51,160 nt of DNA from an uncultured bacterium. GTDB taxonomy: Bacteria > Armatimonadota > JACIXR01. Shown piece by piece: positions 1-51,160 of the stretch. The stretch spans positions 1-51,160 of the forward strand of contig CALITO010000044.1 in assembly GCA_938041455.1 (NCBI GenBank), written 5' to 3'. The stretch's first letter is position 1, and each line of letters opens with the position of its first letter. The notes beneath the pieces were generated by a model. The model worked only from the letters and a program-made list of their open reading frames with translations, had not been told where the DNA came from and did not search any database. Position numbers and translations under genes: made by a program.

Positions 1-89
1 TCTATAACTTCTTGAGAGAAGAGAACCTCCCCTCTTTTAACTAATGCCTCGTTATATCTTGGCCAATTATACTTGTCTCCTATTTTCAT
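1..89 (-). CDS. Partial transposase N-terminus (IS5/IS4-like), runs off left edge
   Basis: Only the first 29 codons are in the window. The peptide starts MKIGDKYNWPRY and continues NEALVKRGEVLF. The 'NW..YNEALV+RGE+LF' pattern is typical of the N-terminus of IS5/IS4-group DDE transposases; the catalytic residues lie outside the window. ATG at 87-89 is the first start after an in-frame TGA (96-98), and no strong Shine-Dalgarno is seen. About 35 bases upstream lies GGTTTTGTTGAATAATT (minus strand, 124-140), which matches repeats elsewhere in the window and is read here as the element's terminal sequence. Recognition rests on a short peptide, so the family is tentative. Confidence 0.55.
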   Translation of the reverse strand, partial: MKIGDKYNWPRYNEALVKRGEVLFSQEVI

Positions 90-123
90 ATTCCATCAAT
101 ACTTATCGTAAGCTCTTTGGCTT

Positions 124-140
124 AATTATTCAACAAAACC
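124..140 (-). repeat. Putative IS terminal repeat GGTTTTGTTGAATAATT
   Basis: Seventeen bases identical to 28062-28078. The core TTGTTGAATAA recurs at 4398, 15300, 21376 and as inverted partners at 4482 and 21574. Here it lies just upstream of the transposase start and overlaps the last codons and stop of the methyltransferase pseudogene, as expected if the IS inserted into the 3' end of that gene. Confidence 0.5.
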
Positions 141-1394
141 TAATTTTTCAAATTTAAATCCTACCTCTTCGCAAAATTTTTTAGTTGTCATTGTGGTTGG
201 GATTTTCTTACCATCAACAGTTGAGTCTCCAACTACAATCGCTAATTTGCCACCTGGTTTTAACGCCCAGAAGATATTTTTTATAGATTCTTTTAAATCC
301 TCATAATACAAGGCAACTCTTGTAGGTAATCCAGCATAATTATTTCGGGGCTTTCCATTTTTCATCCCCAAATATTTTGATTCAATCTTTTTCATATCTA
401 CACCTAAATAATCATAAGCAATTTTGTCTTTTCCCACATAATCTATTGAAAAGTAATAAGGTGGACTCGTAATGCACGCATCAAATTTTCCTTCTAATTC
501 GCCCATATTTTTGAGTTGAAGAGCATCTCCTCCGATGATTTTAGCAGGCTCAAATTTAAGCCCGTATTTTTCTTTAATTTCCATCGTCTTTTTATAACAA
601 TCTTTTATGTAATTCAGTTTTTCAATAAAAAGCCCCATCTTACCTTTTTGGTTATACCTTGAAGTTCTTAGGAAAGCATCAGCTGTATCAAAATATATTA
701 CTAACATCAATTTGTGTATTGTAGGGTTAGGGTGCTGCCATTTTCTATTTTCTATTGCCTTTAAGATACCCTGTAGCTCGCTTGCTGTAAAATTCAGTTT
801 CTCTTCTTCAATAAAAAGCAAATCGTTTTTCAGTTCGGATAAAATAATTCCCATAGGGGTAATATCTATACCAACGCTTTTAATTCCCATAAGAGATGCT
901 TCATGTGTGGTAGTTCCAGAGCCATTGAATGGATCAAGAAGGAGTGAGTTGTGGTTTAATTTAAAAGCGTTGATTAAAGTTCTAACCACTCTGGGATAAA
1001 ATTTGCCTTTATATGGATAAAGATTATGGAAGGCGTAAGCATTAGTATCACCAAATTTATCCACAAACTCGGTATAAAGGGTTGTTTTCCCCTTAACTTT
1101 TTCAAGATGGGCAACTCTTAACCTAACGAATTCTTCATCACCTTTGAAGTTAACCACTCTATTAACAGGGTCAATTGTATATTCGTCAGTTAATCCTCGT
1201 AATTCCAAATCCAAAAATTCCAAATCAGCTAAAGTCTACATCCAAAAGCCAAAAGTTGTATCTCCCTTTGGAAGAATATAATTTGCGAATTCCTTAGCAT
1301 AAGCATCCATTATTTCCTCATAAGATGGGAACTCGTAAGTTCCAAATAGGGTCGCTTGTTTCCTTCGTTTTTTAGAGGCGGTGTCTTCATTCAT
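126..1394 (-). pseudogene. DNA methyltransferase (N6-adenine/N4-cytosine type), in-frame amber and IS-truncated
   Basis: A Rossmann DNA methyltransferase carrying the SAM-binding motif DPFNGSGT followed by the catalytic motif TSPPYY, i.e. motif I before motif IV. The longest open part runs from a TTG at 1223 to 126 (365 residues). The same frame stays open further upstream to an ATG at 1394 with a GAGG Shine-Dalgarno (52 codons, containing ATLFGTYEFPSYEEIM), interrupted only by a TAG at 1236-1238. The text on either side of the TAG (FGFWM / TLADLEFLDLEL) reads as one continuous protein. The 3' end is also abnormal: the last codons GFVE-stop are supplied by the IS-like terminal repeat, so the native C-terminus is probably missing. 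No restriction enzyme is visible next to it. I infer a decayed modification gene; a sequencing error at the TAG is the alternative. Confidence 0.75.
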
Positions 1395-1498
1395 ATTTCC
1401 TCATCTCTCAATTTACCCAATTTTCTTCCTATTTTTTATATAAACATAACTTAAATTAAAGACGCTGTCAATCACCTTGGGCAGGGAATTTTATAGGT

Positions 1499-3811
1499 TC
1501 ATCTAATTGCTATCTTCTTGATACAATTAGGGGGAAGCTCTACGCTAAAGTTTCTCTTCAGATTGATGAATTTGCTAATGGGTTGGTCATTTGTGTTCAG
1601 GAGTAGGAGATGGGTGGGGAAAAGAGTAGCATAAACGCCATCTTGCACCCCATCTGGAATGGGACATCCCTCCGCTCTTAACTTGTCAACCAGCAAGGCA
1701 AAGAGCTTCTCCTTTTCCGCCCAACTAAATGGGAGGAAAATCGTCTTCCCCTTGCCCAGCCTTTTCACTCCCTTTTCTTTATCAAATAGTTCATCGAAGG
1801 GGGCGGTATCTCCTTCAACGGTCGCCATCTGGGAAACGCCACAGGAGAAGAGAATCCCTCCGTTTTCCACCCATTTTTTAATAAGTTTTATATCCTCCCT
1901 CTCTATGAACTCCCCCGCTATTATGATGAAGAATTTGTATTTCTTTAGGGCGCCATCTCTCAACATCGTCTCGTCCAGGAAGTCAACATCAACAAGGTCC
2001 CTTATAAGGGCAACCCTTTCTGGGAAATCAGCCCAGCGGATGGCAAGGGAAGTTTTGGGATAGAACACCGCGACTTCTACTTGGGGGGAAGACATCTCCT
2101 CCAGATAGGGATAGTTTTCTCGGAAAACCTCCATCCTTTTCTCTGTGCTGATGATATTTGAGTTGTATTCGTGGAGTTGTTTCGCTCCGCTTGCTACGAC
2201 ATTATAGATTCTGGCAGTGATTCCCTTCTCGTTTACTCCCGCAGCAGGTTCAAAGCCATAGAAGGCGCCGTAGAACTTGCCTGAAGAAGCTACCCAACGG
2301 GTGAGATAGAAATTGAAGGGGTAATCCGAACCCTCATTGGTAATCCTTACCCCACATCTATGTTTGCCAGCCACCTTACATTGCTCGGCAAAGTCGCTCC
2401 CATGGGGAGGGACTGCGTCACCTCCCGTGCAAAGGTAGACTTCGGTATCGGGGAAGTATTTCTTCGCGATGAGGAGCCACTGCTCAGCCCACCTCGTCAT
2501 CTCCCCTCTATACCAATTAACGAAATCCAGCCATCGCCGTCTGCTTTGAGCATCCCAAGGAGTGAAGGTGCCCGGGGGAGTAGGAGCATCTTCCCTTATA
2601 CCACTTTCTACCTTTAAAGGGGGGAATTCTACATCCTCGTAGGAGGGAAAATCGGTCCCCCAAGCGGAGTTGAGCTTTTCAATCGTTCCATACTTCTTCC
2701 TCATAGCCTCCCTAAAGGACCTCTTAGCATAAGGGTCTCCACACCAGTAGCCGGGATGGGTATGATAGACGCCGGGAATCTGGAATGTCCAACCCCCACC
2801 CCAGACAGGGAATATGGCTTCTCCATAATCACCGCTTATGCCCAAGAGGACGGATTCTATCACCCCCGTCTTACCATAGCGCTCGGCAAATTTAGAAAGG
2901 AAACGCTCAATCCATTTGGGGAGATGGGGATTCCAGATAGATTCTATCTTGCTGGCTATGTTGTGTTCCAAACAAACTGCCCCTATATGCTGGTCGGTTT
3001 CCCTGAACCACTTGGGGGTAGCGTAGGCTGGGCCAAGGATGAGAAATGGCACCCATTTCAACCCGTATTTCTTCAAAATCTCGACCTGCTTATCCCAACG
3101 CTCCCAGTTCCATTTATCTTTCTCGGGTTCAACGCTCTCCCAGGTTACATAGGATTCCACACTTGTGACTCCTAAAGCCTTGAAAAGCGCCGCCTGGCTC
3201 TCCGTCGCATCATTGCCGAAAGTTACCTCTCTGCTCTTCACAGGCGCGGCTGACTTGAACTTGCTTTCCTCCATAATCTTTTGAATCCTCCTTTCTGGGT
3301 CATAATCCTTGGGCTTTTCCCTGGAGACCTCTATCTTGTGAACATATATCCTCTTAGAGGGAGCGAAAATGCGGAAATCCGCTCCCCAATTCTGGCGATT
3401 GGCAAAATGGGCATCTTCGATGTGAAAGGTTATCCTCTGCCATTTATAGGTGCCAAGGCGAAGTTCCATAGGGAGGTCTTTATAGGGGTTGCCCGAAGCG
3501 TCATATTGGAGGGTGAAAGGGCCAAAGTCGTCATAATATTCAATTGTTATGTAAACTTCGTTTGTTCCGCCCTTCAAAAAGGAGTCGTCCAGTTGGAAAT
3601 AAATATAGAGGGAGTGGCTATCCACATCGTTATATCTACAGGATTTGCCATCAATGATGGCGGGCAGGTTGATGCCATCGCCTCCCGAGGGGCAGGCGAG
3701 CCCATTTTCCACATTGCGTTCACCGAGGATAATAGAAGGATTTTTGGCCTCCTCCCCTCTCAAGATGCTTAGAACAAGGAAAAGGACAAAAGGCAGAGCC
3801 TTTCTATACAT
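1499..3811 (-). CDS. Secreted GH42-like (clan GH-A) beta-galactosidase-type hydrolase
   Basis: 770 residues with an N-terminal signal peptide (about 1-22). Residues about 25-165 form a beta-sandwich (CBM-like) region. A TIM-barrel section follows (about 195-560) with VTWESVEPEKDKWNWERWD and later GISGDYGEA (Glu about 331, candidate acid/base) and RITNEGSDYP (candidate nucleophile Glu). The C-terminal part (IIIAGEFIEREDIKLIKKW, ENGGILFSCG) resembles the class I glutamine-amidotransferase-like trimerisation domain that follows the barrel in GH42 enzymes. The order barrel then amidotransferase-like domain is GH42-like, but the extra N-terminal module and divergent active-site context leave the exact family open. 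It lies 21 bases behind the pilin-like gene and is probably co-transcribed with it. The substrate is inferred to be a beta-galactoside or related glycan outside the cytoplasm. Confidence 0.7.
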   Translation of the reverse strand: MYRKALPFVLFLVLSILRGEEAKNPSIILGERNVENGLACPSGGDGINLPAIIDGKSCRYNDVDSHSLYIYFQLDDSFLKGGTNEVYITIEYYDDFGPFTLQYDASGNPYKDLPMELRLGTYKWQRITFHIEDAHFANRQNWGADFRIFAPSKRIYVHKIEVSREKPKDYDPERRIQKIMEESKFKSAAPVKSREVTFGNDATESQAALFKALGVTSVESYVTWESVEPEKDKWNWERWDKQVEILKKYGLKWVPFLILGPAYATPKWFRETDQHIGAVCLEHNIASKIESIWNPHLPKWIERFLSKFAERYGKTGVIESVLLGISGDYGEAIFPVWGGGWTFQIPGVYHTHPGYWCGDPYAKRSFREAMRKKYGTIEKLNSAWGTDFPSYEDVEFPPLKVESGIREDAPTPPGTFTPWDAQSRRRWLDFVNWYRGEMTRWAEQWLLIAKKYFPDTEVYLCTGGDAVPPHGSDFAEQCKVAGKHRCGVRITNEGSDYPFNFYLTRWVASSGKFYGAFYGFEPAAGVNEKGITARIYNVVASGAKQLHEYNSNIISTEKRMEVFRENYPYLEEMSSPQVEVAVFYPKTSLAIRWADFPERVALIRDLVDVDFLDETMLRDGALKKYKFFIIIAGEFIEREDIKLIKKWVENGGILFSCGVSQMATVEGDTAPFDELFDKEKGVKRLGKGKTIFLPFSWAEKEKLFALLVDKLRAEGCPIPDGVQDGVYATLFPTHLLLLNTNDQPISKFINLKRNFSVELPPNCIKKIAIR

Positions 3812-3832
3812 TTTCTCAACACTCCTTACTCT

Positions 3833-4369
3833 TTACCAATAAAGCAACCGCACCGCGTGATGGAAAAAGGCATCCACAAGGAAAGGATTAGCATAACAAT
3901 GCATATAAAGTTTTTCGCCTTTTTTCACCAACACATAAGTCCCAGCAGGAAAGGTTTCATAAACTACCACATCCCCAATGCCACTTACCTCTGAATAGTA
4001 ATCCCTGCCACAATACCCAAAATAGCCTTCCTCACCCGTGGGCTCCATTGCGGTGCCGGCCTCTGCCCACTTAGTCCAAGGATTGGCTGGATTCTTTGAA
4101 AGAATATGACCGTTATCACTCAAACCGCCTTTGCTCACACCGATGAAATGTTCGATAGCCACGATATGCATATCCTCCTTCGCTACTATACTTTCAGAGC
4201 GCCTGTCTACCTCACCTGCTGCTACAAGATAAGGCCCTGTATTTATAGTTATAGCCTTTAGTTCCTTTTGCTCCTCAACTCCAACCTTTGGCAAAGATGT
4301 GGCATAAATTAAAATCCCGCCCAACATACCTATTAGCAGGCCGATTAAAGTAAAGCCTTTCAGGAACAT
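3833..4369 (-). CDS. Pilin-like membrane-anchored protein lacking Glu5
   Basis: 178 residues. The N-terminus MFLKGFTLIGLLIGMLGGIL has the type IV prepilin cleavage context (K-G then F-T-L-I), but the position normally held by Glu5 is Gly. The hydrophobic helix is followed by about 145 residues that look beta-rich and contain AIEHFIGVSKGG and PAGTYVLVKKGEKLYMH; I do not recognise this domain. The H-X9-DG signature found in the other pseudopilins here is absent. Start ATG at 4367-4369 has a strong AAGGAGGTGA Shine-Dalgarno. It is first in a two-gene unit with the GH42-like hydrolase. It could be a tip-type minor pseudopilin (GspK also lacks Glu5) or simply an anchored protein with a converging N-terminus. 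Confidence 0.6.
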   Translation of the reverse strand: MFLKGFTLIGLLIGMLGGILIYATSLPKVGVEEQKELKAITINTGPYLVAAGEVDRRSESIVAKEDMHIVAIEHFIGVSKGGLSDNGHILSKNPANPWTKWAEAGTAMEPTGEEGYFGYCGRDYYSEVSGIGDVVVYETFPAGTYVLVKKGEKLYMHCYANPFLVDAFFHHAVRLLYW

Positions 4370-4395
4370 TTAAATCACCTCCTTTTTAAATTAAT

Positions 4396-4495
4396 GCTTG
4401 TTGAATAAACCTCTCGCGAAAATTATAACTGCTTTACCTCCTTGCCAGCAATTAACTCGAATCTCTGACCTCCCGAACCCATTATTCAACAAAGC
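4396..4495. mobile_element. Miniature element with TTGTTGAATAA terminal inverted repeats
   Basis: The left end GCTTGTTGAATAA (4396-4408) and the right end TTATTCAACAAAGC (4482-4495) are inverted repeats with a single one-base slip. The 100-bp element has no coding capacity. It lies between the divergent pilin-like and lptD-like genes, and its right end stops just before the lptD-like promoter. The termini match the sequence beside the partial transposase at 1-140, so a non-autonomous (MITE-like) derivative is inferred. Confidence 0.5.
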
Positions 4496-4501
4496 AACAA
4501 A

Positions 4502-4530
4502 TTAACGAGGTAGGAGGAGTTTTATATAAT
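4502..4530 (+). promoter_or_regulatory. Promoter of the lptD-like gene (leaderless layout)
   Basis: TTAACG, 17-base spacer, TATAAT (4525-4530). Only 8 bases separate the -10 box from ATG 4539, so transcription should start about 2 bases before the start codon. Confidence 0.5.
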
Positions 4531-4538
4531 AATTGACG

Positions 4539-6665
4539 ATGCTTGCTGGAGTTAAGGCGAGATTTTTTCTCTGTCTCCTCCTTTTTCCTCTCGCATTCGG
4601 AGGCGAGGGGAGTATAACCGCTCAAAAAGCCAAGTATCTTCCCACGGAGGAGCAAATAATCGGGGAAAATGTGGTTATCAAATATGAAGATTACGAGGTG
4701 CGGGGCGATAAGTTGATTCTTAATTTGGAGGATAAAACGGGCATTGTTGAAGGAAACGCCGTCCTCATAAGAGGAGGGGAGGTATTGAGAGGGGAAAAGC
4801 TCTCCTTTAACTGGGAGAAAGAAAGTTGGAAGATGATAGTGGGTAGGGCGGAGATAGAGCCTAAGAGATTGCAAGGGGCGGAGGGACCCCTTTTCCTTTA
4901 TGCGGAGGAGGCGGGGGGAAGCGTTAACCAACTGGAGGGGAAAGGTATTTCCCTCACCACCTGCTCTCTTCTTCACCCCCATTATAGTTTGGACGCTAAG
5001 GAGATCCTCGTTCTCTTCGGCGACAAGTTGGTGGCGAGGGATGTATCCCTCGTTGTTCTGGGTAAATCCCTTTTCCACCTCCCCTATCTCGTCATCCCCT
5101 TAAAAGGGCCGGCTCGTGAGAGCTTCGTTCCCCAGGTGGGAAGTGACCCCTACCAGGGATTCTTCATCAAATCTTCCTACCCCTATCTTTCCACCGCGGT
5201 AGCAAGTGGCATCCTGAAATTGGATTACATCCAAAAAAGGGGAACGGGACAAGGCATAGAGCATATATTCAAATATCCCGATCTTGATGCTTCCCTTTCC
5301 TTATACCATATTGCCCCCTCTACTGGTGAGGGAGAGAGTTTGATGGCAGGAGGAAAGGTTAACTGGAAGGGTATAGGTTGGCGAGCCTCCCTTCTTTCCG
5401 ATTTTCAGAAAAATAGCCTTTGGTATGGAGGTTCCTCAAGAACTTCTTCCTGGGAGGCAGCGCTTAGGCGAAGCACTACGAAGGGAAGCCTTGACTTGAA
5501 CTATCGTCTCCAAAATATAGCGGGCTTCTATTCCTCGGGAAGTTCCCTCTCCTCCCTGCTTTATAATCTGCGTCCAACTCCCCGAAGCAACCTCAGCCTG
5601 CGACTGGAAAGCTCAGAACTTTCTTATTATGGCTCGGCTCCAGATAAGGAACTGCGGTCAAGCTTCACATTCGCTCAACAAGGGAAGATAGGATGGGAGG
5701 TAAATGCCACTCGGAGAGACGATCTGGACAAGGAAAGCTACCCCTACGACATCAACTTCTTCTTCCTTGAGAAGATGCCCGAGATAACCCTGAGGGCATT
5801 CCAACCCTTTTCCTCTTTTCCCCTGAATGCGGAGGTGAAGCTGGGCAGATACCGCCAACTCATAACTAAGCCTTTCCTCTCCCGAGGCACTATCTCCCTC
5901 TCCTCTTCCTTGCGGATTCCCCAAAGCCCGGACAAACAAAGAAAGCCCACTTTGGACTTGGGGGTAGAGTTCTTCCAGGGCGTATATGGTGATGGGACAG
6001 CCCTTTACTCCTATTCCCTTCGCCCTTCCCTCCGATTACCTATCGGCTCCTCCTCGCTTTCCCTCTCTTTCAGACATACTGCCTCCCGTGGCTATAGCCC
6101 CTTTTATGCTGACCAAACCTACCCCTATACTGTCTTGAACGCGGGCTGGACGCTTTCTCGTGGTTATGAAAGGTATTCACTCCAAGGCGGCTACGATTTC
6201 CGCAAAGGTTATCCATTTTCAATAACGGGGAATTTGGAACTATCTCCTCGCTGGGGCAATCTGCTTGTCTATCTTGGCTATGAACCTCGCAAGGGGGTAT
6301 GGCGGGATATAATAGCTACCTTGAGGATAGGTGAGAGGACACAGCCCCTTTGGAATGTGAACATCCGCTATGCCACGGAGGAAGGAAGGTTGGCTTTTTG
6401 CCGAGGGATGGGGAAATTGCAATTTGGAAAATTGTGGAGTTTGGAAGGCTACTTCGGCTACAACGGCTACAGGGGAAAATTCGACGAGTTGGACCTTGCC
6501 TTAACGAGGGATTTGCACTGTTGGGTGGCTTCCCTTTTCTATAATAAGCGAAGGAAAGAGTTCAGTTTTAACATATACCTCAAGGCATTTCCTATCCAGA
6601 TGCGCACACTCGGTATAGGTAAGCAAGGGCAGTTCATCGGGACAAATGTGGGAACATACTATTAG
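4539..6665 (+). CDS. lptD: LptD/OstA-like outer-membrane assembly protein
   Basis: About 708 residues. Signal peptide (FFLCLLLFPLAFGGEG), then an N-terminal OstA/LptA-type beta-jellyroll built of repeated short strands (about 25-130: TAQKAKYLPTEEQIIGENVV, VEGNAVLIRGGEVLRGEKLS), then a long beta-barrel domain with FVPQVGSDPYQGFFIKSSYP and many aromatic alternating strands to an aromatic C-terminus. In known members it inserts LPS into the outer leaflet of the outer membrane, so this gene supports a didermic cell. A TTG at 4533 would add two residues, but the -10 box at 4525-4530 places the transcript start near 4537 and favours ATG 4539. No other lpt gene lies beside it. Orthology is moderate because barrels diverge quickly. 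Confidence 0.75.
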   Translation: MLAGVKARFFLCLLLFPLAFGGEGSITAQKAKYLPTEEQIIGENVVIKYEDYEVRGDKLILNLEDKTGIVEGNAVLIRGGEVLRGEKLSFNWEKESWKMIVGRAEIEPKRLQGAEGPLFLYAEEAGGSVNQLEGKGISLTTCSLLHPHYSLDAKEILVLFGDKLVARDVSLVVLGKSLFHLPYLVIPLKGPARESFVPQVGSDPYQGFFIKSSYPYLSTAVASGILKLDYIQKRGTGQGIEHIFKYPDLDASLSLYHIAPSTGEGESLMAGGKVNWKGIGWRASLLSDFQKNSLWYGGSSRTSSWEAALRRSTTKGSLDLNYRLQNIAGFYSSGSSLSSLLYNLRPTPRSNLSLRLESSELSYYGSAPDKELRSSFTFAQQGKIGWEVNATRRDDLDKESYPYDINFFFLEKMPEITLRAFQPFSSFPLNAEVKLGRYRQLITKPFLSRGTISLSSSLRIPQSPDKQRKPTLDLGVEFFQGVYGDGTALYSYSLRPSLRLPIGSSSLSLSFRHTASRGYSPFYADQTYPYTVLNAGWTLSRGYERYSLQGGYDFRKGYPFSITGNLELSPRWGNLLVYLGYEPRKGVWRDIIATLRIGERTQPLWNVNIRYATEEGRLAFCRGMGKLQFGKLWSLEGYFGYNGYRGKFDELDLALTRDLHCWVASLFYNKRRKEFSFNIYLKAFPIQMRTLGIGKQGQFIGTNVGTYY

Positions 6666-6672
6666 CCTGTAT

Positions 6673-9600
6673 TTATTTGGGGACGAGCCTGAGGGTTATC
6701 TTTTCGCCGAAGAAAGCCCTCTCCTCAGCAAGCATCAGGAAGGTTATCTTTAATTCCTTTACAAGGCGCTTGAATAAAAGGAAAGGTGGGATTTCCGCAT
6801 CTTTCAAGAAGGGCGTGTTTTGGGGTATTCCCACCTTTACATCCCAACCTCCCCCATAGCAGAAAAGATAAACCGCTCCCTTTTCCTTCGTTTTCTCGGG
6901 CGATATCCATTCCGCCTCACCTATGTTCCCCACCGATGCCCTGCACCAAATCTCCCCGCTCCCATCCACCTCCAGGACATCCCCATCCTGAACCCTCCTC
7001 CATTCACCGCCCTTATCCTTTATCTCAATATAATTGAACTCCGCGTTGAGATACTTTAAGGGGTTTCTCCCATTATAGGGGACATTGCCCACAGCAATAA
7101 GGGGTGTAGTGAGGGAATTTGTGCCAGTCCCCTCGGTCTTCAAGTAGGGCGTCTTTCCTCCTTCCACAAGTTGAAGGTAAACAGGAGCGTAGTGGTCCCA
7201 GGCGTCCCGTGGGTAGGCGTCAAAATCTATGGTTATCACAGCATCTGGGTCTGGTTTTTTGCGGGGCTGGGAAGCGAATAGGGGATTGTATTTCTTTATC
7301 ACCTCGGCGACTGGGCGGAGTGTCCAATCGGGATTGATTATCCCAGCATCGCTCATCTCCCCCACTCTAAATCCCCCTGGATACCACCAGGGGGCACACC
7401 CTCTTGCCCCCGATTCTATGAACATCTTGTAGAACTTCTCTTCCTCTTCTTTTTGATATTCCAATCTCTCCTTCGGCGTCCAGACCATCCAGTCCTCCCA
7501 AGCTGTCCCATTTGGCCATATCGGTCCGCAGAACTCCATCCAGACCACCGGCTTTTCCCTGCTGATAAAACGATAATATAGAGTGATCAAACCACCCTTC
7601 CTTATATCCTCCCAAGGGGTGGGGTTCCCGTATCCTTTGGTGTGGAGGTTGTATCCCTCGGGGCAGAGGAAATCAACATGCTTGGCAACTCCCACGGAAT
7701 AGAGATGCGCGCCCCAATAGGCGTTTGGTAACCCGCACGCTCCTCCCCGAAAACTTATGAGATGATGGGGATCAACCTCCCTTATCGCTTTCACCACCGC
7801 ATTGTATCTTTTGCTTGCGAAATCGCTAAAGAAGCGAAGGAAAGCAGCGTCCGCTCGGCTATTGTTCAGACCTAAGGGAGGGGCCACCCTTCCATTTTCC
7901 CTTCGCAACTTGATGCCGAAATCCGCCTCCGCGTTCTCAACGCTACCATATCTTTCTTTGAGCCATTTCTCCCAGGCGGAGTCAAAAGCCCCGGCCTGAA
8001 TCCTCAGCACCTCCGCGGGTTCCCATGCTATATCATAGGCGAAGATGGTGGTTATGTTGGGAAGCCCGCACTCCTTTATGAAGCGAAATACATCGGTTTG
8101 GGAATGCGACGCCAGTCCCACCTCTCCTATTCCTCCCCCTTTGCTTAAGGAGCGAATAACTTCCTCATCAAAATTGAAGGGATTAGCCGGGATGTAGAGC
8201 ATAACCTTCATCCCGTGCTTATCAGCTCTATGAAGGAAATCCAGAAGATTCCTCACAACCCTTTTCTCACCCGATATAAGACTTACATCAGCCCCAACAG
8301 CGGAGAGCATATTTATTCCCAGCCCTTCCAAAATGGAGAGGTCCCTCTCTATAAGAAGGGGGTCGTAAAGGCTGGGAGCCAGCCAATTGCCAGCGTATAT
8401 ATCCGCATCTAAGCCTCCCAGAATAGATGGCCAGTAGTTAATTCCCCTTGGAAACCACTTCTTCCCCTTCAGATAGAAATCCGAGCCCTTTACTTGAACG
8501 AACTCCTCCCGTTTGGGCGGTTTTGGAGGAGCAAGGACAAGGAGTGGATGGCTTATTCTGTCCAATAATTTACCACCCTGCCAAAGTTCTATCACCACGC
8601 TGTAGCCATCGGAGGGAGCCGATGCCTTCCACTGCCACTCAACTACTCCCTTCCCTTCCTCACCTAAGGATAGGGGCTTATCCCCTTGGAAAACGATTTC
8701 CTTTCCCTTGAAGATTTTACACTTTGTGAGAAAAGTTTTTTCCTTTCCTCCTAACTTGAAGATATGAGCGCCCAGTTTGACTGTTTCTCCCAGATTATAG
8801 AGGAAGTGTTCTGCCCCTCCCTCAAAAATGAAAGCTCCCTGAAGCCTATCTATAGTTTGAAGAAGTATCTCGGTGAGGGCTTCCTTTTGAATATCGGCGG
8901 GGTTTTGGAGATGGAAGGAGAGGAGTGCACCGCCATCCCCTTTAATCAGGATAGAAGCTAATGTTCCCCTACTATCTCCTTTCTCATAAGCCTCTATGAG
9001 GGGAATCCAACGCCAGAGCCTATCCCTATTATAGCCCCTTCCCTGAGGACGCCAGACGGGGGAGAAACCTTCTATTCTCTCCCTCGTTTGCCAGTTTCTG
9101 AGGAAAACCGCTTGGGAAGAGGTGCGGAACTCCTCTATATTTGTCAGGGGATAGATTTTGTAGGAAGGGCTGATCGTCTCAAGGTTTATTGGGCGAAGGG
9201 TGGAGGGGCTGGGAATGGCTTGAATCTCCTCAGGGACAGCCATAGTTCCAACCTCGTCAACCCAAAAGGTGTGCTTACCTCCTCCTATTTTGGCTGTATG
9301 GGAATCGGATATACCGAAGATGATTTGCTGGGCATTTTGGGGATTGAAGCAATCGCCGGGGAAGCCCCTTCCAAGGCTGGGATTGTCCCTCCAGTAGAGG
9401 AAGGCTCTGGGAGGTAAGGCGTAGAACCTCCACTCGGGGGTCAGTTCCACGACCGCTATCCACCGGGAAAGGTCCTTCTCCCGCCATTCAACGGACATAA
9501 GAGTTGTGGTTTCGTCTCCCTTAGCCCAAAAGCAAGTGAGGGTATGTCCTTGGGGGAAGGGAGATTTAGGGGAAATGGGGGAGCTAGCTGCTCCCCAGCC

Positions 9601-10788
9601 GGGAAGAGAGGCGGAAACCTGGAGGCATTCCCCCTCCCTTCCTTCAACAAGTTCCAACTCCACTGGATTTTTGGGGGAATTGCTTTCCCTTCCCCATTTT
9701 CCCAGTTCTTCCCCCTCAAAACTAATGAATATATTCTTTGGCTGAGCGATGAGATATTGGTTTATTTTCTCCTCTATCTGTTTCTTATCAAGCCAGCCAC
9801 CTTGCCATTTCCAGAGCATTTTGGTGAAGGCAGGAGCACCAATTAGAAGAAGATTCCCCCCTCTTCTTAAAAAGGAGCGAAGGGAGGTGGTCGCCTCCAC
9901 GGGGAAGTAACGGGCATCGGGAAGGAGAAGTAGGGAGAAATTGTGAGGGCTGAGAAGTTCCTGGTCCAATAAATCCTCGCTATCGAGGATGGTAACGCCC
10001 CAGCCGGAGTTTTCCAATCTGGGGAGAAGATGATTGGCTACTTTCTTCCCTTCTCCTGGGAAACCCTCCTCACTGAAAATGGCTATGTTCCCTTTCTGAC
10101 CTCTCTTTATCTCAACGGGCTTCGGTTTATATTCCCTCGTCCAATAGAGAAGGGAAAAATCGCTGAATTCAACATTCATCCCCTGAGCCCAAACACCTGC
10201 CACTCCTTCCCTTACTGCCAGTGCCTTCTCAAAGGAGTATTTTATCCACCAGCGCTTCCCCTCCTGGAGGTCTTCCACTTCCCCCCTTATCCCCTCCTCG
10301 CTCAACTCCAAGCGCATTTTATAGGGGTGATTGTATTTCCAATCTATATGTCCTCCCGTCCAGAAGGGGAGACGAGTTTCTCCTTCCATCTGGGCTTGAT
10401 GTCTTCCTTCAAAAGTCTCTATGAGCTCGGGGTAGCGAAAGAAGAGATCGGGTGCCTCAACTAAGGAAAGGCGCCATAAACTCCCCTCATCCCACCAGAG
10501 GCAGATTCCTGCAGCTGCCCAGCCAAGTCTGTTTGCCCTTTCTTTTATCACTATCTTAACCTCTATAATTTGCTTACTCGCTATGGGAGCAGGGGCAAGG
10601 GAATAACTTGCTCTGCCGTAGATCTCCTCTATGGTATATTTGCCATCCCTTACTTTCCACTCTCCCCTCATAACCTGCCATTTAGCGAAATCGTTCTCCC
10701 ACTTCCCTTCACCACCTATCGCTGATAGGGGTGGAACTAAGAGGGAAAGCAAGAAGTAAGAGAGGATATTTAACCTCAAAGGGGTCAT
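6673..10788 (-). CDS. Very large secreted clan GH-A glycoside hydrolase (multidomain)
   Basis: 1371 residues with an N-terminal signal peptide (LNILSYFLLSLLVPPLSAIG). Residues about 25-225 form a concanavalin-like or CBM-like beta region. About 232-345 is an amidotransferase/ThuA-like alpha/beta domain (IAIFSEEGFPGEGKKVANHL, SFLRRGGNLLLIGAP). About 350-520 is a second beta-sandwich. From about 775 a TIM barrel begins (KGKKWFPRGINYW) with DIAWEP (Glu about 923, candidate acid/base) and VVWMEFCGP (Glu about 1085, candidate nucleophile), an arrangement like GH2 and GH5 barrels. A further beta domain closes the protein. It is last in the operon with the aldo/keto reductase (12 bases upstream) and the GH38-like gene. 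The family and substrate cannot be fixed by eye. Confidence 0.65.
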   Translation of the reverse strand: MTPLRLNILSYFLLSLLVPPLSAIGGEGKWENDFAKWQVMRGEWKVRDGKYTIEEIYGRASYSLAPAPIASKQIIEVKIVIKERANRLGWAAAGICLWWDEGSLWRLSLVEAPDLFFRYPELIETFEGRHQAQMEGETRLPFWTGGHIDWKYNHPYKMRLELSEEGIRGEVEDLQEGKRWWIKYSFEKALAVREGVAGVWAQGMNVEFSDFSLLYWTREYKPKPVEIKRGQKGNIAIFSEEGFPGEGKKVANHLLPRLENSGWGVTILDSEDLLDQELLSPHNFSLLLLPDARYFPVEATTSLRSFLRRGGNLLLIGAPAFTKMLWKWQGGWLDKKQIEEKINQYLIAQPKNIFISFEGEELGKWGRESNSPKNPVELELVEGREGECLQVSASLPGWGAASSPISPKSPFPQGHTLTCFWAKGDETTTLMSVEWREKDLSRWIAVVELTPEWRFYALPPRAFLYWRDNPSLGRGFPGDCFNPQNAQQIIFGISDSHTAKIGGGKHTFWVDEVGTMAVPEEIQAIPSPSTLRPINLETISPSYKIYPLTNIEEFRTSSQAVFLRNWQTRERIEGFSPVWRPQGRGYNRDRLWRWIPLIEAYEKGDSRGTLASILIKGDGGALLSFHLQNPADIQKEALTEILLQTIDRLQGAFIFEGGAEHFLYNLGETVKLGAHIFKLGGKEKTFLTKCKIFKGKEIVFQGDKPLSLGEEGKGVVEWQWKASAPSDGYSVVIELWQGGKLLDRISHPLLVLAPPKPPKREEFVQVKGSDFYLKGKKWFPRGINYWPSILGGLDADIYAGNWLAPSLYDPLLIERDLSILEGLGINMLSAVGADVSLISGEKRVVRNLLDFLHRADKHGMKVMLYIPANPFNFDEEVIRSLSKGGGIGEVGLASHSQTDVFRFIKECGLPNITTIFAYDIAWEPAEVLRIQAGAFDSAWEKWLKERYGSVENAEADFGIKLRRENGRVAPPLGLNNSRADAAFLRFFSDFASKRYNAVVKAIREVDPHHLISFRGGACGLPNAYWGAHLYSVGVAKHVDFLCPEGYNLHTKGYGNPTPWEDIRKGGLITLYYRFISREKPVVWMEFCGPIWPNGTAWEDWMVWTPKERLEYQKEEEEKFYKMFIESGARGCAPWWYPGGFRVGEMSDAGIINPDWTLRPVAEVIKKYNPLFASQPRKKPDPDAVITIDFDAYPRDAWDHYAPVYLQLVEGGKTPYLKTEGTGTNSLTTPLIAVGNVPYNGRNPLKYLNAEFNYIEIKDKGGEWRRVQDGDVLEVDGSGEIWCRASVGNIGEAEWISPEKTKEKGAVYLFCYGGGWDVKVGIPQNTPFLKDAEIPPFLLFKRLVKELKITFLMLAEERAFFGEKITLRLVPK

Positions 10789-10800
10789 TTTCCCATCACT

Positions 10801-11751
10801 CTATTTTATCTCCTCTTCCCATTCCCTCACTATCTCATCTATATGTTGGAGGTCCTCAGCGGTCAGTTCAACTTCTCCCGCCTTCAGGTTCTCCAGTGCT
10901 TGCCTTACGTTTCGCGCTCCACAAAGGGCAGAAGTAACACCTTCTTGGTGGATTACCCAAGCGACTGCGAGAGCACCCAGGGTGGTGTTCTTTTCCTCGG
11001 CCAGTTCCCTTAGTTTGGACAGGCAACGGCGTGTGGGCTCAAATTGCTTTGGGGAGAGCGTAGGATGACCTCGCCTCAAATCATCGGGAGGGATGACCCC
11101 GTCCAGATGGAATTTCCCCGTTAGTATCCCCCTTTCCATAGGGCTATAAGCGAGGATGCCGATGTTGTTAGCACGGCAGTAAGGGAGGATCTCCTTTTCT
11201 ATCTCTCTTTGGAAAAGGCTATAAGGAGGCTGGTCGGAGACGATCTCGGTGAATTTCCTCGCCTCTTCCATCTGCTCAACTGAGAAGTTACTCACACCTA
11301 TATAACGAATCTTTCCCGATTGCCTTATTTCTTCAAGGGTCTCAAATGTCTCCTGAATAGGGGTATTTGGGTCTGGCCAATGAACCTGATATAGGTCTAT
11401 AACATCCACTTCCAACCTTCCCAAGCTATCGTCTATCTCTCTTAAGAGGCTTTCTCTCTTCAAATTGTTGGTTATATTCCCTTTTTCATCCCAAGATAGC
11501 CCACACTTTGTGGCAATTATGACTTTATCCCTCAACCCTTTTATAGCCCGTCCCACGAGCCTTTCTGCCCTACCATAGCCATAAGCGGGAGCGGTATCTA
11601 TGAGGTTTATTCCCCCATCTATGGAGGCCCTTATGGCGGCTATGGACTGCTCGTCATCGGGCTCCGCCCACCAAACACCTCCCATAACCCAAGTGCCAAG
11701 CCCTACTACTGAGACATAGAGTTCCGAGTTGCCAAGCCTTCTATACTTCAT
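10801..11751 (-). CDS. Aldo/keto reductase
   Basis: 316 residues, cytoplasmic, covering a full (alpha/beta)8 AKR fold. It shows the family signatures VVGLGTWVMGGVWW, LIDTAPAYGYGRAERLVGRA (catalytic Asp and Tyr), IIATKCGL (catalytic Lys), LYQVHWPDPNTP (catalytic His) and GVSNFSVEQMEEA. Such enzymes reduce aldehydes or ketones, or oxidise sugars, with NADPH. It sits between two secreted glycoside hydrolases in one minus-strand operon, which suggests a role on a released sugar after uptake; this is inferred from context only. An unusually long spacer (44 bases) separates it from the GH38-like gene. Confidence 0.9.
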   Translation of the reverse strand: MKYRRLGNSELYVSVVGLGTWVMGGVWWAEPDDEQSIAAIRASIDGGINLIDTAPAYGYGRAERLVGRAIKGLRDKVIIATKCGLSWDEKGNITNNLKRESLLREIDDSLGRLEVDVIDLYQVHWPDPNTPIQETFETLEEIRQSGKIRYIGVSNFSVEQMEEARKFTEIVSDQPPYSLFQREIEKEILPYCRANNIGILAYSPMERGILTGKFHLDGVIPPDDLRRGHPTLSPKQFEPTRRCLSKLRELAEEKNTTLGALAVAWVIHQEGVTSALCGARNVRQALENLKAGEVELTAEDLQHIDEIVREWEEEIK

Positions 11752-11795
11752 TCTTCCTCCTCCTTTCTAAATTTGACGCAATAATTTATATATTA

Positions 11796-14700
11796 TCATC
11801 TTTTTATCAAAAGCGTCATAATCTCGTTCTGCTTTATGGGGAAGCTCACTTTGCCCTTTTCCCCTATCTTCCTTAAGGGATTACCCCGCATATCAGCTAA
11901 CCATATCTCCTTGCCTTCCCCAAACTCGATACTTACCTCCTTTTCCCCTTTATAAGGGCGCCAGAGCCTGAGTATGAAGCCATCCCTTACGGGATAGAAG
12001 GCGCTCAACTCAACACCATCAGAGGGGTTTATTCCCAGGAGGGAAAAGGCTTCCTCTTTCAGGATACCACTTGCGGGCAAGGCTATTATGGGCTGAGATA
12101 TCTCCTCTCTATATCGGGCAACTCCAGCACTTTCCCTATCCCCCTCATAGAAATAGAGGGCAAGTTCATAATTCTCCTTCCCCGTGAGAGGAGCAAATTG
12201 AGCGGGGGCATAGATGAAGTTCCCCCCGTAGGCAAGGACGAGGCTCAAAGATGCATCCTCACCATCAAATATACCGCTGGTAGCCCTATCGGTATACACC
12301 GCAATTCCCCTTCCATCTCCTTCCGCTCCCGCGTAGCGGAGGATGGGGAAGAAGTTAGCATATGGCTCCCTTAGTTCGAAGGCGCCGTGGGAATAGAACC
12401 TCGGTCCCTTGAAGTTAAGGGGTAAAACGAGGCGTAGTTTTAAATCGTCCCTCGCCCAATCAGGAACACCTGGCATAGAGGGAGATTCTCCCCCCGCCCC
12501 TATGATGCTTCTCTCCCTGAAGTTGAAATCAATGCTAAGCCTTAGCAAAGGCGAAAGCGGAGATAAAGTGAGGCGTAGTTGAAATGGAACCTCTCCTATT
12601 TTGCCTTCCCCCTCCCCAATGGCAAAAGGACCTTCGTTATAAACTTTTATTTTCTCTATTTCCCCTATTTGCCCTCCCAAGGGAAAATGCCCGGCTATGT
12701 AAGCGGGCTTGCTAAGTAGTGCTTCACCTTTAGGGGAATACACCATAACTCCTTCTTGAGATACTACGGCCCTTATGAATCCATTTTCCAAAACCGCTCT
12801 GCTCTCCTCTAACCTTGCCTTCGCCTTCTTCTCTATAGGGGGTGAGCTACCATCCCTTATATTGACGCTTATATACCCCATAGAAGGTAATCGGGCGAGG
12901 ATTTGAGCCTTGAGTTCGTTGACGCTCCCATCAGGATGGCGGGAAAGGACATCTATATCAGCGGGAAGTTTTTTACCACCGCTTTGGAAACAAGGATTTT
13001 TAACAACTCCCCGGGGAAGAGAAATCTTGATGCTCAGGATTTCCTCCCGCTCTCTCCCCACAAGATTCAGGAGATTGAACCTCTGCCAGTTCTCACTTAT
13101 AAGGGGTTTAATCAAGGATTGGCAAATGTCCCTCGCTTCATAGGAGGTAGCATATGTCAAATCGGCGTAGGTCCCAAAACCTTTAGTCCATATTCCGAAT
13201 ATCACGGGGGCGCAAACCCAAGCATCGTGATGGTGCCCAATCAGAAGAAGCCTCCAGGCGTCATCTAACCTATCTGTGAGCTCTTTAGGAAATCCTTTCT
13301 TCTGCTCCGCATAGGCGAGGGCTAAGAGCCGTTCTGTTTGGAGGAGGGCGTCCTCCGCTACTCTATCCGCCCGCTGTGGCCGTCCTGCTAAAAGCCCGAA
13401 AGGGAAACGATGTTCAAATCCCTTATAGGCATCAATCCAATCCCTTTTGGGAGGTCCTATCTCTTCCAAATATTCCTTGAGCGTGAGGACCTCCATCTCA
13501 TAGGGAGGCGGCGGAAGCCTCATTCTCAGCCTCACGAATTTCTCCCCTTCCTTACCATCGCCCTTGACTATCTCCCCACTTGCCTCAACCCCTTCGCTTC
13601 TCCCTATCCCCCATTGTGGGGGGAGGGAATCTACCTCAAAAGAACCTGAAGAGAGAAGTTCTCTCCCTTCCTCGTCCTTCAAGTGGAGGGCGTCTATGTC
13701 GGCGTCTCCCTCATCGGAGGAGATCACCCTCGCCTGGGGGAATATATATACTGCATCATCGGGAACGATGAAGCTGACTCTGAGAAAATGCCATTGGTCA
13801 TCAAGTGGGCAATCCGTCGTCTGAATTCCTCCCTTGGCAATCCCTCGGGCATTATGGGCATCGATATAGAGGTGAAAATTTCCTCTGCGTGCTCTTGCCC
13901 AGGCGGAGAGTTCCAGTTTCTTCCCCCGCAAGTTCTCAGCGGGTAGTCTTTGGCAGAGGTTTGCCCACCCGCTCTCAAATCTGCTCCTGAGGAAAGCGGG
14001 GGCAGAGGAGTCAACCCAGGAGGCTATGAAATCACCAAAGGCAACGAAGAGAGGGTTATCTATTCCCCTAAGGTGACATTCCTCCACGAGGTTCCTGTTG
14101 GGGGTAGGGGGGGCACCCCAATCGCTTCTCAAAGGTGGGGGCTGTGGGATGGCGACGATGCTTGTCCCATCGGGACCAATCCAATTGACGACTTCAGCAT
14201 CAAAAGGGGGGACGAAGCCGAAGGCACCCCAAGAAGTTCTATAAAGGATAGCATCAAAACCGAACTTGCGAAGGATTTGCGGCAACTGCCCCACCATATC
14301 GGGTTCCTGAGCAGCGTAGATTTTTACGGGAATGCCCAGAACTTCCTCCACCGCCCTACAACCGAGGAGAAATTGACGAACTACCGCCTCATCCCCAATT
14401 GTATACATAATTGGCTGGGTATAGGCGCCACCCACTATCTCTATCTGCCCCTTTCTAATAAACTCCTTGAGTTTTTCCAGCCTCATCGTATCTTTTAAAG
14501 AGGGAAGAAATACATCCTCCAAATCACCATTTGAAAGAAGCTCCTCTCCCGTTTGTTTTATTTTTAGGGAAAGGTCGTCAAAATCGGCATATCCCGGTTG
14601 GGAATCTATCTTTGCTTGGGGGAAAATGGTGACTGCTCCCAAGGGAACGGGAAATTCTAACTCAACATAATGCCATTTACCATCCGGGGGAACTCTTGAA

Positions 14701-15230
14701 GAGAGACGAGCAGAACCGGGAACGAAGGCGGAGGAATCCCAGGCGTCTATATATAGGTGGGCTCCCTCTCCCTTATGTGCCCTTATCCATCCGCTAAAAA
14801 GGAGGTTTTTCCCTTGCAAGTTCATTGCCTCCTTTGGCTGGATAAGTTGGACATACTCGCCTCCTTCAAATGTCAGCCTGACGCCCAGAGAACCTGAGTG
14901 AGCGTATTCCTTACCGAAGGCGAACTTCCACTCACCCACACCACCCCAGTTCCAATTACGAATCCGCTCCTCTATACCCTTTTTCTCGATGGAGAATCTA
15001 TCACCAATGAGCATTCTCTCCACAGTGTAAGGCTCTAACTCCAGCACTGCCTTAAGGTTAGGATTGAGAGAAAGGTATTTGAAGAGGGAATCAAGAGCTA
15101 ATCGTGTGTCTTCCTCATTAGTGAGGTAATATCCTCCATGCCATCCCCAGGAGACATAGACCTTAGAGGGAGACGAGGATAAGAGGAGGAGCAAACAACC
15201 CGCAAATATTAGGCTCTTTAATAATTGCAA
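11796..15230 (-). CDS. Secreted GH38-like alpha-mannosidase with two inserted beta domains
   Basis: 1144 residues with a signal peptide (about 1-21) and a TTG start. The GH38 N-terminal catalytic fold is split. Residues 24-80 begin it, about 92-240 are a jelly-roll insert, about 245-410 resume it (AAQEPDMVGQLPQILRKFGF, candidate nucleophile Asp 311), about 412-570 are a second, similar insert, and the helical middle domain follows with IGHHHDAW (about 666-671, zinc/substrate site). The C-terminal half (FNLLNLVGREREEILSIKIS onward) is the GH38 C-terminal beta region. The usual HxD near the N-terminus is replaced by GWHGGYYLT, so one canonical zinc ligand appears absent. The inserts share GKWHYVELEFPVP / DQWHFLRVSFIVP and IFPQAKIDS / IFPQARVIS. 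First gene of the operon with the aldo/keto reductase and the large GH-A enzyme. Confidence 0.7.
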   Translation of the reverse strand: MQLLKSLIFAGCLLLLLSSSPSKVYVSWGWHGGYYLTNEEDTRLALDSLFKYLSLNPNLKAVLELEPYTVERMLIGDRFSIEKKGIEERIRNWNWGGVGEWKFAFGKEYAHSGSLGVRLTFEGGEYVQLIQPKEAMNLQGKNLLFSGWIRAHKGEGAHLYIDAWDSSAFVPGSARLSSRVPPDGKWHYVELEFPVPLGAVTIFPQAKIDSQPGYADFDDLSLKIKQTGEELLSNGDLEDVFLPSLKDTMRLEKLKEFIRKGQIEIVGGAYTQPIMYTIGDEAVVRQFLLGCRAVEEVLGIPVKIYAAQEPDMVGQLPQILRKFGFDAILYRTSWGAFGFVPPFDAEVVNWIGPDGTSIVAIPQPPPLRSDWGAPPTPNRNLVEECHLRGIDNPLFVAFGDFIASWVDSSAPAFLRSRFESGWANLCQRLPAENLRGKKLELSAWARARRGNFHLYIDAHNARGIAKGGIQTTDCPLDDQWHFLRVSFIVPDDAVYIFPQARVISSDEGDADIDALHLKDEEGRELLSSGSFEVDSLPPQWGIGRSEGVEASGEIVKGDGKEGEKFVRLRMRLPPPPYEMEVLTLKEYLEEIGPPKRDWIDAYKGFEHRFPFGLLAGRPQRADRVAEDALLQTERLLALAYAEQKKGFPKELTDRLDDAWRLLLIGHHHDAWVCAPVIFGIWTKGFGTYADLTYATSYEARDICQSLIKPLISENWQRFNLLNLVGREREEILSIKISLPRGVVKNPCFQSGGKKLPADIDVLSRHPDGSVNELKAQILARLPSMGYISVNIRDGSSPPIEKKAKARLEESRAVLENGFIRAVVSQEGVMVYSPKGEALLSKPAYIAGHFPLGGQIGEIEKIKVYNEGPFAIGEGEGKIGEVPFQLRLTLSPLSPLLRLSIDFNFRERSIIGAGGESPSMPGVPDWARDDLKLRLVLPLNFKGPRFYSHGAFELREPYANFFPILRYAGAEGDGRGIAVYTDRATSGIFDGEDASLSLVLAYGGNFIYAPAQFAPLTGKENYELALYFYEGDRESAGVARYREEISQPIIALPASGILKEEAFSLLGINPSDGVELSAFYPVRDGFILRLWRPYKGEKEVSIEFGEGKEIWLADMRGNPLRKIGEKGKVSFPIKQNEIMTLLIKR

Positions 15231-15298
15231 TGTGAATCACCCACCCGATTTTAACCTAAAATGGAGGTAACTGTCCACACAGGCCTACTTTCTCATCT

Positions 15299-15313
15299 TT
15301 ATTATTCAACAAA
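15299..15313. repeat. Solo TTGTTGAATAA-type repeat
   Basis: Forward TATTATTCAACAAAA; the reverse complement carries the TTTTGTTGAATAAT core of the other elements. No inverted partner is seen nearby. It lies directly beyond the T-rich tail of the pseudopilin terminator. Confidence 0.4.
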
Positions 15314-15350
15314 ATAAGATTAAAGGGGGGAAGGCGTCAACCTTCCCCCC
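15314..15350 (-). terminator. Rho-independent terminator after the pseudopilin gene
   Basis: Read on the minus strand, GGGGGGAAGG (15341-15350), a 6-base loop and CCTTCCCCCC (15325-15334) form a perfect 10-bp stem followed by TTTAATCTTATTTT. It begins 11 bases after the stop of the gene at 15361. Confidence 0.8.
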
Positions 15351-15360
15351 CTTGCTTAGC

Positions 15361-16137
15361 CTATGGCCACCATTGATTACCCCACTTATCGAACCAGGTA
15401 TTAGTTCTCTGCTTGCGGGGGTCGAATAAGCGTCCGCAATTATTGGCTATGACATCCCATTTCAGCCATTTAGCGTGTCCATCAGCGAAGACTATTATTT
15501 CCCCTTCTGTGTGGCGGGTGTGTTTGCTTACGGAACGATGCTGAGGATCCGGTAAATGGTTTGACCACATAGCGTTGGCAAAGACGACCCTTGCTCCTCC
15601 ACAACCGGACCAGAAATAAGAGTCGGCGAAGGCAGAGGTATCAGCAGGCTCTACTACTTCTGCCATTCTCACAGGTTTGCCCGTCCATTGGCAGCCGAGG
15701 TTAGGCATAAGCGCCTCATTGACCCCTATTGATATATAATGCCCCACGAAATCCAAGGGCATTCGCCAGGGCCAACAGCACCAACCAGCCATGTTTCCAA
15801 ATTGCAAAAGGTTAGGTATCCTGCCCTCGATTGCCTCGGAGGGGCAATCCCAAACCGCAGCGTTTTTAATATAGGGATGGAGTTTTCCCATAGGTTGGTC
15901 GTTGGCTGTCCCTACGCCTGGAGCATTGCAGGAGGTAATATAGGGGAATGTCTCATCCCAGTCCTGCACATACATCATCAGTGCCGTCCCTATCTGCTTC
16001 ATATTGGAGAGGCAGACTGTCTTGCGAGCCTGCTCACGAGCCCTTGAGAAGACGGGGAACAGGATGGCAGCCAGGATAGCGATTATCGCTATCACCACGA
16101 GCAACTCGATCAAGGTAAAACCTTTGCTGCGCATCAT
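15361..16137 (-). CDS. Type II/IV pseudopilin with H-X9-DG domain (DUF1559-like)
   Basis: 258 residues. Canonical prepilin leader: [18 protein letters not shown] with cleavage after Gly and an intact Glu5, followed by [20 protein letters not shown], the common Armatimonadota/Planctomycetes form. Near the C-terminus [12 protein letters not shown] fits the H-X9-DG prepilin-associated signature exactly. The central part is rich in Trp and Cys (WCCWPWRMP). Such proteins are processed by a prepilin peptidase and assembled in the envelope, but the role of this large paralogous group is not established. Start ATG has an AAGGAGGTGA Shine-Dalgarno. It is a single-gene unit with its own promoter (16250-16277) and terminator. 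Confidence 0.85.
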
Positions 16138-16249
16138 TTTTTCACCTCCTTTCTTTTCTGTCTACCCCTTCTTAATTCTCCGGGCTTTCCGGCAAGGGAG
16201 AAGGGAAAGCGCAACCTCCTCCCCCAGGCAATTTCCTCTTATAAACAAA

Positions 16250-16277
16250 ACTATAAAATATTAAAATATCTTGTCAA
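16250..16277 (-). promoter_or_regulatory. Promoter of the pseudopilin gene
   Basis: Minus strand TTGACA (16277-16272), 16-base spacer, TATAGT (16255-16250). The predicted leader is about 105 bases and ends in a strong Shine-Dalgarno, unlike the leaderless promoters in this window. Confidence 0.6.
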
Positions 16278-16517
16278 ACCTATTTTCCCTTATATACAGT
16301 GCCAAAATCCATCAATAGAAATTTTCTCGTGAACAATTCGCTATGAGCTCAGGTTATCCCAATCTCAACGAGGGAAGATATCTATTAAGGGGATATGCCT
16401 TATATGGTTGTAAGTGATTTATTCGCCCTCGCATTTTTCCCTATAACTATTCTCTGCGAGGTTCGTTCGTCACTCCCTAAATCTGAATTAAACTTTTTCC
16501 CTTTTCGTCATTCTCAT
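16278..16517. other. Intergenic region between divergent pseudopilin and GH20 genes
   Basis: Together with the promoter to its left, this fills the roughly 400-base gap 16138-16535. I see no ORF, RNA gene or clear inverted repeat in it. The right end leads into a TATAAT box at 16518-16523. Confidence 0.5.
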
Positions 16518-16523
16518 TATAAT
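16518..16523 (+). promoter_or_regulatory. -10 box of the GH20 gene
   Basis: TATAAT ends 12 bases before ATG 16536; the -35 position (TTTTCC) is poor. No Shine-Dalgarno precedes the ATG, so a very short leader (about 6 bases) is predicted. Confidence 0.4.
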
Positions 16524-16535
16524 TGCTAAAAATAG

Positions 16536-19187
16536 ATGTCGATTTTGTTCTCCTTTCTTTCCATCATCTTCATAACATCTACGATCTTCGCCGAGGGACA
16601 AATCTCTCCTCTCGTTTTCCCTCCGCCCCGCCAAATTCAAATCCTTCCTTCTTGGACCCTTCAATTACCCCTCAAGATAGAAGCACAGCCGTCCTTAAAT
16701 CTTCCCGCTCAACTCCTTCAGCGAGAATTGAACAAACTTTTAGGAGAAAGCGCCATTTCCTCCAAGGGGAAAACCACTATTTCTCTTCGCCTTGACCCTA
16801 AAAACCTACTCAGAGAGGAGGAATATGCCGTTGAGATGGGCGCCAATAAGATAACTCTCCTCTCTAATGATCTCCAAGGCGCCTTCTGGGCGGTTCATTC
16901 CCTTATTCAAATCCTTTCCTCTCCTTCCGTAACCCGCACTTCAAAGGGCTGGCGAATTCCAGGGCTTAAATTGAGGGATTACCCAGAGGATAATTTCCGT
17001 GCTTTTATGGTTCAAGGAGCTTGGGCAGAGGATATAGAAGCACTGAGAATGATGATAGAGCTTCTGGCCAGATTTAAGGTGCGCTATGTAGCTTTGGAAT
17101 TCGGACCGCAGGTCCTCTTGGATTTTGACCCCTCCATCGCCCGGGGGGCTCGCCTTAGCAAATCCCAGGCGAAGGAACTGGTAGACTACGCCCGCTCCCT
17201 CGGGTTGGAACCAATAGGCTATCTAAATATGCTTGGGCATCTGGAAAGGGCTTACCAAAAATTCCCCTACACTGAGCAGGGTGGAATTATGATCCAGAAC
17301 GAGGGGGTTTATAAGGGTTTCATCTTCCCCATCCTCAAAGAGATGCTGGAAATCTACGGACCGATTAAATGGTTCCATTGTGGAATGGATGAGGCTTGGG
17401 AGTTATTTTCTTGGTTTTCCCGTAATGGCTATGATAGTGCCGAGCTTTTAGCAGAGCATATCCGGAGGATAAACGATTTTCTTAAAGAAAAGGGGATCAA
17501 ACTGGTAATTTGGCACGATATGTTCTTCTCTCCCGAGTTGGAGAAGGAGATTGGAGCGCCCATTGGACCAGCTAATGGTGGCCCACCTCAGAACACCGCT
17601 AGGGCACTGGAACTCATTCCAAAGGATGTCATCCTTGATTACTGGTTCTACGACCCTTTAGATGCCTATCCAGCTTTGGACTGGCTTAAGAACAAAGGAT
17701 TCCAAGTTTGGGCAAGTCCTTGGCAGACACCTTTCAGCCTCATCCGCTATGCTCAGGCGAGGGATGTGCCCACTTTGGGCACAATCTGGGCAGATCCTCC
17801 TGGTTGTTTCTCCTCTCATTCCCTTGCCCCAGTTATCGCCCTCTATGCCTGGGCGAGTTGGAACCCCGCCTCCGCCCCACCCGGGCACAACCCGGAAAGG
17901 GATATCGCCTCCCAAGCCCTCCTGATAACTCAACAAGCCCTCTGGAGACGGCGGGAGCTAAATTTCCCTACCTCTATCGCCCTTCTCCTCCGCCCCGAAG
18001 GTATAATCACTTTGGCTATTCCCCGAGACCTCGGAAAAGCTCCAGAGCAACATTATGGTGTGCCCTTCAATTTCTCTCCCCTCTTTGCCGTGAACCGCCT
18101 GAAAGGGGTAGAAAAAGCAATGGAGAAACTGGACGATGCTGAATCCGTCCTTTTGCCGAGGGGTTTAAAACTAAAATTGGACGGAATAAATCGGAGTAGG
18201 GGAACGGACGAGTTGATACTTTACACCGCTCCTCTATCCTCTTCCGAAACCAACATCTATGGTGTGGAGGTGGCTGTTTCCTCTAAAGGTGAGGTAACGG
18301 ATATCTCTGATTACGGTTCGGGGAATATGATGATTCCTCCTGGGGGAGCGGTGCTCTCTGCTCACATCGGGCCAAAAAGCGAGAAAGCGAATGCTTTGAG
18401 GAGCCTAAAACAGGGTGACCGCATAGCCTTCCTCGATAGGGAAGGGAACCTCTTGGGCGGTCTCACTTTGGCAATCCCTAAGTTGGAGCTTCCCGATGGC
18501 AGAAGACTTGCCATAGATGGGATAAATAAGCCAAGAGGAGAGGACGAGCTAATACTCTACACATCTGCCTTCTCTGGGAACAGAACTGGAACAAATCAGT
18601 GGGGTGTGGAGGTTATCGTGAGGAGGGGAGAAGTGAGAGAAGTGAGGGATTGGATTGGCGATAGCGATATTCCAGCAGACGGTTATGTTCTATCCGCCCA
18701 TCGGGGAACCACCTCGGCGAAGGCGAATGCTTTGGCGAACTTAAAAGTCGGAGATAAAGTGAAGGTTATACTTCTCACAGAAAGTGGGGAACTTGGTTTG
18801 GAGGAGGCGATAGAGAAAGGGAGTTGGAAGAGGGAAATCGGGAAAAGATGTCAAAGGCTTTTCTTTGTAACCGCGACGGAGTTAAGTGTCCCGTTGGGCA
18901 CTCTGTTGGGGGTTTTTAAGGTAACTTTCCTGGACGGTTCAGAAGAGGCGATTCCCATTCGCTACGGAGTGGAGGCTTTGCCCCTGCAAGGGGGAGAATT
19001 GCCCATCCCGGAAGTGGGGAAATCATGGATAATCCTCAGGGAAGGAGAAGTTCAAAGGTTTATGGTAAGGGAGTGGGTAAATCCAAGGCAGGATATACCA
19101 CTTCAAAGCCTCTCCTTCACACCCACAGTTCAGGGATTGGAGGCAGGGGTATGGATTATGGGGATAACGGTTGGGATTAGTAGGTAA
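16536..19187 (+). CDS. Secreted GH20-type beta-N-acetylhexosaminidase with tandem C-terminal beta repeats
   Basis: 883 residues; signal peptide about 1-19. Residues about 25-140 match the GH20b domain (FWAVHSLIQIL) and about 145-480 the GH20 barrel, with HCGMDEAWEL at 281-290; Asp285-Glu286 is the Asp-Glu catalytic pair expected for substrate-assisted hydrolysis of N-acetylhexosamines. The C-terminal part holds two copies of an about 90-residue module (about 545-635 and 656-746): LDGINRSRGTDELILYT... and IDGINKPRGEDELILYT..., both ending in VLSAH and a K-x-GD motif. Similar modules accompany phosphodiester-glycosidase (NAGPA-like) proteins. A further beta region completes the protein. It is monocistronic and flanked by a divergent pseudopilin. 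Confidence 0.75.
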   Translation: MSILFSFLSIIFITSTIFAEGQISPLVFPPPRQIQILPSWTLQLPLKIEAQPSLNLPAQLLQRELNKLLGESAISSKGKTTISLRLDPKNLLREEEYAVEMGANKITLLSNDLQGAFWAVHSLIQILSSPSVTRTSKGWRIPGLKLRDYPEDNFRAFMVQGAWAEDIEALRMMIELLARFKVRYVALEFGPQVLLDFDPSIARGARLSKSQAKELVDYARSLGLEPIGYLNMLGHLERAYQKFPYTEQGGIMIQNEGVYKGFIFPILKEMLEIYGPIKWFHCGMDEAWELFSWFSRNGYDSAELLAEHIRRINDFLKEKGIKLVIWHDMFFSPELEKEIGAPIGPANGGPPQNTARALELIPKDVILDYWFYDPLDAYPALDWLKNKGFQVWASPWQTPFSLIRYAQARDVPTLGTIWADPPGCFSSHSLAPVIALYAWASWNPASAPPGHNPERDIASQALLITQQALWRRRELNFPTSIALLLRPEGIITLAIPRDLGKAPEQHYGVPFNFSPLFAVNRLKGVEKAMEKLDDAESVLLPRGLKLKLDGINRSRGTDELILYTAPLSSSETNIYGVEVAVSSKGEVTDISDYGSGNMMIPPGGAVLSAHIGPKSEKANALRSLKQGDRIAFLDREGNLLGGLTLAIPKLELPDGRRLAIDGINKPRGEDELILYTSAFSGNRTGTNQWGVEVIVRRGEVREVRDWIGDSDIPADGYVLSAHRGTTSAKANALANLKVGDKVKVILLTESGELGLEEAIEKGSWKREIGKRCQRLFFVTATELSVPLGTLLGVFKVTFLDGSEEAIPIRYGVEALPLQGGELPIPEVGKSWIILREGEVQRFMVREWVNPRQDIPLQSLSFTPTVQGLEAGVWIMGITVGISR

Positions 19188-19270
19188 ATTTGCCCAATTC
19201 ACGGCATCAGACCTTTGAAGTTGGGAATTTAGGTGGAAAAGAAGGCTAATAGGGGGTAGAATTTGAGGAA

Positions 19271-20449
19271 ATGAGCATAGAGGAAAGGAACTTTTGGACT
19301 TTGCTATCTGTTTCCGCTTTCTTCGGAGTTGCCTTGGGACTTTACGATTTTGCTCTTCCCTATTATATGAGGGAGAAAGGGATTTCTTATGAGGGAATGG
19401 GCTTTGTCTTCGCGATTTCTTTCTTCTTTGTGCTTTTCCTCCAAGTTTATTCTGCGAAGCTCTCTGACCTCTCCGGACGCAAGCCATTCTATTCACTTTC
19501 TCTTTTTTTCTCTTCCATTTTCAACTTCCTCACCCCTATTTCTGCTAAGCTCTCCCTGCTCGCCTTAATAAAAACCCTCCGGGAAACAGCGGCTGCTATC
19601 CAAGAAACCCTGGGCTCGGTCATTCTCTACGAGAGTGTTTCTCGCCCCAGATATCTCCTCCTCATCGGAAGAACAGCGGGTTTAAACCTCTTCCTTCAAG
19701 GAGTTGGAGTTTTTGCTGCGGGTGTTTTGATGAGGAAGGACTACAATCTGCCCTTTTTCCTCGCTGCGGGGGTTATCTTTCTTGCCTTCCTAATTTTTGA
19801 GGGTGGATTGGTCGAGAAGAAGGGGGAAGAGGTAGCACCGACATTTGGGGGAGACTTAAGTCTATTAAATAAGAACCTGGTTCTTTTAGCCGTGTCTGGT
19901 TTCATTGCCAATTTGGGAATTGCCCTCAGCCACACCCAGATGATGCCTCTATTTTTCAGCGTTAAATATGAGGTGAGGGAGGATTGGGTAGCTATTCTGC
20001 TTGCTCTACACAGGGTATCACTCGGCTTGCCAATGATGTTTACTGGGAGCTGGTTGAAAGAGAAATGGCTTAGAGGGGAGAATCTCAAGTGGGTTTATAT
20101 ACTTTTCCTCACCCTCCAGAATATAGCCATAAGCGCTACCGCTTTTATGCCCACCTTCCTATGGTCAGCTGGCGTTTGGCTCATTCATGATGTGATTGGG
20201 GCAAGTGTATGGGCACCCGTCCGTAGCACACTCCTCCAGCGTTTCTCCCGAGATGAAACAAGGGCTTTTCAAATAGCAACGGTAGGCGCCTTGAGTAATA
20301 TAGGCTGGGTATTAGGTCCGATAATCGCTGGCTATCTCGCCAATATAGATATCTCTCTCCCCTTCTTTATGAGCGGGGCGATAGCTTTCTTCGCCTTATT
20401 TCCCATAATATTCTTGGAAAGAGGGGAAAGGGATTATAAAATTGGGTGA
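19271..20449 (+). CDS. MFS transporter
   Basis: 392 residues and about 12 hydrophobic segments. The loop after TM2 reads KLSDLSGRKPFYS, the classical MFS loop 2-3 motif (G/D-x-x-G-R-K/R), and LREKGISYEGMG-like text (MREKGISYEGMGFVF) precedes TM2. The second half contains the expected repeat (SNIGWVLGPIIAGYL). It would move a small solute across the inner membrane; the substrate cannot be inferred. ATG 19271 is preceded by TTTGAGGAA, an acceptable Shine-Dalgarno. It is 12 bases upstream of the UbiA-family gene and is probably co-transcribed. Confidence 0.85.
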   Translation: MSIEERNFWTLLSVSAFFGVALGLYDFALPYYMREKGISYEGMGFVFAISFFFVLFLQVYSAKLSDLSGRKPFYSLSLFFSSIFNFLTPISAKLSLLALIKTLRETAAAIQETLGSVILYESVSRPRYLLLIGRTAGLNLFLQGVGVFAAGVLMRKDYNLPFFLAAGVIFLAFLIFEGGLVEKKGEEVAPTFGGDLSLLNKNLVLLAVSGFIANLGIALSHTQMMPLFFSVKYEVREDWVAILLALHRVSLGLPMMFTGSWLKEKWLRGENLKWVYILFLTLQNIAISATAFMPTFLWSAGVWLIHDVIGASVWAPVRSTLLQRFSRDETRAFQIATVGALSNIGWVLGPIIAGYLANIDISLPFFMSGAIAFFALFPIIFLERGERDYKIG

Positions 20450-20461
20450 GGGATCAGCAAT

Positions 20462-21343
20462 ATGAGAAGAAGGAAAGGCATCATTTACAACATTTTCATA
20501 TCACTTCGCCCTAGCCAGTGGACGAAGAACCTCTTCCTTATAGCCCCCCTTATCTTCGCTGGTGAGTTCAGCGGAGAGAAGTTAATGTTTTCCTTCTCCG
20601 CTTTTCTACTTTTCTCCCTTCTTTCTGGGGGGCTCTATATCTTCAATGACCTTGTGGATAGGGAAAGGGATAGACGGCATCCCCAAAAAAGGCTTCGTCC
20701 AATCGCCTCCGGCGCCCTTTCCCCCGCTATAGCCCGCTTAGCTGTGCTCTTCTTTACTCTATTAGCCCTTATCCTTTCCCTCTTCTTCGGTCTTATCTTC
20801 GCCCTTGTCTCTTTCTCTTTTGCCTGCCTTATGGTGGCCTATTCCCTCCTTCTCAAAGAGATACCCATTTTGGATATCCTCACGGTCGCCTTTTCCTTCG
20901 TTTTGCGAGTGGAGGCTGGGGCGGCCGCTATAGAGGTCTCAGCCTCAACCTGGATAATCCTCTGCACTTTCCTGTTGGCAATCCTTCTATCGACGGGTAA
21001 AAGAAGGGGCGAGATACTCAGTTTGAGGAGTTCCGCCCCCTATCATAGGGAGGTCCTTCGTGATTATCCCCTTCCCCTCCTTGACCAAATAATGTCCCTC
21101 TCCGCCTCCGCCTGCATAATCTCCTACGCCCTTTACACCTTCTTCTCCCCCACTGGGTGGAAGCATCCCCTCCTCGTTTGGACTACCCCCTTCGTTATCT
21201 ACGGTATATTCCGCTACCTTTACCTCGCCTACAAAACAGAGCTCCCCGAGTTCCCTGACCAGGTTATCCTGAAGGACCTCCCCCTCCTAACTTGTATCCT
21301 TCTTTGGGCGCTCCTCTGCATAGTGGTAATCGGTCTTCTGTAG
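20462..21343 (+). CDS. UbiA-family transferase, decaprenyl-phosphate phosphoribosyltransferase-like
   Basis: 293 residues, about 8-9 membrane segments. The N-terminus RPSQWTKNLFLIAPLIFAGE and the first Asp-rich motif FNDLVDRERDRRHPQKRLRP (NDxxDxxxD) followed by IASGALS are those of the DPPR-synthase branch of UbiA (5-phosphoribosyl-1-pyrophosphate:polyprenyl-phosphate transferase). In actinobacteria that enzyme supplies a lipid-linked pentose for cell-wall arabinan; many other bacteria carry relatives of unknown product. No epimerase partner is adjacent. Co-directional with the MFS gene. Confidence 0.75.
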   Translation: MRRRKGIIYNIFISLRPSQWTKNLFLIAPLIFAGEFSGEKLMFSFSAFLLFSLLSGGLYIFNDLVDRERDRRHPQKRLRPIASGALSPAIARLAVLFFTLLALILSLFFGLIFALVSFSFACLMVAYSLLLKEIPILDILTVAFSFVLRVEAGAAAIEVSASTWIILCTFLLAILLSTGKRRGEILSLRSSAPYHREVLRDYPLPLLDQIMSLSASACIISYALYTFFSPTGWKHPLLVWTTPFVIYGIFRYLYLAYKTELPEFPDQVILKDLPLLTCILLWALLCIVVIGLL

Positions 21344-21370
21344 TTATTTTTGGGAAATTTTAGAAAATTG

Positions 21371-21587
21371 TTTTCGTTGAATAATTCAAAAAACGTTCAC
21401 CTTTCCCCTTTGGGGGAATGATGGAGTTTATAGAAATGTAGCATTTAGAAATTTGTAGAAGGAGATTGTTAAGTTAAATGACTAATGAAAGATGTTTCTC
21501 TTTTTGTAAAGCTATTTATTCCAAAAGAAAGAGGGGAAACCGCTGAGGAGGGGAAGGTCGTTTACTTTTCCCTTTATTCAACAAAAC
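21371..21587. mobile_element. Miniature element (about 217 bp) with TTGTTGAATAA-type inverted ends
   Basis: The left end TTTTCGTTGAATAATTC starts at 21371 and the inverted right end TTTATTCAACAAAAC runs 21573-21587. Just inside the left end, about 70 bases (ATTCAAAAAACGTTCACC onward, ending TGGAGTTTATAGAAAT) match 28072-28130 with few differences. There is no coding capacity. It occupies most of the gap between the ubiA-like gene and dapA and ends 7 bases before the dapA -35 box. Inferred to be a non-autonomous relative of the IS at the left edge. Confidence 0.55.
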
Positions 21588-21593
21588 TGAAAA

Positions 21594-21622
21594 TTGCTAT
21601 GTAAAGGGAAAAATGTTACAAT
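21594..21622 (+). promoter_or_regulatory. dapA promoter
   Basis: TTGCTA (21594-21599), 17-base spacer, TACAAT (21617-21622), with an extended TGT before the -10. A leader of about 35 bases carries GGGGAGG. Confidence 0.6.
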
Positions 21623-21664
21623 AGGGAAAATCAGCTAACCATACATAGGGGAGGTTTGAAGTCT

Positions 21665-22555
21665 ATGGAACCAATTTTTGGCAAAGTAATAACCGCAATG
21701 GTCACGCCGTTCCGAGCAGATGCTCTCGAGGTAAATTGGAATGTTGTAAGAGAGCTCACCGACTACCTAATAGAGACTGGTTCAGATGGGCTCGTGGTAT
21801 CGGGAACAACGGGTGAATCACCAACTCTTACCTTTGAGGAGAAGGTAAGGCTCTTCAAGGAGGTTAAGGAAGTAGCTAAGGGAAGGGCGAGGGTAATTGC
21901 GGGAACAGGCTCCTACTGCACGGAGGAAAGCATCCACCTAACGAGGGCGGCTGAGGAGTCGGGCGCGGATGCAATAATGCTCGTCGTTCCCTATTACAAC
22001 AAACCCCCTCAAGATGGACTATACGGACATTTCAAGATGATCGCTTCGCAGACCTCTCTTCCCGTTATTATTTATAACATCCCCGGTAGAACCGCCTGCA
22101 ACTTGGAAGCTAAGACCCTGGCACGCTTGGCAAAGGATGTCCCCAACATAAAGGGAGTAAAGGAAGCGAGTGGAAATTTGGCGCAAGTTGCCGAGATAGC
22201 TTCCCTGACTCCTGATGATTTTGAAATCCTCAGTGGAGAAGATGCCTTGACCCTTCCTATGCTTGCCGTGGGGGGTAGGGGAGTGATAAGCGTTGCTTCC
22301 CATATAGCAGGGAAGAAACTGGGAGAGATGATAGACGCTTTCTTTGAAGGAGATGTTAATAGGGCTAAGGAGATCCACTTGGAACTTTTGCCTTTGTTCA
22401 GGGTGCTTTTCATAACGACGAACCCCATACCGGTGAAGTGCGCCCTGGAAATGATGGGGATTAAGGTTGGACCGCCTCGTCCACCTCTTTGTCCCCCCAC
22501 AGACCAGCAGAGGGAGGAGATAGGAAAGGTATTGAAGAATATGGGGATAATTTGA
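21665..22555 (+). CDS. dapA: 4-hydroxy-tetrahydrodipicolinate synthase
   Basis: 296 residues, standard for the family. It condenses pyruvate with aspartate semialdehyde in the lysine/diaminopimelate pathway (cytoplasm). Signatures seen: GKVITAMVTPF, SGTTGESPTL, VVPYYNKP, YNIPGRT and the Schiff-base lysine in GVKEASGN. The GTTGE and PGRT motifs favour DapA over N-acetylneuraminate lyase, which is worth stating because sialic-acid-type enzymes occur in the window. A TTG at 21656 is only one base after the GGGGAGG Shine-Dalgarno, so ATG 21665 (10 bases away) is preferred. Stand-alone gene with its own promoter; it converges with prmA. Confidence 0.93.
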   Translation: MEPIFGKVITAMVTPFRADALEVNWNVVRELTDYLIETGSDGLVVSGTTGESPTLTFEEKVRLFKEVKEVAKGRARVIAGTGSYCTEESIHLTRAAEESGADAIMLVVPYYNKPPQDGLYGHFKMIASQTSLPVIIYNIPGRTACNLEAKTLARLAKDVPNIKGVKEASGNLAQVAEIASLTPDDFEILSGEDALTLPMLAVGGRGVISVASHIAGKKLGEMIDAFFEGDVNRAKEIHLELLPLFRVLFITTNPIPVKCALEMMGIKVGPPRPPLCPPTDQQREEIGKVLKNMGII

Positions 22556-22617
22556 GGGTAGAGGTTCGGCGTCCGCCGACTGCCCAAAATAGCCCCCATA
22601 AAAGCGTATATCATTAA

Positions 22618-23481
22618 TTACGGATTATGTTGAAGGGACTTTCTCCTCCAAACGACCCCTATCCAGTCCCCTTCTTTCTCTTTCCTTACCTCTTCTATGA
22701 ATTCCGGGACCTCTAAAATCTTGTAGCCCTCCTCAGTGAACCCCGAGGCGATGAGTAATCCTCCCTCCTTTAAATAATAGGGCAAATAGGGGAAGAGGGC
22801 TTTTAAAGAGGGTAGGTCTATGTTGCAGAGGATTATTTCTGCTTCCGTAGGGGGAATATCCTTCAATAGATTACCTCTGTGAAACTCCGCCTTCTCCTCC
22901 AGGGAAAGGCGCCGAGCGTTTTCCTTGCTCTCCTCTATTGCTATCTCATCTACATCCACACCTATTGCTCTTCTTGCTCCCAAAAGGAGGGCGGCAAGGG
23001 AGAGAATACCTGAACCGCAGCCCACATCTATCACCAAATCCCCCTTCTTTATATATCTCTCAAGAAGGGAAAGGACGAGACGGGTAGAGGGATGCTCGCC
23101 CGTGCCGAAGGCGGAGCGAGGCTCTATTTCCAAAATTACCTCTCCTTTCCTCGCTTGATAATCCGCCCAGGGAGGCTTAATCACCAGTCTATCGCCCACC
23201 TTGCGGGGCGGGAAAGCATCCCTCCATTCCCTTCCCCAATCCCTTTGGGGAACAAAGGAGAAAGAAATGGACCAACTTGCCTCTTCCCAAGAAGAAATTT
23301 CCCTCAATAAGAAATCTTGGAGGGCTCGGAGAAAAAGTATGAGATCGGAATTCCAGGGTGAGTAAACCCTTATTCCCTCGTTCTCTTCCCACTTTTCTAT
23401 CCCCTGGATTAAGAGAAAACCTATGAGGCTTTCCCTCTTTTCCCTTGGTATCTTAATCTCTATCCTTGCCCATCTTTTCAT
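22618..23481 (-). CDS. prmA: Ribosomal protein L11 methyltransferase
   Basis: 287 residues. An N-terminal ferredoxin-like substrate domain (ARIEIKIPREKRESLIGFLL) is followed by the SAM-binding domain with FGTGEHPSTRLVLSLLE and VIDVGCGSGILSLAALLLGA, then LCNIDLPSLKALFPYLPYYL at the NPPY-type position. These are PrmA signatures; the enzyme methylates L11 on assembling 50S subunits. Its ATG overlaps the end of rsmG by 4 bases, and it is the last gene of a six-gene minus-strand operon. No clear terminator follows. Confidence 0.9.
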   Translation of the reverse strand: MKRWARIEIKIPREKRESLIGFLLIQGIEKWEENEGIRVYSPWNSDLILFLRALQDFLLREISSWEEASWSISFSFVPQRDWGREWRDAFPPRKVGDRLVIKPPWADYQARKGEVILEIEPRSAFGTGEHPSTRLVLSLLERYIKKGDLVIDVGCGSGILSLAALLLGARRAIGVDVDEIAIEESKENARRLSLEEKAEFHRGNLLKDIPPTEAEIILCNIDLPSLKALFPYLPYYLKEGGLLIASGFTEEGYKILEVPEFIEEVRKEKEGDWIGVVWRRKSLQHNP

Positions 23482-24188
23482 TTAAGGGGGCTTTTAGCGG
23501 GTATCCCAGCCCGCCGAGGATACTTTGGGGGTGTCTGCCTTTCCTTTAGGAAGGTGGCAAACATCCGCCTCTCCCCCCTTAGGGGAAGTATAGCCTCTTT
23601 TATATTTTCAACTCTTCCACCCAACACAGCCAGAGCTCTCTCAACCATTAATATCTCTTCCTTTAATTTAGGACCTTTATAGGAAACGAGGTATCCGCCA
23701 ATCCTTAAAAAGGGTAGGCTGTATTCCAGGAGGACGGGGAGAGGGGCGACCGCCCTTGCCACTGCCAAATCAAAATTTTCCCGATATTGGGGAAGTTTGG
23801 CTACCTCCTCCGCTCTCCCTTCCATTATTTCAAATTCCAACCCCATTTTCTCTCTCAGATGTCTCAGAAAGAGAAGTTTCTTCTTGTTCACCTCCAACAG
23901 GTGAAGGGAAAAGCGGGGTTCAAAGATTTTCAAAGGTATGCCGGGGAATCCCGCCCCTGTGCCGATGTCTATCAATCTGCCTTCTCTCAAAGGAAAGAAG
24001 GCAAGAGGGAGAAGGGAATCCAAGAAGTGATAAACAACTATATCCTCCTCTTTTTTGTAGGCGGTGAGGTTGAATCTCCTATTCCAGATTACCAGTTCTT
24101 TCAGATAGATAACGAAGAGACGCTCTTTTTCCTCGTCTAACCCCCCTAACCCTATCTCTTTTATCCCCTGATGGAGTAATTCCCGCAA
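23478..24188 (-). CDS. rsmG: 16S rRNA (guanine527-N7)-methyltransferase
   Basis: 236 residues. RsmG/GidB signatures: WNRRFNLTAYKKEEDIVVYHF, HFLDSLLPL, LIDIGTGAGFPGIPLKI, then LLEVNKKKLLFLRHL, and LAVARAVAPLPVLLEY. It methylates G527 of 16S rRNA. A short basic C-terminal extension (TPPKYPRRAGIPAKSPLK) follows the conserved domain. It overlaps prmA by 4 bases and starts 6 bases after the small beta-sandwich gene. Confidence 0.92.
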   Translation of the reverse strand: MRELLHQGIKEIGLGGLDEEKERLFVIYLKELVIWNRRFNLTAYKKEEDIVVYHFLDSLLPLAFFPLREGRLIDIGTGAGFPGIPLKIFEPRFSLHLLEVNKKKLLFLRHLREKMGLEFEIMEGRAEEVAKLPQYRENFDLAVARAVAPLPVLLEYSLPFLRIGGYLVSYKGPKLKEEILMVERALAVLGGRVENIKEAILPLRGERRMFATFLKERQTPPKYPRRAGIPAKSPLK

Positions 24189-24194
24189 GGTGCT

Positions 24195-24482
24195 CTAAGT
24201 TATCTCTATCGTTATCGGCTTCCTTTCCTCGTTTCCCTTACTATCTCGGGCGACAAGATAAAGGGTATAGGAACCAGTGGGGACATCGTATGGGACATTG
24301 CCTTCCAAGACGAAGATATCCTCGCCCCTTCTTTCTGCCCATAACCTATTTCCCAGAGGGTCTATAATCACTACTTCCACGATGTCGCCCTCATCTGATG
24401 TAACCCTACATTCTCCCCTTCCCCAATAGCCTCTCTGGAGAGGGAAGGGCTCTATTTTCAGATCGCTTATAATAATTGCCAT
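24195..24482 (-). CDS. Small Ig-like/beta-sandwich protein of unknown function
   Basis: 95 residues. The start chosen is ATG 24482 (MAIIISDLKIEPFPLQ), because it has an AAGGAGGTG Shine-Dalgarno at good spacing; a longer frame to 24602 would run into the ABC-transporter gene. The sequence is strand-rich, with CRVTSDEGDIVEVVIIDPLG and PTGSYTLYLVARDSKGNEER, resembling a single bacterial Ig-like or PKD/invasin-type fold. No signal peptide or membrane segment is visible, which is unusual for such a domain. It lies 22 bases after the ABC exporter and 6 bases before rsmG in the same operon. No function is assigned. Confidence 0.65.
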   Translation of the reverse strand: MAIIISDLKIEPFPLQRGYWGRGECRVTSDEGDIVEVVIIDPLGNRLWAERRGEDIFVLEGNVPYDVPTGSYTLYLVARDSKGNEERKPITIEIT

Positions 24483-24504
24483 AACTAACACCTCCTTATA
24501 AGAA

Positions 24505-26232
24505 TTATATCCTATTGCCTGCTTGCAGGGTATAAAGTCTTGCATAAAAGCCGTTTTGTCTGAGAAGTTCCTCGTGGGTGCCTTCTTCCACCACTTTACC
24601 ATCGAAGAGGACTATTATCCTGTCCGCTGAGCGGATTGTTGATAAGCGATGGGCGATGATTATAGCTGTTCGCCCTTCAAAGAGTCTCTCCATCGCCTCG
24701 TATATCTTTAGTTCGGTCTCCGAGTCAAGGGAGGCGGTAGCCTCATCTAAGATGAGGATGCGGGGCTGACGTAGGAAAGCTCTTGCCAGGGCTATCCTTT
24801 GTCTCTCTCCTCCCGAGAGTTGGGCGCCCCTTTCCCCTAATATAGTATCGTAGCCCTGGGGAAGATTAACGATGAAACTGTGTGCGTTAGCTAATCTCGC
24901 CGCTTGGACAATCTCTTCTTCGCTCGCTCCCAACTTTCCTATAGCGATATTCTCCCTGACGGAGCCAGCAAATATTATAGTTTCTTGCGGGACTGCGGCC
25001 ACGAACTTGCGGAGAGATGAGGGCTTTATTTCCTTCAAATTAACCCCGTCTATGTAGATATCCCCCTCCGTAGGGTCGTAGAGGCGAAGGAGGAGGGCAA
25101 CCAAGGTGGATTTTCCCGCTCCAGTTGGTCCAACTATCGCCACTTTCTCCCCCGCTCTTATGTGAATGTCTATTCCCTTCAAGACCTCCTCTTCCGTATA
25201 AGTAAAGGAAACATTGGAGAAGATTATCTCTCCCTTGACATCTTTTAAATCCACCTTCCCTTTAGCTCTCTCAAACTCCCTTGGTTCTTCGAGCACTTGG
25301 AATATCCTTTCCCCTGCCCCTACAGCGGATTGAAGGTTAGCCCAGGTATTGGAAAGCCAGACTATTTGTTCTATTAATAGCACCATATACCAAATGAAAG
25401 CTACTAAACCTCCTGGGGTGAGGGCGTTGTTCAGCACGAGGAAACTGCCATAACCTAAGGCACAGAGGAAGGGGAGGGCGCCTCCGAATAGTCCGAGGGA
25501 AGACATTAACGCCCTATATTTGGCATTTTTCAGAGCGGTCTCAATGAATTGTCTGCCTATCCTTTCCAGTTTTTGAAGGAGGAAACTCTCCAAAAGGAAA
25601 GTTTTTACTACAAGTATTCCACTCAAGGTATCTTGAACTAAGGAGGTCATCTCGCCCAACTTTTCCTGCATCGCCATAGCTTTCTCCTTGACCCTCCTTC
25701 CCAGTGGCGCAGCTACGAGGAGAAACAGGGGGAGGAAAAGCAGGACGAAAAGGGAGAGACGAAGGTTTATTGTAAGCATAAGGACCAAACCACCTATAAG
25801 TAGGATTGGCTGGCGAATAAGATTGATTATCTCCGAAGAAATAAGGTTTTGCACCGTTCCCACATCGTTCATAAGGCGGGATATCATATCTCCTGTATGA
25901 ACTCTCTGGAAGAAGCGGAAGGAGGCATTTTGGAGGTGGTTGAATAATTTTATCCGCATATCGGTGCTCACACTTGCTCCCAGGTAGGCAAAATTGAGCG
26001 TCTGGAGATAGCTTGCCAATGCCTCTAAAGCGAGGATGCCGAAAGAGAGGAATAGCAGTATTTTAAGGGTAGGGAGGTCTTTGGAGAGGAGAGCGGAGTT
26101 AAACATCCCCCTTATAAGCCAGGGGAAGGCGAGGGTGGTTGCGGAGGTTATAAGGGTGAGGAAGCAACAGAAAAGGACAATATGCCAAAAAGGGATAAGA
26201 AACAGGAGAAGCTTTCCTAATCCCCCTCTCAC
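24505..26232 (-). CDS. ABC exporter, fused permease and ATPase (MsbA/MdlB-like)
   Basis: 575 residues. Six membrane helices in the first 310 residues, then one ATPase domain: Walker A GPTGAGKST, Q-loop VPQET, signature LSGGERQR, Walker B ILILDEATASLDSE and H-loop IIAHRLST. It would act as a homodimer or with a half-transporter exporting lipid, peptide or drug. The neighbouring polyprenyl synthase and the presence of an lptD-like gene make a lipid flippase role attractive, but nothing in the sequence fixes the substrate. GTG start overlaps the stop of the polyprenyl synthase gene by 3 bases. Confidence 0.88.
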   Translation of the reverse strand: MRGGLGKLLLFLIPFWHIVLFCCFLTLITSATTLAFPWLIRGMFNSALLSKDLPTLKILLFLSFGILALEALASYLQTLNFAYLGASVSTDMRIKLFNHLQNASFRFFQRVHTGDMISRLMNDVGTVQNLISSEIINLIRQPILLIGGLVLMLTINLRLSLFVLLFLPLFLLVAAPLGRRVKEKAMAMQEKLGEMTSLVQDTLSGILVVKTFLLESFLLQKLERIGRQFIETALKNAKYRALMSSLGLFGGALPFLCALGYGSFLVLNNALTPGGLVAFIWYMVLLIEQIVWLSNTWANLQSAVGAGERIFQVLEEPREFERAKGKVDLKDVKGEIIFSNVSFTYTEEEVLKGIDIHIRAGEKVAIVGPTGAGKSTLVALLLRLYDPTEGDIYIDGVNLKEIKPSSLRKFVAAVPQETIIFAGSVRENIAIGKLGASEEEIVQAARLANAHSFIVNLPQGYDTILGERGAQLSGGERQRIALARAFLRQPRILILDEATASLDSETELKIYEAMERLFEGRTAIIIAHRLSTIRSADRIIVLFDGKVVEEGTHEELLRQNGFYARLYTLQAGNRI

Positions 26233-27167
26233 TTTCTCCTCCGGAGGATGAAATCGCTCAATTGAAGGACAACTTCCTTAGCGGGGGAGGGAGGGAAGGG
26301 GGCAAGATAGCTCTTCGCTTTAGCGATGTAACCTTCCGCTTTCTCCTCCGCTTTCTTTAATACCCCCCTTTTCTCCAGTTCCTCCCTCAAACATTGGGGT
26401 TCCAACCTCAGTAATTCCCGCAATTTGTGGTTTCCAAGGAGTATGTAGGGGAGTGTGAGGTTTCCCTTTTTTATATCGGAAGAGATGGGTTTACCCATAA
26501 GTTGTTCTTCGCTGGTTATGTTGAGGATGTCATCGGTTATCTGGAAGGCGAGCCCGAGGTTCTTTCCAAAAAGGTAAAGGAGCCTTTCTTGTTCCTCATT
26601 TGCTTCAGCTACGATCGCTCCTATCCTCGCGGTTGTGGCGAAAAGGGAAGCGGTCTTCAAATTTATGATCCTAAGATAATCTCTCAGGGTGACATCTTCC
26701 CTACCCCTCATCGTGAGCTCAAGTGCTTCTCCTTTGCTCATCTTCTCCACTGTATCCGCTACAAGGGGAAAAATTCGCCTATCTCCCCATCTGAGGGTGA
26801 GTTTGGCCGCCTTCGCGACGAGGAGGTCGCCCACGAGAACCGCTACCTTGCTTCCCCACCTTACATTAACCGAGGGAACACCCCTTCGCATATCTGCCTC
26901 GTCTATTATGTCATCGTGGATGAGAGAAGCTGTGTGAATGAGTTCAACCGCTGCCGCTAAATAATAAGCTTTCCTCTTTACCTTTCCTAACATTTTGCAA
27001 ATATTGAGGAGGAGAACAGGTCTCAACCTTTTCCCATTGGTGAAGAGGATAGAGGAGGCCGGGAGGGAGAGTTCCTCGGGCACATCCCTCATCTGTTCTC
27101 GGAGGATTGCCTCCACCTTCACCCTTTCCTTCTCTAATAGAGCATAAAAAGATTGAAAATCTTCCAT
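26229..27167 (-). CDS. Polyprenyl diphosphate synthase
   Basis: 312 residues of the trans-isoprenyl diphosphate synthase family. Present: GKRLRPVLLLNICKMLG, first Asp-rich motif LIHDDIIDEADMRRG, KTASLFATTARIGA, and second motif FQITDDILNITS, where the last Asp of DDxxD is Asn. It elongates allylic diphosphates with IPP to give the chain of quinones or bacterial carrier lipids. The sequence resembles HepT/IspB-type long-chain synthases. It begins 5 bases after the upstream oxidoreductase gene. Confidence 0.88.
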   Translation of the reverse strand: MEDFQSFYALLEKERVKVEAILREQMRDVPEELSLPASSILFTNGKRLRPVLLLNICKMLGKVKRKAYYLAAAVELIHTASLIHDDIIDEADMRRGVPSVNVRWGSKVAVLVGDLLVAKAAKLTLRWGDRRIFPLVADTVEKMSKGEALELTMRGREDVTLRDYLRIINLKTASLFATTARIGAIVAEANEEQERLLYLFGKNLGLAFQITDDILNITSEEQLMGKPISSDIKKGNLTLPYILLGNHKLRELLRLEPQCLREELEKRGVLKKAEEKAEGYIAKAKSYLAPFPPSPAKEVVLQLSDFILRRRK

Positions 27168-27172
27168 AATTT

Positions 27173-28000
27173 TTAATACTCCGTAGGTAATTCTTCCAGT
27201 TGGGCGTATGAGAATACGGGACCGTCAAGACAGACATACTTTGAGCCCACATTGCATCTCCCGCATTTTCCTATTCCGCATTTCATCCTCATCTCCAGTG
27301 TGGTGATGATGCGCTCCGGGGGGAAGCCGAGCTTTAAGAGGTTCTCTATGGTGAACTTTATCATTATGGGGGGACCGCAGGTGATAGCATAGGTGTTCTC
27401 CGGGCTGGGGGATAGTTCTATAACATAAGGAGGAACGAAGCCTATATGCCCTTCCCATTTTCCGTCCTGCCTGTCTATGGTGAGGAATACCTGCACCTCC
27501 TCAGCTCCTCTCCATTCTTCTAACTCCTCCTTAAAACAGAGGTCATCGCTTGACCTTGCTCCATAAATAATGGTTATATCGCCATATTTTCTCCGATTAT
27601 CAAGGCAGAATTGTATAAGGGAACGAAGGGGAGCAAGCCCTATACCACCTCCTATGAAGATTATGTTTTTTCCTTCCATCTCCTCGTAAGGGAAGTAGTT
27701 GCCAAACGGTCCCCTTATGCCTATGAGTGCTCCTTCCTCCAGATTATGGAGGGCGGTTGTAACAACCCCCATCTTCTTCACGCTGAACTCTATGAACTGT
27801 CGTCTTGTTGGAGATGAGGAGAAACAGAAGGGGGCTTCACCTACCCCAAACACAGAGACCATCTGGAATTGCCCCGGTTTGTAGTCAAAATTTCGCTGCG
27901 CTTCCTCGTCCAGGATGACCGCCTGAAATGTCTTTATATCGGGCGTTTCTCTCCTTATGTGCTCTATCCTCGCTATATAAGGACGATAGGGATTGTTCAT
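27173..28000 (-). CDS. FAD/NAD(P)H oxidoreductase with 2Fe-2S cluster (PyrK/AsrB/hydrogenase-gamma type)
   Basis: 275 residues. Residues 1-95 are the ferredoxin-reductase FAD-binding barrel (YKPGQFQMVSVFGVGEAPFC), about 100-225 the NAD-binding domain (IIFIGGGIGLAPLRSLIQF, ITCGPPIMIKF). The C-terminus carries CGIGKCGRCNVGSKYVC, a Cys-x4-Cys-x2-Cys-x8-Cys 2Fe-2S site. Such subunits pass electrons between NAD(P)H and a partner: dihydroorotate dehydrogenase, sulfite reductase or a cytoplasmic NiFe hydrogenase. No partner is in the window, so the pathway is undetermined. It is the first gene of the operon; the promoter ends 8 bases before its ATG. Confidence 0.85.
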   Translation of the reverse strand: MNNPYRPYIARIEHIRRETPDIKTFQAVILDEEAQRNFDYKPGQFQMVSVFGVGEAPFCFSSSPTRRQFIEFSVKKMGVVTTALHNLEEGALIGIRGPFGNYFPYEEMEGKNIIFIGGGIGLAPLRSLIQFCLDNRRKYGDITIIYGARSSDDLCFKEELEEWRGAEEVQVFLTIDRQDGKWEGHIGFVPPYVIELSPSPENTYAITCGPPIMIKFTIENLLKLGFPPERIITTLEMRMKCGIGKCGRCNVGSKYVCLDGPVFSYAQLEELPTEY

Positions 28001-28008
28001 ACTTATAA

Positions 28009-28037
28009 ATTTAACAGGGGAAAAGGCCTTAGGTCAA
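28009..28037 (-). promoter_or_regulatory. Promoter of the 28000-22618 operon (leaderless layout)
   Basis: Minus strand TTGACC (28037-28032), 17-base spacer, TTAAAT (28014-28009). Eight bases lie between the -10 and ATG 28000, with no Shine-Dalgarno. Confidence 0.55.
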
Positions 28038-28061
28038 GATTCAAACCTTGATTAAAACTTT

Positions 28062-28133
28062 GGTTTTGTTGAATAATTCAAAGAATGTTCACCTTCCCCC
28101 TTTGAGGGGGTGGTGGAGTTTATAGAAATATAA
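28062..28133. repeat. Copy of the miniature-element left end
   Basis: GGTTTTGTTGAATAATTC followed by about 55 bases matching the left half of the 21371-21587 element (GTTCACCTT, CCCCTTTG, TGGAGTTTATAGAAAT). No inverted right end is visible, so it is a partial copy or solo end. The remaining gap to 28241 holds no gene that I can see. Confidence 0.5.
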
Positions 28134-28241
28134 GGGGGTCGCAATCCCCTCTCCGTCTCGCTCCCCACCTTGTAAGCAACCTCCTTGACGAGTTTTTAAG
28201 GGAGGAGAAAAATTATAGAGGAGGCTGGTTAAAGGACGAGA

Positions 28242-28670
28242 TTGGAAAGGAAAGGATTTACCCTGATGAAGCTACTCGCGATGATAGCGATCATCCTGAG
28301 CCTGGCAGTTATCCTCTTCCCCTTCTCAAGTGCGAGGGAGGAAGGTCGCAAAACTCCCCCCCTCTCCAATATGAAGCAGGTGTCCACTGGGTAAGGGAGA
28401 GCAGGGGTAGAGTCTTTGATAAAAAGGCTAAGAGATGAGGATCCGTTTGTGCGCCAGGCGGTTTGTAGGGCATTGGGTGAGATAGGTGATCCTCGAGCAG
28501 TGGAGCCTTTGATAGAAAGGCTAAGGGATGAAGATGAGGATGTGCGCGAAGCGGCTCTTGAGGCATTGAAAACCTCGGCCAAATTTAAATCCCTATGGGA
28601 AGAAATGTTATGCAGTAGGGATTTGAGGAGAAACCGCAACATACTTGTTGTAAATGAAATATTTATCTGA
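28242..28670 (+). pseudogene. Degenerate pilin head joined in frame to HEAT repeats, split by TAA
   Basis: One reading frame contains two parts separated by a TAA at 28392-28394. The first (TTG 28242, 50 residues) is a pseudopilin N-terminus: RKGFTLMKLLAMIAII then LFPFSSAREEGRKTPPLSNM, with Lys at the Glu5 position. The second (open from 28395, possible start TTG 28416) has two HEAT/PBS-lyase-type repeats: [40 protein letters not shown], then [10 protein letters not shown] and a non-repeat tail. HEAT repeats normally mediate protein contacts. It may be the remnant of a membrane-anchored HEAT protein, or two overlapping small genes. The upstream ribosome site is weak (AAGGACGAG). Confidence 0.55.
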
Positions 28671-28703
28671 TAAAACTAAGAAAATAAGAAGGAGGCGAAG
28701 GAT

Positions 28704-30206
28704 ATGCTGGAAGTGAAGTTTCCTATATCCTTTGTTGGAGCAGTTTTACTTATTGCTCCGCTCGGTTTAGCGGCAGTAAAACTCCCTTCTTTCTTTTCTC
28801 ACCATATGGTTATTCAGAGGGAGGTTAAGATACCAATTTGGGGTATAGCCTCCCCCTCAGCAAAGATAAGCGTTAAGTTGGGGGATCACAGCGCCCAGAC
28901 CACGGCCAATGCTCAGGGGCATTGGCAGGTTTCTCTCCCCCCTATGAAAGCTGGGGGTCCTTATGAGTTAGTGATTAAAGAAGAAGGGAGGGAAATAATA
29001 ACACTTAGAGATGTGTATATAGGAGATGTTTGGATTGCCTCAGGACAATCAAATATGGCGTGGCCTGTTTCCCTCGCTATGGACGCGGAGAAAGAGATAG
29101 CCTCCGCTAATCATCCCCAAATACGGTTGCTACAAGTCCCTCTTAAATCAGCCCCGAATCCCCGATGGGATATAGAATGCAAGTGGCAAGTGTGCTCGCC
29201 CCAAACTATCGGAGATTTCTCCGCAGTCGCCTACTTCTTCGCTAGGGAACTACAGAAACACCTAAACATACCAATAGGGATAATAAATTCCTCAGTTGGA
29301 GGGACTCCTGCCGAGGCCTGGACAAGTATAAGGACCCTGAGAAGTTTGCCGGAATTGAGAGCAATAATAGAGGTTTGGGAAAGATACGAAAGGGAGGTAG
29401 AGAAGTGGAAGGAAGAGGGTGAACATAAACCTCATCCCACCCCTCCCTTTGGGATAGGCGCGGAATGGGCACCTTTCTGGCGCCCCGCTGGTCTTTTCAA
29501 CGCTATGATAGCCCCTTTCACCCGTTTCCCTATTAAGGGGGCTATCTGGTACCAAGGGGAATCTAATGTAGGCAGAGCAAAGGAATATAGCCTTCTTTTT
29601 CCCGCTATGATAGAGGGTTGGAGGAAAAGTTGGGGCATAGGAGATTTCCCCTTCCTATTTGTCCAACTCGCTAACCTTGGTCAGATACAACCAGAGCCCC
29701 AAGAGAGTGGATGGGCTGAGTTAAGGGAAGCACAAATGGCTGCCCTTAAGCTACCCAACACGGGAATGGCTGTTGCTATAGATATAGGAGAGGCAAACGA
29801 TATACACCCCAAAAACAAACAGGATGTAGGTAGGCGACTTGCCCTCGCGGCCTTAGCCATAGCCTATAAAAATAAGGTAGTCTATTCTGGACCTATGTTC
29901 GAGAGAATGCAAATAGAAGGAAATAAAATTCGCATATTCTTCAAGCATATAGGTAGTGGATTGATGTATAAAGGAGAAACCTTGAAGGGGTTTGCCATTG
30001 CTGGAGAAGATAAGAAATTCCGCTGGGCAGAATCAATGATAGAAAATAACACGGTAGTAGTTTGGAATAAGGAGATCCCTCGACCAGTGGCTGTTCGCTA
30101 CGCCTGGGCGGATAATCCTGAATGCAACCTCTATAATAAGGAAGGGTTGCCAGCAATTCCCTTCCGCACAGATATCCCGGATTATTTAAAGGGGGTTTTG
30201 CCTTAG
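28704..30206 (+). CDS. Sialate O-acetylesterase-like SGNH esterase, secreted
   Basis: 500 residues. Signal peptide about 1-23 (FVGAVLLIAPLGLAAV). Features of the sialate O-acetylesterase (SASA) family: LPSFFSHHMVIQRE, WIASGQSNMAWPV (catalytic Ser about 116), GIINSSVGGTPAEAWTS, GAIWYQGESN and IGEANDIHPKNKQDVGRRL with the Asp-x-x-His catalytic ending. It would remove O-acetyl groups from sialic acids or other acetylated glycans outside the cytoplasm; many environmental members act on xylan-type acetates, so the sialate label is by family only. A good Shine-Dalgarno (AAGGAGG) precedes ATG 28704. Confidence 0.82.
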   Translation: MLEVKFPISFVGAVLLIAPLGLAAVKLPSFFSHHMVIQREVKIPIWGIASPSAKISVKLGDHSAQTTANAQGHWQVSLPPMKAGGPYELVIKEEGREIITLRDVYIGDVWIASGQSNMAWPVSLAMDAEKEIASANHPQIRLLQVPLKSAPNPRWDIECKWQVCSPQTIGDFSAVAYFFARELQKHLNIPIGIINSSVGGTPAEAWTSIRTLRSLPELRAIIEVWERYEREVEKWKEEGEHKPHPTPPFGIGAEWAPFWRPAGLFNAMIAPFTRFPIKGAIWYQGESNVGRAKEYSLLFPAMIEGWRKSWGIGDFPFLFVQLANLGQIQPEPQESGWAELREAQMAALKLPNTGMAVAIDIGEANDIHPKNKQDVGRRLALAALAIAYKNKVVYSGPMFERMQIEGNKIRIFFKHIGSGLMYKGETLKGFAIAGEDKKFRWAESMIENNTVVVWNKEIPRPVAVRYAWADNPECNLYNKEGLPAIPFRTDIPDYLKGVLP

Positions 30207-30229
30207 GGAAATATTAAGAAAGAGTTGTT

Positions 30230-31027
30230 TCAAGGCTTGCATACCAAGCAAGGTGTGTAGCCCTGCTTAATTGCTTCCTCCCTCGTCGTGAAGTAGAGGC
30301 GGTTCTTCTCGCTGATTTTTTTGGCCCAAGGGCAATCCAACCTATGGAATTTCTTGGATGATTTATTCCCAACATATTCTCCCTTCCCTTTCTCCAATGG
30401 CGGGGAGGATAAGATGGGTTTACAGACATCGCAAGGCTTATATTTATTATCGGTTATCTCCTTCGCCCTCATCTCTACCTTGTTCTTACTCGCTATTGTT
30501 TTGAGAAGTGGACAACTGGGAAGATGGTAGATCCCCTTGGATTTATCCACCACGAATCTCCTCTCCCAAAGTCCCCTTTCCTTCTCCATTGCTTCCCTCT
30601 GCAATTTTAGGAAGAGATGTTGATATTTCACATTTGGTGGAATGGTCATAACTTGGGCGTAGCCATCCTCAACCATTTTCGCATTGACGAATATCTTGCC
30701 TACATAAGCATAGGCAAGGAGTCTTCCATATTTATCGTGGGTCTGCACATCCAACTCCAAACGCACCTTCTTCCCCATTATCAACTTCTCGAGGTGCCCC
30801 TTTGCTTCCCTACCATAGGGTTCCTCTCCCAAAGTGGGGTGGTGTAACTCGGGAGCATTTATTCCGATAAGCCTTATGTGTTGCCCCGTCTTGAGGACAA
30901 AGGTGTCGCCATCTATCACCCTTGCCACATCCCCCTTTAGGCTCTTTTGCAGGGCGATGAGCCCCGCAACTAAAGCAAAAGCGATAAAGGCAAAAATTAT
31001 TCGTCTTTTATCCATAAACCTTTTCAT
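30230..31027 (-). CDS. Membrane-anchored SNase-like nuclease with tandem Cys-rich modules
   Basis: 265 residues from ATG 31027; ATG 31015 is equally possible and a longer frame to 31084 is unlikely because it lies inside the upstream gene. A signal anchor (IIFAFIAFALVAGLIAL) is followed by the thermonuclease fold (GDVARVIDGDTFVLKTGQHI, RLIGINAPE, DKYGRLLAYAYV) carrying the expected Asp, Arg, Glu and second Arg of the active site. Two C-terminal copies of a metal-binding-like module follow: YHLPSCPLLK...YKPCDVCKP and FHRLDCPWAKK...YTPCLVCKP, as in Ada-type nuclease extensions. Probably an extracytoplasmic, Ca-dependent nuclease. Its start overlaps the end of the radical SAM gene. Confidence 0.8.
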   Translation of the reverse strand: MKRFMDKRRIIFAFIAFALVAGLIALQKSLKGDVARVIDGDTFVLKTGQHIRLIGINAPELHHPTLGEEPYGREAKGHLEKLIMGKKVRLELDVQTHDKYGRLLAYAYVGKIFVNAKMVEDGYAQVMTIPPNVKYQHLFLKLQREAMEKERGLWERRFVVDKSKGIYHLPSCPLLKTIASKNKVEMRAKEITDNKYKPCDVCKPILSSPPLEKGKGEYVGNKSSKKFHRLDCPWAKKISEKNRLYFTTREEAIKQGYTPCLVCKP

Positions 31028-32435
31028 ATCCTTTACGCCAGGCGCTGAAACTGGAGCGGTTCTTGTAAGCATAAAGTAGGACATCTCCCATCCTCTCGTC
31101 TCCCTGCGTCAGCCACCACTGGATTATACCTTCCCGAACGCTCTGAAAAGAAACCCCTATCCCTCTTTCCCATAGTGCGCTCCTCAATTTATCAATCTTC
31201 TCCCTTAACCTTTCCTCGCTTTCCATAGGAAAACAACCCAAGGGAGTTTGGGGCTTGGGTATGAAGGGAGCAACAGAAAGATGGAGGGGGAGAATCTTCC
31301 TCATCCGCTCGGCGAGCTCGGCTATCTCCAATACATCCTCTATATCTTCCTGGGGTAGACCAATCATAAAGTATAGGCGAGCCCTTTTGAAACCTACCCT
31401 CTTAGCCTTTTCCAATGCTTCCCTTAGAGTCTCCTCGTCTATCCGCTTATTTATCAATTCCCTGAGGTGAGGGGAGGCAACCTCGGGAGCGAGGGTTATC
31501 GTCTTTTCCCCTCCCTCAGCCATATAGCGGAGGAACTCCTCGCTCAATGCGTCAGCTCGCAGAGAGGCAACGGAGAAGGGAATGCCCTCCTTGTGTAGAG
31601 CTTTACCTATCTCCTGAAGCGCTGAGTGGTCGCAAGTAGCCGCTCCCACTAACCCCGCTTTTCTCGCTATCCCCTTCCATCTCAAAATTCCCTCCAATAT
31701 CTTTCCCAATGACCTCTCCCTATAAGGGGAGAAGAAAGAAGGGATGAGGCAGAACCTACAACCTCGAGGGCACCCCCGAGATATCTCCACGAAAGTTGTT
31801 GAGGGGAAACCACTCAAAGGGGAGATGAATTGGGAGGAACCATCATATAAGTCCAGGTTCTTCACCCACCTTCTTTGATAAGTGTTGCTCAAAGAAGGAA
31901 CGAAGAGTCCTTGAATTTCTGAGAGTAGTTCTAACCTCTCCTTTCTATCTTGTCCTCTCTTTATTGCCTCCGCGATTTCCCTTATCATCTCCTCTCCATC
32001 ACCTATGGCGAGGGCATCGGCAAATTTGGAAAGGGGACGAGGATTAATCGTGGGGTAGGCTCCACCTACAAGAACTATGGGGTGTCCCTCTTTTCTCTCC
32101 TCTCGGAGGAGGGGAATCCCGCTCATCTCCAAAATTCTGAGAAAGTTGAGCGAATCCAGTTCATAAGAGAGGGAAAAGGCCAGACAATGGAACTCCATTG
32201 GTAATCTATCTCCTTCAAGAGAGCGAACCTCCTCTCCCTGGAAGAAATATCGTTCGCAGGAAACATCCTCCAACTCGTTCAATTCCCTATAGAGGATGTG
32301 CATAGCCAGTCCCCCAGAGCCCACTTTATAGGGGAGGGGAGAGATGAGGAGGAAACGCCATTTAGCCATTTTATAAATCGTTCCCTTCTCCCTCGAGAGA
32401 AGTTCCTTCCTTGTCCTTATTAGATAACTTTCCAT
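31008..32435 (-). CDS. Radical SAM protein with N-terminal cobalamin-binding-like domain
   Basis: 475 residues. The N-terminal 180 residues look like a Rossmann-type B12-binding domain (FLLISPLPYKVGSGGLAMHI, VLVGGAYPTINPRPLSKFA) but no DxHxxG cobalamin motif is visible. The radical SAM core starts at FVEISRGCPRGCRFCLIPSF, giving C-x3-C-x2-C for the 4Fe-4S cluster, and continues with LAPEVASPHLRELINKRI and IGLPQEDIEDVLEI. The reaction is unknown. A second ATG (MAKWRFLLISP, 32369) lies after 22 charged residues and could be the true start; both lack a clear Shine-Dalgarno. First gene of a two-gene unit with the SNase nuclease. Confidence 0.8.
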   Translation of the reverse strand: MESYLIRTRKELLSREKGTIYKMAKWRFLLISPLPYKVGSGGLAMHILYRELNELEDVSCERYFFQGEEVRSLEGDRLPMEFHCLAFSLSYELDSLNFLRILEMSGIPLLREERKEGHPIVLVGGAYPTINPRPLSKFADALAIGDGEEMIREIAEAIKRGQDRKERLELLSEIQGLFVPSLSNTYQRRWVKNLDLYDGSSQFISPLSGFPSTTFVEISRGCPRGCRFCLIPSFFSPYRERSLGKILEGILRWKGIARKAGLVGAATCDHSALQEIGKALHKEGIPFSVASLRADALSEEFLRYMAEGGEKTITLAPEVASPHLRELINKRIDEETLREALEKAKRVGFKRARLYFMIGLPQEDIEDVLEIAELAERMRKILPLHLSVAPFIPKPQTPLGCFPMESEERLREKIDKLRSALWERGIGVSFQSVREGIIQWWLTQGDERMGDVLLYAYKNRSSFSAWRKGYEKVYG

Positions 32436-32511
32436 AGGTATCGACTAATTACAAATAATATGATAAAGGCTAAAAACCATCTTTTCAATTAGAGGGACTT
32501 TAAATCAGGAT

Positions 32512-32540
32512 TTGCTTAAAGGCACTCACCTTCATAATAT
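32512..32540 (+). promoter_or_regulatory. Promoter of the DHA2 transporter gene (leaderless)
   Basis: TTGCTT, 17-base spacer, TAATAT (32535-32540), with only 6 bases before ATG 32547. The predicted start falls on the A of the ATG, and no Shine-Dalgarno is present. Confidence 0.6.
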
Positions 32541-32546
32541 AGAGAT

Positions 32547-33932
32547 ATGACCGCGAGGGAAAATCGCTGGCGGATACTCTTTGCTGTTCTCGTTGGCGCG
32601 ATAATTTGTCCCCTTGATATCAGCATTGTCAACATAAACCTACCCGTTATAGCCGATTTCTTCTCTGTTAATCCATCCCAGGTTGCTTGGGTTTCCATTT
32701 CCTATCTCCTTATGCTCACTACCCTTCTTCTACCATTGGGCAGATTAGGAGATATAATCGGCTTCAAAAGACTTTATCTCCGCGGGCTTTTGATTTTTCT
32801 CTTTATGTCACTCGCCTGTGGTTTATCCCTCAATTTCCCTATGCTCGTGATATTTAGAACTCTGCAAGCGATAGGGGCGAGTATAACGATGGCCCTTTCC
32901 CCTGCTATAATAACCGCTATTTTTCCCAGCGAGGAGAGGGGACGTGCTCTTGGCCTCAACGCTTTGGCAATCGCTCTTGGACTGACCATTGGTCCAAGCC
33001 TCGGTGGTTTCCTAAGCGACCTCCTCAGTTGGCGTTCCATATTCTTCCTCAATTTGCCAATCGGCTTGACAGCCTATTCCCTCTGCAGAAGTCTTCTCCC
33101 GGACGAGACAGGGGAAAAAGAGGAGTTCGATTCCCTCGGAGCCTCCCTTTCCTTCTCCAGCATTTTAACCTTCCTCCTTTTTATTAGTTGGTTTGAGAAA
33201 GTGAATAGGCATCCTACCTTTTTAACCCTTCTCTTGACCAGTTCCTTTCTCTTCGCCTTCTTCCTCTATCACGAAGGAAGGGTTGCCAAGCCCATGCTGG
33301 ATCTTTCCCTCTTCAAAAACCCCATTTTCTCCCTCGCCCTTACCTCCGCCTTCCTCAATTTCTTCGCACAATACATACTTATCTTCTCCCTCCCCTTTTA
33401 TCTTCAAAGAGTGCTCCTTCTCTCAGCAGGTCAAGCGGGAGGAGTTATGACCATCCTTCCTTTAACCGTCTTAGTAGTGGCACCTTTTGCTGGCTGGCTC
33501 TCCGACAAAATAGGGCACAAATACCCTGTGCTTCTTGGGCTTTCTCTCTGCACCATTTCTGCCCTCCTTCTTACTGTCCTTTCTCCCTCCTCATCAAGAG
33601 CCGATGTAGTTTGGCGCCTCGCCCTCCTGGGCCTGGGCACGGGCATATTTCAATCTCCTAACAACAACGCTATTATGGGCTCAGTTGAAAGGACTAAACT
33701 GGGAATAGCAGGGGCTGTTCTCGCTACCATCCGCAACGCGGGAATGGTTTTTGGGTTAAGCACTGCCCGTGCGGTTTTTTCCTGGCGTTTTGAAATCTAC
33801 TCCTCTCTTGACCTCCCCCATCCCTTTTTCCTTTCCCTCAAAGACACCTTCTTCTCCGCTGGGCTTATCTCTTCTCTCAACCTACTTCTCGCCCTTCCAA
33901 TGCTCCCCTTGAGAAGAAAACTTGACCTTTAA
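32547..33932 (+). CDS. MFS drug:H+ antiporter, DHA2 (EmrB/QacA) type
   Basis: 461 residues with about 14 membrane segments, the DHA2 number. Motifs: PLDISIVNINLPVIADFF (the D-x-T/S-I-V-N-x-A/N-L-P motif of TM1), PLGRLGDIIGFKRLYLRG (motif A) and ALGLTIGPSLGGFLSDLLSW (motif C, antiporter). It is predicted to export hydrophobic compounds in exchange for protons. The substrate is unknown. It leads the plus-strand run with the GlcD-like and DUF362 genes, separated by 27 bases from the former. Confidence 0.88.
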   Translation: MTARENRWRILFAVLVGAIICPLDISIVNINLPVIADFFSVNPSQVAWVSISYLLMLTTLLLPLGRLGDIIGFKRLYLRGLLIFLFMSLACGLSLNFPMLVIFRTLQAIGASITMALSPAIITAIFPSEERGRALGLNALAIALGLTIGPSLGGFLSDLLSWRSIFFLNLPIGLTAYSLCRSLLPDETGEKEEFDSLGASLSFSSILTFLLFISWFEKVNRHPTFLTLLLTSSFLFAFFLYHEGRVAKPMLDLSLFKNPIFSLALTSAFLNFFAQYILIFSLPFYLQRVLLLSAGQAGGVMTILPLTVLVVAPFAGWLSDKIGHKYPVLLGLSLCTISALLLTVLSPSSSRADVVWRLALLGLGTGIFQSPNNNAIMGSVERTKLGIAGAVLATIRNAGMVFGLSTARAVFSWRFEIYSSLDLPHPFFLSLKDTFFSAGLISSLNLLLALPMLPLRRKLDL

Positions 33933-33959
33933 AATAAAGCGAACAAAAATTAGATTGGT

Positions 33960-35339
33960 ATGTTAGCGCCAAGAATATTGAAAAAACTGGAAGAAATGCT
34001 TGATAAAGAAAAGGTTGTAAGCGATTGGGAAACACGTTTAACCTATGCCTACGATGCCCAGGTGGAGGAATCCATTCCTTCCGCAGTAGTTTTCCCCCAA
34101 AATGAGGAAGAAATAGCAAATGTTATGAGATTGGCTTATGAGGAGGAGTTTTACATCGTCCCTCGGGGTGCGGGAACAGGACTGAGCGGTGGTTCCGTGC
34201 CCCTCAAAAATGCCCTTGTGCTGAGCCTGGAGAAGATGAACCAAATCGTGGAGATAAACGAAGAGGACCTCTATGCGGTAGTTCAAGCTGGCGTCATTAC
34301 CCTTGAGCTACAGAACGCAGTGGAGAAAAAGGGGCTCTTTTACCCTCCTGACCCTGCAAGTGCCAAAGTTTCAACGCTCGGCGGCAATATAGCTGAGAAC
34401 GCCGGAGGATTAAGGGGATTTAAATATGGTGTTACAAGGGATTATGTGCTCTCTATGAAGGCAATATCTCCTTCGGGCGAGTTCCTGATGTTAGGAGCGA
34501 AGACGATAAAATCCGTTTCTGGCTATGACCTCCCTAGTCTCTTTTGCGGCTCTGAGGGAACATTGGGGATAGTCTGCGAGGCAACCTTAAAGCTCCTCCC
34601 CCTTCCCGAGGCTTGGTCAGCGATGCTCCTTATTTTCCCCACTTTAGATAAAGCTTCTGAGGCTGTCTCACTCATAATAGCAGAGGGAATAGTTCCTTCC
34701 TCGTTGGAGATAATGGATAACTTCACAATAAATGCGGTTGAGGATTATAAGCGTTTAGGCTTGCCCCGTGATGCTGGAGCGATAGTCCTGATAGAGGTAG
34801 ATGGCTATAGGGAAAGTGTAGAAAGGGAGATGGGGAAGATAGAGGCGCTTCTTCCCAAGATGGGGGCAAAGGAGGTGAGAAGGGCAAGGGAACAAAGCGA
34901 GAGAGAAAACATTTGGGAGGGGAGGCGTTCTGCCCTGGCGGCTTTGGCGAGGATAAGTCCCACCACATTATTGGAGGATGTCACAGTTCCTCGTTCACGC
35001 CTCTCGAAAATGGTTAGGGAAATTGAAAAAATAGCGAGAAAACATAACTTGCTCATCGGCACATTCGGACACGCAGGGGATGGCAACCTCCATCCCACAT
35101 TCCTTACCGATTGGAGGAACGAGGAGGAAAGGGAGAGGGTGAAGGTTGCGATAGAGGAGCTGTTCAGCGCCGCTGTGGAATTAGGGGGAACGCTATCAGG
35201 AGAGCATGGAATAGGCTTAGTAAAAGCTCCCTTCCTTCCCAGGGAATTCAACCAGGCTACAATTGAAGTTATGAAGGCGATAAAGAGAGCCCTTGACCCG
35301 AAAGGACTCCTGAACCCGGGGAAAATTTTCCCCTCCTAA
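33960..35339 (+). CDS. glcD: FAD-linked oxidase, GlcD-like (glycolate/lactate dehydrogenase subunit)
   Basis: 459 residues of the FAD-binding PCMH/VAO family. FAD domain: PRGAGTGLSGGSVPL, VSTLGGNIAENAGGLRGFKY, GLFYPPDPASAKVSTLGG, SLFCGSEGTLGIV. C-terminal substrate domain: GTFGHAGDGNLHPTF and GGTLSGEHGIGLVKAPFL, which include the conserved His residues of the active site. It oxidises an alpha-hydroxy acid such as glycolate or D-lactate. The normal GlcE/GlcF partners are absent; a DUF362 4Fe-4S protein starts 16 bases downstream and could be the electron acceptor. No Shine-Dalgarno is obvious before ATG 33960. Confidence 0.85.
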   Translation: MLAPRILKKLEEMLDKEKVVSDWETRLTYAYDAQVEESIPSAVVFPQNEEEIANVMRLAYEEEFYIVPRGAGTGLSGGSVPLKNALVLSLEKMNQIVEINEEDLYAVVQAGVITLELQNAVEKKGLFYPPDPASAKVSTLGGNIAENAGGLRGFKYGVTRDYVLSMKAISPSGEFLMLGAKTIKSVSGYDLPSLFCGSEGTLGIVCEATLKLLPLPEAWSAMLLIFPTLDKASEAVSLIIAEGIVPSSLEIMDNFTINAVEDYKRLGLPRDAGAIVLIEVDGYRESVEREMGKIEALLPKMGAKEVRRAREQSERENIWEGRRSALAALARISPTTLLEDVTVPRSRLSKMVREIEKIARKHNLLIGTFGHAGDGNLHPTFLTDWRNEEERERVKVAIEELFSAAVELGGTLSGEHGIGLVKAPFLPREFNQATIEVMKAIKRALDPKGLLNPGKIFPS

Positions 35340-35355
35340 ACCTTCCAAAAGGAGA

Positions 35356-36588
35356 GTGGTGAATACGCCTGCGGATGTACATTTTGCCGATGTGAGAAGT
35401 CAATACGACCAGCATGGATTCCCCACGCTAAGCAATCCCCAGAGGTTGCATAAGTTATTTGAGGAAGCGGACTTGGGTTCCTGTATCAGTGAGGGGGATA
35501 TGGTGGCTATAAAGATTCCCTTTGGCGGTTTAACCCGCCAATACGGCATCCATCCCTTTATAGTGAGCCTTATAGTTGAGGAGGTGAAGAAGAGGGGGGG
35601 AATCCCCTTCATAACGGAGACCTATGCCTGGCACTTCGCGATGTCCTGGGGAGCGGGAGCCCCTAGTGGTCTGATGAATATAGCGAGGAAAGGATACACT
35701 CAGCTACTTGGTGCCCCTTTGATATTCGCCGACGGGATAAAGGGTGTGCATAGGGAAATCGTCCCCGTCGAGGGCTTAATCCTAAAGGAGGTAGAAGTAG
35801 CAGGAGAGATTTACCAAGCGGATGCAATGATAGTCATAAGCCATCTCACAGGACATCCTATGAGCGGATACGCTGCTACCCTTAAGAACATCGGGATGGG
35901 TTGCAGCGCCCGTAGGGGAAAGGCTATTGTTCACGCTGGTGCGGAGACGAAGGTTGCTTGGGAGAAGGAGAAATGTATCTTCTGTTTGAGATGCACAAGG
36001 GTTTGCGCCAGCAAGGCGATTTCTTATATTGATAACGAGATAAGTATAGATAGAGAACTTTGTATAGGCTGTGGCGATTGCACCTTCTTCTGCCCCACTC
36101 ACGCCCTAAGGATGGAGGTTATCCATCCCTATCCCGAGAAGTTAGCAAAATTATATAAAGGTGAACTCTGCTCACCTGCTACGGAAATTCAGCAGATAAA
36201 GCTGGCCGATGCAGTTAAGGGTATCCTCTCCACCTTTAAGGAAGGAAAGGTTGGCTTTATAAACGATGTTACAAATGTTACTTATGAGTGCGATTGCTCA
36301 CCCAACGCCACCGTGCCCATAATCTGCGATGTGGGGTTCCTCGCCTCAAAAGACCCTGTAGCCATAGATAAAGCAGCGATAGACCTCGCTATTCAGTCAC
36401 CCGGTTATCCTGTGGGATTAGCCTCACTGCTTGATGACCTCTCCCCCGGTGTGGATAAGGCAGGAACCCTCTATAAGAAACTACTCCCTCGCGATATATA
36501 TAGGGAAGATTTCTGGAGAATCCACCTTGAGGCAGCAGCAAAACTGGGCGTTGGTGAATTGGAGTATAACCTGAAGCAGGTAGTATGA
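35356..36588 (+). CDS. DUF362 protein with two 4Fe-4S clusters
   Basis: 410 residues. The N-terminal part (IKIPFGGLTRQYGIHPFIVS, GYAATLKNIGMGCSARRGKA) and the C-terminal part (FINDVTNVTYECDC, DPVAIDKAAIDLAI) are DUF362; inserted between them is a ferredoxin pair CIFCLRCTRVC and CIGCGDCTFFC, each C-x2-C-x2-C-x3-C. Such proteins are thought to be cytoplasmic electron carriers or [4Fe-4S] enzymes; the reaction is not established. Start GTG 35356 (or the next codon, GTG 35359) follows AAAAGGAGA. It is tightly coupled to the GlcD-like gene, suggesting that it takes electrons from it. Confidence 0.85.
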   Translation: MVNTPADVHFADVRSQYDQHGFPTLSNPQRLHKLFEEADLGSCISEGDMVAIKIPFGGLTRQYGIHPFIVSLIVEEVKKRGGIPFITETYAWHFAMSWGAGAPSGLMNIARKGYTQLLGAPLIFADGIKGVHREIVPVEGLILKEVEVAGEIYQADAMIVISHLTGHPMSGYAATLKNIGMGCSARRGKAIVHAGAETKVAWEKEKCIFCLRCTRVCASKAISYIDNEISIDRELCIGCGDCTFFCPTHALRMEVIHPYPEKLAKLYKGELCSPATEIQQIKLADAVKGILSTFKEGKVGFINDVTNVTYECDCSPNATVPIICDVGFLASKDPVAIDKAAIDLAIQSPGYPVGLASLLDDLSPGVDKAGTLYKKLLPRDIYREDFWRIHLEAAAKLGVGELEYNLKQVV

Positions 36589-36616
36589 AAATAGGGAAAA
36601 AACCTGCACAAAAATC

Positions 36617-36645
36617 TTGCTATATTTTTGAGAAAATGGTATATT
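36617..36645 (+). promoter_or_regulatory. Promoter of the PKD-protein gene
   Basis: TTGCTA (36617-36622), 17-base spacer ending TGG (extended -10), TATATT (36640-36645). The -10 lies inside a 27-base palindrome. Confidence 0.55.
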
Positions 36646-36662
36646 TTTTAAAAATATACCAT
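36636..36662. promoter_or_regulatory. 27-base palindrome over the -10 and start site (operator candidate)
   Basis: Left arm ATGGTATATTTTT and right arm AAAAATATACCAT are perfect complements around one central T. The palindrome ends 1 base before the GGAGGGG Shine-Dalgarno. A repressor site is the simplest reading; a weak AT-rich transcript hairpin is also possible. Confidence 0.45.
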
Positions 36663-36676
36663 CGGAGGGGTTTGTT

Positions 36677-37699
36677 ATGTTGAGGAATAAAATCTTATTT
36701 ATAGGAAGCGTTTTTCTTCTATCACTGAGAGTTGCTCTAACCCAGGAGATCCTTATTTTCAATGGCCAGCCACTGAGCGAGTTGAAACTACAAGCCGGTG
36801 GGTGGGGTGGTGGAACCCTTGCCGAGTCTAAAGATATAGTGTATCGGGGAATTATCTCCCTCAAACTAATATCTATGAACTACTATGAAGGAGGGAGGAT
36901 TGATTTCACCACCCCACTTGACCTTAGTTCCTATTTTAAAAATCCCTATGCCTTCCTCCGTTTTCGCGTCTTCCCCACAGTTTCTCCCGTAACCACCTTC
37001 CCCGGAGCAGGGGGCTTTATGCCTGGTGCGGGCGGTATGTTCGTGGCACCACCTGGGACGCTGGGAGGGGCACCCGGGGGAGCGCCGGGAATGCCCGGAA
37101 TGCCCGGAATGCCAGGAGGAGCAGGGGGAGCGCCGGGAATGCCCGGAATGCCAGGAGGAGCAGGGGGAATGCCGGGTTGGACGGGAGCCTACTCTGCCTA
37201 CCCTCTTCGAAGCTTCCGCATAGTGCTTTACTGCGAGGATGGACTCTTTGTCTCGGAGGGTTTTCCCTTTGAAATGCAGACGGTTATGGGGGAGAGATGG
37301 TACTCGGTAGCCATCCCCTTCCAAACTTTCAAGGGGAAGGGCAACGGGGTGGTGAAGAGGATGCTTATCTGCACCAATTCTCCCCAAACCCTATACATAG
37401 GACAGATAAGTGTAACTGTTGATAACACACCCATTACTGTCGCCGTTCCCAGTAGGAATATAACTGCAAGGGTCAATACGCTTGTTCGCTTTTATGCAGT
37501 TGGTAGTGCCGGCTTATCCACTTTAAGATACACCTGGGACTTCGACGATTCTAACGGTTTGCAGGAGGAGGCAATCGGTCAGGTGGTTTTCCGTAGTTTC
37601 CCAAAGGTTGGCGCTTATAATGTGACGGTTACGGTGAGCGACCTTGTGGGCATTAAGAAGCCTGCTCAGGAAAAAATCAAGTTGGAGGTTTTGAGGTAA
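36677..37699 (+). CDS. Secreted protein with collagen-like insert and PKD domain
   Basis: 340 residues. Signal peptide about 1-22. Residues about 23-105 start a beta-sandwich (IDFTTPLDLSSYFKNPYAFL); about 110-170 are a low-complexity Gly/Pro/Met/Ala stretch with GMPGMPGMPGGAGGAPGMPG, mostly G-x-y triplets with breaks; the sandwich then resumes (SFRIVLYCEDGLFVSEGFPF). The C-terminal about 90 residues are a PKD domain with YTWDFDD. The repeat is also evident at DNA level (about 37070-37175). The role is unknown; a surface or periplasmic adhesive function is plausible. It ends one base before yebC and so is co-transcribed with it. Confidence 0.7.
   Translation: MLRNKILFIGSVFLLSLRVALTQEILIFNGQPLSELKLQAGGWGGGTLAESKDIVYRGIISLKLISMNYYEGGRIDFTTPLDLSSYFKNPYAFLRFRVFPTVSPVTTFPGAGGFMPGAGGMFVAPPGTLGGAPGGAPGMPGMPGMPGGAGGAPGMPGMPGGAGGMPGWTGAYSAYPLRSFRIVLYCEDGLFVSEGFPFEMQTVMGERWYSVAIPFQTFKGKGNGVVKRMLICTNSPQTLYIGQISVTVDNTPITVAVPSRNITARVNTLVRFYAVGSAGLSTLRYTWDFDDSNGLQEEAIGQVVFRSFPKVGAYNVTVTVSDLVGIKKPAQEKIKLEVLR
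37070..37175 (+). repeat. G/C-rich coding repeat inside the PKD protein
   Basis: Units such as GGAATGCCCGGAATGCC and GGAGGAGCAGGGGGA recur two to three times and encode the GMP/GGA runs. Slippage-prone, so copy number may vary. Confidence 0.65.
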
Positions 37700-37700
37700 T

Positions 37701-38462
37701 ATGTCAGGACATTCTAAATGGCACAATATAAGAGTTAAGAAGATGAAGATGGACCAACTAAGAGGGAGGCTCTTTTCCAAGTTCTCCCGGGAGATAATGG
37801 TCGCAGCTCGCCTTGGGGGAACCGACCCCGAGGTTAACCCTCGCCTCCGTCTCGCCATCTCCAAGGCAAAAGAAGCAGGAATGCCCAGCGAGAATATAGA
37901 ACGCCTCCTAAAAAGAGCCTCAGGAGCCGCTGAGGATGTCCATTATGAGGAGGTGGTTTACGAAGGCTATGGACCCTCAGGTGTAGCGCTGATAATGGAG
38001 GTGCTAACGGATAATAAGAATAGGGCAGCGCAGGAGATAAGAGCTATCCTATCCCGCAATGGTGGGACCCTTGCTGAGGCAGGGAGTTGTTCCTGGTTAT
38101 TTGAGAGGAAGGGATTACTGCTTATCTCCAAGGAGGAAGCGGAGGAAGACAAGGTATTGGGAGTAGCTATTGAGGCGGGAGCGGAAGATGTGAGGATGGA
38201 AGACCCCGATAACTACGAGGTCATAACTTCACCGGAGGATTTAGAGAATGTGAAGGAGGCGTTTGAGAAAGAAGGAGTAAAGGTGGCATCTGCTGACCTC
38301 ACTTTGCTCCCCAAAACGACAGTGCGCCTTGAAGGGAAGGAGGCGATGACTGTCCTCAGGCTTATGGAGCTCTTGGAGGAGCAGGAGGATGTGCAAAGGG
38401 TCTACGCCAATTTCGACATCCCCGACGAGATAATGACCGCGGCAAGCCAGGCAAACACATAA
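37701..38462 (+). CDS. yebC: YebC/PmpR/TACO1-family protein
   Basis: 253 residues. It begins MSGHSKWHNIRVKK with KLFSKFSREIMVAARLGGTD-like text (RLFSKFSREIMVAARLGG) and ERLLKRASG, and contains VYEGYGPSGVALIMEVLTDN and the negatively charged C-terminal domain, all standard for the family. Members are described as transcription regulators or, more recently, translation factors that relieve stalling on proline-rich stretches. The one-base gap to the upstream gene, which encodes a Gly/Pro-rich tract, is worth noting. Cytoplasmic. Confidence 0.93.
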   Translation: MSGHSKWHNIRVKKMKMDQLRGRLFSKFSREIMVAARLGGTDPEVNPRLRLAISKAKEAGMPSENIERLLKRASGAAEDVHYEEVVYEGYGPSGVALIMEVLTDNKNRAAQEIRAILSRNGGTLAEAGSCSWLFERKGLLLISKEEAEEDKVLGVAIEAGAEDVRMEDPDNYEVITSPEDLENVKEAFEKEGVKVASADLTLLPKTTVRLEGKEAMTVLRLMELLEEQEDVQRVYANFDIPDEIMTAASQANT

Positions 38463-38570
38463 GGGGAACTGTTTGAGGGAAGAGGGTGCTCTCCCCTCCC
38501 CCCCTCCCAGGAAAGTCTGGAAAAGATGATAAGAATAAATCAAAAATTAAAAAAGGAGGTGTTTAATGAA

Positions 38571-39272
38571 GTGTTAAGAGGAACCAGAAAAGGCGGGTTT
38601 ACTTTAATCTAACTGCTCGTCGTCATAGCCATCATTGCTATTCTGGCAGCGATACTCTTCCCCGTCTTCAGCCAAGCGAGGGAAAAGGCAAGGCAATCCC
38701 ATTGTTTGTCCAATCTTAAGCAAATAGGGCAAGCGGCGCTGATGTATCTCACGGATTGGGATATGTATGCCCTCCATCAGTGTCAATGGGAAGCGGGGAG
38801 AGGTTCCTGGGCAGCTACTCTCCAGCCCTACATTAAAAACTGGGGTGTCTATTGGTGTCCCACCCTGGGTATCCCCGATACTACCGACTGGCCGGATTGT
38901 GTGAAGGCTATAGTTCCTCATTACGGGCTCAATGGCTGGGGAACAGCAGAATATTTCACTGGAAGTTCCTGGCCCTGGAGAAGGTATGACGCTCAGAATA
39001 ACCCCGCTGCGAGATGCTGGTTCATAGATACCATTTATTGGGATAAGTCCGCGGGTAAGGCATACGCTTGGGGCTACTTCACCTTCTGGAATCAATACTC
39101 CGCCGCTATAGACCCCACCTGGGACCTCACGGATTCTCGCCATCAAGAAGGATTCAATGTGCTCTTTTTGGATGGACATGTGAAGTATGTGAAGAGGGAC
39201 CAGGTATGCCAACGGGGTAATTATTGGTATAAATTGGAGTTCTGGGGCAATGTATGGAGTGCCACGGACTGA
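38571..39272 (+). pseudogene. H-X9-DG pseudopilin with a stop codon at Glu5
   Basis: From GTG 38571 (Shine-Dalgarno AAGGAGGT at 38553-38560) the frame reads LRGTRKGGFTLI, then TAA (38610-38612) where Glu5 is normally encoded, then [20 protein letters not shown] and CLSNLKQIG. It is open to 39272 (234 codons). [12 protein letters not shown] at the C-terminal end fits H-X9-DG. An ATG at 38566, at better spacing, is in another frame and stops after three codons. GAA or GAG to TAA is a single-base change. Unless the stop is read through, the protein is not made; a later start would lack the prepilin leader. The rest of the gene shows no decay, so the lesion is recent or an error. Confidence 0.75.
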
Positions 39273-39288
39273 AAGGAGAGGATGAAAA

Positions 39289-39498
39289 TTGCGAAAAGAA
39301 GTCTCCCCTCTTGTATTCATAATCATCCTCATCGTGATTATTGCCGTCGTTGTATTAGTCTACCTAAAGTTCACCGCGGTAAAGGTTAAGAAGCCCCCCG
39401 CTAATGTGATGCCTATGCCTAAAATCCCGCCTGGAGCCGGCTTTATAATGCCCCTCATGCCCTCTCTACCTATAACCTTCAACCTTGATACTCAATAG
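39289..39498 (+). CDS. Small single-span membrane protein
   Basis: 69 residues from TTG 39289, with AAAGGAGAGG about 8 bases upstream. One hydrophobic helix (LVFIIILIVIIAVVVLVYL, residues about 8-26) follows a charged start; the remainder is a Pro/Met-rich tail (PPANVMPMPKIPPGAGF). Begins 16 bases after the pilin pseudogene, so probably co-transcribed with it. No recognised family. Confidence 0.55.
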   Translation: MRKEVSPLVFIIILIVIIAVVVLVYLKFTAVKVKKPPANVMPMPKIPPGAGFIMPLMPSLPITFNLDTQ

Positions 39499-39613
39499 CA
39501 GGTAAGGAAAAATTTTGAAGCACTAACAAACTAAACCGCCTTCCCCAAACAAGGGAAGAGGGAAAGTATTTTCTCTTTCTCAAGGGTTAAAAGTTAAAAA
39601 GCTTCTGAAAGTA

Positions 39614-39642
39614 TTGCCGACATCTCCTTTTTCTTGTATAAA
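39614..39642 (+). promoter_or_regulatory. dnaN-recF promoter
   Basis: TTGCCG (39614-39619), 17-base spacer, TATAAA (39637-39642). A leader of about 30 bases carries AAGGAGG. The region 39499-39613 before it holds no gene or DnaA-box cluster that I can see. Confidence 0.55.
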
Positions 39643-39680
39643 TTTATTCAAAAAGAAGAGCAAGGAGGAAGTGAAACATT

Positions 39681-40775
39681 ATGCCCTTGAAATTGAGCAG
39701 GGAAGAACTTGCCGAGGTATTAAACCATGTAGTGCGCCTCACCACATCGCAGAGGACCTTGCCTATACTATCGAATGTCTATGTCTTCCCCAGTGAGGGA
39801 AGGCTCCACCTTATGGCTTCAAATTACGAGATGTGGATAGAGGAAGCAATCCCCATAGAAGGAGAGATAGAGGAGTTCCTCGTCAAGGGGAAAACCTTCC
39901 AAGAAATCGTTTCTTCCCTGGAGGGTGAGGATATTGACCTTTCGATGAGCGAAGATAAGCTCTACATCTCCTCTGGTAAGACGAGTTATGAACTTGAAAT
40001 ATGGAAGGAAGAGTTTCCCACTCCCCCTGCTGAGGAGTTCGCCAAGCATTTCACCTTTACTGGTGAGCAATTGAAGACGGGATATTCAAAGGTATCCTTC
40101 GCTGTGGCGAGGGAAGATATCCGCCCTGAATTCACGGGAATTCTCTTTGACGCTAAGGAGGGTTATCTCAATTTCGTTGCTTCCGATGCCTCCCGCCTTG
40201 CCCTCAAACGCTTCCCCTACGAGGGAGAAGAATTTCAATTTCTCATTCCAGAGAAAGCCTTTGGGGAGGTCGTGCGGATGGTTGAAGACGAAGACGAGGT
40301 CATAATAGGACACAATGACCTAATAGCGATAACAGGTAGGAGAGAAGGAATACCCAGGTTCCGACTCGTTTCCCGAGCAATAACGAGAAAATTTCCCGCT
40401 TATGAGAAAGTAATCCCTGAGCGGGGTAAGGTTCAATTAATGACGGAGAGAAACCTCTTCATAAAGGCGCTGAGCCGAGCGAGGATAGTGGCAAGGGAAA
40501 ATATGGAAAGGGTCAAACTGGGGATAGAAAGGGAAAAGATAATCGTCTCTGCCGAGGCGCCAGCTATGGGGAGATTCCAGGAAGAAATCCCCGCTATGGT
40601 GGAGGGGGGAAAGGAGAGCTACTTCTTCAATGTCCAATTCCTGTTGGAGGGTTTGAGGGTCATAGATGAAGAGAATGTGCGTCTTACGCTGGGTGAACCT
40701 ACCCAAGCAGCTAAGATGGAGAAAGGAGAGGGGGAGGACTGGGTCTATGTCGTTATGCCTATGCACCCCGCTTAA
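39681..40775 (+). CDS. dnaN: DNA polymerase III beta subunit (sliding clamp)
   Basis: 364 residues, normal for the clamp. The N-terminal domain has the LTTSQRTLPILSNVYVFPSE pattern, and FTGILFDAKEGYLNFVASDA followed by SRLALKRFPYEGEEFQFLIP marks the domain 2 start; it ends VVMPMHPA, close to the usual MPMR-type C-terminus. It encircles DNA as a ring dimer and tethers polymerase III. The stop shares one base with the recF start (TAATG), implying translational coupling. Confidence 0.95.
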   Translation: MPLKLSREELAEVLNHVVRLTTSQRTLPILSNVYVFPSEGRLHLMASNYEMWIEEAIPIEGEIEEFLVKGKTFQEIVSSLEGEDIDLSMSEDKLYISSGKTSYELEIWKEEFPTPPAEEFAKHFTFTGEQLKTGYSKVSFAVAREDIRPEFTGILFDAKEGYLNFVASDASRLALKRFPYEGEEFQFLIPEKAFGEVVRMVEDEDEVIIGHNDLIAITGRREGIPRFRLVSRAITRKFPAYEKVIPERGKVQLMTERNLFIKALSRARIVARENMERVKLGIEREKIIVSAEAPAMGRFQEEIPAMVEGGKESYFFNVQFLLEGLRVIDEENVRLTLGEPTQAAKMEKGEGEDWVYVVMPMHPA

Positions 40776-41839
40776 TGTTCATAAGGAGGTTAACCCTTCG
40801 CTCCTTCCGCAACTTTGAAGAAATTCGGCTTGAGTTTCCCAAGGGGATAACATTAATAAAAGGTGGAAATGCCCAAGGTAAAACTAATCTCTTAGAGGCG
40901 CTACACTTTCTCTCCACCTTTAAATCCCTTCGGGCGAGGGAGGACGCTGATATGATAAACTATGGGGCAAAAAAAGCCTATATAAGGGGGGAGATAAGTA
41001 GAGAGGGGAGAATTTTCATTATAGAATCGTATATCAGCGAGGAGGGAAAATCCGTAAAGGTGGATTATAAGTTCAGGAAGGTGGGGGAGGCTATGGGGAA
41101 GTGTGTTTCAATTCTTTATAGGGACGAGGATAAGGACATAATAAGGGGGGAGCCTTCCCTAAGGAGGGATTTCCTTGATGAGGAACTTTCCCTTATATTT
41201 CCCCGATATAGGGATGCCCTCTCCTCCTTTAAGAAGGTGCTCGCCCAGCGAAACGCCCTCTTAAAAATGAATGCATCTTCTGGGGAGTTGGAGCCATGGA
41301 ACCAGGAATTCGCCCAGCTCTCGAGCATCCTTATAAAAATTAGGGAAGAATTCATAACCGATATTCTCCCCTACTTCCAAAGCGTTCATTCACAGTTTAC
41401 CGAGGGGAAGGAAAAAACATCGCTTGAATACCTTAGAACAACCGGTAGGGAGAAGGAGGAGATTTTGGAGGATTTGGAAAAAGCGGAAGCGGAGGAAAGG
41501 GAGAAAGGGATGAGCCTCTTAGGACCTCAAAGGGACGACATATCGATCAAGATAGATTCAATGAATGCGAGATACTTCGCCTCCCTGGGGCAGGTGAGAA
41601 CTCTTGCCCTCTCTCTCCGGCTGGCTCAGCTCCTTTATTTGAAAAATTTACTCGGCGATTCCCCCGTTTTTCTCCTTGATGACCTCTCCTCCGACCTGGA
41701 AGAGGAAAGGAGGAAAAGGGTAGGGGAGATATTAAAGTTAGCGGAACAGAGTTTCGTTGCCACTACTCAAAGGGAACTTTTCCCCCTCCCCGCTTCCAAG
41801 GAATTAACCATTAAGAAGGGGACCGTGCTGGAGAACTGA
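40775..41839 (+). CDS. recF: DNA replication and repair protein RecF
   Basis: 354 residues. SMC-like ABC ATPase: LRSFRNFEEIRLEFPKGITL then Walker A GGNAQGKTNLLEAL and FLSTFKSLRAREDADM; LGPQRDDISIKID, SLGQVRTLALSLRLAQ (signature) and VFLLDDLSSDLEEERRK (Walker B). RecF loads RecA at gaps with RecO and RecR. It follows dnaN with a one-base overlap as in the classical dnaA-dnaN-recF order, but dnaA and gyrB are not in the window. Confidence 0.95.
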   Translation: MFIRRLTLRSFRNFEEIRLEFPKGITLIKGGNAQGKTNLLEALHFLSTFKSLRAREDADMINYGAKKAYIRGEISREGRIFIIESYISEEGKSVKVDYKFRKVGEAMGKCVSILYRDEDKDIIRGEPSLRRDFLDEELSLIFPRYRDALSSFKKVLAQRNALLKMNASSGELEPWNQEFAQLSSILIKIREEFITDILPYFQSVHSQFTEGKEKTSLEYLRTTGREKEEILEDLEKAEAEEREKGMSLLGPQRDDISIKIDSMNARYFASLGQVRTLALSLRLAQLLYLKNLLGDSPVFLLDDLSSDLEEERRKRVGEILKLAEQSFVATTQRELFPLPASKELTIKKGTVLEN

Positions 41840-41874
41840 CGCTATACTAATATTAGACCTAATCAAGCGAAATC

Positions 41875-41883
41875 TGGTATAAT
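41875..41883 (+). promoter_or_regulatory. Extended -10 promoter of the methyltransferase remnant
   Basis: TGG-TATAAT with no good -35 box; 10 bases then ATG 41894 without a Shine-Dalgarno, again a leaderless-type layout. Confidence 0.45.
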
Positions 41884-41893
41884 TATAAAGTTT

Positions 41894-43141
41894 ATGGAAG
41901 ATCTCCTATTTTCTAAACCGGTGCTCATATTTAGAGGGGATACGCTGAGTGTCCTCAGGGATTTGCCCTCTGGCTTCGTTGACACTGTAATAACCAGTCC
42001 CCCCTACTACAAGCAAAGAGTCTATGGACATCCTGAGGAAATAGGGCAAGAGGAGGGAATAGAGGAGTATGTTGAGAATTTAACGAATGTCTTTAAGGAA
42101 GTGAAGAGGGTTCTCAAGAGAGGGGGTGTATTGTTTCTTAATATAGGGGATAAGTATATAGAGAAAAGATTGCAAATGGTGCCGGAACGAGTTGCTCTTT
42201 CCCTGATGAAAGACGGCTGGGTATTGGTAAACAAGGTGATATGGCAGAAGCCCAATGCTATGCCCTCTCCCTTTATCACAAAACTTTGGAGGAACTAATA
42301 GGAATGGAAGTGGTGGATAATATAAGAAGGGAAAAGCCGAGAAAAGGTTGGCTAAAAGGAATTGATAGCAAAAAAGGGGTGGGTTTGGTAGCGTGGGAGG
42401 ATGGAGAAGAGGAGTTGATGAGGTTGAACCCACCCGAGGAGGAAAATGAAAAGGAAATTGCCTTCCTCTGCCCAATTTGTGGGGAGGAATGCGAGAAGGT
42501 TTACGGGGAGGAGATAAAATGGCGCTGCCCATCTCACGGATATCTCCCTTGGGAAGGGCAATTCCCCAATCCAGAATATCCGCCCGAGGACGAGTTGTCT
42601 CTCTACCAAAGCGAGCTTTTCACAAGCAAGCCTTCCCTCTTCCCCACCCTTTTTGAGATTGGAAAAATAAGCGAGGAATAACGACCAAGGAGATGGATAG
42701 ATATTTCGGCTACAAGGATACGGCGGGACATTGGCTTAGGAAGGATAGCGGAAGATGGGGGAAAGGGGGGTCAATCCCTTCTCCCAGCGATTGGGACAGG
42801 TTGAAAGAATTACTTCGCTTCCCCCCTATTTATGACAAATGGCTAAAGGAGGTCCATTTGACCTTACAGACCGTAAGACCTCACCCCAGGGGAAGAAACC
42901 CCGGCGATGTGTGGAGCATCAATCTACAACCCTTATCACTCCCTCACTTCGCCCCTTTCCCTGAGGAACTCGTGGAGAGAAGTATAAAATTAGGTTGCCC
43001 TCCCAATGGCGTTGTGCTGGACCCCTTTGCCGGCTCGGGAACGGTTGGCAAGGTAGCAAGGAAATTAGGACGAAAAGCAATTTTGATAGAAATTGAGGAA
43101 TTTGAGCGCAGATATTTTGATTTTATCCTCTGGATTTATGA
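41894..43141 (+). pseudogene. Beta-class DNA methyltransferase broken by two frameshifts
   Basis: Three successive frames build one methyltransferase with motif IV first. Part 1 (41894-42298): ITSPPYYKQRVYGHPEEIGQ, GGVLFLNIGDKYIEK, VIWQKPNAMPSPF. Part 2 (open 42241-42681): a zinc-ribbon-like CPICGEEC...CPSHG. Part 3 (42693 onward, open further upstream): FGYKDTAGHWLRKDSGRWGK and DPFAGSGTVGKVARKLGRKA (SAM motif I). Both transitions are in the same direction (-1 relative) and occur near A-runs (about 42279-42283 and 42663-42667). The Shine-Dalgarno-like AAGGAG directly abuts ATG 42693, too close to work. TSPPY before FAGSGT is the beta arrangement of N4/N6 enzymes. It lies 54 bases after recF with its own -10 box. 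Pseudogene or homopolymer sequencing errors. Confidence 0.75.
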
Positions 43142-43457
43142 TAAGGTCTTAAGGCACCCCAATTCTTCTCCAATCGGCGCAGATATGCTCTATGAAACAG
43201 CGGACGCCTTCTTACATATTGATGTTAAGACCTCAGTAATAACTAATACCGCCGACTATAAGGGAGTGGTTAACATAGGACAAAATCAAACATCTCTGAT
43301 ACATATAATACACAAGCAGGGGGATAAGCCGATTTACGCTATTCTACTTATATGTATCCCTTGTCTTCATCCGGATAGAAGCCAGGCAGAGATAACACGC
43401 ATAGATGAACGGAAGCACCGCCTGCCTATCCATTTCAGAATGGGAGAGGATTTTTAA
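43142..43457 (+). pseudogene. Restriction-endonuclease-like remnant fused to the methyltransferase
   Basis: In the same frame as part 3 of the methyltransferase, after IEIEEFERRYFDFILWIYD, the sequence changes to ADMLYETADAFLHIDVKT and NTADYKGVVNIGQNQTS. The D-x-K in HIDVK and the following NIGQNQTS resemble the PD-(D/E)xK core of type II restriction enzymes. The tail (CIPCLHPDRS to the stop) looks unstructured or frameshifted. I infer that a deletion joined the end of a methyltransferase gene to the middle of its cognate nuclease gene. The family is not identified and the call is tentative. Confidence 0.4.
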
Positions 43458-43465
43458 ACCCCATT

Positions 43466-44089
43466 ATGCAAATAGCGGACATATTAACCCATATGGGGCG
43501 ATTTATTGCCGAGGTAATAGATTCCCTGGGATATGGAGGGATAGCTCTTCTTATGGGGATGGGTGCTATGGGGATTCCCCTGCCTTCCGAGGTGATAATG
43601 CCCGCCTCAGGAGCGCTCGTTGCCCAGGGACGCTTTAATCTATTGTGTATAACCTTCTCAGGAGCGTTGGGAACCTTGTGCGGTTCCCTCATATTTTATT
43701 CCCTCGGCAGATACATTGGGAGAGGCTTCGTCCTTCGCTACGGACGATATATCCTCCTTTCCCCCAAGGAACTAACCATTGCGGAGAGATTCTTCCTCAA
43801 ATACGGCTGGATTGCCCTGTTTCTTGGGCAGATGATTCCCCTGCTTCGCGCTTATATAGCTCTCCCGGCAGGTATAAGCAAAATGAAGATTCGGCTTGTG
43901 GGGGTTACCTGCTTTCTTGGCGCTTTGGTCTGGTCTTTCACTCTGGGCTTTCTGGGTATGAAATTGGGAGATAACTGGGAGCGGATAGAGCCTTATTTCA
44001 GACAAATAGATTATCTTGTCCTCTCCATCCTTTTTCTTCTGATCATCTTTGCAATATGGTTACGCGTAAGAAAAAGCTCTTTGACCTAA
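43466..44089 (+). CDS. DedA-family (SNARE-associated) membrane protein
   Basis: 207 residues, about 4-5 membrane segments. DedA signatures: GIPLPSEVIMPASGALVAQG (E-x-x-x-P-x-P-x-E type), GTLCGSLIFYSLGRYIGRGF and the G-x-x-x-x-x-R-x-x-P-x-x-R text FLGQMIPLLRAYIALPAGIS. Members act in undecaprenyl-phosphate or phospholipid recycling across the inner membrane. Starts 8 bases after the restriction-modification remnant ends. Confidence 0.88.
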   Translation: MQIADILTHMGRFIAEVIDSLGYGGIALLMGMGAMGIPLPSEVIMPASGALVAQGRFNLLCITFSGALGTLCGSLIFYSLGRYIGRGFVLRYGRYILLSPKELTIAERFFLKYGWIALFLGQMIPLLRAYIALPAGISKMKIRLVGVTCFLGALVWSFTLGFLGMKLGDNWERIEPYFRQIDYLVLSILFLLIIFAIWLRVRKSSLT

Positions 44090-44120
44090 CCCTTTATCTC
44101 TTGATAGGATTTTCAAGAGG

Positions 44121-45878
44121 ATGAACCCTCCCAAATTATCCATAGTCATCGTAAACTGGAACGCTGGCGAATACCTTTCCCATTGCTTGGCTTCCATTTA
44201 CCAGCAGGGGATGGAGGTAGAGGTTATCCTCGTGGATAACGCCTCAACCGATGGAAGCGCTCAAAAGGCTAAGGAAGAGTTTCCCCAGATAAAGCTTTTG
44301 CAGTTAGAGGAGAACAAGGGTTATTCAGCGGGATGCAATATTGGGGTAAAGGAAGCAAAGGGAGAATTCCTCCTCCTTCTGAACCCCGATGTTATCCTCC
44401 TTCCCCATTGCCTTCCCCGTCTCCTCCAATTTGCCGAAGTCAATTCTTCCGTGGGCGCAGTCGCACCAAAATTGCTCAACCCAGAAGGAAACCTCCAGCC
44501 TTCCATCCGAGGCTTCCCCTATCCTCTTTCTCTCTTCCTTTTACCACTTTCCTACATCTTCCCTTCCAGTAAGCCCATCAGCAGATATAGAATGACCTTC
44601 TTCAACTACGAGGAAATAGCCGAGGTAGAGCAACCGATGAGTTCCTGTCTTCTGGTAAGGCGACAGGCTTACGAGGAAATAGAGGGGATGGACGAACGAT
44701 TCCCCCTCTACTTCAACGATGTGGATTTCCTTTATAGGCTTAAAAAGAAGGGTTGGAAAATCTTCTTCCTCCCCAAAGCAAAAGCGGTTCATTTTCTCGG
44801 TGGTAGCACATCCTTGCTTCCCAATCTTCGCCGGCTTTGGCTCTCCTATATGGGACTTGTAAATTTTTACAGAAAGCATTTCCCTCTTTTGCTTCCCCTT
44901 GCTTATCTATCCCTAATTACCTTACCTCTACGGGCCTTGCTACCTAAAAGGGGGCAAAAACATTTCTTAGTATTCCAACCTTTAAGAGAATATCAAGGAG
45001 GTCCACCCTTATCTGTTGTGCTAGTTAATTGGAACGCCGGTGAATATCTCCCCCAATGTCTCTCCTCAATATTTGGACAAGGCATAGATTTGGAGGTCAT
45101 ACTGGTTGACAATGCCTCAACTGATGGAAGTGAAAGGGAAGCCAAGAAGCAGTTTCCCCAGATAAAGCTTTTGCAAATGGGAAAGAACAAGGGCTATTCC
45201 GCAGGATGCAACGCTGGCATAAAATTAGCGAGGGGAGATTTCATCCTCATTCTCAACCCCGATACCGTGGTCCTACCGGGAGCATTCTCTCAGCTTCTGG
45301 AGTTCGCTAAAAGAAATCCCGGGGCAGGGATAATTGGTCCTCAGTTGATAGGTTTCGATGGGAAAGTGCAAATGTCCTGCAGGCGATTCCCCTCCTATGA
45401 AACCGGATTATTTAGGGGAACCTTCCTTGAACGCCTTATGCCTAAAAGTAGGACACTTTCTCGCTACCTTTTGAGCGGTTGGGACCATTCCACGCCTCGC
45501 ACGGTTGACTGGGTCTCGGGAGCAGCGATGCTTCTCCGAAGAGATTTCCTCCAGGAAGCGGGACTATTTGATGAAACATTTTATATGTATTGCGAGGATG
45601 TGGATATGGGTATGAGGGCAAAGGAATTCGGGTGGAAGGTAATGTATTGTCCCTATGCAAAGATAATACATCGCATAGGGGGGAGTAGTGACAAAAAGGT
45701 CGTTCCTATGTTAGTGAAATTCCATCTAAGCCATTATCTTTTCTTCAAGAAACATTGGGGATGGCGCACAAGCCTGTTAGGTGAGCTCCTGCTCATCTTG
45801 GGGCTATTAGCAAGGACATTCCTTTTAATCCTCAAGAATCGCCTTGATATCTTTATCAATATGTTGAGAAGTAAGTAA
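44121..45878 (+). CDS. Tandem GT2 glycosyltransferase (rhamnosyltransferase-like, WbbL type)
   Basis: 585 residues containing two complete GT2 domains. Domain 1 (about 5-260): LSIVIVNWNAGEYLSHCLAS, VILVDNASTDGS, ENKGYSAGCNIGVKEA, LLLNPDVILLP. Domain 2 (about 292-530): LSVVLVNWNAGEYLPQCLSS, VILVDNASTDGS, KNKGYSAGCNAGIKLA, LILNPDTVVLP. Hydrophobic segments lie after each (about 255-280 and near the C-terminus). The duplication is visible in DNA: TCCCCAGATAAAGCTTTTGC occurs in both halves. Such proteins add sugars, often rhamnose, to surface polysaccharide at the membrane. Two successive additions by one protein are inferred. Confidence 0.85.
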   Translation: MNPPKLSIVIVNWNAGEYLSHCLASIYQQGMEVEVILVDNASTDGSAQKAKEEFPQIKLLQLEENKGYSAGCNIGVKEAKGEFLLLLNPDVILLPHCLPRLLQFAEVNSSVGAVAPKLLNPEGNLQPSIRGFPYPLSLFLLPLSYIFPSSKPISRYRMTFFNYEEIAEVEQPMSSCLLVRRQAYEEIEGMDERFPLYFNDVDFLYRLKKKGWKIFFLPKAKAVHFLGGSTSLLPNLRRLWLSYMGLVNFYRKHFPLLLPLAYLSLITLPLRALLPKRGQKHFLVFQPLREYQGGPPLSVVLVNWNAGEYLPQCLSSIFGQGIDLEVILVDNASTDGSEREAKKQFPQIKLLQMGKNKGYSAGCNAGIKLARGDFILILNPDTVVLPGAFSQLLEFAKRNPGAGIIGPQLIGFDGKVQMSCRRFPSYETGLFRGTFLERLMPKSRTLSRYLLSGWDHSTPRTVDWVSGAAMLLRRDFLQEAGLFDETFYMYCEDVDMGMRAKEFGWKVMYCPYAKIIHRIGGSSDKKVVPMLVKFHLSHYLFFKKHWGWRTSLLGELLLILGLLARTFLLILKNRLDIFINMLRSK

Positions 45879-45912
45879 AAACTGAGGGATTGGAGAATCC
45901 TTTGAGAGAGAT

Positions 45913-48474
45913 TCAGCGTTTTCCCTCTTTCAGCGCCCTCCGGGCTATCTGCCATCTACGGACATCAAGGGATTCACCCGTGTGCTCATCTAAGAACTCT
46001 CCTATAGCGGTGCTTATCGGTTGAATATCTTGGATAAAGCGAAACCTCTCATCAGCGGGTAAAACCCATAGATAGCGGGCATCGTCTATCCCCTCCCGCA
46101 CAGCCTCCAAGGCGATAGTGGGGAGCGGTCCATCGGGAGCGGGGAGGGCATAGTGCCAACCCGTATGTTCTCCGGCAATGGCTGCCTCATAAGGGTCCTT
46201 CCCCCCGCCTGGCCACTGGAACGCCCATTGGGAATAACCCTCAGCTCCGCATCTCTCTAGGAATAAGCCAAAGACGAACCTGTCCAGCTTAGCAAACCAT
46301 CCTGTTGAGCCGAGATTGTAAAGCCATAGACGGTCTTTGGATTTTCGGGTGTGTTCAATCATTTCAGGAGTGATGAAATTGTAGACCCTCATATCTATTA
46401 TTTCGTCGAAGCGAGGCTGACCCATTAAATGCACTCCTCCGTGCATAGAGTTATCCGTTACCGAAGTCAGAACACCCGCTTCCTTCGCCAAGCGGTAGAA
46501 GCGCAGAGCTTCTTGACGCCTCTCTGGACTATTTCCTATTTCATCCACACAAGCGAAGGCAAGTGTAAATCCTCTTTCCTTCGCCCACTTGTCTATCTCC
46601 CTACAAGCTTGACGATAGAATTCAGCAAAGGCATCAGAGGCAAGGTCTAAATTGAACTCTCGGGAAATCCACCAGGAGTGGAGACTCTCCGCTCCCGGAT
46701 ACTGGAGGGGAACCTTGGGGGAAAAGAAATTCGTCTCTCGGCCAATGCGGAATAGGTCGTCAAGGGAGTAAAGGTCGTGCCCCCAATGCTCTAACTTGAA
46801 ATCGTAAAGGATGTTGCTTTCTCTCTTCACCATTTTGGGCATAGGGTAAATGGATACCATATTGCACCCGTATTCCCTCAACAAGATGAATTGATGGCGT
46901 ATCTGTTTTAGGACGCTCTCAAGTTCCTTAGAATAATAGCCGTTCCATCTGCTATCAAGCGCCCACCAAAAACCATATCCCTTAGGCGAAGGTGGTAATT
47001 GTATGGGTAAAACCCTTAGAAGAAGTCCTATCTCCGTTGGCTCGCTTGATTTCATCTCCACTTTAATATTCCCCTTATAGAAACCAGCGGGCGTATTGGG
47101 CGGTATGTAGAAGTTTAGCCAGAATGTGCGAGTTTGGTCCTGAGGAATGTCTATCTCCGAAAGTTTCTCTAAAAAAGGTGGCAAGCGCTGAGGTATGCGA
47201 ACTATCCTTACATCTATACAATAGGAGGGGATGGTGACCTTTTCACCCACGAGGTCGCTAACGCTAACTCGCACCCCCCTTTGATGTTGTATAGCCCATA
47301 AGGAGATGGTGAGGGGCTCATACTCACCCGGGGAGGCGAAGATGCGGAGAATGGGAGCGATTTCCCCAGGGCGAGGCCTTCCCTTTAGGGAAACCGCTTC
47401 AAGATAATGACGGGAGAAAACAACATACCCCCGTTTTTGCCAAAGACTTATGTTTACATCCGGGCTTAGCTCCTCAGCTACGGTTGGCACTGTTTCTGGG
47501 ACATCCCTCGGTGGCCTGCTACCAACAACTTGATAGGCAGGTGGAATCCCCACTTTGAGGAGCACTGCGGATGATTTCCCACCCCTCTTTGGGACATCTC
47601 CCCAAGGGCTCGCTACTACCTCCAAAGACGATTTGCTCTGGACAAGGGGGACCCCTTTTTGCCCCTCCAATTCAGCAGAAAGAATATATCGCCCCTCTGG
47701 AAGCTTTGATTTTAGAGTAAGCCCCAGGATCCCCGATTTAAAGGGCTTGCTCCACTCAACTTGGGTTTCCCCTTTAGCATCAAGAAGTTTTAACTTGAGA
47801 TTCAAAATCTCGCCCTTAACTTGGTTAACCTTAACTTCTACGGGAATTATGTTCTCATCCTGCCAAAGAGTCTCGCGTAGAACGCGAAACTCCAGGAGTG
47901 GCATATACAGTTCTATTTTTAAATCGTCCAGGAACTGGATGGTAGGCACGGTATCGGGGCTAATAGCACAGTGGAGGTCCATTTCTGTTATATCTTTGTG
48001 AGGGATGTAGCCAATTGCTTGGAATTTCCTCCATTCACCTGGCTTGCCCAAGACCGTTGTGCTTAGAACATCTCCAAGGAAGAGGCTGTTGCCTTCCTCA
48101 TCCCTGCCGAAGGTGCGTAAGCGTATGCTTATCGGTCTGACAGCGGAACCCTTCTCAATATACACCCAACCAGATAAAAGCACTCTCTCCCCTTTGTATT
48201 TCCTCGCCTCAAGCGAGATGGCACCATTGAACACAAGGGTAACCTCCTCGCCAATAATGGGCTGGGTATTTATCTCCAATGCCTGTCTTCCCGTTTTTGC
48301 GTGCTTATCTGAAAGGCGAATACACTGGCTTACATCATCCTTCCTTTCCGGATAAAAGCCAAGCGACCAACCCAAAAGACTACCCTCTTCAAAGTCACCA
48401 TTCACCATAAACTGCTGACTGTATAGCACAATGGGGGCGACAAGCAAAATTTTTAATGACAAGAAAAAACGCAA
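45913..48474 (-). CDS. Secreted DUF4091-containing glycoside-hydrolase-like protein
   Basis: 853 residues from a TTG start (48472-48474) with GAGGTGA 7 bases upstream; a signal peptide (FFLSLKILLVAPIVLYSQQ) follows. Residues about 20-190 form a carbohydrate-binding-like beta domain (NGDFEEGSLLGWSLGFYPE), with Ig-like strands to about 470, then a TIM-barrel-like part (LREYGCNMVSIYPMPKMVKR, FTLAFACVDEIGNSPERRQE). The C-terminus PLPTIALEAVREGIDDARYL is the DUF4091 signature. Glu in CVDEIG is a candidate acid. DUF4091 proteins are taken to be glycoside hydrolases of uncertain family. Divergent from the membrane-protein gene, with 131 bases between. Confidence 0.75.
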   Translation of the reverse strand: MRFFLSLKILLVAPIVLYSQQFMVNGDFEEGSLLGWSLGFYPERKDDVSQCIRLSDKHAKTGRQALEINTQPIIGEEVTLVFNGAISLEARKYKGERVLLSGWVYIEKGSAVRPISIRLRTFGRDEEGNSLFLGDVLSTTVLGKPGEWRKFQAIGYIPHKDITEMDLHCAISPDTVPTIQFLDDLKIELYMPLLEFRVLRETLWQDENIIPVEVKVNQVKGEILNLKLKLLDAKGETQVEWSKPFKSGILGLTLKSKLPEGRYILSAELEGQKGVPLVQSKSSLEVVASPWGDVPKRGGKSSAVLLKVGIPPAYQVVGSRPPRDVPETVPTVAEELSPDVNISLWQKRGYVVFSRHYLEAVSLKGRPRPGEIAPILRIFASPGEYEPLTISLWAIQHQRGVRVSVSDLVGEKVTIPSYCIDVRIVRIPQRLPPFLEKLSEIDIPQDQTRTFWLNFYIPPNTPAGFYKGNIKVEMKSSEPTEIGLLLRVLPIQLPPSPKGYGFWWALDSRWNGYYSKELESVLKQIRHQFILLREYGCNMVSIYPMPKMVKRESNILYDFKLEHWGHDLYSLDDLFRIGRETNFFSPKVPLQYPGAESLHSWWISREFNLDLASDAFAEFYRQACREIDKWAKERGFTLAFACVDEIGNSPERRQEALRFYRLAKEAGVLTSVTDNSMHGGVHLMGQPRFDEIIDMRVYNFITPEMIEHTRKSKDRLWLYNLGSTGWFAKLDRFVFGLFLERCGAEGYSQWAFQWPGGGKDPYEAAIAGEHTGWHYALPAPDGPLPTIALEAVREGIDDARYLWVLPADERFRFIQDIQPISTAIGEFLDEHTGESLDVRRWQIARRALKEGKR

Positions 48475-48565
48475 TCTTCTTCACCTCTTTTAATGATTTA
48501 GACAAGAACTTCAAATATTTGTGACAAGAGGGAATAACCACCCTCTTTATTTTCTCCTTTCCCTC

Positions 48566-48593
48566 TTGCCTTTAATCCTTTCTATTCTCTAAA
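48566..48593 (+). promoter_or_regulatory. Possible promoter of the polytopic membrane protein
   Basis: TTGCCT, 16-base spacer, TCTAAA (48588-48593); ATG 48606 follows 12 bases later with no Shine-Dalgarno. The -10 is weak. Confidence 0.35.
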
Positions 48594-48605
48594 CTTTGTT
48601 AGCCA

Positions 48606-50711
48606 ATGGCTACATCAACTTCTCCTGTCTCACAAGTGAAAGTCTTCTCTCCGAGGGCAATCCTTATAGGAACGCTCCTCATCCCTCTCAACATCTACTG
48701 GATAACGGTTATGGAAGTGCGTTGGTATACCCTTGACAGTTCTTGCCTTCCCCTATTCATCACTCCAGTGTTCTTCCTCTTTCTTCTCGCCCTTCTAAAC
48801 CTTTATATTATTAATAGAGGAGCGCTCCATCCCATCTCCATCTTTTTCCTCTTCTCCTTCTTTGACCTGCTATTTTTCATCATATTTGTTTATCAAACAT
48901 CCCTTCGCCTTTACCAGATAGCCCTATTCCTACTCGCCTTTGATTATTTCCTTTTTCTTTTACCCCGCCATTTAAACATAACTCCCCTAACTGGCAGGGA
49001 GCTATTGGTCATCTACATAATGTTAGTAATATCAACCGCTATAGGAGGAACCGATTCACTTCAATATCTCTTCGGATTGCTCGGTTACCCCTTTAAATTC
49101 GCTACTCCAGAAAATAGATGGGCGGAGACGATCCTTCCCTACCTTCCCAAATGGCTATTCGTATCCAACAAGGAGGTTCTTGAGGCATTTTACGGAGGAG
49201 GTGCGAGGGAATATTTACTTCAACATCTTCACATTTGGGCAAAGCCCCTCTTTTACTGGAGCATATATCTCCTCGTTCTCGTCTTTATGATGCTCTGCCT
49301 TAATGTTATGGTGAGAAGACAATGGACGGAGGTGGAGAAGCTTTCTTTTCCCATAATCCAGTTACCACTGGAAATAGCAAGAGGTGGAGCAGAAATCCAG
49401 TTTTTGAGAAATCGCTTATTATGGACGGGCTTCGCCATCGCCTTTACCATTGGCTCAATAAACGGCATTGCCTCCCTCCTTCCCTACATTCCCCGCATAC
49501 CTGTTAGCGCTTGGGACCCTGCAAACGACCTCGGGCAATATATAACAACTCACCCCTGGAATGCCATAGGTTGGACACCCCTTTCAAAATATCCTTTCGC
49601 CATAGGGCTTGCCTTCTTTATCCCAGCCGATTTGTCCTTCTCCTGCTGGTTCTTCTATGTATTCCGCAAGTTTCTTCAAGTAGCGGGCAGAGCTACCGGT
49701 TGGGAAGGAACTATGCGCGGCTTTCCCTTCTTCAATGAACAGGCATCGGGAGCGTGGCTCGCTATTGCCTTAGTAGCGCTCTGGGGAACAAGACGATTCC
49801 TTTGGGAGGTTATAAAAAAAGCATTCAGAAGAGAAATGGACGATCCCCAGGAACCCATATCCTATCGCACAGCGGTCATAGGCTTTCTCTTAGGTTGGAT
49901 ATTCCTTTTAATATTCGCTTTTAAAGCTGGGATGGCGGTTTGGGCTTCCCTCGTCTTCTTTAGCATCTACTTTCTTCTCGCTATAGCTATGACGAGAGTC
50001 AGAGCGGAGCTGGGCACACCTCATGAAATTTATTTCGTCAACCCTGAGAATATAATGGGAACACTTTTAGGTTCTCAAGTGATAGGAAAGCAAAACGCTA
50101 TTCCCCTCTGGTTCTTCTATTGGCTTAATAGGTGTTATAGAACCCACCCTATGCCCAACCAGTTGGAGGCTTTTAAGATTGGAGAGGTGGCGAGAATCTC
50201 CCAGAGAGGCATATTTTTTGTCATCTTCTTCGCCACTTTCATATCGCTCCTCGCAACTTATTTCTTCAATTTGCTCATTTGCTACAGCGAAGGAGCAAGG
50301 GCAAAGTGCATAGGCTTTAAGGACCAGGCGGCGTGGGAGGGGTTTAACCATCTTAACAACTGGCTTAATTATGGGAAGAATGTGGAAAAGGAAAGCGTCC
50401 TCGCTTTTTTAGTGGGATTCTTCTTTGTCTGTCTACTTCGACTTGCAAGGTGGCACCTTTGGTGGTGGCCTTTCCATCCCGCTGGTTATGCCTTAGCGGT
50501 CTCATTCGCAATGGATTACTTCTGGTTCTCCTTCTTCATATCCTGGCTCTTGAAGGTAATCCTTCTCCGAACCGGTGGGATGAAGCTCCATAGAAAGGCT
50601 ATACCCTTTTTCCTCGGCTTAATCTTGGGGGACTATGTTATCGGTTCACTATGGGGAATCCTTGGTCCCTTCGTCTTCCAGCAGAGGATCATTTTCAAGA
50701 CATTTATATAA
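48606..50711 (+). CDS. Large polytopic membrane protein (DUF6785/OPT-like)
   Basis: 701 residues with about 14-16 hydrophobic segments and no enzymatic motif. Recognisable blocks: EKLSFPIIQLPLEIARGG, FNEQASGAWLAIALVALWG, ARVRAELGTPHEIYFVNPE-like text (TRVRAELGTPHEIYFV) and WHLWWWPFHPAGYALAVSFA. I associate these with the DUF6785/DUF6784 membrane proteins found near glycoside hydrolases in Armatimonadota and Planctomycetes, which resemble oligopeptide transporters; this is from memory and not certain. A transporter of sugars or oligosaccharides is a reasonable guess, supported by the divergent DUF4091 hydrolase and the LacI gene that follows. Confidence 0.65.
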   Translation: MATSTSPVSQVKVFSPRAILIGTLLIPLNIYWITVMEVRWYTLDSSCLPLFITPVFFLFLLALLNLYIINRGALHPISIFFLFSFFDLLFFIIFVYQTSLRLYQIALFLLAFDYFLFLLPRHLNITPLTGRELLVIYIMLVISTAIGGTDSLQYLFGLLGYPFKFATPENRWAETILPYLPKWLFVSNKEVLEAFYGGGAREYLLQHLHIWAKPLFYWSIYLLVLVFMMLCLNVMVRRQWTEVEKLSFPIIQLPLEIARGGAEIQFLRNRLLWTGFAIAFTIGSINGIASLLPYIPRIPVSAWDPANDLGQYITTHPWNAIGWTPLSKYPFAIGLAFFIPADLSFSCWFFYVFRKFLQVAGRATGWEGTMRGFPFFNEQASGAWLAIALVALWGTRRFLWEVIKKAFRREMDDPQEPISYRTAVIGFLLGWIFLLIFAFKAGMAVWASLVFFSIYFLLAIAMTRVRAELGTPHEIYFVNPENIMGTLLGSQVIGKQNAIPLWFFYWLNRCYRTHPMPNQLEAFKIGEVARISQRGIFFVIFFATFISLLATYFFNLLICYSEGARAKCIGFKDQAAWEGFNHLNNWLNYGKNVEKESVLAFLVGFFFVCLLRLARWHLWWWPFHPAGYALAVSFAMDYFWFSFFISWLLKVILLRTGGMKLHRKAIPFFLGLILGDYVIGSLWGILGPFVFQQRIIFKTFI

Positions 50712-50819
50712 GTTTGGAAGGATGGGAAATATTTGAGGATATTGAGGGGCTTTTCCTGCTTGCGCACACCGAAAAAGAGCATTTTCTTTTCCAGTATTCA
50801 AAAATTTCCCCAATGATTA

Positions 50820-50846
50820 TTGACGGATTTTCAAGGATGATATAAA
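50820..50846 (+). promoter_or_regulatory. Possible promoter of the LacI-type regulator
   Basis: TTGACG (50820-50825), a short 15-base spacer, TATAAA (50841-50846) preceded by TGA (extended -10). The leader carries AAAGGAGGC before TTG 50890. Confidence 0.45.
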
Positions 50847-50889
50847 AATTTAAGTAAATTAACCGATTAATAAAGGAGGCTTACAGCTT

Positions 50890-51160
50890 TTGGCCACTTT
50901 GAAGGACATTGCTAGGGAAGCAAGGACATCTGTTGCGGTGGTCTCCAAAGTCTTGAACGGAAGCAAGACCACCGCAACCTTTAAAGAAGAAGTTAGGGAG
51001 AGGATATTGGCTGTTGCCAAGAGACTTGGCTATCGTCCTAATGTCCTCGCAAGAGGGCTACAAAAAGGGAAAACTTATACTATAGGAGTGGTCCTGACCT
51101 ATCCTTCCCCTGCCTTTCTGAGCAGTTTTATGGCTTCCCAAATAATCTCGGGGATATGGG
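50890..51160 (+). CDS. LacI-family transcription regulator, partial (runs off right edge)
   Basis: First 90 codons, from TTG 50890 with AAAGGAGG 9-10 bases upstream. The N-terminus ATLKDIAREARTSVAVVSKV is the LacI helix-turn-helix, followed by LNGSKTTATFKEEVRERILA and RLGYRPNVLARGL (hinge region), then TYTIGVVLTYP at the start of the periplasmic-binding-like sensor domain. It is expected to repress or activate a sugar operon, binding an effector in the missing C-terminal part. The target may be the adjacent membrane-protein and DUF4091 genes. Confidence 0.92.
   Translation, partial: MATLKDIAREARTSVAVVSKVLNGSKTTATFKEEVRERILAVAKRLGYRPNVLARGLQKGKTYTIGVVLTYPSPAFLSSFMASQIISGIW

Follow-up and report, generated by a model that had tools for sequence, protein, structure and literature searches.

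What becomes of a zinc-dependent glycosidase when one of its metal ligands is lost and its catalytic barrel is interrupted, not once but twice, by additional domains? The question is raised by a gene from an uncultured member of the Armatimonadota, lying within a 51,160-nt stretch of DNA (hereafter ‘the window’, meaning that whole stretch). A preliminary description had seen in its product a GH38-like enzyme with two similar modules inside the fold and an altered metal site, either a distinct GH38 subfamily or a relative with a different mechanism. The fold, a clade with inserts of its own (100/100) and an altered HxD motif support its placement in a distinct subfamily within the GH38 superfamily; a mechanism differing from that of GH38 is plausible, to judge from the residues that the family retains. 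That the product is secreted and works as a retaining glycosidase, its GH38 scaffold carrying a Glu/Asp pair like that of GH57 and its inserts holding glycan, we regard as an evenly balanced proposition. If true, some proteins currently annotated as GH38 may differ in mechanism.

Fold of the protein and position of its inserts

In the AlphaFold2 model (mean pLDDT 90.2, pTM 0.85), predicted from an alignment of 29 rows (A2: the window protein, 8 family rows and 20 pieces from 10 insert-less relatives), the 1144-aa protein has the whole GH38 fold, from barrel through helix bundle to C-terminal beta domains. GH38 enzymes head the VIA-align ranking of this model, with 5kbp_B at Z 28.5 (rmsd 3.5, 733 residues aligned of its 884); GH57 barrels rank second (Z 18 to 21), and the best 40 Foldseek matches are all GH38 enzymes, bearing out the preliminary assignment. 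The sequence tells a more local story, as the GH38N Pfam match (PF01074, 44.9 bits, E 1.2e-11) is confined to residues 252-360, and the top PDB sequence match is Ams1, an alpha-mannosidase. A GH57 profile (PF03065) also matches residues 250-329 (E 9.6e-6, 25.6 bits against a cut-off of 21.2), scoring below PF01074 and spanning only profile positions 90-170 (81/291); it does not discriminate, since it matches two canonical GH38 genes of the source genome as well. Ahead of the first strand lies a probable signal peptide, by which the enzyme would be secreted and from which it would be cleaved (Table 1).

Table 1. Features of the gene and its product, in window coordinates
Feature	Position	Strand	Remarks
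GH38-superfamily enzyme, 1144 aa, TTG start	11796..15230	minus	ORF; PF01074 E 1.2e-11; fold Z 28.5 to 5kbp_B
Probable signal peptide, residues 1-22	15165..15230	minus	Hydrophobic helix 2-17 directly ahead of strand 23-32; leaders hydrophobic in relatives
His31, first His of GH38 HxD, here HGG	15138..15140	minus	His in 17/17 rows; end of strand 23-32
Insert 1, CBM4/9-like module, residues 88-245	14496..14969	minus	Between barrel strands 61-65 and 263-265 in the model; homologous to insert 2
Residues 228-239 (GEELLSNGDLED)	14514..14549	minus	C-terminal end of insert 1; resembles N-terminal strand of normal CBM_4_9
Glu309, proposed nucleophile	14304..14306	minus	Just past barrel strand 304-307; Glu in 16/16 rows
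Asp311, candidate of the preliminary description	14298..14300	minus	Not conserved: D, G or N in family; A, E, F, H or D in relatives
Asp400, proposed acid/base	14031..14033	minus	End of strand 394-400; Asp in 6/6 family rows; putative role
Insert 2, second CBM4/9-like module, residues 415-575	13506..13988	minus	Folds alone, pLDDT 85.2; core aligned to CBM16/CBM22 chains, Z 6.5-7.4
Residues 522-572	13515..13667	minus	C-terminal end of insert 2; resembles first strands of normal CBM_4_9; left over by CBM16/CBM22 chains
His666-His667-His668-Asp669	13224..13235	minus	His668 and Asp669 correspond to GH38 HD motif; both in 17/17 rows

The protein shares with the GH38 alpha-mannosidases (5kbp, 2wyh, Ams1) the whole fold, C-terminal domains included, together with His31, His668 and Asp669. 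Unlike them, it has two modules within the barrel (ranges from the fold search), which appear in the model as strand-rich stretches. Their borders, first placed at residues 92-240 and 412-570, are amended to about 88-245 and 415-575. The similarity originally seen between them is homology: hhalign aligns the profile of insert 1 with that of insert 2 at E 3.2e-43 (119 columns at 42% identity), none of 10 controls that used stretches from elsewhere in the protein reached 1% probability, and the IFPQAK/R and WH(Y/F) motifs already singled out are common to both.

These inserts look like distant relatives of CBM4/9 modules, a kinship that is weak by sequence. The CBM_4_9 profile (PF02018) picks up insert 1 in two orthologs, L016 (20.2 bits, profile 16-121 of 136) and L017 (14.6 bits), both under the cut-off of 25.9, and gave no match on the window protein, on L001 or L002, or on the native insert 1 of L004 or L020. 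Modelled alone, insert 2 forms a single beta-sandwich that includes its last three strands (pLDDT 85.2, low over the first 16 residues). In a fold search with this model, CBM16/CBM22 chains match in part at Z 6.5 to 7.4, below the Z of 8 under which the tool warns of common arrangements, and the top match, spanning nearly the whole model, is 4mgq, the PbXyn10C CBM (Z 9.7). The insert core may resemble the beta-sandwiches of CBM_4_9 and CBM16/CBM22 in fold, but the inserts are far diverged from them in sequence and their strand order is apparently rotated. The inserts probably hold the enzyme on a glycan. Related modules match in 65 of the 291 genomes of the phylum, the insert-bearing family included.

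Interruption of a catalytic barrel by a pair of CBMs is already known. In Xyn10C-type GH10 xylanases a CBM4 pair does so (passages of PMC7848910), in tandem and at a single site of the GH10 barrel, between its strand 3 and its helix 3. By comparison, the window protein appears to differ in its scaffold, a GH38 barrel, and in having two separate insertion sites. A search of the titles and abstract openings of open-licence literature did not find a GH38 enzyme of such architecture, which is no proof of absence.

Strand order of the inserted modules

The absence of the first PF02018 positions from the profile match suggested that the usual first strand, NGDFE, sits at the end of the insert. Moving the end piece to the front helped in two of the five inserts so rearranged (inserts 1 and 2 of L016, inserts 1 and 2 of L002, and insert 2 of the window protein). 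Insert 1 of L016 rose from 18.7 to 27.3 bits (profile 1-122), against 19.6 when the piece was shuffled, and is the only one to pass the curated PF02018 cut-off, as it does solely when rotated. Insert 2 of L002 gained a weak match on rotation (13.8 bits), having none in native or shuffled order. Rotation yielded no PF02018 match for insert 1 of L002, insert 2 of L016 or insert 2 of the window protein, the last of which is without a match in native, rotated or shuffled order alike.

CBM16/CBM22 chains, from their residue 43-52 onwards, align with residues 18-122 of the insert 2 model, leaving the CBM N-terminus and the C-terminus of the model unaligned, as a rotation predicts, though at the Z of 6.5 to 7.4 given above. 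Three structures whose titles describe circularly permuted jelly rolls (1cpn, 1cpm and 1mve) span nearly the whole insert 2 model at Z 9.0 to 9.6; this match does not discriminate, since eqolisin peptidases and neprosin (1s2b, 2ifr, 2ifw, 7zu8), whose titles carry no permutation, span nearly all of it too.

The two inserts may, furthermore, have been cut at different places. The homologous part begins 22 positions earlier in the profile of insert 2 than in that of insert 1, an offset that fits different cut points. Two results speak against permutation. Comparison of the insert 2 tail with the insert 1 head gave no more than 3.7% probability (E 0.011; three controls, 0.2 to 0.58), and with a longer insert 1 head 7 columns aligned. 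Of the 11 loci L070-L080, 7 were aligned with the insert 1 profile, and in 6 of these 7 other proteins an NGxxE-like phrase comes after the module; the inserts may therefore stem from tandem arrays, or else the phrase may be part of a following module. Perhaps both inserts are circularly permuted, each at a different point, a reading with moderate support. If it is true, two rotated versions of one binding domain have been accepted inside a single catalytic barrel.

The catalytic site and its possible chemistry

In Ams1, according to passages of PMC7609781, the zinc ligands are H290, D292, D402 and H615, with D402 as putative nucleophile and D493 as acid/base. Against this arrangement we set the column counts of alignment A2, from which gapped rows are excluded. 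The second of the HxD zinc ligands of strand 1 is lost: the motif, which had been suspected of alteration from the start, reads H31-G-G, with Gly33 in 7/7 family rows that have letters there (window included). By eye, the second position after that first His holds Asp in GH38, Pro in the GH57 protein of the same genome and Gly in the 1144-aa protein, and the remaining 6 of the genome's 7 GH38N proteins retain HxD (6/6). The Asp that serves GH38 as nucleophile and zinc ligand after strand 4 is likewise absent as far as alignment can tell; in the gapless HMMER alignment to GH38 chains it falls on Gln308 (6/6 family rows), one residue before Glu309, which is conserved in 6/6 family rows and 10/10 related rows. 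The HD motif of the helix bundle, comprising a His zinc ligand and an Asp, is kept as His668/Asp669. Cys673 is kept in 16/17 rows, and Glu606-His607-Arg608 is invariant across family rows with letters there, despite divergence of the family to 39% identity. The count for Asp400 in Table 1 covers family rows alone, most insert-less rows being gapped or misaligned at that column.

A Glu conserved instead of the Asp nucleophile, together with the missing second HxD residue, sets the protein apart from the GH38 alpha-mannosidases. In GH57, according to passages of PMC6037648, strand 4 bears the nucleophile Glu and strand 7 the acid Asp; that Glu comes fourth in a motif of six residues, which in most cases opens with Trp. 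On the reading to which we give even chances, zinc-centred Asp chemistry would have been replaced by a GH57-like pair, in which Glu309 would act as nucleophile at the end of strand 304-307 and Asp400 as acid/base at the end of strand 394-400; His31 and Asp669 would hold the sugar, and the two CBM4/9-like modules would anchor the enzyme to a glycan. Metal dependence would then be lost. When the ten insert-less relatives are aligned by hhalign with the GH57 protein of the source genome (L058), their conserved Glu pairs with the Glu in WLPECAY, though with a low probability of 21%. The likeness to GH57 enzymes (4-alpha-glucanotransferase, branching enzymes, amylopullulanases) lies in the barrel fold; unlike them, the 1144-aa protein retains His668 and a C-terminal part of GH38 type.

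Of the four zinc ligands of GH38, His31 and His668 are still present, so metal may still bind, and this counts against the GH57-like proposal, as do the low probability of the GH57 alignment and the gapless GH38 alignment with its canonical Asp one residue before Glu309. In a rival account the enzyme would remain metal-dependent and of GH38 type but with a reduced site, where His31, His668 and Glu309 hold the metal and Glu309 takes the place of the Asp nucleophile. We consider this unlikely, if a serious contender: the three residues are invariant in rows with letters, the whole fold is that of GH38 and half of the ligand set described in passages on Ams1 (PMC7609781) is kept, but Gly33 occupies the position of the second ligand in every family row with letters there and the gapless alignment sets the conserved acid one position away from the canonical Asp.

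Improbable, in our estimation, is a degenerate protein that binds glycan without catalysis. A zinc site that is incomplete and a pair of CBM-like inserts would suit such a role, as would the G207 copy of the gene, which is split into two frames; against this, His31, Glu309, Asp400, Glu606-His607-Arg608, His668 and Asp669 have stayed invariant in family rows with letters at these positions, although the family diverges to 39% identity. Least credible by far is Asp311 as true nucleophile and metal ligand with Glu309 merely structural: the preliminary description had put Asp311 forward for the metal site, and it lies in an EPDM stretch ahead of QLPQ, about where the GH38 Asp sits, but it is rejected because only 7/16 rows have Asp (4/6 family, 3/10 related), with Gly in L016, Asn in the G207 copy, Ala, Glu, Phe or His in 7/10 related rows and Cys in a Bacteroides relative.

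Relatives, phylogeny and gene neighbourhood

The insert-bearing family is sparsely distributed. At 1e-20, 8 of the 291 genomes of the phylum match; the G033 match is an insert-less protein, which leaves the family in 7/291, and among these seven the G065 copy is cut by a contig end and the G207 copy is the one in two frames. The family also occurs in a single MAG labelled Poribacteria, the source of one of the four loci that a scan of genome contigs returned; judged by open frames, L001, L002 and L004 appear to be the very genes hit in G206, G212 and G065. In a plasmid collection 2 records matched, each over less than 80% of the query, of which one was translated: an insert-less protein of Bacteroides finegoldii (WP_022275404) with the motifs HGG and HHD, a Glu at 309 and a Cys at 311. 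On a long branch, this protein groups at 99/96 with the insert clade; it is the nearest insert-less relative among those sampled. It and the Armatimonadota proteins L019, L022, L023 and L024, all uncharacterised, share with the window protein HGG, the invariant Glu and HHD; they differ in lacking the inserts.

Placed among GH38 sequences, as the preliminary description had envisaged, the insert-bearing rows form one clade in both of two trees (SH-aLRT 100; 100/100), each of which also has a branch with the canonical GH38 rows all to one side (99; 100/100). In the first tree the insert clade joins the DHGG and DHA groups at 95; in the second, which includes the Bacteroides protein and omits 11 rows, support for this joining falls to 71/39, and the branching order of the other Glu groups is accordingly unsure. 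Whether the Glu rows make up one clade depends on where the root of these trees is placed. A wider proposal, which we advance tentatively and hold to be somewhat doubtful, is a clade intermediate between GH38 and GH57, of retaining glycosidases that would work independently of metal through a Glu/Asp pair of GH57 type while keeping the complete GH38 scaffold. One of its branches would have acquired two CBM4-like modules, cut at two different points of their shared fold, and would thus hold two different circular permutants in one barrel. If true, living intermediates would link a zinc-dependent glycosidase family with a zinc-free one.

The surroundings of the gene in the window include GH20-like, GH42/14-like, GH123-like and SASA-esterase genes, an adjoining gene for an aldo/keto reductase and an MFS transporter, a set that fits a use of glycans.

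Active-site residues and integrity of orthologs

According to the alignment columns, the ortholog from locus L016 carries Gly at position 311, the candidate Asp of the preliminary description, and reads GluHisHisAsp in place of HisHisHisAsp (residues 666-669), yet Glu309, the proposed nucleophile, is retained despite both changes. The same-genus ortholog (L014 / L020) in G207, a genome of the phylum, is broken into two frames near the conserved QEPDM motif, a state that may reflect either real decay or an assembly error.

Other GH38-like proteins

Among the other GH38N proteins of the genome to which the window belongs, two, at loci L009 (C3) and L010 (C4), retain HxD but are unusual in the region of the nucleophile, and both sit on long branches of the tree.

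The label EEE covers 18 tree rows of insert-less GH38-like proteins of the phylum, drawn from loci L027-L050. Proteins annotated as GH38 may commonly carry Glu in the region where Asp is usual. EEEF precedes QLPQ in every one of these rows. The five members inspected closely (L027, L028, L037, L042 and L044) have NHxHWVD on strand 1, where L041 has NHWS.

Neighbours with matches to GH42

Two other products of the window have matches to GH42, of which that of the 1371-aa protein is sub-threshold; a relative of this 1371-aa protein directly follows the L001 ortholog of the subject gene.

Coordinates of orthologs and neighbouring genes
Feature	Coordinates	Remarks
L016 ortholog	L016:1489-4836	
G207 split ortholog	C2:275624-279026	
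1371-aa protein	window 6673-10788	downstream of subject gene; sub-threshold GH42 match only
Relative of 1371-aa protein	L001 5183-9328	
770-aa protein	window 1499-3811	matches GH14 (53 bits) and GH42 (50 bits)
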